Origin: Flammeovirga sp. SJP92
Lineage (GTDB): Bacteria; Bacteroidota; Bacteroidia; Cytophagales; Flammeovirgaceae
Assembly: GCF_001583495.1 (NCBI RefSeq)
Contig: NZ_LQAQ01000093.1
Coordinates: 372,001-436,000, forward strand
DNA: 64,000 nt
Direction: 5' to 3'
The translations under genes and the position numbers were made by a program. This document shows, one piece after another, positions 1 to 64,000 of this stretch. The notes beneath the pieces are model-generated. The model searched no databases. It was not told the origin of the DNA and saw nothing but the letters and a program-made list of their open reading frames with translations. Position 1 is the stretch's first letter, and every line of letters begins with the position of its first letter.

Positions 1-3000
1 AGGCTCACCTGTCCACTCTAAACCAGCAGGAATATCGAAATCGTTATCACCTACTAATACTGTTTCGTTAACAGCCCACTGTGCCCACTTTGTAATCAAG
101 TCTTTTGCTCTTGGATCATTGTTGATATAGTACAATTCGGCAATACGCTCCATTGACCATACTTGCCATCCAAACCATCCACCTGAACCTGGATCGTGAT
201 ACACTGGGTTTTCATCATAAGCCATACCATAGAAAGTAGATTTACCTGCAGGATAAACACTGTAATCACCATTCCAGCTGTTTGTTGCTCCACCTGCAAT
301 ACCACCTTCAGCAGATTGTAACCAAGTATAGAATTCCAACTGACGGTCTAAACTTGTTGTCCAGTCTCTTACACCATTTGAAGATACTGGCTTTAATTCC
401 TCTACTTGAGATAATGCATATGCAGCTACTGGATTTTGGTACCCGAAGTGACAGTGAGATGCACCAATTCTAAATGCCCACGCTGCTGAAGCATCTGTTG
501 CTCCACCCCATGACATATACCATGACATCAGGTAGTGTGCATTATCATAGCTTGTTTGAGAAGTGGCATTTGGATCTTGTGCTCCTAGTGGTTTGAAATA
601 TTTATCAAACATGGCTAATCTCAAGTAATCACCCATTTTAGAAGCTTTATCTAAATCTAAACTACTTAGACTTACACCTTGCTCTTTTGCATATTCGTAA
701 GCCCAGTACATTACTTGTACAGCTCTTGCGTCAGCATCTGGTGCACTTGTGTATCTCCATTGTGTAGAATAAGCTCTGTCTTGAGTAAACAATGGTAAGA
801 AACCATCTGCACTACCCCACTTGAATGCTTCCCATGATGGATGAGGTACTGTTTCGAATACAGATTCTTGCTCACCTCTTTGGAAAGTATTGATATATGA
901 AGGTGCACTTACTCCATCACCACGGTTACCGTAGCCATAGAAGTTGTCATTATCCAATAACCAGTGCATTTGGTAGATATGAGGATTACCATATGCTGCT
1001 TCTAATTCTGCTGAAACATAATCTCCTTTTACTGGATTTGAGAAATCTAAAGGAGCAGGATATAATTCAGGAAGTGGGAATTCAGGAGCATAAGCTGCTG
1101 GGCTTGACGGATCATAAGCACCATTTGTTGGCTGATCTTCTGCTGTTGGGATGATAAACTGTTCTGTTTTTCTCCAAACTTCTTTTAATGGCTCCCAGTC
1201 TCCTGTAATTCTACCGTGCATTGCTTCTAACCACATCCAATAAGAATATAATTCTGAAGTCGATTCGTGACCGTGATCTGGTGCTTCTACAATTAATGAT
1301 TCAACAGAGTGGTGAGGAGAACCTTCAGGACTGAAGTAACCATTGGCAGGGTCTAAGTACATATTTCTCATTTCAACGAAACGCTGAATGTACTCATTGT
1401 CGGTATCTGGAGGAGTAATAATCACATTATCTTCCTCAGCCGTAATTGTAATGATCGCTTGATCTTCTCCACCTTTTGTATCAGTAACTGTCAATGTCAC
1501 ATCATAGCTACCTACAGCTGTATAAGTATGCGTAGCTAAAACACCTTCTCCTACTGTGCCATCACCAAAGTTCCATGCAAAAGATAAAGTATCACCGTCT
1601 GCATCTGTAGAACCTGATGCGTCAAAGCTTACTACAAATGGAATATTTCCAACTGTTGCATCTGCTGAAATACTTGCTACTGGAGGTGTATTTTCATCAG
1701 GAGGATTTGTTCCGCCATCACAAGTTGGAGCTGTTGCTGTTTTGCTGAAATAAACTGTAAAGCCACCTGCTTTCGATACCATTACAAAGTTATCCTGATC
1801 TGAAGTTACCCAATAGTCTCCATCAAAACCTGGAATTCCTGAAGCTGCCACTGTCACTGAAGGCTCAGCTGCGTCAAAAGTATGTGTTACTTTGCTTAAT
1901 AAATCAACATACCAGTTCGGTTGCCCATTGTTAGAATTGAACGAGAATTGGTATAATCCTTTATTTGCAAGATCCCAGTTGATTGTGAAGTCACGCATGT
2001 TGCTTAAATCTGGACCACCGTTACCTAATACAAAGATATTTTGATAAGCAGTATGACCTGTTGATGCAAATGCCTCCGCCTGAGGAGCTCCGAAAGAACA
2101 ATCTGAAGCAACAGCCATTGCTGACATCACTCTCATTGAAGAAGATGCTACAGCACCTGAACAGTTTGGTGCAGTTGCTGAGTTGTTGAAATAGATAGAG
2201 AAAGTACCAGTTTTTGATACTAACACAAAGTTAGCTCCATCTAATGCAACCCAATAATCTCCATCAAAACCTGGGATTCCTGAAGCTGTAATTGTTACAG
2301 CTGGCTGAGCCGCATCAAAAGTATGTGATACCTTGCCTAATAAATCAACATACCAGCTTGGTTGTCCATTGTTTGAATTAAATGAGAATTGATACAATCC
2401 TTTATTTGGCAAGTCCCAGTTGATTGTAAAATCACGCATGTTGCTCAAATCTGGACCACCTTCACCTAATACATGAATGTTCTTGAACGCCGTATGACCT
2501 GTAGTTTCTAAAGCTGATGCTTGAGGTGTACCGAAAGTGCAATCAAAACTTCCGTCAGTCACTTTAATCGTTTCTGAAGTATTGCTTGATTTTCCAGAAG
2601 AGTTAGATACTGTAAGCACTACAATATAATCACCATCAACAGCATACGTTGTAGCCGCTGTTACACCTGTACCTACTTCTCCATTACCAAAGTCCCACGC
2701 ATAAGTTAATGCATCTCCATTTGGATCAATTGAAGCCGACGCATCAAAAGTAACATCAAGAGGCATTACACCACCTGTTGTTGAAGCTGTGAATGATGCT
2801 ACTGGAGGAGCATTAGGATCTAATACTGTAATTGATTCTGTTACAGGAGTTGATACATTTTCTCCATCACTTACTGTTAAAGTAACAGTATACTCACCTG
2901 GTACAGTATAAGTAGCTGATGGTGTTACTAAACTTGATGACGTACCATTTCCAAAATCCCAAGAATAAGTGATTGGATCTTCATTTGGATCTGATGACAT

Positions 3001-4992
3001 TGAAGCATCAAAATTCACTGTCAATGGTGCAACACCTTGGTTAACATCCATCGTAAACTTCGCTACTGGAGTTCCTCCACCGTTTGGCTCTGCACCGAAA
3101 ACTAATACACCGTTATCATAAACTGGTATTCTTGGAGACTCTCCTTCTGTATCTAGTCCAAATGCAGACCAGTCATTTGAAGTATCGTAAGGTACTCCGT
3201 TGGCTACACGGAAGTTCACCTGTACATCACGACGGAATGCAGGGTCACCTATTGGAGCAATTTGCTCACCTGCTAAAGATACTTCTGCATAATAGATATT
3301 ATTTGCCGCATCCCAAGCTGCTACAGTCATAGTGCTGTTTCCTTGTACCGAGTTCAACTCCGGTTGGTAATCTGCAATCGTATAACCTTCTGCTACACCT
3401 TCTGAAATATCAAAGAAGTAACGGAATGAAAGTTTATCAGTCACTCTTGAAGGCCAAGCCGTTCTGTTTTGAACTAAAACTCTCACTGTACTTCCTGAAG
3501 CGTTGTTGCTGTTGAATTTTGAGAATGTTCTGATCTCAGCACGAGTTGGTACTTCTGGTACTGGGAAGTTAGCCAATGGCTCTCCTCCAAATTCCTGGTA
3601 CATTCTTGCCAAAGCACCTGTGAAACATGCGTTGTAATCACAAGCAACCTCATTCGCCACATAATCTGAACGATCATCTTCAAATGCATCATTTGGCTCA
3701 CCTGGACCACCTACCAATGCACCATATAATGTATGACTTGGATCAATTGGATTGTTTAAAAGGTTGTTTGCCCAAGCACCGTGCGCTGATCTGTGATGAG
3801 GGTTATAGGCAGGGTTATTTCCAAAACCTACCATGAAGCTTCTGTTGATTGGGTTATCACCCAGAGCATAGTTGATCTGCTTCACTGCAAAATCATGATA
3901 TTTTGCTTTTTTAGCCGCTGTAGTTGCTACTCTGTCACTGTAGATAAAAGCTACAAGAGCAGTGTTAGAACTATGACGTAATGATCCCCATTGCATCAAG
4001 TGAGCTTGTCCACCTGGACTGTAAGGAATTCTATCTCCTTCAAAGCCATCTGTCCAGTAGTCCAAGTGTCTTTCAGCATCTGCTTTGTACTCTTCTTTAC
4101 CTGTCAATTCAGACATTAAAACATAAATACCATATGCTTTATCATCCCAAGCTAATCCCCACTTGTAAGCTTTCAAAGTAGATTGTCCTTCATTCGATAA
4201 GTTTGTATATTCTGATTCTGCTTTATCTAAATAAGTAGTGTTTCCTGTAGCTTTGTACAACCAAGCTGCACCCCATACTAACTCATCTTGGTATCCACTA
4301 AATGAGCGGTAAAAGCCCGCCGCATCAGTGATTGATTCAGAATACACCCCTCTGTAGTTGTCAGCAAATGCATATAACTCCTCAGCGTGTTGTAATAATA
4401 ATGCACTGTAAGCTGGGTCTGAATCTTTGAAAACAATACTACAAGCCGCCATTGCCGCTGCAGTTTCGCCCGCTAAATCAGAACCAGGATTAGCTGCATC
4501 AATTTTATAGGCAGGTCTTGCCATTGTCATTACTTCAGGTGATCCCCAATAAGCGTGGTCTGGTCCACCTGCACCTACTTGTCCATAAAACTCAGTTGGT
4601 CCAGTATGACATTTTATAAAATAGTCAGTAACGAAACGAAGATTACGTTTCATTATTTCTAATTGTCCACTTTGTCTGTAGGCATCTTCATATTCTACTA
4701 CACCCCATGCAAGGGCTGTAACACTAAATGCCATTGGGAAGCCGAACTTCACGTGATCACCAGCGTCATACCAACCGCCGGTTAAATCTAAGCCAACATC
4801 GGATCCATCATCTAATGCCGAATCATCTCTCCAAGTAACCCTGTTCCAATCAGGTAACTTTCCGGACTGTTGTGCTTCATAAAAAAAGAGAGATTTCTGA
4901 AGGGCTTCTCCATAATTAAATTCCTGTGCCCATAGATTGTTAGTAGCCAGATACAAAAATATTATTGCACCCAACATGAAATTGCGTTTCAT
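1..4992 (-). CDS. Multimodular secreted cellulase GH9-CBM3-PKD-PKD-X-X-PKD-GH48 (3' end outside window)
   Basis: The frame opens at an ATG (4992-4990) and stays open without a stop for 1664 codons to the window edge. Residues 1-23 are a Sec signal peptide ending in LWAQ. About 24-470 is a GH9 endoglucanase: the GGWYDAGDHVKFG motif carries D76 and D79 (catalytic base region), HHRSAHG follows, and E448 in NEVACDYNA is the expected acid. About 478-636 is a family 3 cellulose-binding module (LSFRYFFDIS, NDWSAFGL, PVYDNGVLV), placed as in GH9-CBM3c processive endoglucanases. Then come PKD domains (about 640-726 and 727-810), two near-identical unassigned modules (about 813-948 and 958-1093), a third PKD (about 1095-1188) and a GH48 reducing-end cellobiohydrolase from about 1190. 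In GH48, E1243 in DHGHESTSE is the likely catalytic acid and D1419/D1421 in APDADAR lie where the base-side aspartate sits. Roughly 150 GH48 residues and any C-terminal sorting domain lie beyond position 1. Function: extracellular crystalline-cellulose degradation. Confidence 0.93.
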   Translation of the reverse strand, partial: MKRNFMLGAIIFLYLATNNLWAQEFNYGEALQKSLFFYEAQQSGKLPDWNRVTWRDDSALDDGSDVGLDLTGGWYDAGDHVKFGFPMAFSVTALAWGVVEYEDAYRQSGQLEIMKRNLRFVTDYFIKCHTGPTEFYGQVGAGGPDHAYWGSPEVMTMARPAYKIDAANPGSDLAGETAAAMAACSIVFKDSDPAYSALLLQHAEELYAFADNYRGVYSESITDAAGFYRSFSGYQDELVWGAAWLYKATGNTTYLDKAESEYTNLSNEGQSTLKAYKWGLAWDDKAYGIYVLMSELTGKEEYKADAERHLDYWTDGFEGDRIPYSPGGQAHLMQWGSLRHSSNTALVAFIYSDRVATTAAKKAKYHDFAVKQINYALGDNPINRSFMVGFGNNPAYNPHHRSAHGAWANNLLNNPIDPSHTLYGALVGGPGEPNDAFEDDRSDYVANEVACDYNACFTGALARMYQEFGGEPLANFPVPEVPTRAEIRTFSKFNSNNASGSTVRVLVQNRTAWPSRVTDKLSFRYFFDISEGVAEGYTIADYQPELNSVQGNSTMTVAAWDAANNIYYAEVSLAGEQIAPIGDPAFRRDVQVNFRVANGVPYDTSNDWSAFGLDTEGESPRIPVYDNGVLVFGAEPNGGGTPVAKFTMDVNQGVAPLTVNFDASMSSDPNEDPITYSWDFGNGTSSSLVTPSATYTVPGEYTVTLTVSDGENVSTPVTESITVLDPNAPPVASFTASTTGGVMPLDVTFDASASIDPNGDALTYAWDFGNGEVGTGVTAATTYAVDGDYIVVLTVSNSSGKSSNTSETIKVTDGSFDCTFGTPQASALETTGHTAFKNIHVLGEGGPDLSNMRDFTINWDLPNKGLYQFSFNSNNGQPSWYVDLLGKVSHTFDAAQPAVTITASGIPGFDGDYWVALDGANFVLVSKTGTFSIYFNNSATAPNCSGAVASSSMRVMSAMAVASDCSFGAPQAEAFASTGHTAYQNIFVLGNGGPDLSNMRDFTINWDLANKGLYQFSFNSNNGQPNWYVDLLSKVTHTFDAAEPSVTVAASGIPGFDGDYWVTSDQDNFVMVSKAGGFTVYFSKTATAPTCDGGTNPPDENTPPVASISADATVGNIPFVVSFDASGSTDADGDTLSFAWNFGDGTVGEGVLATHTYTAVGSYDVTLTVTDTKGGEDQAIITITAEEDNVIITPPDTDNEYIQRFVEMRNMYLDPANGYFSPEGSPHHSVESLIVEAPDHGHESTSELYSYWMWLEAMHGRITGDWEPLKEVWRKTEQFIIPTAEDQPTNGAYDPSSPAAYAPEFPLPELYPAPLDFSNPVKGDYVSAELEAAYGNPHIYQMHWLLDNDNFYGYGNRGDGVSAPSYINTFQRGEQESVFETVPHPSWEAFKWGSADGFLPLFTQDRAYSTQWRYTSAPDADARAVQVMYWAYEYAKEQGVSLSSLDLDKASKMGDYLRLAMFDKYFKPLGAQDPNATSQTSYDNAHYLMSWYMSWGGATDASAAWAFRIGASHCHFGYQNPVAAYALSQVEELKPVSSNGVRDWTTSLDRQLEFYTWLQSAEGGIAGGATNSWNGDYSVYPAGKSTFYGMAYDENPVYHDPGSGGWFGWQVWSMERIAELYYINNDPRAKDLITKWAQWAVNETVLVGDNDFDIPAGLEWTGEP
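1714..2106 (-). repeat. Second copy of a duplicated ~130-residue module in the cellulase
   Basis: This encodes residues of about 963-1093 of the cellulase, from the cysteine of SDCSFG to TCDGG. It matches 2155-2553 almost codon for codon, including NMRDFTINWDL, YQFSFNSNNGQP and GIPGFDGDYWV. Each copy starts and ends near a cysteine, which suggests a disulfide closing the fold. The module is beta-rich and aromatic. I cannot assign it to a known CBM family. A carbohydrate-binding role is inferred from its place between catalytic domains. Confidence 0.8.
2155..2553 (-). repeat. First copy of the duplicated ~130-residue module in the cellulase
   Basis: This encodes about residues 814-946, from DCTFGTPQ to APNC. 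It is separated from the second copy by a short Ala/Ser/Met-rich linker. High similarity persists at the DNA level, for example over the segment around 2330-2470 versus 1890-2030. That points to a recent in-gene duplication rather than two old domains of one family. Confidence 0.8.
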
Positions 4993-5958
4993 AATTAGTT
5001 TTAATTAAATGTACTATTTAACGGATGTGAAGAATGTTGCTCAACCTTACGAAAAGGGAGCTTTTGTTGTAATTATTTAATGTGTAGTACCAGAACAATC
5101 GTAAACAGAGCTTTTATCTTTCTCTCTTATGTTATTCTGCCAGGGCCTTTACTACGTAACTATTGTTATGTGTTGTCCATCTGCATTGAACTGCATAAGA
5201 AATAATAAATTCAATTCTCTATTTTCATTTGATCTTAGTACAAAAGACAATGATTTAACCCTCCAGCTAAGAGGTTAAAGTTGTTGTATCATCAAAATTG
5301 GAGCATAAAAATCCACCTCAGCTCAAGACTCATCAAAAATGATATGCTAATCCCAAAATTTGGACACATCAATACATGATCAGACTAGACCGAACATAAA
5401 ATTTCATGTTGTTCTATCTTAATTTTACAACTTCTTAAAAGTGTAGACATTATTCGGCCAGGCATTACTTCTCACAATTTAAAAGAAATACATTTTAAAA
5501 TATTTCTATCAAAAAATAAGACATAACGAAAAGGTCTAAATGTCAATAGGTTTTCATTTAGAAAGGTTGAAGATTGTGTAATTCATTTCAATAGTAATAG
5601 CATATGCAATTACCCTTTTATTAATTGGTTCCAAATCATAAAATGACAATTGTAGTGAGGGTATAGATTCTACAATGCTATTAGTGTTGTTATGTAAAAA
5701 TGGTTTTAAAAAGAAAGATTTGATGTTTTAAATTTATACTAGATTGTTTTTATAGTTAGAAAATAATTATCTCATTTGTCAAAAACTTGACGGTAGCTGG
5801 ATTTAGTCATTTCATTGTCAATTATTAACAATAATACAACTTTTGATAGTAAAAAACTAATTTATCATCAGATAATATACATTTATCGTTAAGACAACAA
5901 AAAAGGGTTATCTCATTCCTTTGATGAAATAACCCTTGATCGGTAAAAAAGAGGTGTT
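4993..5958. other. 966-base AT-rich intergenic region upstream of the cellulase gene
   Basis: No convincing gene or RNA was found on either strand apart from the bshA terminator at its right end. It must hold the promoter and regulatory sites of the giant cellulase gene (minus strand). I found no good match to the Bacteroidota -7 box TAnnTTTG in the first 350 bases upstream of the start. One imperfect palindrome (TAACC...GGTTA, about 5257-5278) could be a regulator site, but this is weak. Confidence 0.5.
5898..5940 (-). terminator. Intrinsic terminator after bshA
   Basis: A 9-bp stem (5903-5911 with 5929-5937, AAGGGTTAT/ATAACCCTT) is followed on the minus strand by a run of T. It lies just downstream of the bshA stop codon. 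Confidence 0.85.
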
Positions 5959-7101
5959 CTAGCCTATTTTCACTTTCGTCTTTTCAATTGCTTTCTTATA
6001 AATCTCTTCATATTGAGGAATGATTTCAGCAATATTATATCGTTGTGCTTGTTTGAGTGCATTCTCTTTAAACGATGGAAGGTTTTTATCGTCAAGGATA
6101 TATAAGGCATTTTTTGCCATGTCCTCCACATCACCAATATCGCTCATCATACCTGTTTTTCCGTGAATATTTACTTCAGGAATACCTCCTGCATTCGTAG
6201 AAATCACTGGAACTTCACAGGCCATTGCTTCTAATGCCGCCAAACCAAAACTTTCTTTTTCAGATGGCATCAAGAATAAATCAGCTACGGAAAGAATTTC
6301 TTCTACTTCTGCTAGTTTTCCCAAGAAACGAACGTCATTGCAAGTACGCAGTTCATAACATTTTTCTTCTAAACTCGCTCTTTCCGGGCCATCACCTACC
6401 ATCAGCAATTTGCAAGGAATCTTTTCTCTTACTCTCTTGAAAACCTCCAAAGCGTCATCTGCTCTTTTCACTTTTCTCATATTGGAAACGTGAATCAACA
6501 GTTTTTCTCCATCTGGACAAATTGCCTTTTTGAAGTGGTCCTTTTTGTGCTTCATGAAGCGTTTCAGGTCTACAAAGTTGGGGATTACTTTGATATCTGT
6601 TGTGAGATCAAAATACTGGTAAGTTTCTTCTTTCAAACTTTCAGAAACAGAGGTTACACAATCTGATTCGTCAATAGAAAAAGCTACTACAGGCCCCAAA
6701 CTGTCATCCTTCCCCACCAAAGTTACATCTGTACCATGAAGTGTGGTCACGATTGGCATATTGATTCCTTTCTTGGCTAAAATCTGCTTTGCTGTATACG
6801 CCGCAGACGCATGAGGAATTGCATAGTGAGCGTGTAAAACATCTAATTGTTCAGACTCTGCCACTTCCACCATCTTACTTGTCAGCGCCAACTCATAAGG
6901 AGGATATTTAAATAATGGGTAGGTTTTGATGTCTACTTTATGGTAATAAATATTTTCATCAAAAAAATCTAACCTCGTTGGCTGATCATAGGTAATGAAA
7001 TGCACCTCATGACCTAAATCTGCGGCTAAACTTTTCCCTAACTCTGTAGCGACTACTCCACTACCTCCGTAGGTAGGATAACATATGATACCAATTTTCA
7101 T
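5959..7101 (-). CDS. bshA: N-acetyl-alpha-D-glucosaminyl L-malate synthase (bacillithiol biosynthesis)
   Basis: This is a 380-residue GT4-family, GT-B fold glycosyltransferase. It transfers GlcNAc from UDP-GlcNAc to L-malate, the first step of bacillithiol synthesis in the cytoplasm. The N-terminus MKIGIICYPTYGGSGVVATE carries the glycine-rich loop typical of BshA. HAHYAIPHA and TTLHGTDVT are in the acceptor-side domain. The donor-binding EX7E motif is in SEKESFGLAALEAMA at about residues 282-296. Length is normal for the family. The upstream ytxJ gene (22 bases away, same strand) is another bacillithiol-associated gene, which supports the assignment over other GT4 enzymes. The two are probably one transcript ending at the hairpin at 5898-5940. 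Confidence 0.92.
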   Translation of the reverse strand: MKIGIICYPTYGGSGVVATELGKSLAADLGHEVHFITYDQPTRLDFFDENIYYHKVDIKTYPLFKYPPYELALTSKMVEVAESEQLDVLHAHYAIPHASAAYTAKQILAKKGINMPIVTTLHGTDVTLVGKDDSLGPVVAFSIDESDCVTSVSESLKEETYQYFDLTTDIKVIPNFVDLKRFMKHKKDHFKKAICPDGEKLLIHVSNMRKVKRADDALEVFKRVREKIPCKLLMVGDGPERASLEEKCYELRTCNDVRFLGKLAEVEEILSVADLFLMPSEKESFGLAALEAMACEVPVISTNAGGIPEVNIHGKTGMMSDIGDVEDMAKNALYILDDKNLPSFKENALKQAQRYNIAEIIPQYEEIYKKAIEKTKVKIG

Positions 7102-7123
7102 GGTGTTGTCTGTTTGATGATAA

Positions 7124-7447
7124 TTAAGCGACGATGTCTGAATAGGAAATTCCCATGTGCGAAGCGGTATACACTACTTCTCCTTTATCTAATACAAGCA
7201 CTTGAGGTGATTGGTGCTCTACGTTAAATTTTTCAGCGATTGCATTGGAAATGTTCCTGTATTGGATTAAATCCAAATAATAAGCTGAGATTCCATTTCC
7301 ATCGTCCCACGATCGTTCTAGTCGGTCCAATGCCATTGCACTGATAGAACAACGTGTTGAGTGTTTTAAAATTAGGACTTTTTGTGACTGCGATAACGCC
7401 ACTAACTCTTCCAATTGAGAGATTTCAGTTAACTGATGCCAGTTCAT
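7124..7447 (-). CDS. ytxJ: Bacillithiol-system redox protein YtxJ (thioredoxin-like)
   Basis: This is a 107-residue cytoplasmic protein of the YtxJ family (thioredoxin fold, monothiol). The lone cysteine in HSTRCSISAMALDRL, about residue 33, sits where thioredoxins have CxxC; monothiol members are thought to work with bacillithiol in protein de-bacillithiolation. The C-terminal part has the cis-Pro-like SPQVLVL strand. It sits 22 bases upstream of bshA in the same direction, so the pair is probably cotranscribed. The upstream gene ends 72 bases away. The exact substrate is not known from sequence. Confidence 0.85.
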   Translation of the reverse strand: MNWHQLTEISQLEELVALSQSQKVLILKHSTRCSISAMALDRLERSWDDGNGISAYYLDLIQYRNISNAIAEKFNVEHQSPQVLVLDKGEVVYTASHMGISYSDIVA

Positions 7448-7519
7448 AACTTCTAAATTCGTTTAAACAACTTTCGCAAGTTACGCAAATAATATTAGAA
7501 ATCATTATGCAAAACTTCC

Positions 7520-8632
7520 CTAGCTGTCGTCATTCTGCTTATTATGATGAATGAACTGCTCTCTTTGTTTACGCTTTTCTTCTAAATCTTTCTGCTGTTT
7601 ATCTTCCCACATTTGCTCTCTCATCTGCCATTGTTTCACAGCAACTCTACTGATCACTTCATCAATCACAGAACTTGCCAATTCTTGCACCAGCTTTTCA
7701 TTACCTTGTTTGGTTTTTGAGAACATTATACCTTCAATCATCTCATACACCACATCTTTCAGGATCAATTCATTTTTTTCAGAGGAAATATCTTCAAACA
7801 AATCATTGGCTACCTTAAAAACAATATCAGAAATAGCATCTTCTAAACGAGAGGAAGCATAACTCCCCAATACAGGCACTTTTTTGATATCTTTTATTTC
7901 TTCATTCTCATTGACCGCATCTTCAATCAATATAGAAACATAGTTTTCCAAATCTCCTTTTTTATTGGCGTAAGCCTCTTGCATAGCATGCATTATTTTC
8001 CTTGAAATCCAAAAGGACAGGTTCTCCTGATAAGGCTTCACTACATCAACCATAAACTGCTGATTGGCATAACTTCCTGATTTCAATTCATCCTTTACGC
8101 CTTCCAATACATTAATCACAACGGCATCTGATACCTCTTCCACTACAATTTCTTTGATATGCAGGATAGTTCTGTAAACACTCAGTTCTTCCAAATTGAT
8201 CACCTCATGACTGTGCCATCTAAATAGCATAGCAAAAATTCTCAATAATCTGAAAAAGTTCATCCCTGGGAAACTACCCACTAAATCATAGAAATGTAAG
8301 AAAGGATAGAAATACCATTTTGCATAGGTTTTTGTTCTATAGGCTTCCCACCATGAAGTGAAAAATTCCAATAAATAGAACACCATAAAACAGATTTCGA
8401 TGATATAAAAATTATCAAAAATATAATCCTTATACCAGCTAGCAGGGATTTCTGCTATAGCAAACAAAAAGTTCTGAACAATTTCAGTGGCGAATAACGA
8501 ATTGAAGGTCATCCACAGTAAATGAAAAATAATTATGTTCAGAATAATGATATCTCGCACCAGACGTTTATACTCTTGTTTGTCTAGTTTATCGTAATTG
8601 AAATGTTTTTTGACGTTAAGGAAAACTCTCAT
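7520..8632 (-). CDS. Membrane protein with ion-channel voltage-sensor-like N-terminal half
   Basis: The product is 370 residues. The first half has about three to four hydrophobic segments (about 28-50, 72-95, 115-150). The last includes HFYDLVGSFPGM followed by a short amphipathic stretch with spaced arginines, FFRLLRIFAMLFRW, recalling S3-S4 of ion-transport proteins. No pore signature (TxGYG or a similar selectivity filter) is visible, so I do not call it a channel. The second half, about 155-370, is a soluble, charged, helical domain ending in a Lys/Gln/Glu-rich tail that may be coiled coil. It is known to me only as a hypothetical protein. The start ATG at 8632 precedes a basic N-terminus. 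Neighbours (ytxJ and a LytTR regulator) do not explain it. Confidence 0.7.
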   Translation of the reverse strand: MRVFLNVKKHFNYDKLDKQEYKRLVRDIIILNIIIFHLLWMTFNSLFATEIVQNFLFAIAEIPASWYKDYIFDNFYIIEICFMVFYLLEFFTSWWEAYRTKTYAKWYFYPFLHFYDLVGSFPGMNFFRLLRIFAMLFRWHSHEVINLEELSVYRTILHIKEIVVEEVSDAVVINVLEGVKDELKSGSYANQQFMVDVVKPYQENLSFWISRKIMHAMQEAYANKKGDLENYVSILIEDAVNENEEIKDIKKVPVLGSYASSRLEDAISDIVFKVANDLFEDISSEKNELILKDVVYEMIEGIMFSKTKQGNEKLVQELASSVIDEVISRVAVKQWQMREQMWEDKQQKDLEEKRKQREQFIHHNKQNDDS

Positions 8633-8641
8633 TGTTGATGT

Positions 8642-8670
8642 TTTGGTATTTAGACAGCTAAAATACCAAA
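8642..8670. terminator. Hairpin between the LytTR regulator and the membrane protein gene
   Basis: A perfect 10-bp stem (8642-8651 with 8661-8670, TTTGGTATTT/AAATACCAAA) lies in the 83-base gap between two minus-strand genes. No T-run follows it on the minus strand, so it may instead be a leader hairpin or operator. Confidence 0.4.
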
Positions 8671-8715
8671 TATTATGGATTGGTGTTGGGTTTGGGTGAA
8701 AGATTTAATGAAGAA

Positions 8716-9486
8716 TTACCTATTCAACCACTCCTTAAACTTCCCCATCTTATCTGCAGGGACAAACAATTCCGAAGGCGTCTCTGGTTTAGTAAAAATC
8801 TTCAGTTTTGTTTTTGAATACCATGAAACGCTGTCGATCGCATTAATTTGAACGATGTATTTTCGGTTGACTCTGAAGAAGTTTTTAGGGTCTAGTTTCT
8901 TTTCGATTTGATCCATCGTGTAGTTGACATCATACACTTTTCCATCTGTCACTTGAATAAAAACGGCTTTACTTTCTGCGAATACAAATGCGATATCTTC
9001 TACCTTCACGGTTCTAAGTTCATCACGGAAGCTGACCATAAAGCGTTCTTTATAGTCGTGGTTCATTTGCTGTGCGACGACTTGACCGAGTAAGTCGTAG
9101 TCAATTTTACTTGGGGAATTGTCTGTGATAAATCGCTTTTTGAACTTGTTTACGCTTGTTTCTAGATCGACAAGACTGATAGGTTTGAGGAGGTAATCTA
9201 CGCTATTTTGCTTGAAAGCTTTGATGGCATATTGATCAAAAGCAGTAGTGAAAATAATGGGCGTTTCCACTTCTAATTGCTCAAAAATCTCGAAGCTATT
9301 ACCATCTGAAAGATGAATATCCATAAAAATCAGATCTACTTCTTCTCCGGTTTCAAAAAACTCTACACACTCTTCAATGGATTCTAAGGAAGCGATCACA
9401 TCAAAATCGTCCTCAAGTTTTCCTAATAGCATTTTGAGTTTTCTTGCACTTGGTGCTTCGTCTTCTACAATCAGTACTTTATACAT
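8716..9486 (-). CDS. LytTR-type DNA-binding response regulator
   Basis: The product is 256 residues. The N-terminal receiver domain (1-120) has the acidic pocket VEDE at 7-10, phospho-acceptor D56 in DLIFMDIHLSDG, a TTAFD switch and the conserved lysine in YLLKPI. The C-terminal LytTR DNA-binding domain (about 150-255) includes the FFRVNRKYIVQINAIDSV pattern. It lies 3 bases after the histidine kinase gene on the same strand, so the two form a cognate pair and are translated together. Targets are unknown. The RND efflux operon immediately upstream is a candidate, but a terminator separates them. Confidence 0.93.
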   Translation of the reverse strand: MYKVLIVEDEAPSARKLKMLLGKLEDDFDVIASLESIEECVEFFETGEEVDLIFMDIHLSDGNSFEIFEQLEVETPIIFTTAFDQYAIKAFKQNSVDYLLKPISLVDLETSVNKFKKRFITDNSPSKIDYDLLGQVVAQQMNHDYKERFMVSFRDELRTVKVEDIAFVFAESKAVFIQVTDGKVYDVNYTMDQIEKKLDPKNFFRVNRKYIVQINAIDSVSWYSKTKLKIFTKPETPSELFVPADKMGKFKEWLNR

Positions 9487-9489
9487 CGC

Positions 9490-10542
9490 TTATTGATTTA
9501 TCAATGGTAATTCAGCTATATATTGATCCCCTTGGACGCCAAAACGTGGGATTTTGTCTGAAATTAATTTATACTTTTCTTCTAAATTTTTGAGTCCTGT
9601 ATGAGTGGAAGCCGTTTCTGGAGTATCTCTTGGTTGATAATTATTGGCTACCACTATATTGTTATTCTCTTCATAGATATGAATCTGAAGAGGTGATTTT
9701 TTAGAGATACGATTATGTTTGATGGCATTTTCTATTAATACCTGTAGTGATAATGGTGGAATCATCTGATCGGGTAAGTTCTCTTCTAAATCATTTTTCA
9801 CTTGAAAACCTTCTTCAAAACGGATCTTTAAAAGGAATAAATAGGCATCTATAAAATCCAATTCCTGTTCTACCGGTACCAACATCTCTTCGCTGATGGT
9901 CAATACATATCTGTATACTTTGGCAAACTCTTGAATAAATTGATCTGACTTTTCGATGTCTTCATAGATTAAAGAGGAAAGTACGCTAAGGTTATTGAAA
10001 AGGAAGTGATTGTCCAGTTGATTTTTTAAGGCAGAATATTTCGTCTGTAATTGGGTTTTCTCTACTCTTTCAAGGTTCAATTCTAATTCATTTCTTTCAC
10101 TGACTACCTCAATCGTTTCTATGGCAACAAGAAATAAAATGTTCTCGACTAAAGGTAATGCAAACATGCCTTCAATAGGTAAGTTCTGTTCTTTAAAAGC
10201 CAATAAACGGTGGAATAGATTTCCTGTATCATAAAGGCTATGCATAAAACTCATCAAGATACTTGTTACTACAAGCACCATGGTAAAGTCCACTAAACCT
10301 CTTAAAAACATGTGCTTCTTCCAAGGAAGCACCTTATTCAGTTTTACTACAGCGAAATAATAGCCAAATACTGCTGTAGAGGAAGAAATTAGAATCAACG
10401 GTAACATTTCTGTGAGAAAATGAGCCACTTTGTTTTCTGAAATATACCCGCTCAATGTCAGCGTTGTCATCGGTATGAGGATGATACAAAACATGGTAAG
10501 CGGTATAAAAAACAACCAGAGTAAATTCCTTTTCTTTTTCAT
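9490..10542 (-). CDS. LytS/YehU-type sensor histidine kinase
   Basis: The product is 350 residues. Four transmembrane helices fill the first about 150 residues with almost no periplasmic domain, so the signal is probably sensed in or near the membrane. The His_kinase (PF06580-type) region follows: the phospho-acceptor histidine is in LKNQLDNHFLFNNLSVLSS near residue 180, where the family usually has NPHFLFN. The ATP-binding N-box is in LQVLIENAIKHN. The G-box is short, as usual in this family. It is paired with the LytTR regulator 3 bases downstream. Confidence 0.9.
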   Translation of the reverse strand: MKKKRNLLWLFFIPLTMFCIILIPMTTLTLSGYISENKVAHFLTEMLPLILISSSTAVFGYYFAVVKLNKVLPWKKHMFLRGLVDFTMVLVVTSILMSFMHSLYDTGNLFHRLLAFKEQNLPIEGMFALPLVENILFLVAIETIEVVSERNELELNLERVEKTQLQTKYSALKNQLDNHFLFNNLSVLSSLIYEDIEKSDQFIQEFAKVYRYVLTISEEMLVPVEQELDFIDAYLFLLKIRFEEGFQVKNDLEENLPDQMIPPLSLQVLIENAIKHNRISKKSPLQIHIYEENNNIVVANNYQPRDTPETASTHTGLKNLEEKYKLISDKIPRFGVQGDQYIAELPLINQ

Positions 10543-10599
10543 GTCTCTAATATAATCAGTTATAGTTTAATGCACATTTGAATAATTTCCCCATTAATA

Positions 10600-10635
10600 A
10601 ATAAAAGCACCCAAGCCCGAAGACCTGAGTGCTGG
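10600..10635 (-). terminator. Intrinsic terminator after the efflux operon
   Basis: An AGCAC...GTGCT stem with inner pairs (10606-10610 with 10629-10633) is followed on the minus strand by TTTTATTTATT. It lies 20 bases past the TolC-family gene. Confidence 0.65.
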
Positions 10636-10654
10636 ATAACGGGTTTACACTTCT

Positions 10655-11998
10655 CTATTCATTAATTTGATCTAGTAGGTCTCCAGATAATTGTAAGATG
10701 GAATACTCGGCTACTTTGGCGTTGTATAAGGCATCGTTTAATCTATTTTTTGCAGTTTGAAGGTTGGTCTGTGCAGTACGGAAATCAATGCTTGTAACCT
10801 GTCCTAATTCGTATTGTTCCTTCGTTTGTCTGAAGTTTAATTCGGCTTGTTCCATGCTTTTCGCTTCCATGTTGGCGATACGTTGTTTGTAATCGTAGTC
10901 CGACCAAGCATTCATCACGTCTCTTTGTAATTCTTTGGTCAACTGCATCGTATTTTGCTGTTGTGCCATTACGCTTAGCTTTGCATTCTGCTCCTTTTTC
11001 TTTTGCTGATGTCCGTTGAATACATTAAATGACATGGTCACTCCGGCTGACATCCCTAAGTTTTCACTGTAAAGCACCTGCCCTGCATCATTATTCATTC
11101 TGTTGTAACCATATTGAGCGTAAGTAGAAAGTGTCGGTGATTTTCCTGCTTTCGCAATTTTCAAATCCAATTCTGTAATCTCTTCCTGCTTGTGCTGTGC
11201 TAAAAGCGAAAGGTTTTCAGTCATAGCTTGTTCCAATACTTTATCAGCAGTCAAACCATTTATAAATTCAAAATCAGCATCCACTTCGTAGGTAGCATTC
11301 ACTTCACCTCCCAATACCACATTCAGTTTTCTAATAGCTGTGTAATAAGCCTGTTCCGTTTGAAGGTAAGCCGTACTATCACTATTTAAATCTACTTCAG
11401 CGTTCAATACTTCCAACTTTGTCGACTGACCTAAAAGATAACGGTTCTTCAACCTTTCTAATCTTTTATTCGATGTGACAATTGTTGCTTTGGAGATATT
11501 GAGGTTTTCTTGCTCACGCGATATATCATAAAATGCTTCTACTACTTGAAGTACTGTATTTTCAACTTCCTGCTTAAAACGTATATCTTCCAAAGTAGCA
11601 CTTTCACGAAGCTGATTTAATGTAAAACGATTGCCATTGCCATTAAACAATACATAATCCATTCTGATGTTCGCATCAAAAGTCGTGGATGCCGCATTGT
11701 CCAACTGCATTCTGTTATCGCCTCCTTCTGATGGAGCTCCTGTGCTCATGAACTCCATCTCCGTATCGTTATTACTATAATCTGCAGTACCATTTGCAGT
11801 TATGGAAGGTAACATCCCTGCCATACCTGCAGTAGCGTTATTGCTGGCTTGCTCTTTATTGACGGACACCGCTTTTAGATTGTGGTTGTTGGTCAATGCC
11901 AATTGAATTGCCTCATTAATGCTCATTTTTTCTTGAGCAAAACTATTTCCTGCCAACAGTAAGAAACAGAGGGTAGAGATGATATTAAGCTTCTTCAT
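10655..11998 (-). CDS. TolC-family outer membrane efflux protein
   Basis: The product is 447 residues with a signal peptide ending in GNSFAQ. It contains two repeats of the outer membrane efflux protein fold, long helical hairpins around beta strands. SINEAIQLALTNN at the start of the mature protein and the repeat-like EQAELNFRQTKEQYELGQVTSIDF near the C-terminus are typical. It forms the outer membrane exit duct of a tripartite pump. Its ATG lies inside the last codons of the RND pump gene (14-base overlap, different frame), so translation is coupled. It is the last gene of the operon adaptor-pump-duct. Confidence 0.92.
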   Translation of the reverse strand: MKKLNIISTLCFLLLAGNSFAQEKMSINEAIQLALTNNHNLKAVSVNKEQASNNATAGMAGMLPSITANGTADYSNNDTEMEFMSTGAPSEGGDNRMQLDNAASTTFDANIRMDYVLFNGNGNRFTLNQLRESATLEDIRFKQEVENTVLQVVEAFYDISREQENLNISKATIVTSNKRLERLKNRYLLGQSTKLEVLNAEVDLNSDSTAYLQTEQAYYTAIRKLNVVLGGEVNATYEVDADFEFINGLTADKVLEQAMTENLSLLAQHKQEEITELDLKIAKAGKSPTLSTYAQYGYNRMNNDAGQVLYSENLGMSAGVTMSFNVFNGHQQKKKEQNAKLSVMAQQQNTMQLTKELQRDVMNAWSDYDYKQRIANMEAKSMEQAELNFRQTKEQYELGQVTSIDFRTAQTNLQTAKNRLNDALYNAKVAEYSILQLSGDLLDQINE

Positions 11999-14900
11999 AG
12001 TCGTATGCTAATTCTTTGATTGCTGATTCAACAGCTTCTTGATTTACTTCTTCACCTGTTTTGATCTTCTTGATTTTCACCTTGATTTGGTTGAACATCT
12101 TAATACAAACTGGAAGAACGATAAGGGTGATTAGGGTTGCTCCTGCGATTCCGTAAGAGATCGTAATCACCATCGGAATAAGGAATCTTGCTTGTAAACT
12201 AGTTTCGAAAACCATTGGCCCCATACCTGCTACAGTCGTTACGGTAGTCAATAAGATTGGACGGAAACGAGATAGACAAGCTTCAATCAATGCGTCATCA
12301 AAACTCATTTTTGCTTTTAGGTTGAGGTTAAATGCATTGATCAATACCAAAGCATCGTTGACCATCACACCAAGCAAGGCGATAATTCCCATAAAGGACA
12401 TCAAACTAATGGCAAACCCGTGAAGGTAATGTGCTAATACCACCCAGATAAAACTTAATGGGACAAGTGCGAAAACGATAAACGACTGACTGAATGATCT
12501 TAGCGTAAAGACCACGATCGTGAACATGAGGATAAATACAATCGGAATTACTTTCGCCGCTGAGTTACCTACTTTCTCCTGCTCTCTTTTCTGACCATCA
12601 AAATCCGCTTCTACTGTTTGGTGCTCTTTTAATAGGTCAGGTAATAACTCTGTCTTGATTTTATTTAAAATATCTGGAAGAGCATCATCAGGATTTTTCA
12701 ATTGAGCCGTCAACTTCATTTCTCTATTGAAATCAATATGGTTGATCGATGAATAACCGTCTTCAATAGTGAAATTGGCCACTTCTGAGAAAGGATACGC
12801 AACACCATTTCCCATTCTAATTTTCATTTTCTCTAGATCACCAAAACTGCTTCTGTTGTCCATATCATAACGTACCCAAACTTTCACTTCATCCTGTCCT
12901 CTTTGAATTCTTTGGATTTCGTAACCGAAGAAACCTTGACGGATCTGAGAGATCACTTGTTGTTCAGTAAGTCCAAGTTGGTAGGCTTTATCTTTTAAAG
13001 AAATATGGATTTCTCTGTTACCTGTAGGGTTGTTGTCTTTTACATTTCTCAACTCAGGCATTTTCTCCATACGGAGTTTCAATTCCTTTTTCACAATTGC
13101 CAATTCCTCTAAATCATCACCTCTTAATGAAACTACTACAGGATCTCCAAAAGGAGAGAAAGAAGCAAAACTGATCGACTCCGCACCTGGAATTTTACCG
13201 ATGGCTTCTGATAGTAAATTACTGACATCGGCAGTTGATCCAGAACGTTCCTCTGCACCTAATAATGTAAGGTTGAATTGTACTTGGTGGCCCGAACCCA
13301 TGTAGACCATGTTTACTTTCTTGATGATATCTTTATTGCCTTCTTGCTCAGACTTCATTTCTTCATTGACGATATCAATTGCGTTTTCAATTTGCAGCAC
13401 TCCTTGTTCAGTCACTTCTTGTTGTGTACCATTAGGCATGACCAAAGTGATCGTCACATCATCTCCTTCAATACTTGGGAAGAATGTGGCTGGTACTACT
13501 TTTTTCGCCATCATTCCCACTGAGAAAATAAACAGGGCTATTGTAATACTGAATGTGATGGCTTTGTTTTTCAATGTGAATTCAAGAATAGGTAAATACA
13601 CATTGTCTCTGAACTTGAACAGGTATTTGTCAACTGTCTTTGTTACAATATTCGCCTCCGCTTTTCCATTGGCCTTAAATGCTTTTGAAAATGCCAAGTG
13701 AGCTGGAAGAATAATTAAACCTTCGATTAATGAAACGAATAAGATCAGACCTACAATCCATGACATATCTTTGAAGAAGTCACCCATTGTTCCGTCAATG
13801 AAAAGGAAAGTAGAGAAAGCAACGATAGTAGTTAATACGGCTGAAATTACGGCTGGAAGAACTTCCATTGTTCCGTCAATTGCGGCTTGAATAGCAGGCT
13901 TGCCTTTTTCATAATGCTGATAGATGTTTTCTGCTACTACAATGGCGTCATCTACCAAAATTCCCAGTACAACGATCAAGGCGAAAAGTGAAATCATATT
14001 GATCGTCACACTTGTAAATGAGATCAGTATAAACATTCCGAATATAGAAAAGGGTATACCAATAGCTACCCAAAAGGCAATTCTAGGGTTAAGGAAAAGT
14101 GAAAGAACAATTAATACCAAGATGATTCCTAGAATACCATTGTCAATCAGAAGGTCTAAACGCTGTCCTAATAAATCTGATTGATCACGAATTACATCGA
14201 TATGCAATACATCATTCTCAGCATTGAATTCATCAATATATTCATATAAAATATCTGCTGTTGCTAAAATATCTTCACTGAAAGTATTGTTGATAGTAAC
14301 CGTTACTGCTCTTTTTCCATTCAAAGTCGCTCTTGCTGGAGCATCTTCCCACTGATCTACTACTTTGGCTACATCTTTCAAACGAATCACACCTCCATTG
14401 TCCGTCTGACGGATGATAATGTAGTCCATCTCTGTTGAAGAATAGCCTTTATTTTTTGCTCTGATAAAAAACTCTTCTTCACCATCTTTTATACTACCAC
14501 CTGTCATTTCTAGGTTGGCACTTTGTACTGCCATAGCCACTTCTTCAAAAGTCATATTATAACTTTCCAAAGCGTCTTCTTGAAGCAGAATTGCAATTTC
14601 TTCGTTCGGATAACCTGAAATCTCAATCTTAGAAATTCCCTTTTTCGCCAGTAAATCTTTCTCTACCTTTCTAGCGGTTTCTTTTAGAGATTTTAATGAA
14701 ACACCATCACCTGTAATGCCAAACATAAAGCTAAAATTGGCATCTTCGTGCTTTTTAGAAACCACTGATTCCACATCCAAAGGGAAAGATGAAATACCTT
14801 CTACCACGTTTTTTACACGCGTCAAAGCTTCATCCATATCAGTACCTTTGAACATTTCCAACGTAATTTTACCTACGTTTTCTTGAGCATAAGAAGTGAT

Positions 14901-15140
14901 TTGGTCCAAGCCTTCAAGCCCTTTCAGCTCTTCTTCAATTTTCAGAATTACACCTTCCTCCACTTCTTCAGCAGATGAACCTGGGTAAACTACATCAACA
15001 TAAATAAAACGCTGAGGAGCATTGGGCATAAACGTACTTGTAATTTTACTTGCCGCTATAAAACCCATCACCAATGTGAGTGCCATTACCAGATTGACAG
15101 CCACTGGGAACTTTATAAAATAGGATATTAATTTTTTCAT
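11985..15140 (-). CDS. RND-family efflux pump, inner membrane subunit (AcrB/HAE1-like)
   Basis: The product is 1051 residues, the usual size for the family. It has a TM helix at the N-terminus, two large periplasmic loops and two blocks of helices. The proton-relay aspartate pair is in GILVDDAIVVAENIYQH in TM4. The equivalent TM10 segment reads LGVMVNDALVLINAF, so the AcrB lysine is replaced by Asn, as often happens in the Bacteroidota subgroup. The heavy-metal CusA signature is not evident. Antibiotic, lipid or metabolite export are all possible; the substrate cannot be read from sequence. It follows the adaptor gene by 12 bases and overlaps the TolC gene by 14 bases. Confidence 0.94.
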   Translation of the reverse strand: MKKLISYFIKFPVAVNLVMALTLVMGFIAASKITSTFMPNAPQRFIYVDVVYPGSSAEEVEEGVILKIEEELKGLEGLDQITSYAQENVGKITLEMFKGTDMDEALTRVKNVVEGISSFPLDVESVVSKKHEDANFSFMFGITGDGVSLKSLKETARKVEKDLLAKKGISKIEISGYPNEEIAILLQEDALESYNMTFEEVAMAVQSANLEMTGGSIKDGEEEFFIRAKNKGYSSTEMDYIIIRQTDNGGVIRLKDVAKVVDQWEDAPARATLNGKRAVTVTINNTFSEDILATADILYEYIDEFNAENDVLHIDVIRDQSDLLGQRLDLLIDNGILGIILVLIVLSLFLNPRIAFWVAIGIPFSIFGMFILISFTSVTINMISLFALIVVLGILVDDAIVVAENIYQHYEKGKPAIQAAIDGTMEVLPAVISAVLTTIVAFSTFLFIDGTMGDFFKDMSWIVGLILFVSLIEGLIILPAHLAFSKAFKANGKAEANIVTKTVDKYLFKFRDNVYLPILEFTLKNKAITFSITIALFIFSVGMMAKKVVPATFFPSIEGDDVTITLVMPNGTQQEVTEQGVLQIENAIDIVNEEMKSEQEGNKDIIKKVNMVYMGSGHQVQFNLTLLGAEERSGSTADVSNLLSEAIGKIPGAESISFASFSPFGDPVVVSLRGDDLEELAIVKKELKLRMEKMPELRNVKDNNPTGNREIHISLKDKAYQLGLTEQQVISQIRQGFFGYEIQRIQRGQDEVKVWVRYDMDNRSSFGDLEKMKIRMGNGVAYPFSEVANFTIEDGYSSINHIDFNREMKLTAQLKNPDDALPDILNKIKTELLPDLLKEHQTVEADFDGQKREQEKVGNSAAKVIPIVFILMFTIVVFTLRSFSQSFIVFALVPLSFIWVVLAHYLHGFAISLMSFMGIIALLGVMVNDALVLINAFNLNLKAKMSFDDALIEACLSRFRPILLTTVTTVAGMGPMVFETSLQARFLIPMVITISYGIAGATLITLIVLPVCIKMFNQIKVKIKKIKTGEEVNQEAVESAIKELAYDYEEA

Positions 15141-15152
15141 GATTCGATCCGC

Positions 15153-16259
15153 TTATTTCATCACTTGCACTTTCATTCCTTCGTAAGGGTTCTTGATGTT
15201 GGTCATCAATACTGCCGAGTTAGCAGAAACACCTTTTACGATTGCTTCAGATCTGAAAGACTCCAGCACTTCAATTTTCTGAATCTTCAGTTTATTGTTC
15301 TCTACAATGAAAATCTGATTTTCTTCAAATATTAATTTTCGAGGAATTTGAATTGCATCTTCAAATGATGTACTGTTTACTTTTGCCGTTAAGAACATCC
15401 CTTCTTTTAGGTCTTTGCCTGAAGTTTGGATATACACTTTTACGCTTTGAGAGTTCGCATCTAACGTGCTTCCAATTCGGATGACTGTACCTGTCCATTC
15501 CGTTTCTAATTCAGAAGAATACAAGTTTACTTTGCTTCCTTTTTTGAAATGTTCAATATCTTTTAGCGGGGCTGTCACTTCCAATTCATAAGAAGACAGG
15601 CTGACCATTTCTCCAAGCTCTTCACCGGCTCTTACCGCTGTTCCAGCTTCCACATTACTTTTTGAAATTACGCCATTGAAGGGAGCGTAAATTGTATATT
15701 TGCTTAACTTTTCTTCAGATGATTTGATGGTATAATAAGAGCTGTAAATTCCGTTTCCGGCGATAAAATATTTTTCTTTTTCTGTCTTAGGCGTAGGTAA
15801 CTCTTTTAAGGGTTGATGAATATCAAACTCCTTTAAGTATTGATTCCAAGTGGGATAACTTTCTGAAAAATCTTCTTTTAAATCAGGTAAAATTGCCGTT
15901 AGATCTGTCATAAAATTACTCTTATCCGCAAGTAATGTCATATAACGCTCTTGCTTGTCGATCTGTAATACCACTTGACCTTTTTTGTAATAATTTCCTT
16001 CTCTGAATTTTTTAGCGGAAGACAACAAACGTCCTTCTACTTCCGCATAAATTTCATATCTATCTTTCGCTTTCAGTTTTCCCGTTACTTCAATTGTATT
16101 GTGTAAGGTTTCCAACTTCGCGTATTCCACTTTTACTGCTAAATCACTTTTTCCCTCAAGCGGTGCTTCAGGTTCTTTTTCTGGTAATGCACTCACTGCA
16201 AAAACAGCGATAATGATAATCAGAGGACTCAGAATTAGATATATATATTTGCTTTTCAT
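15153..16259 (-). CDS. RND efflux periplasmic adaptor (HlyD/MFP family)
   Basis: The product is 368 residues from the ATG at 16259. The frame is open further, to 16484, but that extension runs through a long inverted repeat and does not look like protein. The chosen start gives a clean N-terminal membrane anchor (MKSKYIYLILSPLIIIIAVF). A barrel-sandwich (lipoyl-like) half motif is at GKLKAKDRYEIYAEVEGRL and its partner at YAPFNGVISKSNVEAGTAV. A beta-barrel and a membrane-proximal domain follow. It links the pump to the outer membrane duct. It is the first gene of the three-gene efflux operon. The region between its two half motifs is short on coiled coil. Confidence 0.9.
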   Translation of the reverse strand: MKSKYIYLILSPLIIIIAVFAVSALPEKEPEAPLEGKSDLAVKVEYAKLETLHNTIEVTGKLKAKDRYEIYAEVEGRLLSSAKKFREGNYYKKGQVVLQIDKQERYMTLLADKSNFMTDLTAILPDLKEDFSESYPTWNQYLKEFDIHQPLKELPTPKTEKEKYFIAGNGIYSSYYTIKSSEEKLSKYTIYAPFNGVISKSNVEAGTAVRAGEELGEMVSLSSYELEVTAPLKDIEHFKKGSKVNLYSSELETEWTGTVIRIGSTLDANSQSVKVYIQTSGKDLKEGMFLTAKVNSTSFEDAIQIPRKLIFEENQIFIVENNKLKIQKIEVLESFRSEAIVKGVSANSAVLMTNIKNPYEGMKVQVMK

Positions 16260-16425
16260 CTGGTTGAATAAGTTTAATGTTATGATTTGATGATAACACA
16301 AACTTCCCCATTCTAACGCTGTATATAAATTAAAGGAAGACGAAGCCGGGAAATTGGAGGATGAATCGGGAAAATTGGGGATGAAGCAGAAAGTAGAAAT
16401 CGGGAGATTTCTAAGGATCTGTAGG

Positions 16426-16510
16426 ACACGAATGGCGCTGTCGCTTAACATTCGCGCCAGTGGTACTGATTCCCCATAGCGCAAATGTTAAGCGACAGCG
16501 TCATTTGTGC
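16426..16510. repeat. Long inverted repeat, two 32-base arms with 21-base spacer
   Basis: Arms 16426-16457 and 16479-16510 are reverse complements apart from about four positions, with a perfect 15-base core (CGCTGTCGCTTAACA). Every mismatch I see is a transition, so the RNA of one strand could still pair through G-U. It is more GC-rich than its surroundings. It lies in the leader of the efflux operon (minus strand), between the outer membrane protein terminator and the adaptor start. It could be a dispersed REP-like or MITE-like element, or an attenuator. Confidence 0.85.
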
Positions 16511-16552
16511 TTGAGAGATCAAAAGAAGTCTCTGACTTCTATTCAAAATAAA

Positions 16553-16603
16553 TAAAAAAATCACCCGACTTTAAATGATATATCCATTCAAAATCGGGTG
16601 ATT
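16553..16603 (-). terminator. Intrinsic terminator of the outer membrane protein gene
   Basis: A 10-bp stem AATCACCCGA/TCGGGTGATT (16559-16568 with 16594-16603) is followed on the minus strand by a run of seven or more T. It lies 34 bases past the stop of the gene ending at 16637. Confidence 0.88.
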
Positions 16604-16636
16604 GAGGGTGTAAATTATTAAAAGGAAACCTTGTGA

Positions 16637-19141
16637 TTAGAACTGCTTATCGAATTCTGTTTTCTTGCCTTTTTTCTTCGGTTTAGCATTCATAGTGTAG
16701 TTCACACTAAACTCTACGATTGGACCATATCTGTAGTAAGTTGTTCTTTGATAGAACGTATTTTCATTCGAATTTCTATCCTTACCTGTCGTATCTAAAC
16801 CTTTAATGTTAGATTGAAAAATATCGTTCGCTCTACCTGTAAAGGTCCAATCCGGCATTGATGTCGGTTTGTAAACTAAAGCGATGTTTGACATATAGAA
16901 CAAATCATTTTGTCCTTGAGCTGTTACAGTAGCCGATTGTACATCGATGTCAAATACAAAACTTAATGTTTTTGTCAGCTCCGTATTCAGCGTTGATTTC
17001 CAACTCCAGTTTAAGCTACTTTGATCGATTGTCTGTCCATAAATAGAGCCATTGATGGCATAGTGGTATAACGACCCTCCCATAAATAACTTCACTCTTT
17101 TAGCGATATTGAAATTAGAGTTCAATTCCAATCCCAAAGACTGATCATCACCCGCATTGGTATAGGATCTCATCAAAACATTTTCGCCTTCGTTCACCAC
17201 ATTCACACGGAATACTGCATTTTCAACACCTCTATAAAAGGCCGTTAAACTGATGTTTTGGTTTCCGATTTTCTTATCAAAAGTAACCTCTGCTAAGTTC
17301 ACAAATTCAGGCTGAAGTGTTGGATCACCAACTTCATATACTTCAAAGTGTCTTCTATAAAGAAAAGGAGCCATGTTTTTTGTTGGTGGACGGTTGATAC
17401 GTCTACTTGCTCCGAAGATTAATCTATTATTTTCATTAAACTCATAATCTAAGTTCAATGAAGGGAAAGCATTTAATTGTTGCACCACAAACTCATCTTG
17501 CTCCGGTACATCTATGATGGGGAAAACAGCGTAATTACCTACTGTCATCACTTGATCCGTGTACTCCAAACGAAGACCTGCTTTTAAGTTTAATTTCCCG
17601 AATCTTGCACCATAATCAACGTAACCTGCATAGATATTACGTTTTAGTTCATAAGAATTTGAGTAGGGATGTTGTTCCCAATCTCCATTATTCAAATTCA
17701 ATGTATCATAATTGTAATTACCTGTTTGTGTTAGGAATTGAGGTTGCACACCAAAAGAAACCGTTTGATTGTCGCTGATTGGTTTTTCATAATCCAAAGA
17801 AAAACGGATAGCATGTAAAGGCTGATCTGTCACTTGAGTATAATGCGTCAGAATTGTTTCTTCCGGTGATTCTGTTCCTTTATTATACACTTGGTTTTTG
17901 TTGTCCAAGTCATCACCCAAAATTGAATGCTCATAAACTAAACCAAGGTTTAACTTTGATTTATTTTCAAACTGATGGAAAAAATCTAAGTTGGCAGTAT
18001 GGAAATCACCAAAACGATTATGGGTGTTGGGGTTGTAAATGTACTCCTCAGATCCATCAATCATTTGACCGTCTAAATCTTTGTAATAGTTATGGTAAAC
18101 ATAATTTGCTGTACGCTTATTACTCTTATGACCGTAGAAATAAGAAGCTTTTAAAGAGGTGTTTTCATTAAAATCATAACCTACACCAGCGTTTGCTGAG
18201 TAATTCACATGCCATTCCGGACGATCACCTGCTGCATCCATATGATACGTTCCTGTACGATTTCCATCACTATCTCTTTGTGTAATTTCTGAATCACCTT
18301 CACGGCGACCATCAACATTTCTACTCAAATAATTGGCGCCTGCATTAAAAGTCCATTTATCTTTTTGATGTGTAATATTGAAATTACCACCACCACGAAC
18401 GGGTTCAGCACCATCTCTCCAAGGTGACCCGCCAAGCATACCACCGGCTGAAATAGAAGTACCTTCTAATTCTGATTTATTGACTGTTATGTTGATAATA
18501 CCCGCTTTTCCTTGTGCATCATATTTGGCAGAAGGCACTGTAATTACTTCAATATTTTCAATGGAACCTGCCGAAATTTGAGATAATAAAGTGGAAGGAT
18601 CGATCTGTGTCGGTTTTCCATTCACATACACCATAAAACCTTGTGTACCACGAACAGAAACATCGCCTTCTGGAGAAACTGAAATTTGAGGAAGCTTATT
18701 CAACATGTCTGTTGCTGTACCACTTCTTGCCGTTTCAAAATCAGAAGCATCATACACTTTTCTATCGATTTTTGTAGAAACCGTTTCCTTTAAATCCTTT
18801 ACTACAATCTCATCTAACTGTTGCACATTAGGATTAAGATATACTGTACCAAGGTTCAAATGGTCCGATAAAGAGATCGACTTATGAAGAGAATGATATC
18901 CAACAAAGGAAATTTCAATGTTATACTCCCCTTTTTTCACTTTATTCATTTCAAAGTTTCCTTCAAAATCTGAACTCGTAAAAGTGATAATTTCTTGATT
19001 GGCATCTAAAAGTTTAACAGATGCATAGGGAATGCTTTCGCTGTTGTCTTTATCAATAAGCTGTCCTGAAATCTGAAAAGATTGAGCAGAAAGAAAGGAC
19101 ACATTGACAAGGATCAAAATGATTGATAAAATCTGTTTCAT
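16637..19141 (-). CDS. TonB-dependent-receptor-like outer membrane beta-barrel protein
   Basis: The product is 834 residues with a signal peptide ending in SFLSAQ. Residues about 20-105 form a carboxypeptidase-regulatory-like (CarboxypepD_reg/CNA-B-like) domain (SGQLIDKDNSESIPYASVKL). About 110-220 is a plug domain with DMLNKLPQISVSPEGDVSVRG and IENIEVITVPSAKYDA. The rest is a beta barrel of the outer membrane beta-barrel protein family (OMP_b-brl_3 type) common in Bacteroidota. No SusD partner lies next to it, so a glycan substrate is not indicated. It has its own terminator and is followed by the efflux operon on the same strand. Ligand unknown. Confidence 0.87.
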   Translation of the reverse strand: MKQILSIILILVNVSFLSAQSFQISGQLIDKDNSESIPYASVKLLDANQEIITFTSSDFEGNFEMNKVKKGEYNIEISFVGYHSLHKSISLSDHLNLGTVYLNPNVQQLDEIVVKDLKETVSTKIDRKVYDASDFETARSGTATDMLNKLPQISVSPEGDVSVRGTQGFMVYVNGKPTQIDPSTLLSQISAGSIENIEVITVPSAKYDAQGKAGIINITVNKSELEGTSISAGGMLGGSPWRDGAEPVRGGGNFNITHQKDKWTFNAGANYLSRNVDGRREGDSEITQRDSDGNRTGTYHMDAAGDRPEWHVNYSANAGVGYDFNENTSLKASYFYGHKSNKRTANYVYHNYYKDLDGQMIDGSEEYIYNPNTHNRFGDFHTANLDFFHQFENKSKLNLGLVYEHSILGDDLDNKNQVYNKGTESPEETILTHYTQVTDQPLHAIRFSLDYEKPISDNQTVSFGVQPQFLTQTGNYNYDTLNLNNGDWEQHPYSNSYELKRNIYAGYVDYGARFGKLNLKAGLRLEYTDQVMTVGNYAVFPIIDVPEQDEFVVQQLNAFPSLNLDYEFNENNRLIFGASRRINRPPTKNMAPFLYRRHFEVYEVGDPTLQPEFVNLAEVTFDKKIGNQNISLTAFYRGVENAVFRVNVVNEGENVLMRSYTNAGDDQSLGLELNSNFNIAKRVKLFMGGSLYHYAINGSIYGQTIDQSSLNWSWKSTLNTELTKTLSFVFDIDVQSATVTAQGQNDLFYMSNIALVYKPTSMPDWTFTGRANDIFQSNIKGLDTTGKDRNSNENTFYQRTTYYRYGPIVEFSVNYTMNAKPKKKGKKTEFDKQF

Positions 19142-19403
19142 TTGGTTTAGTTTTGATTCATTTGGCTTTAGGTCGATGTATTTAAACTACATCTACTTGT
19201 CACACAATGCAAAGATGATAAAGTTCAAACAATAAGAAGTAGTCTATTTGAAATTAAAAAGGTATAATCTATGTACATTTAGAATTTATTGTAAAAACAG
19301 TTCTTTTTAGCTCATTTTAATGCATAAAAATCGAATACTCATTATATTAGTTCACCAATAAACAAAGTACAACACTTTTTAGATACATAAACCAAATACT
19401 CAC

Positions 19404-20279
19404 ATGTATAATAAACCAATGCTACGAGATGGGGCACTTGAAGGGAAAACTTATATCGTTACCGGAGGTGCAACTGGCCTAGGCAAGTCCATGACTAAAT
19501 ATTTCCTTGAGCTGGGAGCCGATGTTACAATCTGCAGTAGGAAAGAAGATAAACTTCAAGCGGCAGCCAATGAACTAGAAGAAGTAACTGGAAAGCGTCC
19601 TTTTTATGTCGTTTGTGATGTAAGAAAATACGATCAGATTGAAAATGTCATCCAGCAAACTGTCAATAAGTTTGGACAAGTAGACGGACTCTTGAATAAT
19701 GCGGCGGGTAATTTTATCAGCCCGACAGAGCGTTTGAGCCACAAGGCTTTTGATACTATTGTTGATATTGTCTTGAAAGGAACTTACTATTTCACTTTGG
19801 CCATGGGCAAATACTGGATTGCCAATGGACAGAAAGGCGTTATGCTGAATATAGTTACCACTTATGCTTCTACTGGATCGGGATATGTGGTTCCTTCCGC
19901 TTCTTCAAAAGCTGGCGTTTTGGCACTGACAAGATCACTCGCGGTAGAATGGGCAAAATATGGAATTCGCTCGAATGCCATTGCTCCGGGGCCATTCCCT
20001 ACAAAAGGGGCTTGGGATCGTTTATTCCCTGAAAATTTAAGAAGTCAATTTGATGAAGCCGGAAAAGTGCCTATAGGCCGAGTGGGAGAGCATCAAGAAT
20101 TAGCCAACTTGGCGGCTTATCTGATGTCTGATTTTTCTGCTTATGTCAATGGAGAAGTGGTCACTATTGACGGTGGTGAATGGCTGAAAGGTGCCGGAGA
20201 GTTTAATCATTTAGATGCTATTCCTTCTCCTGTTTGGGATGATATCGCTTCTGCAATCAAAAGCAATACAAAAAAGTAA
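19404..20279 (+). CDS. SDR oxidoreductase, 2,4-dienoyl-CoA reductase-like
   Basis: The product is 291 residues with a Rossmann-fold NADP-binding TGGATGLG at 20-27 and NNAAGNF in the middle. The active site does not carry the usual YxxxK. It reads TTYASTGSGYVVPSASSKAGV, the DECR arrangement in which a Tyr about 11 residues earlier and a Ser/Lys pair do the work. This is the mitochondrial-type 2,4-dienoyl-CoA reductase subfamily, which handles unsaturated fatty acyl-CoA in beta-oxidation. It is a single gene, plus strand, flanked by minus-strand genes. A peroxisomal-type or trans-2-enoyl-CoA role is the main alternative. Confidence 0.85.
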   Translation: MYNKPMLRDGALEGKTYIVTGGATGLGKSMTKYFLELGADVTICSRKEDKLQAAANELEEVTGKRPFYVVCDVRKYDQIENVIQQTVNKFGQVDGLLNNAAGNFISPTERLSHKAFDTIVDIVLKGTYYFTLAMGKYWIANGQKGVMLNIVTTYASTGSGYVVPSASSKAGVLALTRSLAVEWAKYGIRSNAIAPGPFPTKGAWDRLFPENLRSQFDEAGKVPIGRVGEHQELANLAAYLMSDFSAYVNGEVVTIDGGEWLKGAGEFNHLDAIPSPVWDDIASAIKSNTKK

Positions 20280-20285
20280 GAGGAA

Positions 20286-20352
20286 TTAAGCAGTTATACA
20301 ATCAAAAAAAGAAGATCTAACTTTTCCCAATTTTAAATGTATAACTGCTTAA
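20286..20352. repeat. Perfect 15-base inverted repeat with 37-base spacer
   Basis: TTAAGCAGTTATACA at 20286-20300 pairs exactly with 20338-20352. It begins 7 bases after the SDR stop. The spacer is A-rich. It may act as a loose terminator hairpin, but a better terminator follows at 20381. Confidence 0.8.
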
Positions 20353-20380
20353 GGGCTAAATCTCTTTCCTGTGAAAATAA

Positions 20381-20420
20381 AAAAGGAGAACTGACCATTT
20401 AAAAATCAGTTCTCCTTTTC
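20381..20420. terminator. Bidirectional intrinsic terminator between SDR and SPOR lipoprotein genes
   Basis: A perfect stem AAAAGGAGAACTGA/TCAGTTCTCCTTTT (20381-20394 with 20406-20419) has A-runs and T-runs on both sides. It lies between converging genes. Confidence 0.88.
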
Positions 20421-20440
20421 CTTTTGAAGGGATTTATCTT

Positions 20441-21019
20441 TTAATATTCGTCCTCTTCAGTTATTTCCATAGCGGCTGCTTTTTCAGCATTTGCTCTTTT
20501 GATTCTTCTTGCTACCTTATCTACGTGCATTTTCTCTTTCACTACAAATGCAGATCTGAATTTCTTCTTAAGACTTGTGTGAACACCGTGTGCAGTCAAT
20601 CGGTCAAAATAATATCCTACTCTTACCTTATAATTAGGTTGTTCATACGTCATTTCTACTTCGTAGTTACCAAATTCATTTTTAAGGTAGCTTACTACTT
20701 CTTCAGCTTTATCTCTTTCTCTGCCTGAATAAACTAATATTCTATATACCTGTATTCCACCTAAATCTCTTGAGGATAAATGAGCCAAAATCGTATCCAC
20801 TTCCACATTAACATCTCCTTCTGGAATACCTAGCTCTTCTTGGTCTTGAGGCACCTGCTCAACAACTTCTTCTTTTTTATCTTCTGCCTTCGGCAAATAA
20901 GCATTAAAATCTGTATCAACAAGATCAGAAGCTGGCACCGTTTGTTTAGGTTGAGAAGGTTTACAAGCCATTGCACTCATTAGCAATGCTATAAATGTAT
21001 AACGAATTAGTAGTTTCAT
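20441..21019 (-). CDS. Lipoprotein with C-terminal SPOR-like domain
   Basis: The product is 192 residues from the ATG at 21019. An upstream in-frame ATG at 21106 would add 29 residues in front of a good lipoprotein signal, so the internal start is preferred. The lipobox is LMSAMAC, cysteine at about residue 19. An acidic, disordered linker (about 20-70) precedes a domain at about 80-165 with GGIQVYRILVYSGRERDKAEE and YKVRVGYYFDRLTAHGV, which resembles a SPOR (peptidoglycan-binding) fold. The C-terminus is very charged. It is probably an envelope protein binding denuded glycan strands, but this is inference. Confidence 0.75.
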   Translation of the reverse strand: MKLLIRYTFIALLMSAMACKPSQPKQTVPASDLVDTDFNAYLPKAEDKKEEVVEQVPQDQEELGIPEGDVNVEVDTILAHLSSRDLGGIQVYRILVYSGRERDKAEEVVSYLKNEFGNYEVEMTYEQPNYKVRVGYYFDRLTAHGVHTSLKKKFRSAFVVKEKMHVDKVARRIKRANAEKAAAMEITEEDEY

Positions 21020-21087
21020 ATTTATATTTAGAAATAATGGAACGATCAAAGTTAAGCATTTAATCATTTGTATTGAAGTAGTATCAA

Positions 21088-21126
21088 AAAAAAGAGACTG
21101 TCTCAAAAAATGAAACAGCCTCTTTT
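21088..21126 (-). terminator. Intrinsic terminator of secA
   Basis: An AAAAGAGaCTGT/ACAGcCTCTTTT stem (21090-21101 with 21115-21126) is followed on the minus strand by an A/T tract. It lies 17 bases past the secA stop. Confidence 0.75.
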
Positions 21127-21142
21127 ATGTGTGATATTAAAA

Positions 21143-24100
21143 TTACCCTTCAATAATCACACAGTTTCCGTTTTGAATATCATTCTCCACAGATTTATAT
21201 TTTACCCCTTTTTTGACAGTACCGTCACTGTATTTTACAGTTACTCTGTCATTTCTTTGGTAAGTCTTATCACTCTGACGTGGTTTTACTACTTCCACTG
21301 GCCCTTTTGGAGCTTCAGGTATATCACCACCTTGAGGAGTTGAGTCAGGAGCTAATGCTGACCCTGCATCTGCCTTGTTGGCTGTCACTTGTGGTTCTGG
21401 ACGTTTTGGCATTGGAGGAGGAGCTGGCATTGGAGGTGCTTCCTGTACAGGAATCTTCGCTTTCGCTAAAAAGCTGATGATTTCGTCATTTACTTCCGCT
21501 AAGAACGTTTTGAACAACTCAAATGATTCGAACTTGTAGATCAATAATGGATCTTTTTGTTCGTGAACGGCATTTTGTACTTGTTGCTTCAATTCGTCCA
21601 TTTCACGTAAGTGATCTTTCCATAAGTGGTCAATCACTGCCAAAGTAACGTTTTGCTCTAAAGCTCCAACTACTTCTTCACCGTCATTTTCTAACGCTTT
21701 TTCAAGGTTTACATGCACTTGGAACATCTTATGACCATCTGTAAATGGAATCACAATGTTCTCCACTACACCACCTCTTTCTTCTTTTACTTTTTCGAAA
21801 ACAGGTTTTGCTTTCTCCCAAAGCTGAGCATTCTTTTCTTTGTAATGCGTTAATGCTTCTTTATATAACTCTTGTGTTAACTGCTCTTCGTTTTGATGTT
21901 GGAATCCATCTTCAGCAATTTTAGTAGAGATACCTAAGATTTTTAATGCATCCAATTTGAAACCTTCGTAGTTGCCTACGTGAGTTTCAGCAATATTTGA
22001 AGCTACATCAAAGAAAGAGTTCATCACGTCTACTTGTAGACGCTCCCCAAATAACGCATTTCTACGTCTACGGTAAATTACTTCTCTTTGGTAGTTCATT
22101 ACATCATCATATTCCAAAAGACGCTTACGGATCGCGAAGTTGTTTTCTTCTACTTTACGTTGTGCTCTTTCGATTGATTTTGTAATCATTGAGTGCTGAA
22201 TTACTTCACCTTCTTGAAGACCCATTCTATCCATAATGCTTGCTATACGGTCTGAACCGAATAAACGCATTAGATTATCTTCCAATGATACAAAGAATTG
22301 AGATGATCCTGGGTCACCTTGACGACCAGAACGACCTCTTAGCTGACGGTCTACACGACGAGATTCGTGACGTGATGTACCAATAATCGCTAAACCACCT
22401 GCATTTTTCACTTCATCAGGCAACTTAATATCGGTACCACGACCTGCCATATTGGTTGCGATAGTTACCGTACCTGGCTGACCAGCTTTAGCAACTACAT
22501 CTGCTTCACGACCATGTTGTTTGGCGTTCAATACTTGGTGTTCGATACGTCTCATTTTCAACATACGAGACATTACTTCTGAATTTTCAACTGAAGTAGT
22601 ACCCACCAATACTGGACGGCCTTGCTCTACAAGTCTTTGACACTCTTCCGCTACAGCGTTAAACTTCTCACGGATTGTTTTATATACATAATCCTCTCTG
22701 TCGTCACGGATAATCGGACGGTGAGTTGGAACTGTTACTACGTCTAATTTGTAGATTTCATAGAATTCACCTGCTTCCGTTTCGGCTGTACCTGTCATAC
22801 CTGTCAGTTTGTGGTACATACGGAAGTAGTTCTGTAAAGTCACCGTTGCATACGTTTGAGTAGCATCCTCGATCTTTACATTTTCTTTTGCTTCTAAAGC
22901 TTGGTGTAAACCATCTGAGTAACGACGACCTTCCATAACACGGCCAGTCTGCTCATCTACGATTTTCACCTTGTTGTCCACCAAGATATAGTCTACGTCT
23001 TTTTCAAATAACGTATAGGCTTTCAACAACTGCTTCATCAAGTGAATACGTTGAGATTTTGTATCAAACTCAGCGATGATTGCATCTTTAGCTTCAATCT
23101 TCTCTTCATCTGACATTGCCGGATCGTTCTCAATCTTACCAATACCTGTTGCCAAGTCAGGAAGAATAAAGAAGTCAGGGGCATTGGCTCCAGTGACAGA
23201 AGCAATACCTTTTTCCGTTAATTCAACGCTATTGTTTTTCTCTTCGATTACGAATAATAAAGGCTCATCTGCTTCAGGCATTCTACGGTTGTTATCCGCC
23301 ATGTATTCACCTTCCACTTTTTGAAGCAACTGCTTCATTCCTTCTTCTCCTAAGAATTTAATCAATGGCTTGTACTTCGGCAACGAACGGTGTGCTCTCA
23401 GTAATTGAAGGCCACCTTCTTGCTTATTTCCATCCTTGATTAATTTCTTCGCTTCGTTCAACATTTTTTGAGTCTGCTTTCTCTGCTCATCTACTAAATG
23501 CTGTACTTTTGGTCTTAACTCACCAAATTCTTCTTGCTGATCACCTTTTGGTACTGGACCTGAAATGATCAATGGTGTTCTAGCGTCATCAATTAATACT
23601 GAATCGACCTCATCAATCATTGCAAAGTGATGCTCTCTCTGTACTAAATCATCTTTGTCTCTCGACATGTTATCACGAAGGTAATCAAAACCAAATTCGT
23701 TGTTTGTACCATAAGTGATATCTGCTTGATAAGCTTTTCTACGAGATTCAGAGTTAGGCTGATGCTTATCAATACAGTCTACTGATAAACCATGGAACTG
23801 GAATAAAGGTGCATTCCACTCCGAGTCACGTTTTGCTAAGTAATCGTTTACTGTTACTACGTGAACACCTCTTTTTGCTAATGCGTTTAAGTAAGCCGGC
23901 AATGTACCTACGAGTGTTTTACCTTCACCCGTCATCATCTCACCTACTTTCCCTTGGTGAAGGAAAATACCTCCCAATAACTGTACATCATAGTGGATCA
24001 TATTCCACTCCACCTCGTTTCCGGCTGCTAACCACTTGTTTGACCAAGTTGCTTTGTCACCTTCAATCGTGATATTACCGTATTTCACTGCCATTTCACG

Positions 24101-24520
24101 GTCATAGTCCGTGGCAGTAACAGTGATTTGTTTATTTTCAGTATATCTTCTGCCTGTCTCTTTTACCACTGCAAATGCTTGCGGTAAAAGGTCCATTAAT
24201 ATTTCTTCTAATTTCTCATTACGCTCTTTTTTCAACTTGTCAATTTCCTTGAAAGTTTTGTCTTTGAACGCAAGATCTAGTTTCGTATCACTTTCTATTG
24301 CTTCTTGCTTTGATGTAATCTGATCATCAATTGAAGCTAACCCACTTTGGATATAATCAATGAAGTAAGCTGTTTTAGCTCTTAGTTCGTCATCTGAAAC
24401 TGATGATAATTTTTTATATTCTGCATCAATTTTGGCCAAATAAGGTCTGATCTCTTTAAGGTCTCGATCTGATTTAGTACCAAAAATTTTAGAGAATGCT
24501 TTGGTTATTGAACCTAACAT
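21143..24520 (-). CDS. secA: Protein translocase ATPase SecA
   Basis: The product is 1125 residues. It drives preprotein export through SecYEG. NBD1 has Walker A MTGEGKT near residue 200 and a DEAD-like DEVDSVLIDDARTPL near 305. NBD2 has TNMAGRGTDIKL near 690 and the arginine-finger region GRSGRQGDPGSSQFFVS. The scaffold and helical wing domains follow. As in other Bacteroidota, the chain is longer than E. coli SecA, with an insert in the first third. The C-terminus is a Pro/Ala-rich linker and a TVKYSDGTVKKGVKYKSVE tail instead of the zinc-binding SecB motif. It is a single gene with its own promoter and terminator. Confidence 0.98.
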   Translation of the reverse strand: MLGSITKAFSKIFGTKSDRDLKEIRPYLAKIDAEYKKLSSVSDDELRAKTAYFIDYIQSGLASIDDQITSKQEAIESDTKLDLAFKDKTFKEIDKLKKERNEKLEEILMDLLPQAFAVVKETGRRYTENKQITVTATDYDREMAVKYGNITIEGDKATWSNKWLAAGNEVEWNMIHYDVQLLGGIFLHQGKVGEMMTGEGKTLVGTLPAYLNALAKRGVHVVTVNDYLAKRDSEWNAPLFQFHGLSVDCIDKHQPNSESRRKAYQADITYGTNNEFGFDYLRDNMSRDKDDLVQREHHFAMIDEVDSVLIDDARTPLIISGPVPKGDQQEEFGELRPKVQHLVDEQRKQTQKMLNEAKKLIKDGNKQEGGLQLLRAHRSLPKYKPLIKFLGEEGMKQLLQKVEGEYMADNNRRMPEADEPLLFVIEEKNNSVELTEKGIASVTGANAPDFFILPDLATGIGKIENDPAMSDEEKIEAKDAIIAEFDTKSQRIHLMKQLLKAYTLFEKDVDYILVDNKVKIVDEQTGRVMEGRRYSDGLHQALEAKENVKIEDATQTYATVTLQNYFRMYHKLTGMTGTAETEAGEFYEIYKLDVVTVPTHRPIIRDDREDYVYKTIREKFNAVAEECQRLVEQGRPVLVGTTSVENSEVMSRMLKMRRIEHQVLNAKQHGREADVVAKAGQPGTVTIATNMAGRGTDIKLPDEVKNAGGLAIIGTSRHESRRVDRQLRGRSGRQGDPGSSQFFVSLEDNLMRLFGSDRIASIMDRMGLQEGEVIQHSMITKSIERAQRKVEENNFAIRKRLLEYDDVMNYQREVIYRRRRNALFGERLQVDVMNSFFDVASNIAETHVGNYEGFKLDALKILGISTKIAEDGFQHQNEEQLTQELYKEALTHYKEKNAQLWEKAKPVFEKVKEERGGVVENIVIPFTDGHKMFQVHVNLEKALENDGEEVVGALEQNVTLAVIDHLWKDHLREMDELKQQVQNAVHEQKDPLLIYKFESFELFKTFLAEVNDEIISFLAKAKIPVQEAPPMPAPPPMPKRPEPQVTANKADAGSALAPDSTPQGGDIPEAPKGPVEVVKPRQSDKTYQRNDRVTVKYSDGTVKKGVKYKSVENDIQNGNCVIIEG

Positions 24521-24654
24521 ATAATATTTTTTGATTTGATCTTTTTACAAAAATTATTGATCGTCTTACAATCAACTTTACACCAATTAGACTTCAGTTT
24601 TAATAATATGATTGCAAACAACAAATGCCTGGCAATTGCCGGACAAATATCACA

Positions 24655-24683
24655 CAAATTTAATGCAATAAAACGATTTTCAA
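24655..24683 (-). promoter_or_regulatory. Predicted secA promoter (Bacteroidota type)
   Basis: On the minus strand a TTG (24683-24681) is followed after 18 bases by TAAATTTG (24662-24655), matching the -33/-7 pattern TTG...TAnnTTTG. It leaves a leader of about 125 bases before the secA ATG. Confidence 0.65.
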
Positions 24684-24749
24684 TAGTTAAGCATACGAAT
24701 AATTAAAATAGGAAGTTTTAATTATTCACATTTCTTCTATGACATAAAA

Positions 24750-24790
24750 AAAACCGAAAGATAAAGTGTTTTCATCTTTCGGTTTTTGTC
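24750..24790 (-). terminator. Intrinsic terminator of the FKBP lipoprotein genes
   Basis: A 13-bp stem AAAACCGAAAGAT/ATCTTTCGGTTTT (24750-24762 with 24774-24786) is symmetric and T-rich on both sides. It lies downstream of the gene ending at 24811. Confidence 0.88.
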
Positions 24791-24810
24791 TAATTTATAG
24801 TTTTAGAGAC

Positions 24811-25356
24811 TTACTGCTCATCCACTTTCCATAAACTGTCTACTTTAATATCAAATACCAAAGTAGCGTTTGGAGGAATAGTTCCTGTTCCTGAAACTCC
24901 ATAACCCAAAGCAGAAGGAATAATCACTCTTGCCTCTTGTTTTTCATGCATGTTGATCAATGCAATATTCCATCCCTCAATAATTGACGTTTTACCTAAA
25001 ACCACTGGGAAAGGATCTTCCGATAAGCGGTTACTGTCAAAAATTTCGCCATGAAGTACCCAACCTGTATAGGTAATATGCATAGAGTCACCAAGACTGA
25101 TGTTACGATCCGTCATGATTTCATCTTCAGGAGTAATAGATGACAGGTACACTCCAAAGTTATAATACTTGTCCACAGCTTCTTGATGAGAATCCGCACT
25201 GAAGTAAGGAGGACCTGAAATAATATACTCTTCAATCAAGTGCTTTTCTGCCTCATCAAAATCAATTTCTGTATTGAAAGAACTTGTATTTGAACATGAA
25301 AAGCCAATGATCAGGGTGCTTAAAAGCAGTAAATAGTGTCTAATGCGATATTGCAT
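24811..25356 (-). CDS. FKBP-type peptidyl-prolyl isomerase lipoprotein
   Basis: The product is 181 residues. It has a lipoprotein signal with C21 in LIIGFSC. The single FKBP domain is at about 85-178: ISLGDSMHITYTGW, EIFDSN, VVLGKTSIIEGWNIAL, ARVIIPSALGYGVSGTGTIPPNATLVFDI, with most ligand-pocket aromatics present. It is probably a periplasm-facing folding factor. It is 27 bases downstream of another FKBP lipoprotein gene, so the two are cotranscribed. Small FKBP lipoproteins of this type include GldI of Flavobacterium gliding motility, but I cannot tell whether this is the functional counterpart. Confidence 0.9.
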   Translation of the reverse strand: MQYRIRHYLLLLSTLIIGFSCSNTSSFNTEIDFDEAEKHLIEEYIISGPPYFSADSHQEAVDKYYNFGVYLSSITPEDEIMTDRNISLGDSMHITYTGWVLHGEIFDSNRLSEDPFPVVLGKTSIIEGWNIALINMHEKQEARVIIPSALGYGVSGTGTIPPNATLVFDIKVDSLWKVDEQ

Positions 25357-25383
25357 ACTATAAATATGAACTAAAAAATAATA

Positions 25384-26490
25384 TTATTGCTCGTCTTCTT
25401 TTATTTCAATAGTGAAAACTAATGTTTTAAAAGGACGAATTGTTTTAAATAAATCAGAAGTATTCGGATTGTCTCCTGTTTCCCAATATGCTACGTGTGA
25501 TGGCATTACGAAAACGGCTTTTTCACCAATTTTCATTGTACGTAATGCTTTGTACCAGCCATTGATCACTGTTGAAAGTGCGTTCGCATCTTGTGCCGCT
25601 TTTGCACTTTCGTAAACAACAACTTGGAATGCAGCATCTCCAGATTCAGTATTTGAATCGAAAACAGCTCCATCTTGATCAATGAATTTACCTTCGTAAC
25701 GTACTTTCACAGTATCACCGGCTGCTACTACATCTCCTGTACCTTCTTGGATAGTGTGTTTTACAATATTGTCCGCTAACTCTAGAGGTTGGTCATCTCC
25801 AAAGTAGTTTTCATCTACAACTGATCTTGTTGTGTTATATAAAGTATCGTTTTCGATCTGAGTAAAGCCATCAATTGAATCCTTAGCATATTGTAATGCT
25901 AATTCTTTTTCATGCAAAGCTTGAGAACTTGCACCACGAAGTGCTCTTACCTCAAAATCTTCCAACGTCACAATATCGTTGAATTGTAATCCTAATCCTG
26001 AAGATGAAGTACCACCAAAGGCTAAGTAAGAAGGAACATAAATTCTATCCAATACTTCATTAGGGAAAATTGTGTTTAGAGTTGCATCTGTTGCTCCTAA
26101 GCAAATAGCACCTCTACGCATTGCAAAAGTATAAGTAGAATCCTTTAAAAAAGCGTGAGTTACCAAATCATCTGGATTTTGGTCAAACAAAGGATCACCA
26201 ATGTACTCTTGAGCAAAACGTCTTAAGTCTAAGTTTACTTCAAAGATTCTTGCATCATTGTCTCCTGGAAGTTCTCTGCTTCCTTCGTTTGGAGGAGTAA
26301 TATAAACACTACCGCCTGATGGTAATGTTGAAGTCTTACGGTACTGAATGTCGTGTGAAGCCAAGTACGATTCAAGTGTTTCTGTGTCTTTAGCGAAATA
26401 ATCCACAATGTCGTCATGAATACAACTTGTGAAACCAAAGAGGAAAAATACAGGAATGGCTAACTTGAAATATTTGTAAGTATTGTTCAT
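25384..26490 (-). CDS. Two-domain FKBP-like lipoprotein
   Basis: The product is 368 residues. Lipobox LFGFTSC gives C23. The C-terminal half (about 225-365) is a recognisable FKBP domain (DTVKVRYEGKFIDQDGAVFDS, VINGWYKALRTMKIGEKAVFVMPSHVAYWETG), although the usual GYG is changed. The N-terminal half (about 75-195) has a weaker echo, ending in DRIYVPSYLAFGGTSSSGLGLQFNDIV, as if it were a second degenerate FKBP domain. Catalytic competence is uncertain. It is the first gene of a pair with the FKBP gene at 24811-25356. Confidence 0.82.
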   Translation of the reverse strand: MNNTYKYFKLAIPVFFLFGFTSCIHDDIVDYFAKDTETLESYLASHDIQYRKTSTLPSGGSVYITPPNEGSRELPGDNDARIFEVNLDLRRFAQEYIGDPLFDQNPDDLVTHAFLKDSTYTFAMRRGAICLGATDATLNTIFPNEVLDRIYVPSYLAFGGTSSSGLGLQFNDIVTLEDFEVRALRGASSQALHEKELALQYAKDSIDGFTQIENDTLYNTTRSVVDENYFGDDQPLELADNIVKHTIQEGTGDVVAAGDTVKVRYEGKFIDQDGAVFDSNTESGDAAFQVVVYESAKAAQDANALSTVINGWYKALRTMKIGEKAVFVMPSHVAYWETGDNPNTSDLFKTIRPFKTLVFTIEIKEDEQ

Positions 26491-26617
26491 ATGATAAGTA
26501 GGTTTTAATATTAGATTTAATTAAGAAGAATGAGAAGAATTGTAATCAATTCATTCCATTAAATACTCTGACAATTGCCCTCTAGCGGTAGACAATTTTA
26601 AACCTTTGTATTCACAA

Positions 26618-26625
26618 CAAATTTA
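26618..26625 (-). promoter_or_regulatory. Predicted -7 box for the FKBP lipoprotein pair
   Basis: TAAATTTG on the minus strand matches TAnnTTTG and lies about 128 bases upstream of the ATG at 26490. No TTG was found at the right spacing, so support is partial. Confidence 0.4.
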
Positions 26626-26772
26626 CTGTACTTATCAATAGTAAACTTATTGTTTAGAATATATTATGTTAAGTACTCAAACAAGATTACAATACATTAA
26701 CATTGAAACCTTATTTGAGCACTTGAAAACACTTCTTTCTAACTGTTTCGTTATCAAGAAAGTGTTTATCAA

Positions 26773-27699
26773 TTATTTTGTTGGATTAACGAAGTCAATC
26801 AACTCAACATCAAATTTCAATACAGAGAAAGGCTGGATCATTGAGCCTGCACCTCTTGCTCCATAACCTAAAGCTGATGGAATAAATAAAGTAGCTTTAG
26901 TACCTTTTTTCAATAAAGTGAAACCTTCATCCCACCCTGCTATTACTCTACCTTGACCCAATGGGAACTCAAATGGTTGTCCTCTGTCAACAGAAGAGTC
27001 AAATTTTTGACCGTCTAATAAAGTACCTGTGTAATGAACTTTTACGTTAGCACCTGCTGCAGGAGTTTCTCCATTACCTTCTTCAGTGATTACATAGTAT
27101 AAACCAGTCTCTGTTTTCTGAGCACCAGAGATATTGTTTTCAGTTAAGTAATCTTGAATCAACTGATCATCAATTTCGATGTATTTTTCAGCTTCTTCTT
27201 CCATTTTCTTCATTGCTTCCGCTTGCTTTTCTTCCATAGCTACACGGTAAGCATCCTCATCTACGTATACATTTACAGTACGGATACCAACAACTACTTC
27301 CTGCGCTGGATCTTTGATAAATGGAGGAGCCATTTTACCGAAGAAATCAGAAGCGATAATCTTCATTTGAGCACTATCACCTTCGCTCATCATTGCAACC
27401 ATTTCTCCTAGTGGATCTGCTGGCTGGCCTGCCGCTTGTTGTTGCTTCACTACTGAATCAGGGAAAACTTTTACAGCTGCAAACTCTCTTCCTGTTTCTG
27501 TAATATCAAATAAAGTAGAATCAGAAGTAGTTGAGATATTTAATGTAAACTCAACGATATTATTTTCCTTAATCGCAGCACCACTTCCACCTTCAACAAT
27601 GCTGAATTTCTTTCCTGTTGGAGTTTCTTTTTCTTGTGGTCCACAAGCAACAGCACCTAACATAACGGCTGCAATTGCAATTTTCTTTTTGATTTGCAT
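26773..27699 (-). CDS. FKBP-type peptidyl-prolyl isomerase lipoprotein with N-terminal FKBP-like half
   Basis: The product is 308 residues; lipobox MLGAVAC gives C19. The C-terminal FKBP domain (about 205-305) is well conserved: ANVKVHYTGTLLDGQKFDSS, PFEFPLGQGRVIAGWDEGF, ATLFIPSALGYGARGAGS. The N-terminal part (about 35-150) resembles a worn FKBP fold (NNIVEFTLNISTTSDS, MSEGDSAQMKI) and is joined by a Glu/Lys helix at about 155-180. It starts 23 bases after the DHH phosphoesterase gene stop, so it is in one transcript with it. Likely an envelope folding catalyst or chaperone. Confidence 0.9.
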   Translation of the reverse strand: MQIKKKIAIAAVMLGAVACGPQEKETPTGKKFSIVEGGSGAAIKENNIVEFTLNISTTSDSTLFDITETGREFAAVKVFPDSVVKQQQAAGQPADPLGEMVAMMSEGDSAQMKIIASDFFGKMAPPFIKDPAQEVVVGIRTVNVYVDEDAYRVAMEEKQAEAMKKMEEEAEKYIEIDDQLIQDYLTENNISGAQKTETGLYYVITEEGNGETPAAGANVKVHYTGTLLDGQKFDSSVDRGQPFEFPLGQGRVIAGWDEGFTLLKKGTKATLFIPSALGYGARGAGSMIQPFSVLKFDVELIDFVNPTK

Positions 27700-27722
27700 A
27701 TTCAGTTTATAAGTAATTTATT

Positions 27723-28748
27723 CTATTTTAATTTTTCTTGGAGTACCTTCTTGAATTTGGCCACTGCCTCATCAATAGTAATCCCGTCTATTCTTCCTCC
27801 TGCAGCATTTTTGTGCCCGCCGCCGTTAAAGTGTTCTGCAGAAAGATCTGCAACAGAGAAATCTCCAATCGAACGGAAAGACACTTTAATGCCATCACGT
27901 TCATCTTTTTCTTTAAATAAAGCAGCGATTTTGATACCATTGACAGACAAGGCATAATTCACCAAACCTTCAGTATCTCCAGATTGTAAATTGAATCGAT
28001 CTCTATCATCTTGACTTACGGTAAAGAACCCTGTATTGAGTTCAGGCCAGAAAGTAAGGTTCTCGCCCAGGGCATAGCCCAAAAATCTCAAACGTGTTTC
28101 TGTATTATTATCGTAAATAAGGTTATAGATTCTAGCTGTATCCAATCCTGTATCTTTAAGTGATGCGGCAATACGTAATGTTCTGCTGCTTACACTTGGA
28201 AATTTAAAAGATCCCGTATCTGTAATCAAGCCAGCATACAAACATGCGGCAATACGTTGGTCAATTTTTTGAATTCCCTCGTCCAGATCAATAAACTCAT
28301 ATATTAGCTGTGCCGCAGCGGCTGCATCAATATCCCAAAGTTCATAATCAGCAAACTCTTCTTTCCCTCTATGATGATCAATCATCACAATCGTCTTCTT
28401 GCTAATAGAGTTTCTGACTAATGGTCCTAGTTCTTCTATTCTATTGAGTGAAGAAAAATCTACACAAACAATCACATCGGCTTCTTCAATGATTGTCTCT
28501 GCAATTTCAGGTTTTTCTTTATCGTAAATTACCACTTCTTCATGTCCTGGCATCCAATGCAGGAAAGAAGGGTAATCATTGGGAGAAAGAACTGTTGTGA
28601 TATGCTCATCTTTTCTTAAATACCAAGACAACCCCAGTGCCGACCCTATAGCATCTGCATCAGGCTTAGTATGCGGAATGATGACCACTTTTCTTGGTTC
28701 CTCTAAGAATTCTTTTAGTGTACTAAAATTGTGCATATAATATTTCAC
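27723..28748 (-). CDS. DHH/DHHA1 phosphoesterase (NrnA-like nanoRNase/pAp phosphatase)
   Basis: The product is 341 residues. The DHH domain has PHTKPDADAIGSALG at about 25-40, VCVDFSS near 95 and the DHHRG motif near 130, all metal ligands. The DHHA1 substrate-binding domain ends in HFNGGGHKNAAGGRI. Members degrade very short RNA and/or dephosphorylate 3'-phosphoadenosine 5'-phosphate in the cytoplasm. The linkage of this gene with FKBP lipoprotein genes is recurrent in Bacteroidota. A start 12 bases later, at MHNFST, is also possible. Confidence 0.88.
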   Translation of the reverse strand: MKYYMHNFSTLKEFLEEPRKVVIIPHTKPDADAIGSALGLSWYLRKDEHITTVLSPNDYPSFLHWMPGHEEVVIYDKEKPEIAETIIEEADVIVCVDFSSLNRIEELGPLVRNSISKKTIVMIDHHRGKEEFADYELWDIDAAAAAQLIYEFIDLDEGIQKIDQRIAACLYAGLITDTGSFKFPSVSSRTLRIAASLKDTGLDTARIYNLIYDNNTETRLRFLGYALGENLTFWPELNTGFFTVSQDDRDRFNLQSGDTEGLVNYALSVNGIKIAALFKEKDERDGIKVSFRSIGDFSVADLSAEHFNGGGHKNAAGGRIDGITIDEAVAKFKKVLQEKLK

Positions 28749-29166
28749 GTAATCTGTGACATTAATCTAACATCACTTCTTATTTCATATTCCCTTCATA
28801 AAGAGAATTATGCACAAAAGTCTTAAAAAATGTATTCTTAATCAATTTATTATCAATTCTATAGGTATTAATTCTTCAAGCTTATCACTCAAACATCAAC
28901 TACACACTGAAAATCAACAACTTAACCCCTGAATTTTTAATGTTTTATTTACGTTAAAATACCTTTTATTTTCCATTTATTATTAAAATAGTACAGTAAT
29001 TCATCTTATTTATTGATTTTAACCTCAGCATTTCATCCTACATTACCCTCTACCTCTTGTTAAAAAAAGTAAACAGCACAAACCTTTTAATTATTCAGTC
29101 GTTCGATTAATTATAGATAATAAAAATTGATTAGGTAGTAGATTAGTTAAGATCGTGCGTATTTGG

Positions 29167-29199
29167 AAAAGGGATTTCTTGATAAGGAATCCCTTTTTT
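29167..29199 (+). terminator. Orphan intrinsic terminator upstream of mutS
   Basis: A 10-bp stem AAAAGGGATT/AATCCCTTTT (29167-29176 with 29188-29197) is followed by T. It has no plus-strand protein gene upstream, which suggests a small RNA transcribed from about 28.9-29.1 kb. Confidence 0.75.
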
Positions 29200-29307
29200 G
29201 GCATTAAAAATAACATGATCTTTAGACTGTGAATCAAAAACATTCAAAAGATTTAGAATTATTTTCTCTTCATTTCCACCACAATTCTATATTCTAAAAC
29301 CTTTCCT

Positions 29308-29315
29308 TAAATTTG
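29308..29315 (+). promoter_or_regulatory. Predicted -7 box of mutS
   Basis: TAAATTTG followed by CAG matches TAnnTTTG, 67 bases before the start codon. No TTG was found at the -33 position. Confidence 0.45.
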
Positions 29316-29381
29316 CAGATTGATTGGGCATATCCTGTAAATATGCCTTGAAGGAAGTTAGAAAATAATAATTATATAGCC

Positions 29382-31988
29382 TTGGGGAAGACAAAGACAA
29401 AGAAGGAAACTCCGATGATGAAGCAGTTCAATGCAATCAAAGCAAAGCATCCTACTGCCATGTTATTGTTCAGAGTTGGAGATTTTTATGAAACTTTTGG
29501 AGATGATGCAATTACAGCAAGTAAAATATTAGATATCGTTTTAACAAAACGTTCTAATGGTTCTGCTTCAGAAACAGCATTAGCAGGTTTTCCTCATCAT
29601 TCTTTGGACACTTATTTACCCAAATTGGTAAAAGCGGGACAGAGAGTTGCTATTGTAGATCAACTTGAAGATCCTAAAACAGCTAAAGGTGTTGTAAAAA
29701 GGGGGATTACCGAATTGGTAACACCTGGTGTCTCAATGAATGACAACGTCTTGAGCGTAAAACAAAATAACTATTTGGCTGCCATTCACCTTTACAAGAA
29801 AGAGATGGGGATTTCATTCCTTGATATTTCTACTGGCGAGTTCTTTGTGGCTCAAGGTGATCAAAACTATATCGATAAGTTATTACAAGGTTTTTCTCCT
29901 TCTGAAGTATTGTATTGCAGAACTGAACAGGAACAATACAATGAAATATTTGGTGACACCTACCCTACTTTCAGGCAAGATGACTGGGTATATACATCTG
30001 AATATGGTTATGAAAAACTAACTTCGCATTTTGGCACCAAAAACTTAAAAGGCTTTGGTATTGAAAATCTTCCCTTGGCCATTATTGCCGCTGGTGCTAT
30101 TCTGAATTATCTAGAGCTGACAGAGCATCATCATATTGATCATATTCATCAGGTCAGTAGAATTCAGGAAGACAAATACGTTTGGCTAGATAAGTTCACG
30201 GCGAGAAGTCTTGAATTGATCTTCCCTCAAAATGACGGTGGTGTACCTCTGATTGATATCATGGATAAATGTGTGACGCCAATGGGTGCCCGTTTATTGA
30301 AAAAATGGACCGTTCTTCCTCTAAAAGATCAGAAAAGTATTAATGCCCGTCTCAACGTTGTGCATTATTTCACAGAAGAAGAAATTACAGCCGATGAAGT
30401 GCTTTCTCACTTGAGGCAAATCACGGATATTGAACGTCTGATTTCTAAAGTGGCAGTAGGAAGAGTGAACCCTCGCGAAATTGTCTTTATTAAAAAGGCA
30501 TTACAACACGCCGCTCCAATTAAGGATGTTCTTTCAAAGGTTGACCATCAGGAAATCAAAAGTATTGCAGACAGAATCAATACTTGTAAGGTACTGGTGG
30601 ACCGTATTGAGAAAGAGATGCAGGACAATCCACCATTAAACCCTGCCCAAGGCAATATCATACGTACTGGCGTCAATGCAGAACTGGACGAATTGAGAGC
30701 AATTTCTCATTCAGGAAAAGACTTCTTGCAGAAAATCCAGGAAAGAGAGAGTGAACGTACAGGCATTCCTTCATTAAAAATCGGTTATAATAAAGTATTT
30801 GGTTATTACTTAGAAGTAAGAAATACGCACAAAGATAAAGTGCCTGCGGAATGGATTCGTAAGTCTACACTTGTGAATGCTGAACGTTATATCACAGAGG
30901 AACTCAAACAGTATGAAGAGAAAATTCTGAATGCAGAAACCCAAATTTCTGTAATTGAGAATAAACTTTTTACGGATTTAGTCCATGCGTCTACAGAGTA
31001 CATCAGCCCAATCCAGCAAACTGCCTCAACCTTAGCAAAATTGGACTGTCTGCTTTCTTTTGCAACCAATGCCATTGAATACGGTTATGTAAAACCTGAA
31101 ATTACAGCAGAAAAAGCTTTATCAATCAAAGAAGGTAGACACCCTGTGATTGAAAGACAGCTTTCTGTAGATGATCCTTACGTTCCTAATGATGTCTATT
31201 TAGACACAGATGAGCAACAAATCATGGTTATTACAGGTCCAAACATGTCAGGTAAATCGGCTTTATTAAGACAAACAGCATTAATTGTATTGATGGCTCA
31301 GATGGGTTCTTTTGTACCTGCAAAGTCTGCCACAATTGGTATTGTAGATAAAGTATTTACACGTGTGGGTGCTTCTGACAACCTTTCAAAAGGAGAATCT
31401 ACTTTTATGGTGGAAATGACGGAAACAGCAAGCATTCTGAATAATATTTCTGATAGAAGTTTAATTCTAATGGACGAAATTGGAAGAGGAACAAGTACTT
31501 ATGACGGTGTATCAATTGCCTGGGCTATTGTGGAGTACCTTCATAATCATAAAAAAGCGAGAGCTAAAACACTTTTCGCTACGCATTATCATGAATTGAA
31601 TGAGCTGGCAGAAGACTTCCCTCGCATCAAGAACTTCAATGTTTCTGTAAAAGAGCATCAAAAGAAAATTATTTTCTTGAGAAAGCTAAAAGAAGGTGGA
31701 AGTGAGCACAGTTTTGGTATTCATGTAGCACAGTTAGCTGGTATGCCTCAAAAAGTGGTGAGACGTTCTGAAGAAATCCTGGAGCACCTGGAACAAGACA
31801 AACGTAAAGAGAAGAATACGGAACGTATCAAAGAAGTGCCAAAAGACAATTATCAATTATCAATTTTTGACTCCGTAGACCCTGTGGCTAAAAAGTTAAA
31901 AGATGAATTTGAAAAAATTGATGTCAATACCATGACTCCAATTGAGGCCATGCTGAAATTAAATGAATTGAAAAAACTATTATCATAA
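29382..31988 (+). CDS. mutS: DNA mismatch repair protein MutS
   Basis: The product is 868 residues. The start is a TTG at 29382. No in-frame ATG exists upstream before a stop, and the [13 protein letters not shown]-terminus seen from this start is conserved in the family, so the internal ATG at 29415 is less likely. The mismatch-reading Phe-x-Glu is F35-Y-E37 in VGDFYETFG. Connector, lever and clamp domains follow. The ATPase domain has Walker A GPNMSGKS near 620, then [12 protein letters not shown], Walker [13 protein letters not shown] and the ATHYHEL motif. It recognises mismatches and recruits MutL. It is the first gene of an apparent operon with DUF4199 and GT2 genes. Confidence 0.97.
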
Positions 31989-31996
31989 AGCTAAAA

Positions 31997-32530
31997 ATGC
32001 AAGATAGACCATCGGCTAAAACAATAGCCTTAAAATACGCTGCAATACTAGGTATTTTCTCTTTTGGGTATCCGCACCTTTTGGAGTATCTAGGAAAAAC
32101 TCAAAATGTCTTTCTGATCAACCTAAATTTAGTTGTGATAATTACCACCTTTGTTTTTGCATTCCGCGAATACAGGAGCATGAATAATAATGTCCTTCTT
32201 TATGAAACAGGTAAGAGCATTGGTATTCTTTTATCCTTCACATCCTCAGCAATTTCAAATATTCTTGGGTATGTTTATTTTCATTTTTTTGATCGTTCAG
32301 CACTTGATCAAGGTATAGAATTATCAAAAGAAATGATGGCTCAGAAGCCAGGCATCAACGAAGCAGACTTAGAAAAATCATATGACATTATTGAATTCTT
32401 CTTCAATACTCCTTTGTTGCAAATTTCTAATGTATTAATATTAACATTAGTTGGTTATATTTTCTCTGTTTTATTGTCCAGAATAATGCAAAGAGAACCC
32501 GTTGACCCTAATCAAGATTACGATTTTTAA
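31997..32530 (+). CDS. DUF4199 membrane protein
   Basis: The product is 177 residues with four hydrophobic segments: about 12-32, 38-58, 73-95 and 140-162. It has the overall layout of DUF4199 proteins, found almost only in Bacteroidota. It starts 8 bases after the mutS stop and ends 24 bases before a GT2 glycosyltransferase gene. DUF4199 and this GT2 type are frequent neighbours, which suggests a role with lipid-linked sugar transfer. Function is not established. Confidence 0.8.
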   Translation: MQDRPSAKTIALKYAAILGIFSFGYPHLLEYLGKTQNVFLINLNLVVIITTFVFAFREYRSMNNNVLLYETGKSIGILLSFTSSAISNILGYVYFHFFDRSALDQGIELSKEMMAQKPGINEADLEKSYDIIEFFFNTPLLQISNVLILTLVGYIFSVLLSRIMQREPVDPNQDYDF

Positions 32531-32554
32531 TTTACAAGCTTCACTACTTTTAAA

Positions 32555-33520
32555 ATGGAAGAAAAGAAAATAGATGTATCCGTAGTTGTTCCTTTACTCA
32601 ATGAAGAAGAGTCACTTCCTGAATTGGTAGAATGGATCAATAAGGTTTTTGTAGCTGAAAACATCAACGGTGATTTATACCTGATTGATGATGGAAGTAC
32701 GGACAACTCTTGGAACATTATTGTGGAGTTGAAAAAGAAATTTGAGTGGATTCATGGCATTCAATTTCAAAGAAACTATGGTAAATCAGCCGCACTGCAG
32801 GTAGGCTTTCAAGCCGCTGAAGGTGAAGTTGTGATTACAATGGATGCCGATTTACAAGACAGTCCTGACGAAATTCCAGAATTAAGACGTATGATTCTAG
32901 AGGAGAATTATGACATTGTTTCTGGATGGAAGGAAAAACGTTATGACCCACTATCTAAGACTATTCCAACAAAAATATACAATGCGGCCACTACTGCTTT
33001 ATCAGGTATAAAGTTGCATGATATGAACTGTGGCTTGAAGGCTTACAGAAAAAATGTGGTTAAAGCTATTGAAGTCTATGGTGAAATGCACCGCTACATT
33101 CCAGTCATTGCAAAATGGAATGGCTTTGGTAGAATTGGTGAAAAGCCAGTACAGCATAGAGCTCGAAAATACGGTACAACTAAATTTGGGTTAGAACGTT
33201 TTATCAACGGTTTCCTTGATTTGATGTCGATCACTTTTGTATCCAGATTCAAAAAAGCACCCATGCATTTCTTTGGTTTATTGGGCACACTTTCATTTTT
33301 ATCTGGTACACTAGCTGCACTTTGGCTTTTATGTGAGAAGGTTTATTTATCAATTAACCGATTGCCGATTAAAAGAGAAGTTGTAGAACAGCCCTTATTC
33401 TATCTTGCACTTACAGCCGTTATTATAGGTTGTCAGATGTTTATGACTGGATTTATTGCAGAAATGGTCTCTTTAAATCAACCTAATCGAAATGATTATG
33501 GCATTAAGGGAAGAATATAA
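32555..33520 (+). CDS. GT2 glycosyltransferase, dolichol/undecaprenyl-phosphate sugar transferase type
   Basis: The product is 321 residues. The GT-A domain (1-230) has VVVPLLNEEESLPEL, the nucleotide-binding LIDDGSTDNSW, the DXD-like DADLQDSPDEIPEL and a RARKYGTTKFG motif. Two C-terminal TM helices lie at about 235-260 and 285-308. This is the layout of GtrB/DPM1-like enzymes, which move a sugar from a nucleotide donor to a polyprenyl phosphate at the inner membrane. It ends the mutS-DUF4199-GT2 run, followed by a shared terminator. The sugar is unknown. Confidence 0.9.
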   Translation: MEEKKIDVSVVVPLLNEEESLPELVEWINKVFVAENINGDLYLIDDGSTDNSWNIIVELKKKFEWIHGIQFQRNYGKSAALQVGFQAAEGEVVITMDADLQDSPDEIPELRRMILEENYDIVSGWKEKRYDPLSKTIPTKIYNAATTALSGIKLHDMNCGLKAYRKNVVKAIEVYGEMHRYIPVIAKWNGFGRIGEKPVQHRARKYGTTKFGLERFINGFLDLMSITFVSRFKKAPMHFFGLLGTLSFLSGTLAALWLLCEKVYLSINRLPIKREVVEQPLFYLALTAVIIGCQMFMTGFIAEMVSLNQPNRNDYGIKGRI

Positions 33521-33579
33521 ATAAAGTTGTGATTCAGCTCTTTATTAAAAGCAAAAACTATTTTTACCATAAATATGAT

Positions 33580-33612
33580 AACACCTAAATCTGTAAAAGA
33601 ATTTAGGTGTTA
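33580..33612. terminator. Bidirectional terminator between GT2 and AraC genes
   Basis: A perfect 11-bp stem AACACCTAAAT/ATTTAGGTGTT (33580-33590 with 33601-33611) is shared by two converging genes. Its right arm includes the stop codon of the AraC gene. Confidence 0.85.
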
Positions 33613-34584
33613 TTTTCTTAAGTCCTCTTTAAATTCTCTTGGTGTAACACCGAATTTTTTCTTGAAATTGGCTGAAAAATGACTAGCACTGGAAAAACCC
33701 AAATCCATGGCAATCATAGACATAGTACGCTCTCCTTCCTGCAAATACGTTTTTGCCATATCAAGACGTACATTTTGATGAAACTGATGAATCGTTACTC
33801 CAAAAACCTGCTTAAACAAAGTCCTCAGTCTACTCGCACTCAATCCACATTCCCTTGCTAAATCATCAATTTGAACTTGCTGGCTCAATTGACTTTTCAA
33901 ATAATTTCTCGCTTTAAAAACAGCTTTAGTATTGAAAGGATACTTATTGGATTCTAAAATACTCTCGCGTTCATTTACTTTAGAAAAAAAAGTAGCGACA
34001 AGATACATTGCACTGGCATAAACGAGCTCCTTTTCATATACATTTTTGATATCACCTGAATAAAGATTCCAAAACATGCCATGCATAATGTGATCAAATT
34101 CTTCAAAAATATAATAGGGTGCATCCTCTAAAAAAAGCTGTTCATAATACGCTGACTTGCTTGCTAAAGATTTATAGTACTCTTTTTCCAACCGGATACT
34201 TACAAAACATGTTTTCTTATTAGGGAAAAGCTCCCAACCTACAGTGTCTTTTGTGTTAGTGGTAAATGCACCTTCGGTAAAAAATGCCAACTCTTCTATT
34301 TCTTTATTTTCATTTTCAATATCAAACGATTTCTTTTCAGAAGAAGGCTCTCCAAAAAAAATGGGAATGTACTGATCCATAGCGTTCAACTGCTTTCCTG
34401 TTGATGCGATTTTTTTCTTTAATACGAAATCAAAACGAAGAATTTCCATTTGGTCATTAAAACGGAAACCATCAATTACTCCTTTTCCCAATTCATTATT
34501 AAAGATCACAGAATCACCTACTCTCTTTGCATTGAATATTTTACTCCAAGCTTCTAAAGCTTTATCAAAATCTCTTTGTTCCAT
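33610..34584 (-). CDS. AraC-family transcriptional regulator
   Basis: The product is 324 residues. The C-terminal double helix-turn-helix (about 220-322) is clear: VQIDDLARECGLSASRLRTL, VFGVTIHQFHQNVRLDMAKT, MDLGFSSASHFSANFKKKFG and a VTPREF ending. The first about 210 residues form an unassigned sensing part. It lies downstream of the tandem GH14 gene on the same strand with a 238-base gap, and no clear terminator was seen between them. It may regulate starch or maltodextrin use, which is inference from position only. Confidence 0.88.
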   Translation of the reverse strand: MEQRDFDKALEAWSKIFNAKRVGDSVIFNNELGKGVIDGFRFNDQMEILRFDFVLKKKIASTGKQLNAMDQYIPIFFGEPSSEKKSFDIENENKEIEELAFFTEGAFTTNTKDTVGWELFPNKKTCFVSIRLEKEYYKSLASKSAYYEQLFLEDAPYYIFEEFDHIMHGMFWNLYSGDIKNVYEKELVYASAMYLVATFFSKVNERESILESNKYPFNTKAVFKARNYLKSQLSQQVQIDDLARECGLSASRLRTLFKQVFGVTIHQFHQNVRLDMAKTYLQEGERTMSMIAMDLGFSSASHFSANFKKKFGVTPREFKEDLRK

Positions 34585-34822
34585 AAAAAGAAAATAAAAA
34601 AACCATTAGCAATTTACTTTAAGTACAAATTCAAAATTATCTAATACTAATTCTATTTCTTGTTTTGCGATTACTTCCTTCAAAAAACTTTTAATAGAAC
34701 TGCTATTAATACGTTTTTTTAGTGTTGAACGCACAAAAAATAAATTAGAATTAACTATGATTTATTTTTGACTTAGTACTTAGATGAAATTACTAATGGT
34801 TTATGGAAATCTCAATTAAAAA

Positions 34823-37534
34823 CTAGCGGAGTTTATTGATCAACTCTGCATATTTCTCAATTGGGAAGTTATTATCTGAGAATAAGTTTTGCATTCTGAG
34901 AATTGTGATACCAGAATAACTTGTATTTGACCTCGTTAATGCCTTTTCAATCTGATCCCATCCTGACTGGCCATAAAGCTCATGGTAAAGTGCATTTTCA
35001 CCCATCACTTGAACACCTAATTTCTTAGCAGAATTAGAGAACCACATCACAAGGTCTTCCGCTCTTGAGTAACCTTCCCAGTCCTTGTTCATTTTCTCTA
35101 AACAAGTGAAGTGAAGAACCACTCTATCTTTGAAATCCTTGTCAATGATTTTCTTCAACATGTCTTCATATTCACCTCTGTCAGTAGACCCAATTCCAGG
35201 ATATGGTGCTATCAAACCAGCTGTAATCTCAGCTACCCTTGGTTGGTTTGGATCAGAGATCAACCAGTGAATACCCGGCATTTTGAAACCGATTGGCACT
35301 TTTTCAAACTCATCATTGAAGATCGCAATTGCTCTTCTGATGATTTTATTACCGTGCTTCGCTAAACTGTCATTGTACCAATTAAAGAAGTCCTGACCGA
35401 TACGAGAAGTTGCGTAGCTATTATTCTTAAATAAAGCATCTGCATCAGGCATTGGAATTTGCTCTGCTGTTTCATAACCTGTATGCCACACTTCGTTGAT
35501 ATAATCTAAACTACCATAAAGGTTGATGACGTGACGCTGGAAATCCTCTTTTGCCAAACGGCTATAACATTGTAGGGTACCACGGTTTGGATAATCTCCC
35601 CAGTCATGAGAGTTGTAAGAAGGGTATCTCAACTCCCCTGCAGGTCCTAAAGAAACATTGATTTCATCCGTCATCCAAGCATATTTCTTATAGCGTTGTT
35701 TGAATGCCTCCATGAATCGTTCATAATATGGCATCACATACGTGTCTGCCCACAGCGATACATACTCTACACTTACATCACCAGTTTCTGATACATATTG
35801 TAAATCTTGGATCGATTCCAGCTGAGGATTTTCCTCCACAATTTTACCCCAGATCCAAAGTGGAATCATTTGCGTAAAATCATCGTTTACATTTCCTCCT
35901 GCTTGGTGGAATGATAAAATCGGCACCCAGTTCAACCCTTTTGATTCAATCAGTTTCACCATATTATCATAGTAAGACCAATCAAAAACGTTGGATTGTG
36001 TACCTTCTACCAGTCCCCACCATATATCGATAGAAACCGCCGATACTCCAATATCTCTCATTCTATCCAACTGACGAGAAACTGTTAGCCAGTCATGATC
36101 TTGAAGCAATCGTTTAGGGTTGTGTGTTTTCACGTGTAAAGGTCCCATCACTCTGAAAGACTTCTGCTTGGTTTCAATGTGATCATCCTGGAACTTCACC
36201 TTTCTAATCAACTCCTGTAAACGAGCACTACCAGTGTCTAATTGATCGAACAATACTTTCATATTATTGATAATCAAACCTGTCAAAGTATCATTTTTCA
36301 GAAGCCAAAGCGCTGCATTATCCCATATCACGTGAGAGTTTAGTCCGTCTACAGAGCTGTTTTCCAAATAGAATGAAATTAAATTTCCTTCACCAAATGT
36401 CAATAATTCCTTCACTTTTAAAGCATACTCCGAGTCCTTCTTGTATTCTGTTCTGCTCTTCGTTGGAATGATGATACCTAATCTGTCCTCACGAATACCA
36501 TCAGCAATCATAGAAAGTGATTTCTTATAAGCTTTAGCAATTGGCACATCGTTGCTGATGGCAATGCTTCCTGAACCCACTTCTAATTGATGAGGTGTGT
36601 TTTTCAGATTTTTCTCTGCATAAGCAATAGAACTTCTAATACATAGCTTAGTGTTCTCGAATCCTTTATCACTAAAAGTATTCTGAAGGATATGTAAAAG
36701 TTTATTACCGTGTCTACATAACGACTTGTTGTACCATGAAGTAACATCAAACCCGTAAGTAGTATCTATATATTTTCTTCCTTGAAGTGCGTCATTGGTT
36801 GTGAAGTAATTCAACAATGATTCTTTGTCAGTAATTCCTTCAATACCCCAAGCTTCACCTGCTTCTCTGTAACCTTTGTATTTTTCTCTTACATAATTAT
36901 CCCAGTCGTCCTTTGCCAACGGAGAATAACACTGCATATTTCTCCTTGGGAAAGAGCACTCATTAAGCGGATAACTTAACTCTCCTTGCGGTGTAGCTGA
37001 TATAATAAATTTGGTGAAAGAGCCGGCAATATCTTGGAAATGATTTTTAAATGACTGAATCAGTTCCTCATAATACGGCATCACATAATGGTCTGCCCAT
37101 AAAGAAACAGCGTCTTGAACGCTTCCTCCTGCTTTATTGACGTACTTTAACTGGCTTAAAACCTTTATTTCATCATGAGCACACATTAGTTGTCCCCAAA
37201 GCCAGTCTGGTAATGTACAAAGGAAGTTTTCTTCATAATTGTTGATCATCTGAAAATTAAATTCCACCACCACTTGAAGGTCGCTTTCAATAATTTTGTC
37301 GATCAAACTTCTATAGTATTGCCAATTGTAGTGAATGTAGTGTTCTTTTTGATCTGATGCTTTTCCTTCTCCCTCAACTAATTTCCACAACACTGGCACC
37401 AAAACCACTTCCATACCAATTTTCTTTCCTCTGACAATCCATTTTTCAAGATCTGTCCAATCTGGATCATGCTGTGAAAAACAAGTATCTGGAGATAGAA
37501 TCGAGTACGGTAATCTGACTTCAAAAGTCTTCAT
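34823..37534 (-). CDS. Tandem GH14 (beta-amylase) protein, two domains, no signal peptide
   Basis: The product is 903 residues. The C-terminal domain (about 460-903) is a full beta-amylase: DIWWGLVEG, the flexible-loop LSFHQAGGNVND, catalytic acid in GPAGELRYPSY (E near 633), GIHWLISDPNQPRVAEITAG and the catalytic base in LHFTCLE (near 812). It should release maltose from the non-reducing ends of alpha-1,4-glucans. The N-terminal domain (about 1-450) follows the same order with both glutamates kept (PQGELSYP near 185; ISFYLEN near 391), but the HQ-GGNVGD loop is replaced by NFQMINNYEENF and DxWWG by VLWKLVEG. It may be a binding or regulatory copy, or have altered specificity. No secretion signal is seen, so it is probably cytoplasmic, acting on storage glucan or imported dextrins. 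Confidence 0.9.
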   Translation of the reverse strand: MKTFEVRLPYSILSPDTCFSQHDPDWTDLEKWIVRGKKIGMEVVLVPVLWKLVEGEGKASDQKEHYIHYNWQYYRSLIDKIIESDLQVVVEFNFQMINNYEENFLCTLPDWLWGQLMCAHDEIKVLSQLKYVNKAGGSVQDAVSLWADHYVMPYYEELIQSFKNHFQDIAGSFTKFIISATPQGELSYPLNECSFPRRNMQCYSPLAKDDWDNYVREKYKGYREAGEAWGIEGITDKESLLNYFTTNDALQGRKYIDTTYGFDVTSWYNKSLCRHGNKLLHILQNTFSDKGFENTKLCIRSSIAYAEKNLKNTPHQLEVGSGSIAISNDVPIAKAYKKSLSMIADGIREDRLGIIIPTKSRTEYKKDSEYALKVKELLTFGEGNLISFYLENSSVDGLNSHVIWDNAALWLLKNDTLTGLIINNMKVLFDQLDTGSARLQELIRKVKFQDDHIETKQKSFRVMGPLHVKTHNPKRLLQDHDWLTVSRQLDRMRDIGVSAVSIDIWWGLVEGTQSNVFDWSYYDNMVKLIESKGLNWVPILSFHQAGGNVNDDFTQMIPLWIWGKIVEENPQLESIQDLQYVSETGDVSVEYVSLWADTYVMPYYERFMEAFKQRYKKYAWMTDEINVSLGPAGELRYPSYNSHDWGDYPNRGTLQCYSRLAKEDFQRHVINLYGSLDYINEVWHTGYETAEQIPMPDADALFKNNSYATSRIGQDFFNWYNDSLAKHGNKIIRRAIAIFNDEFEKVPIGFKMPGIHWLISDPNQPRVAEITAGLIAPYPGIGSTDRGEYEDMLKKIIDKDFKDRVVLHFTCLEKMNKDWEGYSRAEDLVMWFSNSAKKLGVQVMGENALYHELYGQSGWDQIEKALTRSNTSYSGITILRMQNLFSDNNFPIEKYAELINKLR

Positions 37535-38270
37535 TTTCTTTATTAATTTAGTTAGAAACAGCTCAAAAATGAACTGTCAATCATAGCATAAGACAATTGT
37601 CATTACACAATTAGTTTAGTAAATATAATCAAGTTTTTAATAGAGAAAGAAATCAAGTAATTAAAAATCAAACTAAATATTTTCAGCAACCGGTAACATA
37701 AACTGCTAATTATCAAGGTTCATTATTTAAAACAATGTTACCTTCATATAACAAAATGTAATTGTGATACAAATTTCAAAAGCTTAGTCAAGATGTTATC
37801 AGAAGGAAATAATATCAACTAACAATAAAATCATTTTTTGCATTATTATGAGATAAGCATCACAGAAAATCAAAATATTACATTTTCAATAATGTTATTT
37901 TTCAATTTCAATTTAGCTGAAAAACCTAGTTTACGACCCTTCTTATTCAGCAATATTGAATGAAAAAGAAATAGAATTATTTCGCTTCAAAAAAGAGTCT
38001 ATTTTATTGTAATGACACTTATTAAGTAAATAGTTGATAAACATGAAATCACACATCAATAACAATGCAAAAATAGATACTATTGTCTCACTCATTTTTG
38101 GGGAATCAACAAGACAGTTGATATAAATATTTAGCATTACAACATTTTGTAACATAACCTTTTTGTCACCCTCTCCCTTGTTTACTACATTTAACAATCT
38201 ACAAAATACAAGAACACAAACAGTACTCCTTTTATTTTCAGATTAATAAACTATTCATCGAACATCACCT
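37535..38270. other. 736-base AT-rich divergent intergenic region
   Basis: It lies between the divergently transcribed GH14 and beta-lactamase-fold genes. I see no supported gene. An 84-codon minus-strand frame at 37943-38197 has no domain or family feature. GGTAACAT near 37692 and its reverse complement near 37735 could be a paired regulator site, but this is weak. Confidence 0.5.
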
Positions 38271-39494
38271 ATGAACAAAACACTATTCATTTTACTATTA
38301 TTCTCTTTCATCTCATGCAAGAGCAAAAAAACAGACAATGAGACGACTAAAGCTCTAACAAAAGAATTGCAAAAAATCTCAGAGACAGGTTTAATCAAAG
38401 GTTTTTCAGTAGCAATCGTTGACAACAAAGATGTTTTATATCAAAAAGGTTTTGGGTATTCAAATGAAGAAAAGAAAACGCCTTACACCACACAAACTAT
38501 TCAGAATATTGGATCCGTTTCTAAAGTGGTCATTGGTCTTTCACTCTTAAAAGCACAAGAATTAGGCATGTTACATTTAAATGACCCGATCAATAAGTAC
38601 TTACCTTTTAAAGTTTTCAACCCCGCATTTCCGGATGAAGTCATCACAATAAAACATTTAGCCAACCATACTTCCTCCATTCTTGATACAAAGTTTTATG
38701 ATGAGAATATATATGTACTGAAAGAAGATACTGATTCGGTTGAAAATGAACAGCTAAAAGGAGCGTTCCAACCTGCAGATACCTATATGTCAATGCCCGA
38801 ATTCCTGACAAAATTACTTTCTGAGGAAGGCGGTTGGTATTTAAAAGAAGGTTTTGCAGAATTCAAGCCAGGTGAAAATTTTGCTTATTCTAATGTCGGT
38901 GCGGCATTGGCAGCTTATATCCTAGAAATTGCCAGCGGTCAATCTTACCCTGAATTCACAAAGCAATATATTTTTGAACCGCTAAAGATGTCCTCTTCAG
39001 GATGGTCTTTTGAAACGATTGACCTCTCCAAGCATTCAACTTTGTATTTCGGTGAAAATGCACTTCCATTGTACAGACTTTTAAGTTACCCTGATGGCGG
39101 ACTTTTGACTTCTGCCAATGATTTAGCGTTACTTTTAAAAGAACTGATCAAAGGACAATCTTCAAAAGGAGATTTGCTACAACCTGAAAGTTATGAGGCA
39201 CTCTTTGGAAAAAGGACCATTGTGCAATTAGCAGATACTGTCAAAAAGGAAAACCCTGTTTTTTCTGTAAAGTATGAGTCTAACCTATTCATGGGAAGTA
39301 CTTCATCAGGATTCTATGGACATACTGGTGGTGATCCGGGAATTGTTTCCCTTTTCTTCTTTGACGCAGATCGTAAAGTAGGACGACTAATTATTGTCAA
39401 TACACACATAGATGGCAGCGAAGAAGCTGTTCTCAACGAACTTTGGACCATTTGGGAAAAGCTGGATGAATACAAAGTGAAGCTCATAAATTAA
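38271..39494 (+). CDS. Beta-lactamase-fold serine hydrolase lipoprotein
   Basis: The product is 407 residues. Lipobox LLFSFISC gives C16. The penicillin-binding/class C beta-lactamase fold is shown by S82-V-S-K85 (nucleophile and base), YSN near 205 and the third box HTGGDPG near 348. Family PF00144 includes DD-peptidases, esterases and D-aminopeptidases. Envelope location and absence of a resistance context suggest an esterase or peptidase rather than a true beta-lactamase. It is a single gene upstream of alaS, with 182 bases between them. Confidence 0.88.
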   Translation: MNKTLFILLLFSFISCKSKKTDNETTKALTKELQKISETGLIKGFSVAIVDNKDVLYQKGFGYSNEEKKTPYTTQTIQNIGSVSKVVIGLSLLKAQELGMLHLNDPINKYLPFKVFNPAFPDEVITIKHLANHTSSILDTKFYDENIYVLKEDTDSVENEQLKGAFQPADTYMSMPEFLTKLLSEEGGWYLKEGFAEFKPGENFAYSNVGAALAAYILEIASGQSYPEFTKQYIFEPLKMSSSGWSFETIDLSKHSTLYFGENALPLYRLLSYPDGGLLTSANDLALLLKELIKGQSSKGDLLQPESYEALFGKRTIVQLADTVKKENPVFSVKYESNLFMGSTSSGFYGHTGGDPGIVSLFFFDADRKVGRLIIVNTHIDGSEEAVLNELWTIWEKLDEYKVKLIN

Positions 39495-39621
39495 AGGAGA
39501 TACACGGGCTGAATTCCCATTTTTAGAATTGAAACTCCATCAAATCTCTTATTTTTTTCAAAAGATCCTTATTTACAGCACTTCAATTGCTTATATCGTT
39601 ATTTAGATTAAGAAAATATCT

Positions 39622-39629
39622 TATTTTTG
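39622..39629 (+). promoter_or_regulatory. Predicted -7 box of alaS
   Basis: TATTTTTG followed by CAC matches TAnnTTTG, 47 bases before the alaS ATG. No TTG was found at the right spacing. Confidence 0.45.
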
Positions 39630-39676
39630 CACGATCAAAAATTTGAAAATTTATAAAACTCACTAGAGAAACATAC

Positions 39677-42286
39677 ATGGACGCAAAAAGTATTCGCCGC
39701 ACGTTCTTGGAATTCTTCCAAAGCAAGCAGCACGCCATCGTTCCTTCGGCACCACTTGTGATTAAAAACGACCCTACGTTGATGTTTACCAACGCAGGTA
39801 TGAATCAATTCAAAGATTATTTCTTAGGAAACAAAGCCGCCGAGGATGCACGTGTCGCCGATACTCAAAAATGTTTACGTGTATCTGGTAAACACAATGA
39901 CTTGGAGGAAGTAGGTATTGATACTTACCACCATACAATGTTCGAAATGCTAGGTAACTGGTCTTTCGGAGATTATTTCAAAAAAGAAGCAATTGAGTGG
40001 GGTTGGGAACTTCTTACTGAGGTTTACAAGCTACCAAAAGATAGATTATATGTTACAGTATTCGAAGGCGATGAAGGCGACGGTACTGAACTAGATCAAG
40101 AAGCTATTGATATCTGGAAAGGGTTAATCGACGAAGACAGAATTATCCCTGCCAACAAAAAAGATAACTTCTGGGAAATGGGTGAGACAGGTCCTTGTGG
40201 TCCTTGTTCTGAAATCCATATTGACCTTCGTAATGACGAGGAAAGAGCGAAAGTTGACGGTCTTGGTTTAGTCAACGAAGATCACCCTCTAGTGGTAGAG
40301 ATCTGGAACCTTGTATTTATGCAATTCAACCGTAAGGCTGATGGTTCATTGGTTTCTCTTCCTAACAAACATATCGATACAGGTATGGGATTCGAACGTT
40401 TATGTATGGCGATTCAACAAAAAGAATCAAACTACGATACAGACGTATTCCAACCAATGATTCAATTCTTAGCGGCGAAGTCGGGTAAAGAATATGGTAA
40501 AGATGAGAAAATAGATATCGCTATCCGTGTGATCTCTGACCATATCCGTGCGATTTCATTTGCTATTGCTGACGGTCAATTACCTTCAAACAACAAAGCA
40601 GGTTATGTAATCCGTCGTATCCTTCGTAGAGCGGTACGTTACGGTTATACTTTCTTGGATTTCAACAAGCCATTCATGTATGAGTTGGTGGATATCCTTG
40701 CTGATCAGTTTGAAGAAACTTTCCCTGAGGTAATTTCACAAAAAGACTTCATCAAGAAAGTAGTAATGCAAGAAGAGGCGGCTTTCTTAAGAACACTAGA
40801 CAAAGGTTTAGCGATTCTTCAAAAAGCAATGGACGCAGCTTCTGACAAAACGATCGTAGGTAAAGAGGCATTCACATTGTATGATACATTTGGTTTCCCT
40901 CTTGACTTGACACAATTGATTGCTTCTGAAAACGGATTCTCAGTAGACACTGCTGGTTTCGATGTGGCTATGCAAGAGCAAAAAGACAGAGCTCGTGCAG
41001 CTTCAGCTTCAGAAAAAGGCGATTGGATTGATGTAAACGATGGTGACTCAGTAGAATTCTTGGGTTACGATGCATTAGAATCAGACGCTTCTATCTTACG
41101 TTACCGTGAAGTAACAGAGAAAAAGAAGACAATTATACAGTTAGTACTTGATCAAACTCCTTTCTATGCGGAAAGCGGTGGACAAGTAGGTGACAAAGGT
41201 ATTTTAGTTTCTGGTGATGAGACAATTGCTATCTTCGATACAAAGAAAGAGAACGATTTGATTATTCACTTCGCTAACAAATTACCTTCTAATCCTTCAG
41301 CTCCAGTAGTAGCAAAAGTTGATGCTTCACGCAGATCTTTAACAGAGAATAACCACTCTGCTACTCACTTATTACACGCTGCATTGCAAGAGGTATTGGG
41401 TGATCACGTGGCTCAAAAAGGTTCATTGGTCAACGAAAAACACTTACGTTTTGACTTCTCTCACTTCCAAAAAGTAGAAGCGGAAGAAATCGAAAAGATT
41501 GAGAAAATTGTAAACCAAAGAATCCGTCAAAACATCCAATTGAACGAGCAAAGAAACGTTCCAATCGAAGATGCAAAAGCAATGGGTGCTACTGCATTAT
41601 TCGGTGAAAAGTACGGTGATTTCGTTCGTGTAATTACTTTTGATAGCGATTACTCAGTAGAACTTTGTGGTGGTACTCACGTTCCTGCTACTGGTAAAAT
41701 TGGTTTATTCAAAATCACTGCTGAATCATCAGTTGCTGCAGGTGTACGTCGTATTGAGGCGATCACTGCCGATGCTGCTGAAGAGTATGTGGACGAGCAA
41801 ATCACTTTATTACAAGAGATCAAAGAGCTATTAAAAGCGAAAGATCCTAAGAAAGCAGTGGCTGACTTGGTTGAAGCAAAAGCGGCTTTATCGAAAGAAG
41901 TTGAAGCACTTCGTAATAAAGAGCTTCAAGCAGTGAAAAACGAATTGGCTTCTAAAGCTGTAGCTAAAGACGGTTTCAACTTTATCGCAGCTAAAGTTTC
42001 AGTTGCAAATGCTCAAGGGTTAAAGCAATTGGCTTACGACTTGAAAGCTGTTGTTGAAAATATGTTCTTGATCTTAGCGGCAGACGTTGATGGTAAACCA
42101 CAAGTAGCTGTAATGATCGACGAAGAGTTAGTAAAAGCTAAAGATCTTCACGCTGGTAAAATCGTTAAGGAATTAGCGAAAGAAATCAAAGGCGGTGGAG
42201 GTGGACAACCTTTCTTCGCTACTGCTGGTGGTAAAGATATCAATGGCTTGGATGCTGTTGTTGAAAAAGCACAAGAGTTAGCTTAA
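39677..42286 (+). CDS. alaS: Alanine--tRNA ligase
   Basis: The product is 869 residues. The class II catalytic core is at the N-terminus (LMFTNAGMNQFKDYFLG, KCLRVSGKHNDLEEVG, HTMFEMLGNWSFGDYF, GETGPCGPCSEIH). The editing domain has zinc-binding HSATHLLH near 560 and CGGTH near 662. The C-terminal DHHA1-like domain ends in GGGGGQPFFATAGGKD. It charges tRNA-Ala and clears mischarged Ser and Gly. Full length, single gene, with its own terminator at 42311-42344. Confidence 0.98.
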   Translation: MDAKSIRRTFLEFFQSKQHAIVPSAPLVIKNDPTLMFTNAGMNQFKDYFLGNKAAEDARVADTQKCLRVSGKHNDLEEVGIDTYHHTMFEMLGNWSFGDYFKKEAIEWGWELLTEVYKLPKDRLYVTVFEGDEGDGTELDQEAIDIWKGLIDEDRIIPANKKDNFWEMGETGPCGPCSEIHIDLRNDEERAKVDGLGLVNEDHPLVVEIWNLVFMQFNRKADGSLVSLPNKHIDTGMGFERLCMAIQQKESNYDTDVFQPMIQFLAAKSGKEYGKDEKIDIAIRVISDHIRAISFAIADGQLPSNNKAGYVIRRILRRAVRYGYTFLDFNKPFMYELVDILADQFEETFPEVISQKDFIKKVVMQEEAAFLRTLDKGLAILQKAMDAASDKTIVGKEAFTLYDTFGFPLDLTQLIASENGFSVDTAGFDVAMQEQKDRARAASASEKGDWIDVNDGDSVEFLGYDALESDASILRYREVTEKKKTIIQLVLDQTPFYAESGGQVGDKGILVSGDETIAIFDTKKENDLIIHFANKLPSNPSAPVVAKVDASRRSLTENNHSATHLLHAALQEVLGDHVAQKGSLVNEKHLRFDFSHFQKVEAEEIEKIEKIVNQRIRQNIQLNEQRNVPIEDAKAMGATALFGEKYGDFVRVITFDSDYSVELCGGTHVPATGKIGLFKITAESSVAAGVRRIEAITADAAEEYVDEQITLLQEIKELLKAKDPKKAVADLVEAKAALSKEVEALRNKELQAVKNELASKAVAKDGFNFIAAKVSVANAQGLKQLAYDLKAVVENMFLILAADVDGKPQVAVMIDEELVKAKDLHAGKIVKELAKEIKGGGGGQPFFATAGGKDINGLDAVVEKAQELA

Positions 42287-42310
42287 TCAGCTCGTTTTTA
42301 TAGATATTGA

Positions 42311-42344
42311 AACGACCTTCTCTTAATTGGGGAGGTAGTTTTTT
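42311..42344 (+). terminator. Intrinsic terminator of alaS
   Basis: An AACgACCTtC/GGGAGGTaGTT stem (42311-42320 with 42331-42340) is followed by TTTTTT, 24 bases after the alaS stop. Confidence 0.7.
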
Positions 42345-42450
42345 ATTTAATATTTAAGGTTATTACCTAATTATATTTAAATACATACATCTTATTCAAG
42401 AAAAAATGTGTTCCTTTGTCATTAAGTATTAATCCTTGTTAGATTAATAT

Positions 42451-42493
42451 GGGCATTGCTATGGCTTCAATTTCTTAGCAATGCCCTTTTTTT
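42451..42493 (+). terminator. Second, orphan terminator after alaS
   Basis: A perfect 11-bp stem GGGCATTGCTA/TAGCAATGCCC (42451-42461 with 42476-42486) is followed by eight T. It comes about 110 bases after the alaS terminator and has no protein gene of its own. It may end a small RNA. The whole 343-base gap 42287-42629 has no other feature I can support. Confidence 0.8.
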
Positions 42494-42629
42494 ATTCATT
42501 ATATACTACTCTGTTTCAAGTGTTAAGCACAGTCGTCACTTGGAACTGAATATTGGCGAAGTGTCATTTCAAGTACAAGTATTATTATTACGGTAAATGT
42601 ATTAATAAACAGTAACTACTAAAAGTGCC

Positions 42630-43340
42630 ATGTCTGATCAAAAATATTGTATTCAACTTAAAGCAACTTTACTTCACTTACCTTCGAAAAATGAACCAAA
42701 AAAATATCATTTTAAATATTTCATAGTCACCTCAATAATACTAGTAATTCTATGTATTTTCTTGGGAAATATTTATTCAGAGGATCAATATAAAGGTTTT
42801 ATCATATGTCTTTATCTTCTTTCATCATTACCGCTTGTGACCTACTTCTTTTTAGAAGTTGATATTGAGACACTTAATGTATATGAAACATACCCACTTA
42901 TTGGAAAAATCGAATTCAATTCTGACACGTTATATGTCAATGAAGAAGAGTTGTCAATTGATAGTATTCAACAAATCAAGTTAGACTTTATTCAATATGG
43001 CAATATTTCATGGAGCAAAATTGATGAACAGATTAAGGCTGACTTTATTCAAAACCCAAATAAGGTTAGTATTGGTGGCCGTAATGGCTATCATTTACAA
43101 AAAACTTATAATTCGATTATAATTTACCCAAAAAAAGGTTCTGCTAATCGATATTCATTTTTTATAGACGAAGTAACAACAGAATATACTGTGTCAGCAT
43201 TCATCAATTTTTGTTACCACAACGGTATATATTTTAAAGAGTATACAAATGGTATAAGATCATATAAAATGAAAAATGATCTTACTTACGATGAAATTCA
43301 ACAAATCAAACAGAAGCATGATTTAAAATCATGGGTTTAA
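42630..43340 (+). CDS. Hypothetical protein with two TM helices
   Basis: The product is 236 residues. A cytoplasmic N-terminus of about 28 residues is followed by two close TM helices (about 29-50 and 56-76) and a soluble domain of about 160 residues with alternating beta strands (DTLYVNEEELSIDSIQQIKLDF, YNSIIIYPKKGS). This resembles membrane-anchored PH-like domain proteins of Bacteroidota, but I do not recognise a family. It is a lone gene converging on 43596-44168. Confidence 0.65.
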   Translation: MSDQKYCIQLKATLLHLPSKNEPKKYHFKYFIVTSIILVILCIFLGNIYSEDQYKGFIICLYLLSSLPLVTYFFLEVDIETLNVYETYPLIGKIEFNSDTLYVNEEELSIDSIQQIKLDFIQYGNISWSKIDEQIKADFIQNPNKVSIGGRNGYHLQKTYNSIIIYPKKGSANRYSFFIDEVTTEYTVSAFINFCYHNGIYFKEYTNGIRSYKMKNDLTYDEIQQIKQKHDLKSWV

Positions 43341-43595
43341 ACGGTCTTGGACTACATCTTCTAAGAACGAGTATAAAACTGTAAAAATCATGACAACTGA
43401 TTTTAATCTTCCCTCACATATTTTTTAGATTCGGATAAATAATTAAATCTAAAAACTTCCTATTTGAGAGTTAAGATAAATTAGGCTTTTTCGATATCAA
43501 ATATTTGAAGATTATCAAATACAAAATCGATAAACGAAATTACGAGATCGAGTTATGTTGTTTTCAATGGAGATACATAATTTGAGAGCCAAACT

Positions 43596-44168
43596 CTATT
43601 TCAATACCTGTGGTTTATCCTCATCAAGTGTCGCAATAGATTCTATAGATAAATCAAATTTATGAAAATGTCCATCCCAACTTCCTAATACCGTTCCTAC
43701 CATAAAAATATTGAAAATATTTCCATTGTTATCTCTTACACAGGGTACCTCAATAAGTTCATTAAAACGGTTATAAACAAAGGTTGTTGGAGCAGATAAA
43801 TCAAAATAGAATTGATCTCCAATACCGCTGGTCATTACAACATCATGACTCAAATAAAAGGTTTTAAATCCCAAAAATTGAACTCCAACAGTAGTAGCAC
43901 CTCCCTCAATTAGAAAATAATCCTGCTTATAATAGGGACTTCCTTCAGGAGGTGTAAGATTAATCCTATTATCAATTCTTATACCTGTAGTTATAACAAA
44001 TTTATTTCCACAGCTACCAGCTATTTCAACACAACCAAGCCTTTCTAACTCATCATCAACCTTAGAAAAAGTTAGTTTAAATGCTTCATCTCCTATATTA
44101 AGTTCTAAATTTTGAGACACGGCAAAATGAGAGTAAAGTAAAAGAAAAAATATAAATAGCTTTTTCAT
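43596..44168 (-). CDS. Hypothetical exported protein
   Basis: The product is 190 residues from the ATG at 44168, which gives a signal peptide MKKLFIFFLLLYSHFAVSQ. The frame is open to 44243, but the extra residues would mask this signal. The mature part is beta-rich with two close cysteines (GCVEIAGSCGNKF) that may form a disulfide. No domain was recognised. It is the last of three minus-strand exported-protein genes (43.6-47.0 kb) that look lineage-specific. Confidence 0.65.
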   Translation of the reverse strand: MKKLFIFFLLLYSHFAVSQNLELNIGDEAFKLTFSKVDDELERLGCVEIAGSCGNKFVITTGIRIDNRINLTPPEGSPYYKQDYFLIEGGATTVGVQFLGFKTFYLSHDVVMTSGIGDQFYFDLSAPTTFVYNRFNELIEVPCVRDNNGNIFNIFMVGTVLGSWDGHFHKFDLSIESIATLDEDKPQVLK

Positions 44169-44382
44169 ATTTTGAGAATTTGTATGGATGTAACAATAGA
44201 GTACTTGCTTAGAAAGCAACAATTTTATGTAAGTAATAACCAAATTTCTTAATTAAAAGAAAAGTGAAATAGTACGTTTATAATCAATAATCTTGCTATA
44301 AGTTTCATAACTTAAAGAAATAGTTAACAATAAAAAACAGCCATCTTAAACTTAAAAAAATACAGTTTTTTATATGATCATC

Positions 44383-44408
44383 AGGCCTTTTCATTTTAGA
44401 AAAGGCCT
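44383..44408. terminator. Hairpin downstream of the TonB-C-domain gene
   Basis: A 9-bp stem AGGCCTTTT/AAAAGGCCT (44383-44391 with 44400-44408) lies 35 bases past the stop at 44443. The T-run is better on the plus strand, so its direction is unclear. Confidence 0.5.
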
Positions 44409-44442
44409 TTTATATCTAATGGAGGCTCATCTATCTACTACA

Positions 44443-45411
44443 TCAAAAAGTAATAGGTAAAACCATACTTTCTTCTAAAGCCTCTAACGGCTGTCCTCTA
44501 TATTTAGCAGGGTTCCATTTTGGGGCTTGAGATAATACTCTAATACATTCTTGGTCGATAGAGGGACTTACACTTCGCAATACTTTGATATCAGTTAAAG
44601 TTCCGTCTCTAGAAACTACAAATTGCGTATATGTTGTTCCTCTATTACCTTTCAATCTTGCAATTCTAGGCAATTGAATTCTTCCTTGGAGATGATTTAA
44701 AAACTTGTCTATGCCTCCTTCAAAAGAGGCTGATTCTTTTAATTGAGAATAAACGTATTTTTTAAATTCACCATCCCAGCTTATACCTTTGTTCAATACT
44801 CCGTTAGAAAATTTTTCTTTAAAATACTTATCACCTGTAAGGTATTTTGCTTTCCAAGTACTTACTTTCTTTGCCTCCTCTACTTTTCCTTCTTCATAGT
44901 ATTGAGCTCCTAGTATAGAATCTGACCAAAGATATTTTACCTTACCATAGCCATCTATCAAAGTCTGCCTACCCCATTCATTCCAGCCATTAATCAGTAA
45001 TATAGTTTCTTGAGGTGAAATGACGCTTCCTTCTGGTTTTATTTTATATTCCAAACAAAGTTGTCCGTTATCATGATACAATTTCCAAATACCTTTTTTT
45101 GTGGAATTTTCAGAATAAAAACCCTCCATATATTTATTCCCACTTTCATAATAGGATGTATAATGACCTTTGGGTGCATACAAATAATGAGGTAAGGACG
45201 TACTGTATGAGCGGTAAATGTTTCCACTCAAATAATAAATGGTATGAAAATAAGTCCCTTCTTTAACTATCCCTTCTTCTGATAGAAGATAGAACATAGC
45301 ATTCTCTTCTGTTGTTGCTTCAATAAGTTTTTCATTTAAATATATTTTCTTTTGAGCAAAAGTCTGAGAAGATACTGTAGTCAGCAGAATTAAAAAATAA
45401 AAGAATTTCAT
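44443..45411 (-). CDS. Exported protein with MORN-like repeats and C-terminal TonB domain
   Basis: The product is 322 residues with a signal peptide ending in QTFAQ. About 75-130 has MORN/YwqK-like repeats (YESGNKYMEGFY, GIWKLYHDNGQLCLEYK). About 250-322 is a TonB C-terminal fold (TTYTQFVVSRDGTLTDIKVL and CIRVLSQAPKWNPAKYRGQP). Unlike true TonB it has a cleavable-looking signal and no Pro-rich spanner, so it is probably not an energy transducer by itself. Such combinations are common in Bacteroidota and have no set function. Terminators or hairpins bound it on both sides. Confidence 0.8.
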   Translation of the reverse strand: MKFFYFLILLTTVSSQTFAQKKIYLNEKLIEATTEENAMFYLLSEEGIVKEGTYFHTIYYLSGNIYRSYSTSLPHYLYAPKGHYTSYYESGNKYMEGFYSENSTKKGIWKLYHDNGQLCLEYKIKPEGSVISPQETILLINGWNEWGRQTLIDGYGKVKYLWSDSILGAQYYEEGKVEEAKKVSTWKAKYLTGDKYFKEKFSNGVLNKGISWDGEFKKYVYSQLKESASFEGGIDKFLNHLQGRIQLPRIARLKGNRGTTYTQFVVSRDGTLTDIKVLRSVSPSIDQECIRVLSQAPKWNPAKYRGQPLEALEESMVLPITF

Positions 45412-45460
45412 TAAATAGATGATTTGAGAGTTTAGTTTGCTGTCAAATATGAATAAGAAA

Positions 45461-45486
45461 GGATCAAGTTGTGGCTTGATCCCTTT
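45461..45486 (-). terminator. Intrinsic terminator of the ankyrin-like exported protein gene
   Basis: An 8-bp stem GGATCAAG/CTTGATCC (45461-45468 with 45475-45482) with flanking A and T tracts lies between two minus-strand genes, 31 bases past the stop at 45518. Confidence 0.7.
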
Positions 45487-45517
45487 TAAATAAAAATTGG
45501 ATGATGTTATATTAGTT

Positions 45518-46993
45518 CTAGTTCACATTACTACAATTTACTAATGTAAATGGCTTAAGCATATTTCCAAGATGCATAGGTTCGTATGAGCTTCCATTAT
45601 AAGATTTATAAAAGAAAACTCTCTTGACACCACAAACACCCTTTGCATCTATTAAATACATAAACGTTTCTAGATATTTACCTACAACAATACCCGTTAA
45701 TTCATTTCTTTCAATAACCCAACGGTCGCTTCTAATCTTAAGATCTACAACTTTATAATTATACCCTTGCTTATTGAACAAAGCACGCATTTTGGCCTCC
45801 AATGTTGCATCTTTTATCCCTTCATAATAACCACTCCAATTATTTTCAACATTTTTAGTTTTCAATACGCTTCCTATATATGTAGCAATATCTTTAGAAA
45901 ACACTTTATAACTTTTACACTTATTGTAAAATTTTTCATATTGTCGCCAAGTGAATTTATGATACTTTTCTACTGCTTTAAATAAATTCACATCAGCATG
46001 TCTTACTGAAGAGTTGGCCAATTTTTCTGCATCGGAATTTTCTATCTTCGCTCCTTTTTCTTTTAAATACAATAAAACAGCATGGAGCTCTTCATCATTG
46101 GAACTATATCCTATATAATCAAATGCTGTTCCTTCTTCAAAATTTAAGGCTACTCCATTTTCTACTAACAATTTTATCACATCAAGTTTTACTGCTTCAG
46201 CCGCGTGTTTTATAGTAAAAGTATCAACCTTCGGATCTAAACCTCTCTCAAACATTTTGTTTACCTCTTCCATATAGTTCTTAGTATATAATGCCTTTTT
46301 GAAGAGTTCTTCTTTATTCTGCTGAAAATAATAATCGGAACGAATAGCACTCCATTTTTCAGCTTGTTCTTTATATAAAGTACAATCCACACCACAGTCT
46401 GCTTCTTCCAGCTTCTTAATTTTATCAAACATCCATGTCGCTGAAGAAACTTTATCCACTAATCCTTTATCAAAGTTCTCCTGGTTTTCTTTATTTTCCT
46501 TGATAATTCCATTAACCCATTCATCACATTGTAACTCATGTTTAAATTCCGTAATTAAACTATCAAGTTCATTATATCTATCTTGATACTGGTCTGGGTT
46601 ACCACACTCGCTTTTATAATAGTTTTTCAAGTTATAATTATAGTTGTACAACTGACTTTTATAACCTTCCCATTCACGGTTTGCCATAAGCTCCAATATA
46701 TTTTCTTCATGCTTTTTCATATTATTAGCTGCTCTATCACATAAAGTATTGTTGCTACTTTTAGATGTGGAAGAACTTGGTGACGAAGAACTAGAACTTG
46801 TTTTTGTTCCTGAACTCTTGCTTGATGTTGTCTTTAATGTAGAGTTAACTGTTTTCTTTGCTTTCTTTACCTCATTTTGTGCTTGTTTCACTTCCTTAGG
46901 GACCTTAGGAAGTTTGGGGAATTGTGCATAACATGCATTGGTATAAGAAAAAAATAAGCATGACAAAAAGAATGAAAAAATAATTGTTTTCAT
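45518..46993 (-). CDS. Exported protein with ankyrin-like region
   Basis: The product is 491 residues. A signal peptide ends near NACYAQ. A low-complexity Lys/Ser/Thr-rich stretch (about 35-85) follows, then helical sequence. About 265-345 resembles ankyrin repeats (KHAAEAVKLDVIKLLVENGV, HAVLLYLKEKGAKI, RHADVNLFKAVEKY). The last about 120 residues form a distinct C-terminal domain with beta strands. No enzyme motif was seen. An envelope or surface protein-interaction role is the most that can be said. Confidence 0.68.
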   Translation of the reverse strand: MKTIIFSFFLSCLFFSYTNACYAQFPKLPKVPKEVKQAQNEVKKAKKTVNSTLKTTSSKSSGTKTSSSSSSPSSSTSKSSNNTLCDRAANNMKKHEENILELMANREWEGYKSQLYNYNYNLKNYYKSECGNPDQYQDRYNELDSLITEFKHELQCDEWVNGIIKENKENQENFDKGLVDKVSSATWMFDKIKKLEEADCGVDCTLYKEQAEKWSAIRSDYYFQQNKEELFKKALYTKNYMEEVNKMFERGLDPKVDTFTIKHAAEAVKLDVIKLLVENGVALNFEEGTAFDYIGYSSNDEELHAVLLYLKEKGAKIENSDAEKLANSSVRHADVNLFKAVEKYHKFTWRQYEKFYNKCKSYKVFSKDIATYIGSVLKTKNVENNWSGYYEGIKDATLEAKMRALFNKQGYNYKVVDLKIRSDRWVIERNELTGIVVGKYLETFMYLIDAKGVCGVKRVFFYKSYNGSSYEPMHLGNMLKPFTLVNCSNVN

Positions 46994-47523
46994 TGTAATA
47001 ATTAGTTTATGTTAAAATAGCATTAAAAATGGATCTCACTTTTGAGCATTGTTGTACACGACCAAAAAATTTGCTTCAAGTTTTAATATGAAAAACCAAC
47101 TGTATTTTATAGTTAATTTCTAGTCTGCCAAATAATTAGTTAAAGATAGATACCACCAATAATGTTGAAAATTTATTTTTATATACATATTTCTCTCTTC
47201 GAGAAAACAATAGTTTCTTTTCTGAAAACAAAATTAATTTCACCACATTACGAACCAAAAAATAGCCTCACAATACATTGTTATTATAAGAATAAGCCAA
47301 CTTTTTATTCAAATTAGAACATTATATTATTCCAATAATCTCATACTTTTCTTTGTTGGTGATAAAAACCGATTTTTTATCAAAATTCTCGTTTCTTTTA
47401 TACAATATCAAAGCACATTTTGACGTTGTATCTCTACACCATAATAGGCTAAAAGAACATCTAAGTTTTTTTTTGTATATTTGAACCTCAAATATCGAAG
47501 TCTTCGGTCTTCACAATTGAAAT
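46994..47523. other. 530-base AT-rich divergent intergenic region
   Basis: It lies between a minus-strand and a plus-strand gene. No gene or RNA is supported. The only recognisable site is the -7-like box near its right end. Confidence 0.5.
47476..47483 (+). promoter_or_regulatory. Predicted -7 box of the M23 peptidase gene
   Basis: TATATTTG matches TAnnTTTG, 41 bases before the ATG at 47524. A poly-T tract precedes it, and no TTG sits at -33. Confidence 0.45.
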
Positions 47524-48504
47524 ATGGCAAAGATTAAATATTATTACGATACTGAAACTTGTCGTTACGAACGCATAAGAACCTCTCCTTTTGATATGTT
47601 TATCAATATCATGGGGCTTCTTTTCGCATGTTCTTTATTCGGCTTTTTCTTTTCGGCTATATATATAAAATATTTCCCTTCTGCTAAGGAAGCACGTTTA
47701 CAGAAGGAGAATGCAGATTTACTCTATTCTCACAAACTTCTTCAGAAAGAAGTAGATGACGTAAAAAATGTTTTGGTTTCTCTTCAAGACAGAGATGATA
47801 GAATCTATCGTGTGATTTTTGAGGCAGATCCAATTCCAAACGAAATCCGTAAAGCAGGTACTGGTGGTAGTCAAAAGTATCAAGACCTTTTAGATAAAAA
47901 ATTATCTAGAGAGGATATGATTTTAGGAACTCTTTCTAAAATTGACAACCTGAAAAGACAAATGTATATTCAAACTAAGTCTTATGATGAGATTGTTGAC
48001 TTAGCTTTGAACAAATCAGAAATGTTGGCAGCAATTCCTGCAATACAACCTGTAGACAATAAAGACTTAAAGCGATTAGCTTCAGGTTTTGGTATGAGAA
48101 TTCACCCTATCCTGAAAGTAAAGAAAATGCACGCAGGCATTGACTTCTCTGCTCCAAAAGGTACTGCTATTTATGCTACTGGAGATGGTAAAGTCATCAA
48201 AGCAAAAAAATCAAACCGTGGCTATGGTTGGGAGATCGAAGTAGACCATGGTTTTGGATATGTCACCAAATATGCGCACATGTCTAAGTTCTATGTTAAG
48301 AAAGGACAGAAAGTGAACAGAGGACAAAAGATTGGTGAAGTGGGAAGTACAGGTTCTTCTACAGCTCCTCACTTACATTATGAAGTAATTCACAAGAAAA
48401 GAAAGGTCAATCCTATTCGTTACTTCTCTAAAGATGTTACAGCAGATCAATATTCTACTTTATTAGAAAAAGCATCAGTTGAAAACCAGTCATTAGGATA
48501 CTAA
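47524..48504 (+). CDS. M23-family peptidoglycan endopeptidase, membrane anchored
   Basis: The product is 326 residues. A short cytoplasmic N-terminus precedes one TM helix at about 24-50, then a coiled coil (about 55-100), and the LytM/M23 domain at about 195-300. Zinc ligands are seen in MRIHPILKVKKMHAGIDFSAPKG (H and D) and APHLHYEV (HxH), so it should be active. It cleaves peptidoglycan cross-bridges in the periplasm, in cell growth or division. The layout fits the DipM/MepM-like group. A strong terminator follows. Confidence 0.92.
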   Translation: MAKIKYYYDTETCRYERIRTSPFDMFINIMGLLFACSLFGFFFSAIYIKYFPSAKEARLQKENADLLYSHKLLQKEVDDVKNVLVSLQDRDDRIYRVIFEADPIPNEIRKAGTGGSQKYQDLLDKKLSREDMILGTLSKIDNLKRQMYIQTKSYDEIVDLALNKSEMLAAIPAIQPVDNKDLKRLASGFGMRIHPILKVKKMHAGIDFSAPKGTAIYATGDGKVIKAKKSNRGYGWEIEVDHGFGYVTKYAHMSKFYVKKGQKVNRGQKIGEVGSTGSSTAPHLHYEVIHKKRKVNPIRYFSKDVTADQYSTLLEKASVENQSLGY

Positions 48505-48523
48505 ATTACACACATCAAAATAT

Positions 48524-48564
48524 AATCCCCATATACTTTTTATTCTGTATATGGGGATTTTTTT
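48524..48564 (+). terminator. Intrinsic terminator of the M23 gene
   Basis: A 13-bp perfect stem AATCCCCATATAC/GTATATGGGGATT (48524-48536 with 48547-48559) is followed by TTTTT. Confidence 0.9.
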
Positions 48565-48738
48565 ACGCCAAATCGAAAGAATCCATACATTTTCACCCCA
48601 AAAACGAAAAAATATTTTAAAAATATTAATTAACTAAATTTCCGTTTATATATTGCAGCACACATAACTTCCATTCCTCATTGTAGAGGAAACCTATTTT
48701 TTATAACACATACGTAACTCATATAACACATTTTAGAC

Positions 48739-49863
48739 ATGATTATAGGCGTTCCAAAGGAAATTAAGAACAATGAAAACCGTGTTGCTTTAACTCCAGG
48801 TGGAGCTAAAGAGCTTATCAAAAGAGGACACACCGTTTATGTTCAATCTACAGCAGGTATTGGCAGTGGATTTTCTGACGAAGAATATGCAGCTGCAGGT
48901 GCTCAATTGCTTCCTACTATCGAGGAAACTTATGCAATTGCTGAAATGATTATGAAAGTAAAAGAGCCAATTGAAGCAGAATACTCTCTAATCAAAAAAG
49001 ATCAACTATTATTCACGTATTTCCACTTTGCTTCTTATGAGCCGTTGACACGTGCTATGATTGAGCAGAAGCCGGTTTGTTTGGCTTACGAAACAGTGGA
49101 AAGAGCGGACAGAAGCTTACCTTTATTGATTCCAATGTCAGAGGTTGCTGGTAGAATGGCAACTCAGGAAGGTGCTAAATACCTTGAAAAACCAATGGGT
49201 GGCAGAGGTATTTTACTTGGTGGCGTTCCAGGTGTGAAACCAGCTAAAGTTATTGTAATCGGTGGCGGTATCGTGGGTACTCAAGCTACTAAGATTGCTG
49301 CAGGTATGGGTGCTGATGTTACTATTATGGACATTGACCTTTACCGTTTACGTCAGTTGGACGACATCATGCCAGCGAACGTGAAAACTATGGTTTCTTC
49401 TGAGCACAATATCCGTGAAGAAATCAAAGATGCTGACATGGTAGTAGGTGCGGTATTGATCCCAGGTGCAAAAGCTCCTCACTTGATCACAAAAGACATG
49501 TTAAGCTCAATGAGAGACGGTGCAGTACTTGTTGACGTTGCAGTTGATCAAGGTGGATGTTTTGAAACTACAAAACCAACAACACACGCTGAGCCAGTAT
49601 TTGAAGTAGATGGTGTAATGCATTATTGCGTAGCGAACATGCCAGGTGCAGTTCCTTATACTTCTACACTTGCATTGACAAACGCTACACTTCCTTATGC
49701 TATTCAATTGGCTGATAAAGGATGGGAAGCGGCTTGCCGTGATAACGAAGAGTTAAAGAAAGGTTTGAACATCATTGGTGGCGAAGTAGTTTACAAAGCT
49801 GTTGCTGATGCGTTCGGTCTTGAATATAAAAACGTTGAGGACTTTCTTTTAGCGAAAGCTTAA
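48739..49863 (+). CDS. ald: Alanine dehydrogenase
   Basis: The product is 374 residues. It is an NAD-dependent L-alanine/pyruvate oxidoreductase of the AlaDH/PNT family. The N-terminal domain has MIIGVPKEIKNNENRVALTP with the substrate-binding Arg and Lys, and IMKVKEP; the catalytic His is in FTYFHFAS. The Rossmann motif is VIVIGGGIVGTQATKIA. LVDVAVDQGGCFET and HYCVANMPGAVPYTST are typical of Ald and separate it from the PntA alpha subunit. It supports alanine catabolism or synthesis linked to nitrogen supply. It is a single gene with a shared terminator downstream. Confidence 0.96.
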   Translation: MIIGVPKEIKNNENRVALTPGGAKELIKRGHTVYVQSTAGIGSGFSDEEYAAAGAQLLPTIEETYAIAEMIMKVKEPIEAEYSLIKKDQLLFTYFHFASYEPLTRAMIEQKPVCLAYETVERADRSLPLLIPMSEVAGRMATQEGAKYLEKPMGGRGILLGGVPGVKPAKVIVIGGGIVGTQATKIAAGMGADVTIMDIDLYRLRQLDDIMPANVKTMVSSEHNIREEIKDADMVVGAVLIPGAKAPHLITKDMLSSMRDGAVLVDVAVDQGGCFETTKPTTHAEPVFEVDGVMHYCVANMPGAVPYTSTLALTNATLPYAIQLADKGWEAACRDNEELKKGLNIIGGEVVYKAVADAFGLEYKNVEDFLLAKA

Positions 49864-49884
49864 GACAGTACAGTACCAACAAAC

Positions 49885-49923
49885 AAAAAGGTCATGATTT
49901 TATTTTAAATCATGACCTTTTTT
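49885..49923. terminator. Bidirectional terminator between ald and a TPR-like gene
   Basis: A strong stem AAAGGTCATGATTT/AAATCATGACCTTT (49887-49900 with 49907-49920) has A and T runs on both sides. It overlaps the 3' end of the minus-strand gene. Confidence 0.9.
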
Positions 49924-51042
49924 ATTTTGTTTTTTCCATTTCTGCCAGGAAGAGGAACTATAGAATTGTCCATAAGTTTCTTTAGGCAATATTTCTTCAA
50001 TAGGCACACCTACTACATCTGATACTTTAATGGTCTCGTCTAGCATACCTTTATAGTTCTGTTCTGAATAATAAGCATCTACTAATAAAAGGCGGGCATC
50101 TGTAACAAAGTTTTCTGACTTAATGACTTTTTTCAACACCTTCTTGGCTTTGGCTGATTTGTTCCAGGCAAGCAGAATTTCCGCTTCACGCAATGACAAA
50201 TAATCATCTCCTCCAACTAATTGAGACAGTTCATCTAACATCACTTTAGCCATCTCATAATTATCAAGTGAACCATAAATATCCATCAATACCAAGCGTA
50301 TACTCTTATCATCGGGATACTGCTGTAAGTAAGCATTTTTAAGGGTTTCCATTTCTGAAATATTTCCTTGAAATGCATGAGCTTGTATTAATGCAAGTTG
50401 TGTATTTTTCTGTTTTTGAAAAAAAGGTGAAAGGGAATCATAAGCTGAGATTGTACTTCCATAAAGGCCATCTTGATTATAGCCAAAAAGGTCAATTACT
50501 TTTAATAATGAATTTCGATAGGATGCATTCTGTACCAAGTCGGCATCATCCTTGGCTAATATTGCTGCTATAATATCCGAGAAATAACCTCCTCCAGAAT
50601 AAAAATAAATATCTACAATATTCCACTGGTTCTGATGATTTTTGACTAACAACATTTCGTTGTAATCCAGCCAGCCATCTCCTTTCAAATCTCTATAAAG
50701 CAAGTTCACATTACCTTCTGTGTCTTCTAATACCTTCACAAAAGATAACTCCCCATCTGTACCAATTTGTTCTACGAGCAATTCTCCCAACCTTAAATCC
50801 TGCTTGAATAACTCAGAATAATCTTTCCAATCAGTAGACCTTCTATGCAAACTCTTGAATACCCTTTGAGTGAAAACCTCATAATTGATCCATTGATCCA
50901 CAATACTTCCATCTCTATGATAGATCGCACTGTCGATTGTAATGGCCAATTCCAACTCTGATTTAAGAGACTGCCCATTGGCATAAACTCCTAACAAAGT
51001 AATAGAAAAAAATAAGAGGTATTTTCTAAAAATATTGTGCAT
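49900..51042 (-). CDS. Exported TPR-like protein
   Basis: The product is 380 residues with a signal peptide ending in YANGQ. The first about 185 residues form an unassigned domain of mixed strands (NVNLLYRDLKGDGWLDYNEML, QWNIVDIYFYSGGGYFSD). This resembles the N-terminal part of exported proteins that read like NTF2-fold domains, but I cannot confirm it. About 210-340 is helical with TPR character (LALIQAHAFQGNISEMETL, IRLVLMDIYGSLDNYEMAKV). A Lys-rich C-terminus runs into the shared terminator. Probably a periplasmic or secreted scaffold. Function unknown. Confidence 0.7.
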   Translation of the reverse strand: MHNIFRKYLLFFSITLLGVYANGQSLKSELELAITIDSAIYHRDGSIVDQWINYEVFTQRVFKSLHRRSTDWKDYSELFKQDLRLGELLVEQIGTDGELSFVKVLEDTEGNVNLLYRDLKGDGWLDYNEMLLVKNHQNQWNIVDIYFYSGGGYFSDIIAAILAKDDADLVQNASYRNSLLKVIDLFGYNQDGLYGSTISAYDSLSPFFQKQKNTQLALIQAHAFQGNISEMETLKNAYLQQYPDDKSIRLVLMDIYGSLDNYEMAKVMLDELSQLVGGDDYLSLREAEILLAWNKSAKAKKVLKKVIKSENFVTDARLLLVDAYYSEQNYKGMLDETIKVSDVVGVPIEEILPKETYGQFYSSSSWQKWKKQNKKGHDLK

Positions 51043-51112
51043 TCAACTTCTGATACTAATGTTATGTATAGAGTAAAGGTAAAAAGTAAGGTGAGAATAT
51101 ACTATTTAAGTA

Positions 51113-51158
51113 TAAAAAAAAGAGGTCTTCATTCACTTTTGTGAAGAAAACCTCTTTA
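51113..51158 (-). terminator. Intrinsic terminator of dnaK
   Basis: An AAAGAGGTcTTCA/TGAAGaaaACCTCTTT-type stem flanked by A and T runs lies about 50 bases past the dnaK stop. Confidence 0.8.
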
Positions 51159-51208
51159 TATTTTAAATACTAACTAACGTTGAAGCAATTATTCAACTGC
51201 TATGTTAA

Positions 51209-53128
51209 TTATTTTACTTCTTCGAAGTCAACGTCAGTAACGTCATCAGCGTCGTTACCGCCTTGTTGCGCACCACCTTGAGCAGCGTTAGGATCAGCAC
51301 CAGCCGCACCTGCAGCGTCACCACCCGTAGCTTGGTACATCTCTTGAGAAGCCGCTTGCCATGCTGCATTCAATGCATCTAAAGCAGGTTGGATCTTGTC
51401 AAGATCTTGAGCAGCGTGAGCTTCTTTCAAGTCTTTCAATGCTGCCTCAATAGCAGTTTTGTTACCTTCAGAAAGCTTGTCGCCATACTCTTTTAATTGC
51501 TTCTCAGATTGGAATACCATTGAGTCCGCTTCGTTTAATTTCTCAGCACGCTCTTTAGTAGCCTTATCTGCATCAGCATTAGCAGCTGCTTCGTCTTTCA
51601 TCTTTTGGATTTCCTCCTCAGTTAAACCTGAAGAAGCCTCAATTTTGATTGACTGCTCTTTACCAGTTGCTTTATCTTTTGCTGAAACGTTCACGATACC
51701 GTTCGCATCAATATCAAATGTTACTTCGATTTGAGGTACACCTCTTGGTGCTGGAGGAATATCGTTCAAGTGGAAACGACCTAAAGTCTTGTTACCGCTA
51801 GCTACTGGACGCTCACCTTGTAAAACGTGAATTTCTACTGAAGGTTGGTTGTCTGCCGCTGTAGAGAATACTTGAGACTTTTTAGTAGGGATTGTTGTGT
51901 TAGACTCGATTAATTTAGTCATCACACCACCCATAGTTTCGATACCTAAAGAAAGTGGAGTTACGTCTAATAAAAGAACGTCTTTTACTTCACCTGTTAA
52001 TACACCACCTTGGATAGCTGCACCAATTGCAACAACCTCATCAGGGTTAACACCTTTAGAAGGTTTTTTACCGAAGAATTTCTCAACTTCCTCTTGTACT
52101 TTAGGGATACGAGTAGAACCACCTACTAAGATTACTTCGTCGATATCTGAAGTAGATAAGTCAGCATCTTGTAATGCTTTACGACAAGGCTCTAATGATC
52201 TTTGAACTAATGTATCAGCTAAACGTTCGAAATCAGAACGAGATAATTCTTTCATTAAGTGTTGAGGTACACCATCTACTGGAGTGATGTATGGCAAGTT
52301 GATATCCGTTTTAGCACCTGCAGAAAGCTCGATTTTTGCTTTTTCAGCTGCCTCTTTCAAACGTTGTAATGCCATTGGGTCTTTACGAAGATCGATTGTT
52401 GGGTGATCTTTCATAAATTCTTCCGCTAACCAGTCGATGATTACTTTATCGAAGTCATCACCACCAAGGTGAGTATCACCGTTAGTTGATAATACTTCAA
52501 ATACACCATCACCTAATTCTAAGATTGAAATATCGAAAGTACCACCACCAAGGTCAAATACTGCGATTTTCTTATCTTGATTTGCTTTATCTAAACCGTA
52601 AGCTAATGCTGCAGCAGTTGGCTCGTTTACGATACGAGAAACTTTTAAACCTGCAATTTCACCTGCTTCTTTAGTTGCTTGACGCTCTGCGTCGTTGAAG
52701 TAAGCTGGTACTGTAATTACCGCCTCAGCTACTTCAGTTCCTAAATAATCCTCAGCAGTTTTCTTCATTTTTTGAAGTGTAATTGCTGAAATTTCTTGTG
52801 GAGTATATAATTTGTCACCAATTTTTACTCTTGGTGTATTGTTAGGACCTTCAACAACGTCATACGCCATTTGAGAGATCTCGTTACCTGCATCAGAATA
52901 TTGCTTACCCATGAAACGCTTCACAGATGCAATAGTGTTTTTCGGGTTTGTAATTGCTTGACGTTTCGCTGGGTCACCTACCTTACGCTCGCCGTCTTGT
53001 AAAAATGCTACGATAGAAGGAGTCGTTCTTTTACCTTCTGCGTTTTCAATAACAACTGGCTCGTTACCTTCCATTACGGAAACACATGAGTTTGTTGTTC
53101 CTAAATCAATACCAATGATTTTTCCCAT
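51209..53128 (-). CDS. dnaK: Chaperone DnaK (Hsp70)
   Basis: The product is 639 residues. The nucleotide-binding domain has [14 protein letters not shown] at 4-17, [32 protein letters not shown] and [15 protein letters not shown]. The substrate-binding domain starts near 390 ([17 protein letters not shown]). The C-terminal lid ends in a Gly/Ala-rich linker and [11 protein letters not shown]. No grpE or dnaJ lies next to it, so it stands alone here. No CIRCE element is evident in the upstream 300 bases. It refolds and protects cytoplasmic proteins. Confidence 0.98.
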
Positions 53129-53372
53129 GATCTGTATTTAAATTTTATATCTTTATTTCTTAATTCAATTTTTAATGCCCTGTTTTTCAACAAAGACATT
53201 TTCTATTAGACAATGTATATGCCAATTGAATTTTGCGGACATTTTGACAGAATTCATGGAAATTGGGCTGACAAAAAATAATGAAAAGTAGATTTTTTAT
53301 GACGAATACTGTCAAAATAAACAGTATTTCTGTTGAAAATCCTTTTTTGACTGTGCCAAAGGTCTATAAAAA

Positions 53373-53400
53373 AGCACAATACCCTTTTGAATATTGTGCT
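53373..53400 (-). terminator. Intrinsic terminator of the SDR gene
   Basis: A 9-bp stem AGCACAATA/TATTGTGCT (53373-53381 with 53392-53400) is followed on the minus strand by TTTTTTA. It lies 26 bases past the stop at 53426. Confidence 0.85.
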
Positions 53401-53425
53401 GTTATCTTGCTGATTGAATTTAAAA

Positions 53426-54241
53426 TTAACTCATAAACTGCTGTTTAATCATACCTATAAATTCATCATCAGACATTTTCTTTCTGTTGTCCAATAAGAA
53501 ATGAGCATCTTCCCCTGCTCTATAACGTAACTGATTACTGTCATCAGTAGCGGCTGTATAAATCACATCTGCTACTACCGAAGCTGGCGAGGCTTGTTTT
53601 ACAGCTTCTCCCCAACCCTCCATCAATGATTTAATTGTAGGCTGATATTCTTCTAATCCTTCTGCTGTTTGAAAATCAAATGATCTTCCACCAAAATCAG
53701 TGGCTATGGCACCTGGCTCTACAATTTTAACTTTGATACCAATTTCACCCAGCTCAAAACTCAACGCTTCAGAAATTCCTTCTACCGCGAACTTAGTTCC
53801 ATGATACAAACTACCTAACGGGAAGGTCATTTTTCCTCCAATGGAAGATATATTAATAATAGCACCTTCTTTATTTTCTCTAAAATGAGGTAAAACGGAT
53901 CTTGTCACATCCAATAAACCGATTACGTTTGTATTGAATTGCCTTACGATATTTTCTCTTGGAAATGCTTCCAGAGGACCATAAGTACCATATCCTGCAT
54001 TGTTTAATAAAACATCAACCTTTCCAAAGTGATTGATTGTGGCTTGTACAGCACTTTCAATAGAAGAAAGGTCTAATACATCTAATTTCTCTACTTTGAC
54101 ACCTTCTAATTGCGTTAGTTCTTCTTCTTTCTCAGGAGTTCTCATGGTAGCAATTACATTCCATCCTTTACTATGGAACAGTTTGGCAGTTTCTTTACCA
54201 ATACCGCTACTTGCACCTGTGATTAATACTGTCTTTTTCAT
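53426..54241 (-). CDS. Short-chain dehydrogenase/reductase
   Basis: The product is 271 residues of classical SDR type. It has TGASSGIG near 7-14, NNAGYGTYGP, catalytic Ser in INISSIGG and the YxxxK pair in SLYHGTKFAVEGIS. The substrate loop after VEPGAIATDFGGRSF is typical of the SDR group annotated as oxidoreductases of unknown substrate. Its neighbour on the same strand, 291 bases upstream, is an AraC regulator, and such AraC-SDR pairs are common. The regulator may control it, but that is inference. Confidence 0.9.
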   Translation of the reverse strand: MKKTVLITGASSGIGKETAKLFHSKGWNVIATMRTPEKEEELTQLEGVKVEKLDVLDLSSIESAVQATINHFGKVDVLLNNAGYGTYGPLEAFPRENIVRQFNTNVIGLLDVTRSVLPHFRENKEGAIINISSIGGKMTFPLGSLYHGTKFAVEGISEALSFELGEIGIKVKIVEPGAIATDFGGRSFDFQTAEGLEEYQPTIKSLMEGWGEAVKQASPASVVADVIYTAATDDSNQLRYRAGEDAHFLLDNRKKMSDDEFIGMIKQQFMS

Positions 54242-54469
54242 TTGATTATTCTTTTGGGGTTGTAAATGTGTTTAATAATTAATTTGACTTCAGTAGATTT
54301 ATCCTCTTTTATAAACCTATTTTCAGATCGTTTGTTTAATAACTTTCTATTCATTATCAGACCATTAAACGTTGATCACATTACAAATATGACATTTACT
54401 TCTTCTACACTTTAACACATATCACGGCAGTAAAAACACGAATCGCTGAAAAACATTTTGGATGGTAAA

Positions 54470-54507
54470 AAGAAAAAGGTTACCTCCTCTCTTGAGAAAA
54501 TAACCTT
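54470..54507 (-). terminator. Intrinsic terminator of the AraC gene
   Basis: An AAGGTTA/TAACCTT stem (54476-54482 with 54501-54507) with inner CTC/GAG pairing is followed on the minus strand by TTTCTTTTT. It separates the AraC gene from the SDR gene. Confidence 0.78.
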
Positions 54508-54532
54508 CTAAACATAGATATATATGAATTAT

Positions 54533-55447
54533 TCAATTTGCGATGGTTGATCGATATTGTTGGGGTGTCTTTCCTGTTTTCTGTTTGAATAATCTTCCGA
54601 AATAATGCGGGTAATTAAAACCTAATGTATAAGCTATACCGCTGATGGAATCAGAAGAGTTCAAAAGCATATTCTTTGCTTTGTCAATTATAAAATCATT
54701 GATATGATCTTTGGCTGAGCGTCCTGTTTCCTTCGCCAATAAATCACTCAAATAACTAGCAGATAAATAACATTGGTCTGCCAAGTATTGAATTGTTGGC
54801 TGACCAGTCTCTACCAGCTCATTATTTTTATAGTAATCTTTCAATAGTACTTCTACTTTAGATACAATATCCGTATTCTGAGAAGAACGTGTATTGAATT
54901 GTCTTTCATAAAATCTTAAACTATAGTTTAATAGTAGTTCAAGGTTCGATACCAACACCTGCTGAGTATGATTATCAATTCGCTCAGCTATTTCCGTTTT
55001 AATCAAATTAGCAATTTGTGTTAAAGTATCTTGTTCTTTTACAGAAAGATGCAATGCTTCATGTACTTCGTAATTGAAAAAGTTATAATCATCAATTTTC
55101 TGACCTAGAGTTGTATTTCTGATTAAGTCAGGGTGAAAATAAATCATCCAACCTTTTACTTCTCCTCGTTTTTGAGCTTTACGAACTGAAAGAACTTGAT
55201 CAGGAGCTGTAAAAATCAAAACCCCTTCATTGAAATCATAATGATTACGGCCATAATCCAAACCACAGCTTTTATCTTTCAGAGCAATACAGTACATATC
55301 AGATGAATATTTCATTCCAATATGTTCCTCCCCGTACGCTAGTTCTTCTGTATTTAAAATGGTAATCAATGGATGTTGAGTGTTCTTCATCCCGAAGCAA
55401 GCAGCCAACTCATCGATTGATTTTGAATGAATTATATTTTGACTCAT
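54533..55447 (-). CDS. AraC-family transcriptional regulator
   Basis: The product is 304 residues from the ATG at 55447 (MSQNIIHSK). A start at 55486 is open but unlikely because a -7 promoter box lies between the two. The N-terminal half is cupin-like (CGLDYGRNHYDFNEGVLIFTAP). The C-terminal double HTH (about 205-302) has PTIQYLADQCYLSASYLSDLL, TGRSAKDHINDFIIDKAK and AYTLGFNYPHYFGRLFKQKTG, ending PQQYR. It is probably a regulator of the adjacent SDR gene. Confidence 0.88.
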   Translation of the reverse strand: MSQNIIHSKSIDELAACFGMKNTQHPLITILNTEELAYGEEHIGMKYSSDMYCIALKDKSCGLDYGRNHYDFNEGVLIFTAPDQVLSVRKAQKRGEVKGWMIYFHPDLIRNTTLGQKIDDYNFFNYEVHEALHLSVKEQDTLTQIANLIKTEIAERIDNHTQQVLVSNLELLLNYSLRFYERQFNTRSSQNTDIVSKVEVLLKDYYKNNELVETGQPTIQYLADQCYLSASYLSDLLAKETGRSAKDHINDFIIDKAKNMLLNSSDSISGIAYTLGFNYPHYFGRLFKQKTGKTPQQYRSTIAN

Positions 55448-55464
55448 AACATTATTCTTTTTTT

Positions 55465-55472
55465 CAAAAGTA
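55465..55472 (-). promoter_or_regulatory. Predicted -7 box of the AraC gene
   Basis: On the minus strand TACTTTTG matches TAnnTTTG, 18 bases before the ATG at 55447. It favours that start over the one at 55486. No TTG lies at a good -33 spacing. Confidence 0.45.
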
Positions 55473-55539
55473 TTGATTATTAGCACATAAGTTTAACACA
55501 AATCGCAGATTCTTTCACACCAATCAGCTACACAACAAA

Positions 55540-55575
55540 TAAAAAAGGCCTGTACTTTCAAAAAATACAGACCTT
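55540..55575 (-). terminator. Intrinsic terminator of purE
   Basis: An AAGGcCTGTA/TACAGaCCTT stem (55545-55554 with 55566-55575) is followed on the minus strand by TTTTTT. Confidence 0.8.
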
Positions 55576-55595
55576 CAAATTTAGAACGGGGTCAA

Positions 55596-56099
55596 TTAAA
55601 CCTTATTTCTCCATCCTTGTGTTTCTACTTCAGAAGCTGATGTTAAAACTTTGTCTTTCATCTCTTTCATGAAGTTTTCAATATTTTGAGATACCTTCTC
55701 ATCTGTTGCCCCTACAATTTTAGCCGCTAAGATACCTGCATTTTTAGCACCATCTAAAGCAACTGTAGCTACTGGAACACCTGAAGGCATTTGCAAGATA
55801 GAAAGGATAGAATCCCATCCATCAATTGAGTTTCTTGACTTTACTGGTACACCAATTACTGGCAATGAAGTCATAGACGCCACCATACCTGGTAAGTGAG
55901 CTGCTCCGCCTGCTCCAGCTACAATCGCTGCTAAACCTCTTTCTTTTGCAGAAGTTGCATACTCAAACATTCTTTCCGGTGTTCTATGGGCTGAGACAAT
56001 TGTCAATTCGTATTCAACGCCTAACTCTTCTAAAACTTGAGCTGCTTCTGACATTACTTTCAGGTCAGATTGACTCCCCATAATGATACCTACTTTCAT
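55596..56099 (-). CDS. purE: 5-(carboxyamino)imidazole ribonucleotide mutase
   Basis: The product is 167 residues, class I PurE. It converts N5-CAIR to CAIR in purine synthesis. MGSQSDLKVMSEA (phosphate loop), SAHRTPERM with the catalytic His, and AGAGGAAHLPGMVASMT are all present. PurK is not adjacent here. Short promoter and terminator elements bracket it, so it is transcribed alone. Confidence 0.96.
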   Translation of the reverse strand: MKVGIIMGSQSDLKVMSEAAQVLEELGVEYELTIVSAHRTPERMFEYATSAKERGLAAIVAGAGGAAHLPGMVASMTSLPVIGVPVKSRNSIDGWDSILSILQMPSGVPVATVALDGAKNAGILAAKIVGATDEKVSQNIENFMKEMKDKVLTSASEVETQGWRNKV

Positions 56100-56139
56100 G
56101 GTTCTGGTGTTTGTAAATAACTTGATTTTAAAATTGTGG

Positions 56140-56170
56140 CAAAAATAAGAGCTTTGCAGTTGTCCTACAA
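56140..56170 (-). promoter_or_regulatory. Predicted purE promoter
   Basis: On the minus strand TTG (56170-56168) is followed after 20 bases by TATTTTTG (56147-56140). The match to the Bacteroidota pattern is good. The -33 element lies inside the upstream gene's terminator stem. Confidence 0.65.
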
Positions 56171-56176
56171 AGCCCT
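56146..56176 (-). terminator. Intrinsic terminator of the multiheme cytochrome gene
   Basis: A GCTTTG/CAAAGC stem (56151-56156 with 56168-56173) with flanking bases is followed on the minus strand by CTTATTTTT. It overlaps the purE promoter. Confidence 0.65.
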
Positions 56177-56195
56177 TTCTATATTTTATTGATTT

Positions 56196-58457
56196 TTAGT
56201 TAAATCTAGGATCGTTTGGATAATTGGCTTTCAACCATTTCCAATACAGTTGTGCTTTTTGTTTTTGCCCTGTTTGCTCGTATAAAGCGGCCAAAGCATA
56301 ACGTAACGATGGATCTTGCTTCGTGAAACTTAGACCTTTCAAATACGTTTTTTCAGCTTCTTGTACTTTACCTAATTGCTGTAATACTAAGCCCCAGTTA
56401 TAAAATGCTCTAGAATTTTGAGGATTCAATTCGGCAGCTTTACCTAAAGCTTCAGCAGCTTTTGGCCAATCTTTCATTTCAGCATATAATAAACCTTTAG
56501 AATAATACGCTTCAGCAGAGTTAGGGTCTGTCAGAATCGCATTGTCCAATGCTTGTTCTGCTAGTTTGATTTTTCCTTGAATAGAATAAACCCTCGCTAA
56601 ACTAAACCTTGCTTCATTCATTAAAGTATCAAACTTCAATGACTGCTGATAAGATGCAATTGCTTTATCGTAATCCTTTCTTCTTTCATGATATTGTCCT
56701 TCTCCAAAAGGTCCTTCTCTGAAATCCTTCGCTTGACGGAAGTAGTTTTTCATTTCAGCTGTAGCCAACTCAAATGCTTCTTTCCACTTTCCTTTGAAAC
56801 GGCTCTCAGGAGCATCACCCAAAGCAATTGCCGCCGCAACTCTCACTGATCTTACAGGATCTTTTAAGTAAGGGCTCAAATAAGAAATTCTTTGGTCAAG
56901 GCTCAACTGAGATAAATTCTGAATTGAAGTAAAACGCACTAATGGCTCTGGATCTTTCAAACCATTAATAATTGCTTCGATAGATTCGTTACCAGGAGTT
57001 CTAGCCAAGTAGTAAACAGCCGTTGCTCTTGCAATAAACGGTGCTTTTTGCTCTTCTACCATTTGCTTCAATTCTGAAACATATTCCTCTGAGTAACTTC
57101 TACCCAATGCTAGTGTATCTCTCCAATCATAATGCGGTTCTCCCCACATTTTTTCAAAATTAGCTACTGCCCACTTTGTCGATTTATCTGTATGACATTG
57201 GTTACAAGCATTTGGTGTTCCTTCATATTTCAAGCTCAAATCAGGTCTTGGGATTCTGAAACTATGGTCTCTACGGTAGTCATTACCCATATAAACTTCA
57301 CCTACCATATGACAATCCACACATCTTACATCTTTACCTGTATCATGCAATGTATGTGATTTCACTTCATATTCTTGAGGTTCGTGACACTGAGCACATA
57401 CTTTATTCAAGTCTTTAAACTTCAATTCTGCTTTATGCGCATCATGACAGTCAGTACATTTTACACCCTCATGGTACATTTTACTTTGAATAAATGAACC
57501 GTAAACATATACCTCATTCAAGATCTGACCATCATGATAGTACATATTTTCTCTCAAAATCTCAGGAGCAAATTGATCATAGAAACCTTGACCATACTTG
57601 AAGTTAGTCGTCAGCTGAGATCTTCTTGAATGACAAGGAGCACATGACTCAATCAATGTCTTCTGATCATCTGAAGTTCTAAACTGTTGAATATATAAAC
57701 CTTCTACGAAATCTTTCTTTTCTTCAAACTCTGCTGAGTTAGCAAATTCCACGTGCTCTTTACCTGAACCGTGGCATGATTCGCAACCTACGTTGATTTC
57801 TGACCACTTTGTATCAAATTCATCTTTTTCAAAATCGTAATTTTTTCTAACGTTGGTAGAGTGACAGTCGGCACACATTGTATTCCAGTTTCCACCGCCA
57901 TTAGACCAGTGTAACCATTCATAATGCTGGATATCATCCAAATCATCATGTTGATTAAACCACACGCCTTTTTCAGTATCCCAAGTTTCTCTGATCACTT
58001 GAACTTTACCTTTTTCCATCTCCACCATATAGTTCTGAAGCGGTGTGATGCCAAATGTATATTTTACTTCATAGTCATGATTAGCACCATCAGGACCCTG
58101 AGTATTGACGTAAAACTTATCTCCTTTTTTGAAAAACTTGCTGATAACGTTATTCGCTTTAAAAATAACATTATTGAAATCACCCAAAACCGTTTCGTCA
58201 GTAGCAAGTTTCATTGAATTATCGTGGTCAGAACCTTTCCATTTATGGTATTCGTCCTCATGACAAGAACGGCAGGTCTCAGTTCCCACAAAGATTGAAT
58301 CAGGATATTGTAAATTTAGATCAGCATGAGGGTTCACCACCTCCGAAGTAGTCTCCACTTTTTTTTCTTCTTTGTCCGCTTGGTTACAACTTATATAAAT
58401 TGCTCCTGAAAACACTATCGCCGACAAACTGATTAGTAAGTTGTTTTTTAATTTCAT
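56196..58457 (-). CDS. Octaheme c-type cytochrome with HEAT and TPR regions
   Basis: The product is 753 residues. The N-terminus is a lipoprotein-like signal with C24 (YISCNQ), slightly off the lipobox consensus. Eight CxxCH heme sites lie at about 62, 195, 225, 272, 334, 354, 379 and 418, in the cytochrome c554-like arrangement. About 480-560 holds HEAT-like repeats (GLKDPEPLVRFTSIQ, YLKDPVRSVRVAAAIALG). About 590-740 has three to four TPRs (NSAEAYYSKGLLYAEMKDWP, SRAFYNWGLVLQQLGKVQEA). It is probably periplasmic or surface-exposed and used in electron transfer. The donor, acceptor and any catalytic activity are unknown. It is a single gene with its own terminator. Confidence 0.9.
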   Translation of the reverse strand: MKLKNNLLISLSAIVFSGAIYISCNQADKEEKKVETTSEVVNPHADLNLQYPDSIFVGTETCRSCHEDEYHKWKGSDHDNSMKLATDETVLGDFNNVIFKANNVISKFFKKGDKFYVNTQGPDGANHDYEVKYTFGITPLQNYMVEMEKGKVQVIRETWDTEKGVWFNQHDDLDDIQHYEWLHWSNGGGNWNTMCADCHSTNVRKNYDFEKDEFDTKWSEINVGCESCHGSGKEHVEFANSAEFEEKKDFVEGLYIQQFRTSDDQKTLIESCAPCHSRRSQLTTNFKYGQGFYDQFAPEILRENMYYHDGQILNEVYVYGSFIQSKMYHEGVKCTDCHDAHKAELKFKDLNKVCAQCHEPQEYEVKSHTLHDTGKDVRCVDCHMVGEVYMGNDYRRDHSFRIPRPDLSLKYEGTPNACNQCHTDKSTKWAVANFEKMWGEPHYDWRDTLALGRSYSEEYVSELKQMVEEQKAPFIARATAVYYLARTPGNESIEAIINGLKDPEPLVRFTSIQNLSQLSLDQRISYLSPYLKDPVRSVRVAAAIALGDAPESRFKGKWKEAFELATAEMKNYFRQAKDFREGPFGEGQYHERRKDYDKAIASYQQSLKFDTLMNEARFSLARVYSIQGKIKLAEQALDNAILTDPNSAEAYYSKGLLYAEMKDWPKAAEALGKAAELNPQNSRAFYNWGLVLQQLGKVQEAEKTYLKGLSFTKQDPSLRYALAALYEQTGQKQKAQLYWKWLKANYPNDPRFN

Positions 58458-58505
58458 TAATCTTGATAGAACTAAGTAATTATCATCCCTATTTTACTTT
58501 ACGCA

Positions 58506-58781
58506 TTAACTGCTAATTTGTTTAAGCTTTAACTTATTATTTTTTAAAGAGATAATCAAAAAATGTTTAGTAAGATTATCTAAAGTAAAAGTTAATGTAT
58601 TTTTATTCGAATCACACTTCCAATTTCCCTTTATTACAACAGGTTGGTCATTGCTTAATACTTCTCCCCAAGTCATCGTTTCATCTTTAAACAATTCGAA
58701 GTGAATTCTACCACCTCGAACCGCCTTTAATTCTTGATGATGTACAAAAACGAGCGTATCTTGACTACTTTTGCACAGCAT
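58506..58781 (-). CDS. Short hypothetical ORF next to tRNA-fMet, possibly a gene remnant
   Basis: This is a 91-codon frame with no signal peptide and no recognised domain. It reads like the C-terminal half of a small beta-rich protein (GNWKCDSNKNTLTFTLDN). A stop codon lies directly before its ATG, and its first codons overlap the -7 box of the tRNA on the other strand, which leaves little room for its own promoter. Either it is expressed antisense through the tRNA region or it is a degraded gene. Confidence 0.35.
   Translation of the reverse strand: MLCKSSQDTLVFVHHQELKAVRGGRIHFELFKDETMTWGEVLSNDQPVVIKGNWKCDSNKNTLTFTLDNLTKHFLIISLKNNKLKLKQISS
58766..58773 (+). promoter_or_regulatory. Predicted -7 box of the initiator tRNA gene
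   Basis: TACTTTTG followed by CAC matches TAnnTTTG, 21 bases before the mature tRNA 5' end. Confidence 0.5.
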
Positions 58782-58794
58782 TTAAGAAAAACAG

Positions 58795-58870
<76 letters not shown>

Positions 58871-58873
58871 AGT

Positions 58874-58906
58874 AAGGTTATCTCATTTTTGAGGTAACCT
58901 TTTTTC
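58874..58906 (+). terminator. Intrinsic terminator of tRNA-fMet
   Basis: An AAGGTTAtCTCA/TGAGgTAACCTT stem (58874-58885 with 58890-58901) is followed by TTTTT, starting 4 bases after the tRNA CCA. Confidence 0.88.
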
Positions 58907-58974
58907 ATTTACAGCCCCAATATCTAAATAAAATACTATCTTACAAGGACTAACTTCATATAAACTCATTAAAA

Positions 58975-60753
58975 ATGAAATTACCTTCAATAGAGTACCT
59001 CTTCAATGCTTTTTTAAAGAGCATTAAAACATTTCCTTTTACAATTTTATCTGCCATACTGCTTACATTCCTTTTATTTTCCACTATAGATTCTGACAAT
59101 ACTAAAAACATTTGGATGGTAAGAGGGCTTCATGGTGCTCAAATAGGTATCCCAACATTTATAGCTATTACCTTCCTAAGCCAAAAATTAAAACTTTCTA
59201 ATCTTAAGGCTTATGCGATAAGAGTTGCCGGGTTGCTGTTACTCTGTTTTTATGTGATGAGCTTACCTGATGAATTATCTTATATTCATTTTTCAAGAGG
59301 TGCCCTCCTTACTGTATTTTCGTTCTTATTACCCTTTATTGGAATCAGTGTTAGGGAAAGTAACAATCTTAATTACTGGTTCAATGCAAAAAATATTATC
59401 AGCACTTTTATTGAGTGTTTGTTTTATAGTGTGATTATCAATATTGGTATCTCTTTGGCCTTGCTCGCAATAGAGGTTTTATTTGATATCAACATCAAAG
59501 AAAATACCTATCTCAAACTCAGCGTCTTTAATTTCGCATTTCTAAACACCTTATTTTTCACTAGCAAAGTAGATTCTTTTGATATCTCTACAGAAGACAA
59601 AGAATATCCACTTTTACTTAAAAACCTTGTACAATTTATTTTACTCCCACTGGTCTGCATTTATTTAGTCATACTTTATACTTATGGCTTTAAAATAATT
59701 TTAGCACAAAACTGGCCCAAGGGTTGGGTTTCTTACTTATCGATTGGTTTCTCTTTTTTAGGCATCAGTGCTCTTTTAATAATATATCCTATTCGGAATG
59801 ATAAAGGACTGAAATGGATTTCCTTGTTTAGCAAAGGCTTTTATTATGCATTATTTCCTGTCATTTTACTTTTCTGCTCTGCTATTTACAGACGTATTTC
59901 TGAATACGGAATTACAGAGTTCAGATATTATTTGATCATGATCGGCACCTGGCTCTTCTTCGTTGCCATCTACTTTTTGATCAAAGGACAGAATAATATA
60001 AAAGTGATTCCAATTGCACTCGCAGTACTTACTTTCACTTCTACTTTTGGACCTTTATCCGCCTTTAATATCAGTAAGAAAAGTCAATACAATAGACTAT
60101 ATGAATTGGGAGAAAAAAATGAATGGATCAATATCGAAGGGCAATGGGTAAAAAGTGATTTTAAAGTAAATGAAGATTATGAGAACATACGCTCTATTGT
60201 AGTTTACCTGATAGAACATCATGGCTACAATACTTTACAACCTCTTTTAAAGGATATAAATCTTGATGAAATAGTGAAAGAGGAAGATTCAAGATGGAAA
60301 AAGAAAGAAGCAATATTAGAGGAAATGAAGCTGAAGAAATACTATGCTCATTCAAAGGAGGAAAGTGTAGAAAGTTACACGCCTATTGATTTTGTTGAAA
60401 GGTATGATTTGCTGTATGATATCAAAGGCTATCAATATTCTACTTCGATCAGTATGCGTAAAGGGAGCTTGTCAAATGATAGTGAGATCAAGACATACCA
60501 CTTCAACAACTCTGATATTACAGTTTCTTTTCAATTGATGAATAAAACAAAAGACATTGGTATTCTAACCATCAATCAGGATTCCTTTAATATTCCATAT
60601 ACTGCTTTTGAAAATGGGTACTTTAATCACAAAGGCTTTAAAAATGGTAGTTATAGAATTTATATTAAGCGATTTTCAGGATTTAAAACTGAAGAATTGG
60701 TGAAGACCGATAACATTTCCTTCGATCTGTATTTTAATATAGGTGAAAAGTAA
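58975..60753 (+). CDS. DUF4153 multi-pass membrane protein
   Basis: The product is 592 residues. About eleven TM helices fill the first 370 residues, matching DUF4153 proteins. The last about 220 residues are a soluble domain (YDLLYDIKGYQYSTSISMRKGS, DITVSFQLMNKTKDIGILTIN). It starts 68 bases after the tRNA terminator. Function is unknown. DUF4153 proteins are widespread in Bacteroidota and Firmicutes, and no catalytic motif is apparent. Confidence 0.85.
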   Translation: MKLPSIEYLFNAFLKSIKTFPFTILSAILLTFLLFSTIDSDNTKNIWMVRGLHGAQIGIPTFIAITFLSQKLKLSNLKAYAIRVAGLLLLCFYVMSLPDELSYIHFSRGALLTVFSFLLPFIGISVRESNNLNYWFNAKNIISTFIECLFYSVIINIGISLALLAIEVLFDINIKENTYLKLSVFNFAFLNTLFFTSKVDSFDISTEDKEYPLLLKNLVQFILLPLVCIYLVILYTYGFKIILAQNWPKGWVSYLSIGFSFLGISALLIIYPIRNDKGLKWISLFSKGFYYALFPVILLFCSAIYRRISEYGITEFRYYLIMIGTWLFFVAIYFLIKGQNNIKVIPIALAVLTFTSTFGPLSAFNISKKSQYNRLYELGEKNEWINIEGQWVKSDFKVNEDYENIRSIVVYLIEHHGYNTLQPLLKDINLDEIVKEEDSRWKKKEAILEEMKLKKYYAHSKEESVESYTPIDFVERYDLLYDIKGYQYSTSISMRKGSLSNDSEIKTYHFNNSDITVSFQLMNKTKDIGILTINQDSFNIPYTAFENGYFNHKGFKNGSYRIYIKRFSGFKTEELVKTDNISFDLYFNIGEK

Positions 60754-60767
60754 ATAATCAAAATAAA

Positions 60768-60800
60768 AGCTCTATTGAGAAAATCCCAATAGAGCTATTA
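60768..60800. terminator. Bidirectional terminator between DUF4153 and pntB
   Basis: A 10-bp stem AGCTCTATTG/CAATAGAGCT (60768-60777 with 60787-60796) lies between converging genes. Confidence 0.82.
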
Positions 60801-60822
60801 CTAATATAAAAATCGCTCGGAA

Positions 60823-62211
60823 TTAAGCGTTAGCTATTTCATCTTTTAATTTACCCAATGAAGCTTTCGCGTCACCGAATAACATCTTCGTTTTCTCACC
60901 GAAGAATAATGGGTTTTGCACACCTGCATAACCTGTACTCATACCACGCTTGAATACAACAACGTTTTTCGCCATTTCAACATCAAGGATTGGCATACCG
61001 TAGATTGGTGATGAAGTATCATCTTTAGCAGATGGGTTTACTACATCATTGGCACCAATTACAAGTACAACGTCAGTAGAAGGGAAACTATCGTTAGCAG
61101 GCTCTAATTCTAATAGTTTGTCATAAGACACATCAGATTCTGCTAATAATACGTTCATGTGACCAGGCATACGACCTGCTACTGGGTGAATTGCATATCT
61201 TACTTCAACACCTTCGTCCTCCAAAGCATTTTCGATCTCGTGGCAAATGTGTTGTGCTTGTGCTACCGCTAAACCATAACCTGGTACGATAGTCACTTTG
61301 TCAGCATATTTTAATTGGATAGCTAAATCTGAAACGTTTACTTCTTTCACGATCTCTTCACGATCTGATCCAGAACCACCGCCAGATGCTCCTAAGTTAC
61401 CTACTAATACGTTGATCAACGATCTGTTCATCGCCTCACACATCATTACAGTAAGGATGATACCTGAAGCACCTACAAGGATACCACCGATGATCATAAT
61501 GTTGTTACCGTAGATCAAACCTGCACCAGTTGCACCAATACCCGTTACTGAGTTTAGTAATGAGATTACTACTGGCATATCACCACCACCAATTGGCGTT
61601 ACGAAAGCGATACCGTAGAATAATGATAAACCAAGTAAAGCATATACTAATGCCATGTTCAACTCAGGCTGTGTCATGATCATCACTGATAATGCAATGA
61701 TACCGATCAACGACGTGATGTTGATAAGTTGTGGAGCAGGTAAAGTAAAGTTATCTCTTAAAGAACCGTTTAATTTACCATAAGCTACTAACGAACCTGT
61801 TAATGATACAGCACCTACAAACATAGCGAAGATGTTTGTCAAAACAGCACCACTCATCATTTCAGTTCCTGCAGGAAGGTTTCCAAATTCAGCAATACCG
61901 ATCAACATGGCACAAGCACCACCTAAACCGTTGAATAAAGATACCATCTCTGGCATTTTTGTCATGGCCACTTTCTTTGCAGAAGTTAAACCAATACCAC
62001 CACCTACTAGCATTGCACCAATGATCCATAAGTAGTTGTTATCTCCCGTTTCAGGAGCAAATAATGATATAACGATGGCCATACCCATACCCAAAGCTGC
62101 TACTTGGTTACCCTTACGAGCAGATTCTGGATGCGAAAGACCTTTTAAACCAATAATAAATACGATGATACTTACTAAGTATAGTAAGTCGATTATATTC
62201 GAGTAATCCAT
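60823..62211 (-). CDS. pntB: NAD(P) transhydrogenase subunit beta
   Basis: The product is 462 residues. Eight to nine TM helices precede a cytoplasmic NADP(H)-binding domain III (about 285-460) with IVPGYGLAVAQAQH, AIHPVAGRMPGHMNVLLAE and VVLVIGANDVVNPSA. It couples proton import to NADPH formation from NADH. It is the last gene of the operon pntAA-pntAB-pntB, 34 bases after pntAB. Confidence 0.97.
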   Translation of the reverse strand: MDYSNIIDLLYLVSIIVFIIGLKGLSHPESARKGNQVAALGMGMAIVISLFAPETGDNNYLWIIGAMLVGGGIGLTSAKKVAMTKMPEMVSLFNGLGGACAMLIGIAEFGNLPAGTEMMSGAVLTNIFAMFVGAVSLTGSLVAYGKLNGSLRDNFTLPAPQLINITSLIGIIALSVMIMTQPELNMALVYALLGLSLFYGIAFVTPIGGGDMPVVISLLNSVTGIGATGAGLIYGNNIMIIGGILVGASGIILTVMMCEAMNRSLINVLVGNLGASGGGSGSDREEIVKEVNVSDLAIQLKYADKVTIVPGYGLAVAQAQHICHEIENALEDEGVEVRYAIHPVAGRMPGHMNVLLAESDVSYDKLLELEPANDSFPSTDVVLVIGANDVVNPSAKDDTSSPIYGMPILDVEMAKNVVVFKRGMSTGYAGVQNPLFFGEKTKMLFGDAKASLGKLKDEIANA

Positions 62212-62245
62212 TTGTTTACGAATCTAATTTCAGGTGAATAAGTAA

Positions 62246-62566
62246 TTAATTTTTACGTTCTTTTTTCTTGAACATATCTAACATTCTGTTGGTTACTGCA
62301 AAACCACCTACAACGTTGATCATTGCAAGGGCAATACCGATAAAACCAAGCACTAATGTTAAGTAATCTGTAGCATCAGCTCTTCTGATTAGAATAATCG
62401 CACCGATTACTACGACACCTGAAATTGCGTTAGCTCCTGACATAAGAGGAGTATGTAAAACTGTTGGTACTTTTCCGATAATCTCCATTCCTAAAAATGA
62501 AGAAAGTACTAGTAACGACAACATGGCTAAAGTGTTATCGTCTAAGAAATTTATAATTTGTTCCAT
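62246..62566 (-). CDS. pntAB: NAD(P) transhydrogenase subunit alpha, membrane part
   Basis: The product is 106 residues, about three TM helices (LAMLSLLVLSSFLGMEIIG, PLMSGANAISGVVVIGAI, TLVLGFIGIALAMINVVGG). It corresponds to the C-terminal membrane half of E. coli PntA. In this organism, as in many bacteria, the alpha subunit is split into two genes. It lies 32 bases after pntAA and before pntB. Confidence 0.95.
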   Translation of the reverse strand: MEQIINFLDDNTLAMLSLLVLSSFLGMEIIGKVPTVLHTPLMSGANAISGVVVIGAIILIRRADATDYLTLVLGFIGIALAMINVVGGFAVTNRMLDMFKKKERKN

Positions 62567-62598
62567 ATTAGTATCGACTTGTTTGTTGTTAGTTTAGC

Positions 62599-63753
62599 TT
62601 ACGCTTCTACACTTTCCTCTACTTTCGCAGGAGGAACTAATTGCTTTTGTTTTTCTTCGTTTCCATAGACAACGTCTCCTTTGTAAACGATACAGCTTTG
62701 AAGAATGATCTCATCGTTGAAATCGAAATCAAAACCTTCTTTTGTTAAGAACAATTTCATGTAGTTCTGAATGTTCTTGCTGTATAAAACAGAAGCTTGC
62801 TCACTAATATCCGCAGCTAAATTAGAGTTACCGATGATCGTTACACCGTGTGCTCTTACAACTTCTTTATCTTTAGTCAAAGCACAGTTACCACCTGTTG
62901 ATGATGCTAAGTCAACGATTACAGAACCTGCTTTCATTGTCTTCACTGCCTCTTCAGTCACAAGTGTTGGAGCTGGTCTACCTCTTAATTGTGCAGTTGT
63001 AATTACTACGTCCGCTTTTTCAACTTTCTGAGCGATCAACTCTGCCTGTCTTTTCTTGTACTCTTCAGTTTGCTCTACAGCATAACCACCAGCGGATGTA
63101 TCATCAGTAGCACCTTCTACTTCTACAAACTTAGCACCTAACGACATTACCTCTTCTTTTGCAGCGGCACGCGTATCGAATGCTTCCACTTGAGCACCTA
63201 AACGTTTTGCTGTTGCAATAGCTTGAAGACCTGCTACACCTGCACCCATTACTAACACCTTAGATGGAGGTACTGTACCAGCTGCCGTTGATAACATTGG
63301 CATATAACGTGGCAAATAGTCAGTTGCTTTCAATACTGCTTTATAACCTGAGATTGAAGCCATAGACGATAGAATGTCCATTGACTGAGCAATTGTAGTT
63401 CTTGGAATCATGTCAAAGCTAAAAGCTGAGATCCCTTTTGTAGCATACACTTCACAGATTGAAGCGTCTTGGAAAGGTTGGAAAGAGGAGAATAAGAAAG
63501 TTCCCTCAGCCAATTTCGCAACATCTTCCTTGCTTAATGGATCTAAAGTAATTAATACATTAGATGAGCTTAATACCTCTTCTCTACTTTTTGACTTTGC
63601 TCCGATACCTTCGTATAGTTCGTCGCTAATAAAAGCACTTTCGCCAGCGCCTTTTTCGTAAATAACCTCATGCCCCTCAGAAATGAATTTCTTCGCTAAT
63701 TCTGGAGTAACGGACACACGTTGATCTTGTTCTTTTAAAATTCCAAATAGCAT
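62599..63753 (-). CDS. pntAA: NAD(P) transhydrogenase subunit alpha, NAD-binding part
   Basis: The product is 384 residues, domain I of transhydrogenase. It belongs to the AlaDH/PNT family: the start MLFGILKEQDQRVSVTPE, ALSTAAGT-like region LSTAAGTVPPSKVLVMGAGVAG and AFDTRAAAKEEVMSLGAKFV. The motif LRGRPAPTLVTEEAV separates it from alanine dehydrogenase. It binds NAD(H) in the cytoplasm and pairs with pntAB and pntB. First gene of the operon. Confidence 0.96.
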   Translation of the reverse strand: MLFGILKEQDQRVSVTPELAKKFISEGHEVIYEKGAGESAFISDELYEGIGAKSKSREEVLSSSNVLITLDPLSKEDVAKLAEGTFLFSSFQPFQDASICEVYATKGISAFSFDMIPRTTIAQSMDILSSMASISGYKAVLKATDYLPRYMPMLSTAAGTVPPSKVLVMGAGVAGLQAIATAKRLGAQVEAFDTRAAAKEEVMSLGAKFVEVEGATDDTSAGGYAVEQTEEYKKRQAELIAQKVEKADVVITTAQLRGRPAPTLVTEEAVKTMKAGSVIVDLASSTGGNCALTKDKEVVRAHGVTIIGNSNLAADISEQASVLYSKNIQNYMKLFLTKEGFDFDFNDEIILQSCIVYKGDVVYGNEEKQKQLVPPAKVEESVEA

Positions 63754-63865
63754 ACCTATGCGATTTTAAATAGTAATATATTCCGTATTCAATAGGATAA
63801 CCTTATCCTATCATTTGTTAGTTAGTTTGTTAATAAAACATTCAACTTTAAGCCGAACGTTTTAG

Positions 63866-63873
63866 CAAATATA
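63866..63873 (-). promoter_or_regulatory. Predicted -7 box of the pnt operon
   Basis: On the minus strand TATATTTG followed by C matches TAnnTTTG, leaving a leader of about 110 bases. The -33 TTG is not at the usual spacing. Nothing else is supported in 63754-64000. Confidence 0.5.
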
Positions 63874-64000
63874 CAATAAAAATATCGTTTTTTTATAATA
63901 ACAATAATCATCCTTTGGTTGTATTAAAAAAGTTTCAAAAATACACTTATTTTTATTCACTTTTATTTACCATGATAAAGTGCAAATTCAAGAAGGAAGC

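What the first reader, a model, noticed from the sequence alone, without database searches (positions are those of the whole stretch)
1..4992. GH9 and GH48 cellulases fused in one Bacteroidota polypeptide
The open frame joins a GH9-CBM3 endoglucanase to a GH48 cellobiohydrolase with all expected catalytic residues (D76, D79, E448; E1243, D1419/D1421). The same idea is known in Caldicellulosiruptor CelA (GH9-CBM3-CBM3-CBM3-GH48), a Firmicute. GH48 is mainly a Firmicutes/Actinobacteria family, and to my knowledge is rare in Bacteroidota. Here the linkers are PKD domains and an unknown duplicated module, so the fusion may have arisen independently or been rebuilt after transfer. It would give endo and processive exo activity in one secreted enzyme.
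Basis: partly seen in the sequence, partly recalled or inferred. Interest (0 to 1): 0.88.

Follow-up and report, generated by a model that had tools for sequence, protein, structure and literature searches.

The report
Two-headed cellulase of marine Bacteroidota
A marine Flammeovirga-type bacterium carries one very long secreted enzyme that joins two different cellulose-cutting machines; many related marine bacteria carry it too, and it arose separately from the famous heat-loving CelA enzyme.

Summary
The fusion is real and complete. The frame runs 804 bases past the left window edge and encodes 1932 aa: signal peptide, GH9, CBM3c, PKD x2, a module twice, PKD, GH48, T9SS sorting domain. The "unknown duplicated module" is the UKD/CBM113 cellulose- and alginate-binding domain (PDB 9KVN, E 1.8e-42). 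The host genus is Flammeovirga; 8 of 9 genus genomes have the gene. It is not unique: of 57 Bacteroidota loci among the best 80 (of 418) GH48 loci of a scan, 42 encode one GH9+GH48 protein, 28 in Aquimarina. One clade with Caldicellulosiruptor CelA is rejected for GH48 (p-AU 3.4e-50), so the fusion is convergent. Later a Flavivirga lost GH9 by in-frame deletion, and the GH9-CBM3c head was swapped: five chosen pairs have 90-93% identical GH48 but 52-55% identical GH9. One residue call was wrong: the invariant GH48 glutamates are E1236 and E1247, not E1243. Activity is inferred, not shown. It is a new variant of a known kind (CelA-like cellulase); I found no paper describing it in Bacteroidota.

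The parts
4927..4992 (-). N-terminal signal peptide (residues 1-22), no lipobox
   Evidence: read by eye from the sequence before the GH9 start; no predictor run
3610..4914 (-). GH9 catalytic domain (residues 27-461), D76, D79, E448
   Evidence: Pfam PF00759 E 2.7e-157; with CBM3c matches T. fusca E4 over residues 24-636, E 8.4e-226; residues
3085..3558 (-). CBM3c module next to GH9 (residues 479-636)
   Evidence: Pfam PF00942 E 5.1e-10; PDB 2xfg_B E 8.2e-25
2860..3072 (-). PKD domain 1 (residues 641-711)
   Evidence: Pfam PF18911, 3 stretches; position less the 4 extra residues of that frame
2581..2814 (-). PKD domain 2 (residues 727-804)
   Evidence: Pfam PF18911, 3 stretches; position less the 4 extra residues of that frame
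2161..2544 (-). UKD/CBM113 copy a (residues 817-944)
   Evidence: PDB 9KVN E 1.8e-42; cellulose-binding aromatics Y/W/Y
1720..2103 (-). UKD/CBM113 copy b (residues 964-1091)
   Evidence: 75% identical to copy a, phmmer E 6.7e-70; Y/W/Y
1441..1692 (-). PKD domain 3 (residues 1101-1184)
   Evidence: Pfam PF18911 best stretch
1..1392 (-). GH48 catalytic domain, first 464 residues (1201-1664); the rest (to 1826) and the T9SS sorting domain (1858-1930) lie left of the window
   Evidence: Pfam PF02011 E 4.3e-282 over 1201-1826, PF18962 E 1.5e-9, TIGR04183; place C93:371515-373392

Best explanation
A complete, T9SS-exported, bifunctional cellulase of Flammeovirga: an N-terminal GH9-CBM3c (processive-endoglucanase type) and a C-terminal GH48 (processive cellobiohydrolase type) on one chain, held together by PKD spacers and two CBM113 modules that bind insoluble cellulose, and attached to the cell surface or released by the T9SS. 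GH9 opens chains, GH48 runs along them to cellobiose, and the CBM113 pair keeps both on the fibre. It works like Caldicellulosiruptor CelA but is a separate invention within Bacteroidota, most likely from separate T9SS GH9 and GH48 genes, and is shared by several marine genera. Shown: architecture, conservation, catalytic residues, separate origin of the GH48 half from CelA's, later loss and cassette exchange. Inferred: activities, synergy, surface attachment, origin from a neighbouring gene pair, spread between genera.
For: Domains; CBM113 identity; GH9-CBM3c like T. fusca E4; GH48 like solved GH48 chains: best 4fus_A (labelled by its depositors 'RTX toxins and related Ca2+-binding protein'), then 4l0g, 4el8, 6d5d; invariant catalytic residues; same frame in 8 of 9 genus genomes and in 42 of 57 Bacteroidota loci of a capped list; fused and split Bacteroidota GH48s one clade at 100/98; one clade with CelA rejected, p-AU 3.4e-50; neighbouring unfused GH9 and GH48 genes in a Fulvivirga MAG, a Pseudarcicella MAG, Saccharicrinis, Labilibaculum and Geofilum; SprA and 132 sorting-domain matches, 124 over the cut-off, in the own genome; F. 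pacifica WPAGA1, which has the gene, grew on cellulose (as CMC) and its supernatant had 3.56 U/ml on it (PMC5385347, passages); GH9/GH48 synergy in CelA (PMC3865294, passages).
Against: No activity was or could be measured. In F. pacifica growth on CMC was weak (OD 0.283), CMC is not crystalline, and that paper assigns cellulose to GH9 only. The Fulvivirga paper lists GH48 under chitin (PMC10113389, passages). In CelA a mixture of two overlapping truncated forms reached about the Avicel hydrolysis of the whole, so covalent joining may add little. One of 9 genus genomes (G003) lacks the gene; Flavivirga jejuensis lost the GH9 part of it. The sister of the fused clade has only 85/88 support, the next branch 31/35, and inner branches are weak, so a single fusion event is not proved.
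Confidence: 0.82

Rival explanations
1. The Bacteroidota protein descends from a transferred Caldicellulosiruptor-type CelA whose CBM3b linkers were replaced by PKD and UKD.
For: Same order of catalytic domains and same GH9-CBM3c start; CelA-type GH9-CBM3x3-GH48 genes were found in 4 of the 398 Bacillota genomes searched, 14 of which have GH48.
Against: Window GH48 is 58.6% identical to CelA's against 60-69% to unfused Bacteroidota GH48s; one clade with CelA rejected, p-AU 3.4e-50; CelA's GH9 groups with an Anaerobacterium GH9, away from the Bacteroidota GH9s.
Confidence: 0.03
2. Several separate fusions inside Bacteroidota rather than one ancestral fusion with later splits.
For: Reichenbachiella has another domain order (GH9-CBM3-PKDx3-UKD-GH48-PKD-UKD-CTD), which equals the neighbouring gene pair of the Fulvivirga MAG joined end to end; weak inner branches; two types of GH9 half.
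Against: Fused and split GH48s form one 100/98 clade; Flavivirga jejuensis carries a clear remnant of a fused ancestor and Tenacibaculum M341 a short suggestive one (by eye). In the other split loci (Aquimarina megaterium, Aq78, isolate 2-674-G) I saw no remnant. The test of split plus unfused genes as one clade did not finish.
Confidence: 0.3
3. The GH48 half acts on chitin or another glycan, so the protein is not an endo/exo cellulase pair.
For: GH48 is listed under chitin in the Fulvivirga paper (PMC10113389, passages) and among chitinolytic families in PMC10535946 (passage).
Against: It is joined to GH9-CBM3c and CBM113; CelA's GH48, 58.6% identical, is a cellobiohydrolase; four checked flavobacterial loci have a GH5-UKD gene close by.
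Confidence: 0.07
4. Assembly join or frameshift artefact.
For: None found.
Against: Open through in many independent assemblies and in three chromosomal contexts within the genus.
Confidence: 0.01

Closest known systems
CelA (CbCel9A/Cel48A) of Caldicellulosiruptor bescii
   Same: GH9-CBM3c at the N-terminus, GH48 at the C-terminus, one secreted chain; catalytic residues conserved
   Different: CelA links by CBM3b modules, this by PKD and CBM113; T9SS sorting domain here; marine Gram-negative host; GH48s not one clade
CelAly of Aquimarina sp. (GH5 + PL31 with two Big domains and UKD, T9SS)
   Same: CBM113/UKD module and T9SS sorting domain in a two-catalyst marine Bacteroidota enzyme
   Different: Other catalytic domains (GH5 cellulase + alginate lyase); here two UKDs and two cellulase-family domains; the alginate-binding Lys100 of UKD is Leu/Ser in the window copies
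Multi-modular T9SS cellulases of Ca. Paraporphyromonas polyenzymogenes (GH5-GH5 and others)
   Same: Bacteroidota T9SS cellulases with more than one catalytic domain (PMC5831590, passages)
Chloroflexi MAG protein L084 (GH9-CBM3c-GH48, 1680 aa)
   Same: Same two catalytic domains in the same order
   Different: Its GH48 falls, weakly placed, outside the Bacteroidota group and its GH9 next to the Fulvivirga MAG: apparently another fusion; single MAG

Membership tests
GH48 (PF02011) | Full-length match to the family profile | tested here: met
   E 4.3e-282, profile 1-619 of 619
GH48 (PF02011) | Catalytic Glu pair of Cel48F (E44, E55) and the Asp pair | tested here: met
   E1236, E1247 invariant 95 of 95; D1419, D1421 96 of 96. 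E44/E55 from PMC10317168 (passages), placed by the offset to 1f9o, whose own alignment was not printed
GH9 (PF00759) with CBM3c | Full-length GH9 plus CBM3c in the E4 arrangement, Asp/Asp/Glu residues | tested here: met
   (residue roles recalled)
CelA-like GH9...GH48 bifunctional cellulases | GH9-CBM3c N-terminal and GH48 C-terminal in one secreted chain | tested here: met
CelA-like GH9...GH48 bifunctional cellulases | Common descent with CelA | tested here: not met
   AU test of the GH48 half, p 3.4e-50 against one clade; so it works like CelA but is not filed as a CelA descendant
CelA-like GH9...GH48 bifunctional cellulases | Endo plus exo activity with synergy on crystalline cellulose | not testable with these tools
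   needs purified protein
CBM113 (UKD) | Homology over the whole domain and the cellulose-binding aromatic patch (Tyr50, Tyr63, Tyr64) | tested here: met
   E 1.8e-42 over 126 of 126 residues of 9KVN; Y, W, Y in both copies; residues from PMC13235733 section 18
CBM113 (UKD) | Alginate-binding residues Arg36, Lys100, Lys110 | tested here: inconclusive
   R36 and K110 kept, position 100 is L (copy a) or S (copy b)
T9SS cargo | Signal peptide plus type A C-terminal sorting domain, host with T9SS | tested here: met
   TIGR04183 34.6 bits, cut-off 23; SprA in the genome; signal peptide by eye only

The most novel reading that the evidence does not exclude
Marine Bacteroidota independently evolved a CelA-type two-headed cellulase, and it behaves as an exchangeable-cassette chassis: the GH48-T9SS half is kept while the whole GH9-CBM3c head is repeatedly replaced by recombination in the PKD/UKD linker, with neighbouring stand-alone GH9 genes as one source. 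The same linker recombination could have made the first fusion. It would also contradict, for these marine genera, the printed view that Bacteroidetes genomes lack exocellulases.
Probability: 0.7. Interest if true: 0.68.

Novelty: new variant of a known kind. Interest (0 to 1): 0.55.

Why it matters
[quoted passage not shown] GH48 has been listed in three Fulvivirga genomes, under chitin (PMC10113389). Here a GH48, joined to GH9, recurs in marine Bacteroidota. A convergent CelA with other linkers lets one ask what joining GH9 to GH48 itself contributes, and the natural swaps, splits and deletions are ready-made variants for that test.

Tried and rejected
Considered and rejected: assembly or frameshift artefact; descent from Caldicellulosiruptor CelA; 'unknown' module; E1243 as GH48 acid. 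L014/G616 (22 bits, under the cut-off) was not taken as a GH48. No LPMO10 match in the own genome.

Led nowhere or limited: the UKD tree is poorly resolved; copies a and b of one protein often group within a lineage, so it does not date the junction. In one search the test 'Bacteroidota fused + CelA' was void, because CelA's GH48 row is identical to that of another gene of the same genome (L142) and was left free; the test of all fusions there (p-AU 3.8e-49) left the same row free. Repeated without L142: fused + CelA p-AU 3.4e-50, all fusions p-AU 2.0e-5. In one search the test of split plus unfused Bacteroidota GH48s as one clade did not finish and was not repeated. One search gave 7 changes of GH9 type without a shuffled control. 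GH9 types I and II were named after seeing the GH9 tree; the clades tested were chosen from GH48 likeness. In the all-row quick GH48 tree two Agarivorans (Pseudomonadota) domains also fall among the Bacteroidota, with support 14; they are not in the careful tree.

Rows dropped: from the GH9 tree L015, L017, L018, L019, L024, L025 (same contigs as L028, L027, L076, L026, L042, L047); from the GH48 tree pieces of 500 residues or less, so both pieces of L073 (frame broken in two). The reduced trees hold 45 and 40 of 96 GH48 rows and 28 of 75 GH9 rows. The scan used two peptide patterns and kept 80 of 418 relatives, so its counts are of that list.

Literature: searches bearing on the protein were 20 listed of 181; 20 of 96; 20 of 429; 20 of 329; 7 of 7; 25 of 117; 10 of 131; one search was for Cel48F residues. 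Among the listed papers I saw none that describes a GH9+GH48 protein in Bacteroidota; unlisted ones were not seen. Passages were read in PMC10113389, PMC6247017, PMC13235733 (also its section 18), PMC5707792 (terms not found), PMC5385347, PMC10317168, PMC5831590, PMC10535946, PMC3865294. The UKD survey of PMC13235733 (222 of 432 CAZymes are GH) may contain such proteins without naming them. Only open-licence PMC was searched; CAZy was not.

Full report
OBSERVATION. The window is G000:C93:372001-436000 of an 8.49 Mb genome. The open frame at 4992..1 (-) continues left of the window and ends after residue 1932. By eye its neighbours are a cobalamin gene cluster on the 3' side and a bacillithiol-type glycosyltransferase on the other. 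Pfam gives GH9 27-461, CBM3 494-571, three PKD stretches, GH48 1201-1826 and a Por secretion tail 1858-1930; NCBIfam gives the T9SS type A sorting domain over its cut-off.

THE DUPLICATED MODULE. Residues 817-944 match PDB 9KVN, the UKD domain of Aquimarina CelAly, over all 126 residues (E 1.8e-42); residues 964-1091 are a second copy, 75% identical. PMC13235733 (passages and section 18) shows that UKD binds insoluble cellulose and alginate and names it CBM113. The cellulose-binding Tyr50, Tyr63, Tyr64 are Tyr, Trp, Tyr in both window copies; of the alginate residues Arg36 and Lys110 are kept and Lys100 is lost. I predict cellulose binding with weak alginate binding.

CATALYTIC RESIDUES. D76, D79 and E448 are present in 74 of 75 GH9 rows each, the odd row being a gap. 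D1419 and D1421 are in 96 of 96 GH48 rows; E1236 and E1247 in 95 of 95 rows with a letter. By offset these two meet E44 and E55 of Cel48F, the catalytic pair named in PMC10317168 (passages).

DISTRIBUTION. GH48 is in 8 of 18 genomes of the family, all 8 among the 9 of the window's genus; in 10 of 390 of the order; over the cut-off in 3 of 395 of the phylum and 2 of 395 of the class, own genome included. A named scan points to Flammeovirga: contigs of F. aprica, F. pacifica WPAGA1, OC4 and EKP202 have the sizes of those of four genus genomes. Of the 80 loci kept (of 418), 57 are Bacteroidota; 42 of these encode GH9 and GH48 in one frame (Aquimarina 28, Tenacibaculum 5, Flammeovirga 4, Flavivirga 1, Reichenbachiella 1, no genus named 3), 41 of them with at least one UKD; 15 do not, one of them (L041) cut by a contig end. 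One Chloroflexota MAG is fused as well.

ORIGIN. In a careful tree of 45 of the 96 GH48 domains, 22 fused or split Bacteroidota sequences form one clade (100/98). With the other sampled Bacteroidota and one Verrucomicrobia MAG they are split from Bacillota, Chloroflexota, Actinomycetota, Acidobacteriota and Pseudomonadota at 100/100. Holding the fused and split ones together with CelA costs 151 log-likelihood units (p-AU 3.4e-50). The nearest sequences outside the clade are unfused GH48 genes of a Cyclobacteriaceae assembly (85/88) and of a Fulvivirga MAG and Pseudarcicella (31/35). In that Fulvivirga MAG, Pseudarcicella, Saccharicrinis, Labilibaculum and Geofilum a GH9-CBM3 gene and a GH48 gene lie side by side (Geofilum in the other order), with termini that look by eye like separate signal peptides and sorting tails. 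Joining of two neighbouring T9SS cellulase genes is therefore the likely path; this is inference.

AFTERLIFE OF THE FUSION. (i) Loss: Flavivirga jejuensis keeps the signal peptide and the first ~20 residues of GH9, then runs straight into UKD; against F. aquatica this is an in-frame deletion of GH9-CBM3-PKD. (ii) Split: Tenacibaculum M341 has two genes divided between the two UKDs, the second seeming by eye to keep a few residues of the first UKD behind its signal peptide. Aquimarina megaterium, Aq78 and isolate 2-674-G are also divided there, without a remnant that I could see; whether these are splits or never fused is open. (iii) Exchange: GH9 heads fall into two types. Five chosen pairs of opposite type have 90-93% identical GH48 but 52-55% identical GH9; in the four pairs profiled identity rises near the CBM3c/PKD border; the GH9 tree refuses to unite three groups that GH48 likeness unites (p-AU 5e-48, 3e-10, 2e-5); the fewest changes of type on a GH48 tree of 50 such loci are 7. 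In isolate 637-3Z a stand-alone type II GH9 gene precedes a fused type I gene and the two share 1203 bp of PKD-UKD linker at 99.7%, as expected of a recent recombination; a misassembly is not excluded. (iv) Movement: in 8 Flammeovirga genomes the gene sits in three contexts that share no similar flank within 6 kb.

HOW IT WORKS. In CelA (PMC3865294, passages) the GH48 half alone is a weak cellobiohydrolase, removal of GH48 halves and removal of GH9 dramatically lowers activity on Avicel, and the halves are synergistic, although a mix of overlapping truncated forms did about as well as the whole. The same pair with the same residues, joined by cellulose-binding linkers and routed through the T9SS (SprA; 132 sorting-domain matches, 124 over the cut-off), should act alike at or near the cell surface. 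The gene is the only GH48 of this genome and holds the only close GH9 listed; a distant one (25% identity) lies on C20. No LPMO10 was found. In four flavobacterial loci checked a T9SS GH5-UKD gene lies downstream; in the window the gene stands alone.

NOVELTY. The kind (CelA-like) is known and the module is published. Seven searches of open-licence PMC (top of the lists only, save) showed me no paper that describes the protein in Bacteroidota; GH48 itself has been listed in Fulvivirga (PMC10113389). CAZy and subscription papers were not seen.

Noticed in passing
L164:1601-8599 (-), G000:C62 (own genome, outside the window): 2332-aa T9SS protein with two CxxCH haem motifs (RoxA/MauG-like cytochrome c region), CBM3, PKD and a UKD/CBM113: a possible cellulose-bound redox protein in a genome without an LPMO10 match.
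   Followed up: partly
L163:2085-5234 (-), G000:C63 (own genome): T9SS GH8-Big_2-CBM6-UKD protein, the third UKD-bearing protein of this genome.
   Followed up: partly
L057:2-8711: Adjacent stand-alone GH9 gene and fused GH9-GH48 gene share 1203 bp at 99.7% identity right after divergent GH9-CBM3c heads.
   Followed up: partly
L084:3348-8387: Chloroflexi MAG with its own GH9-CBM3c-GH48 protein whose two halves have different nearest relatives.
   Followed up: partly
L082:4203-9395: Saccharicrinis aurantiacus protein with two GH48 domains in one frame.
   Followed up: no
L146 (unnamed Bacillota genome): GH9-CBM3-CBM3-GH48 protein cut by the contig end, GH48 67% identical to CelA.
   Followed up: no
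window 4993-5958: AT-rich (26-31% GC) non-coding stretch of about 960 bp upstream of the gene, with one terminator-like hairpin beyond the end of the neighbouring gene 5959-7101.
   Followed up: no
L014 (G616:C1:897924-898181): Weak partial GH48-profile match (22 bits, below the cut-off) inside a 2107-aa frame in another class of the phylum.
   Followed up: no
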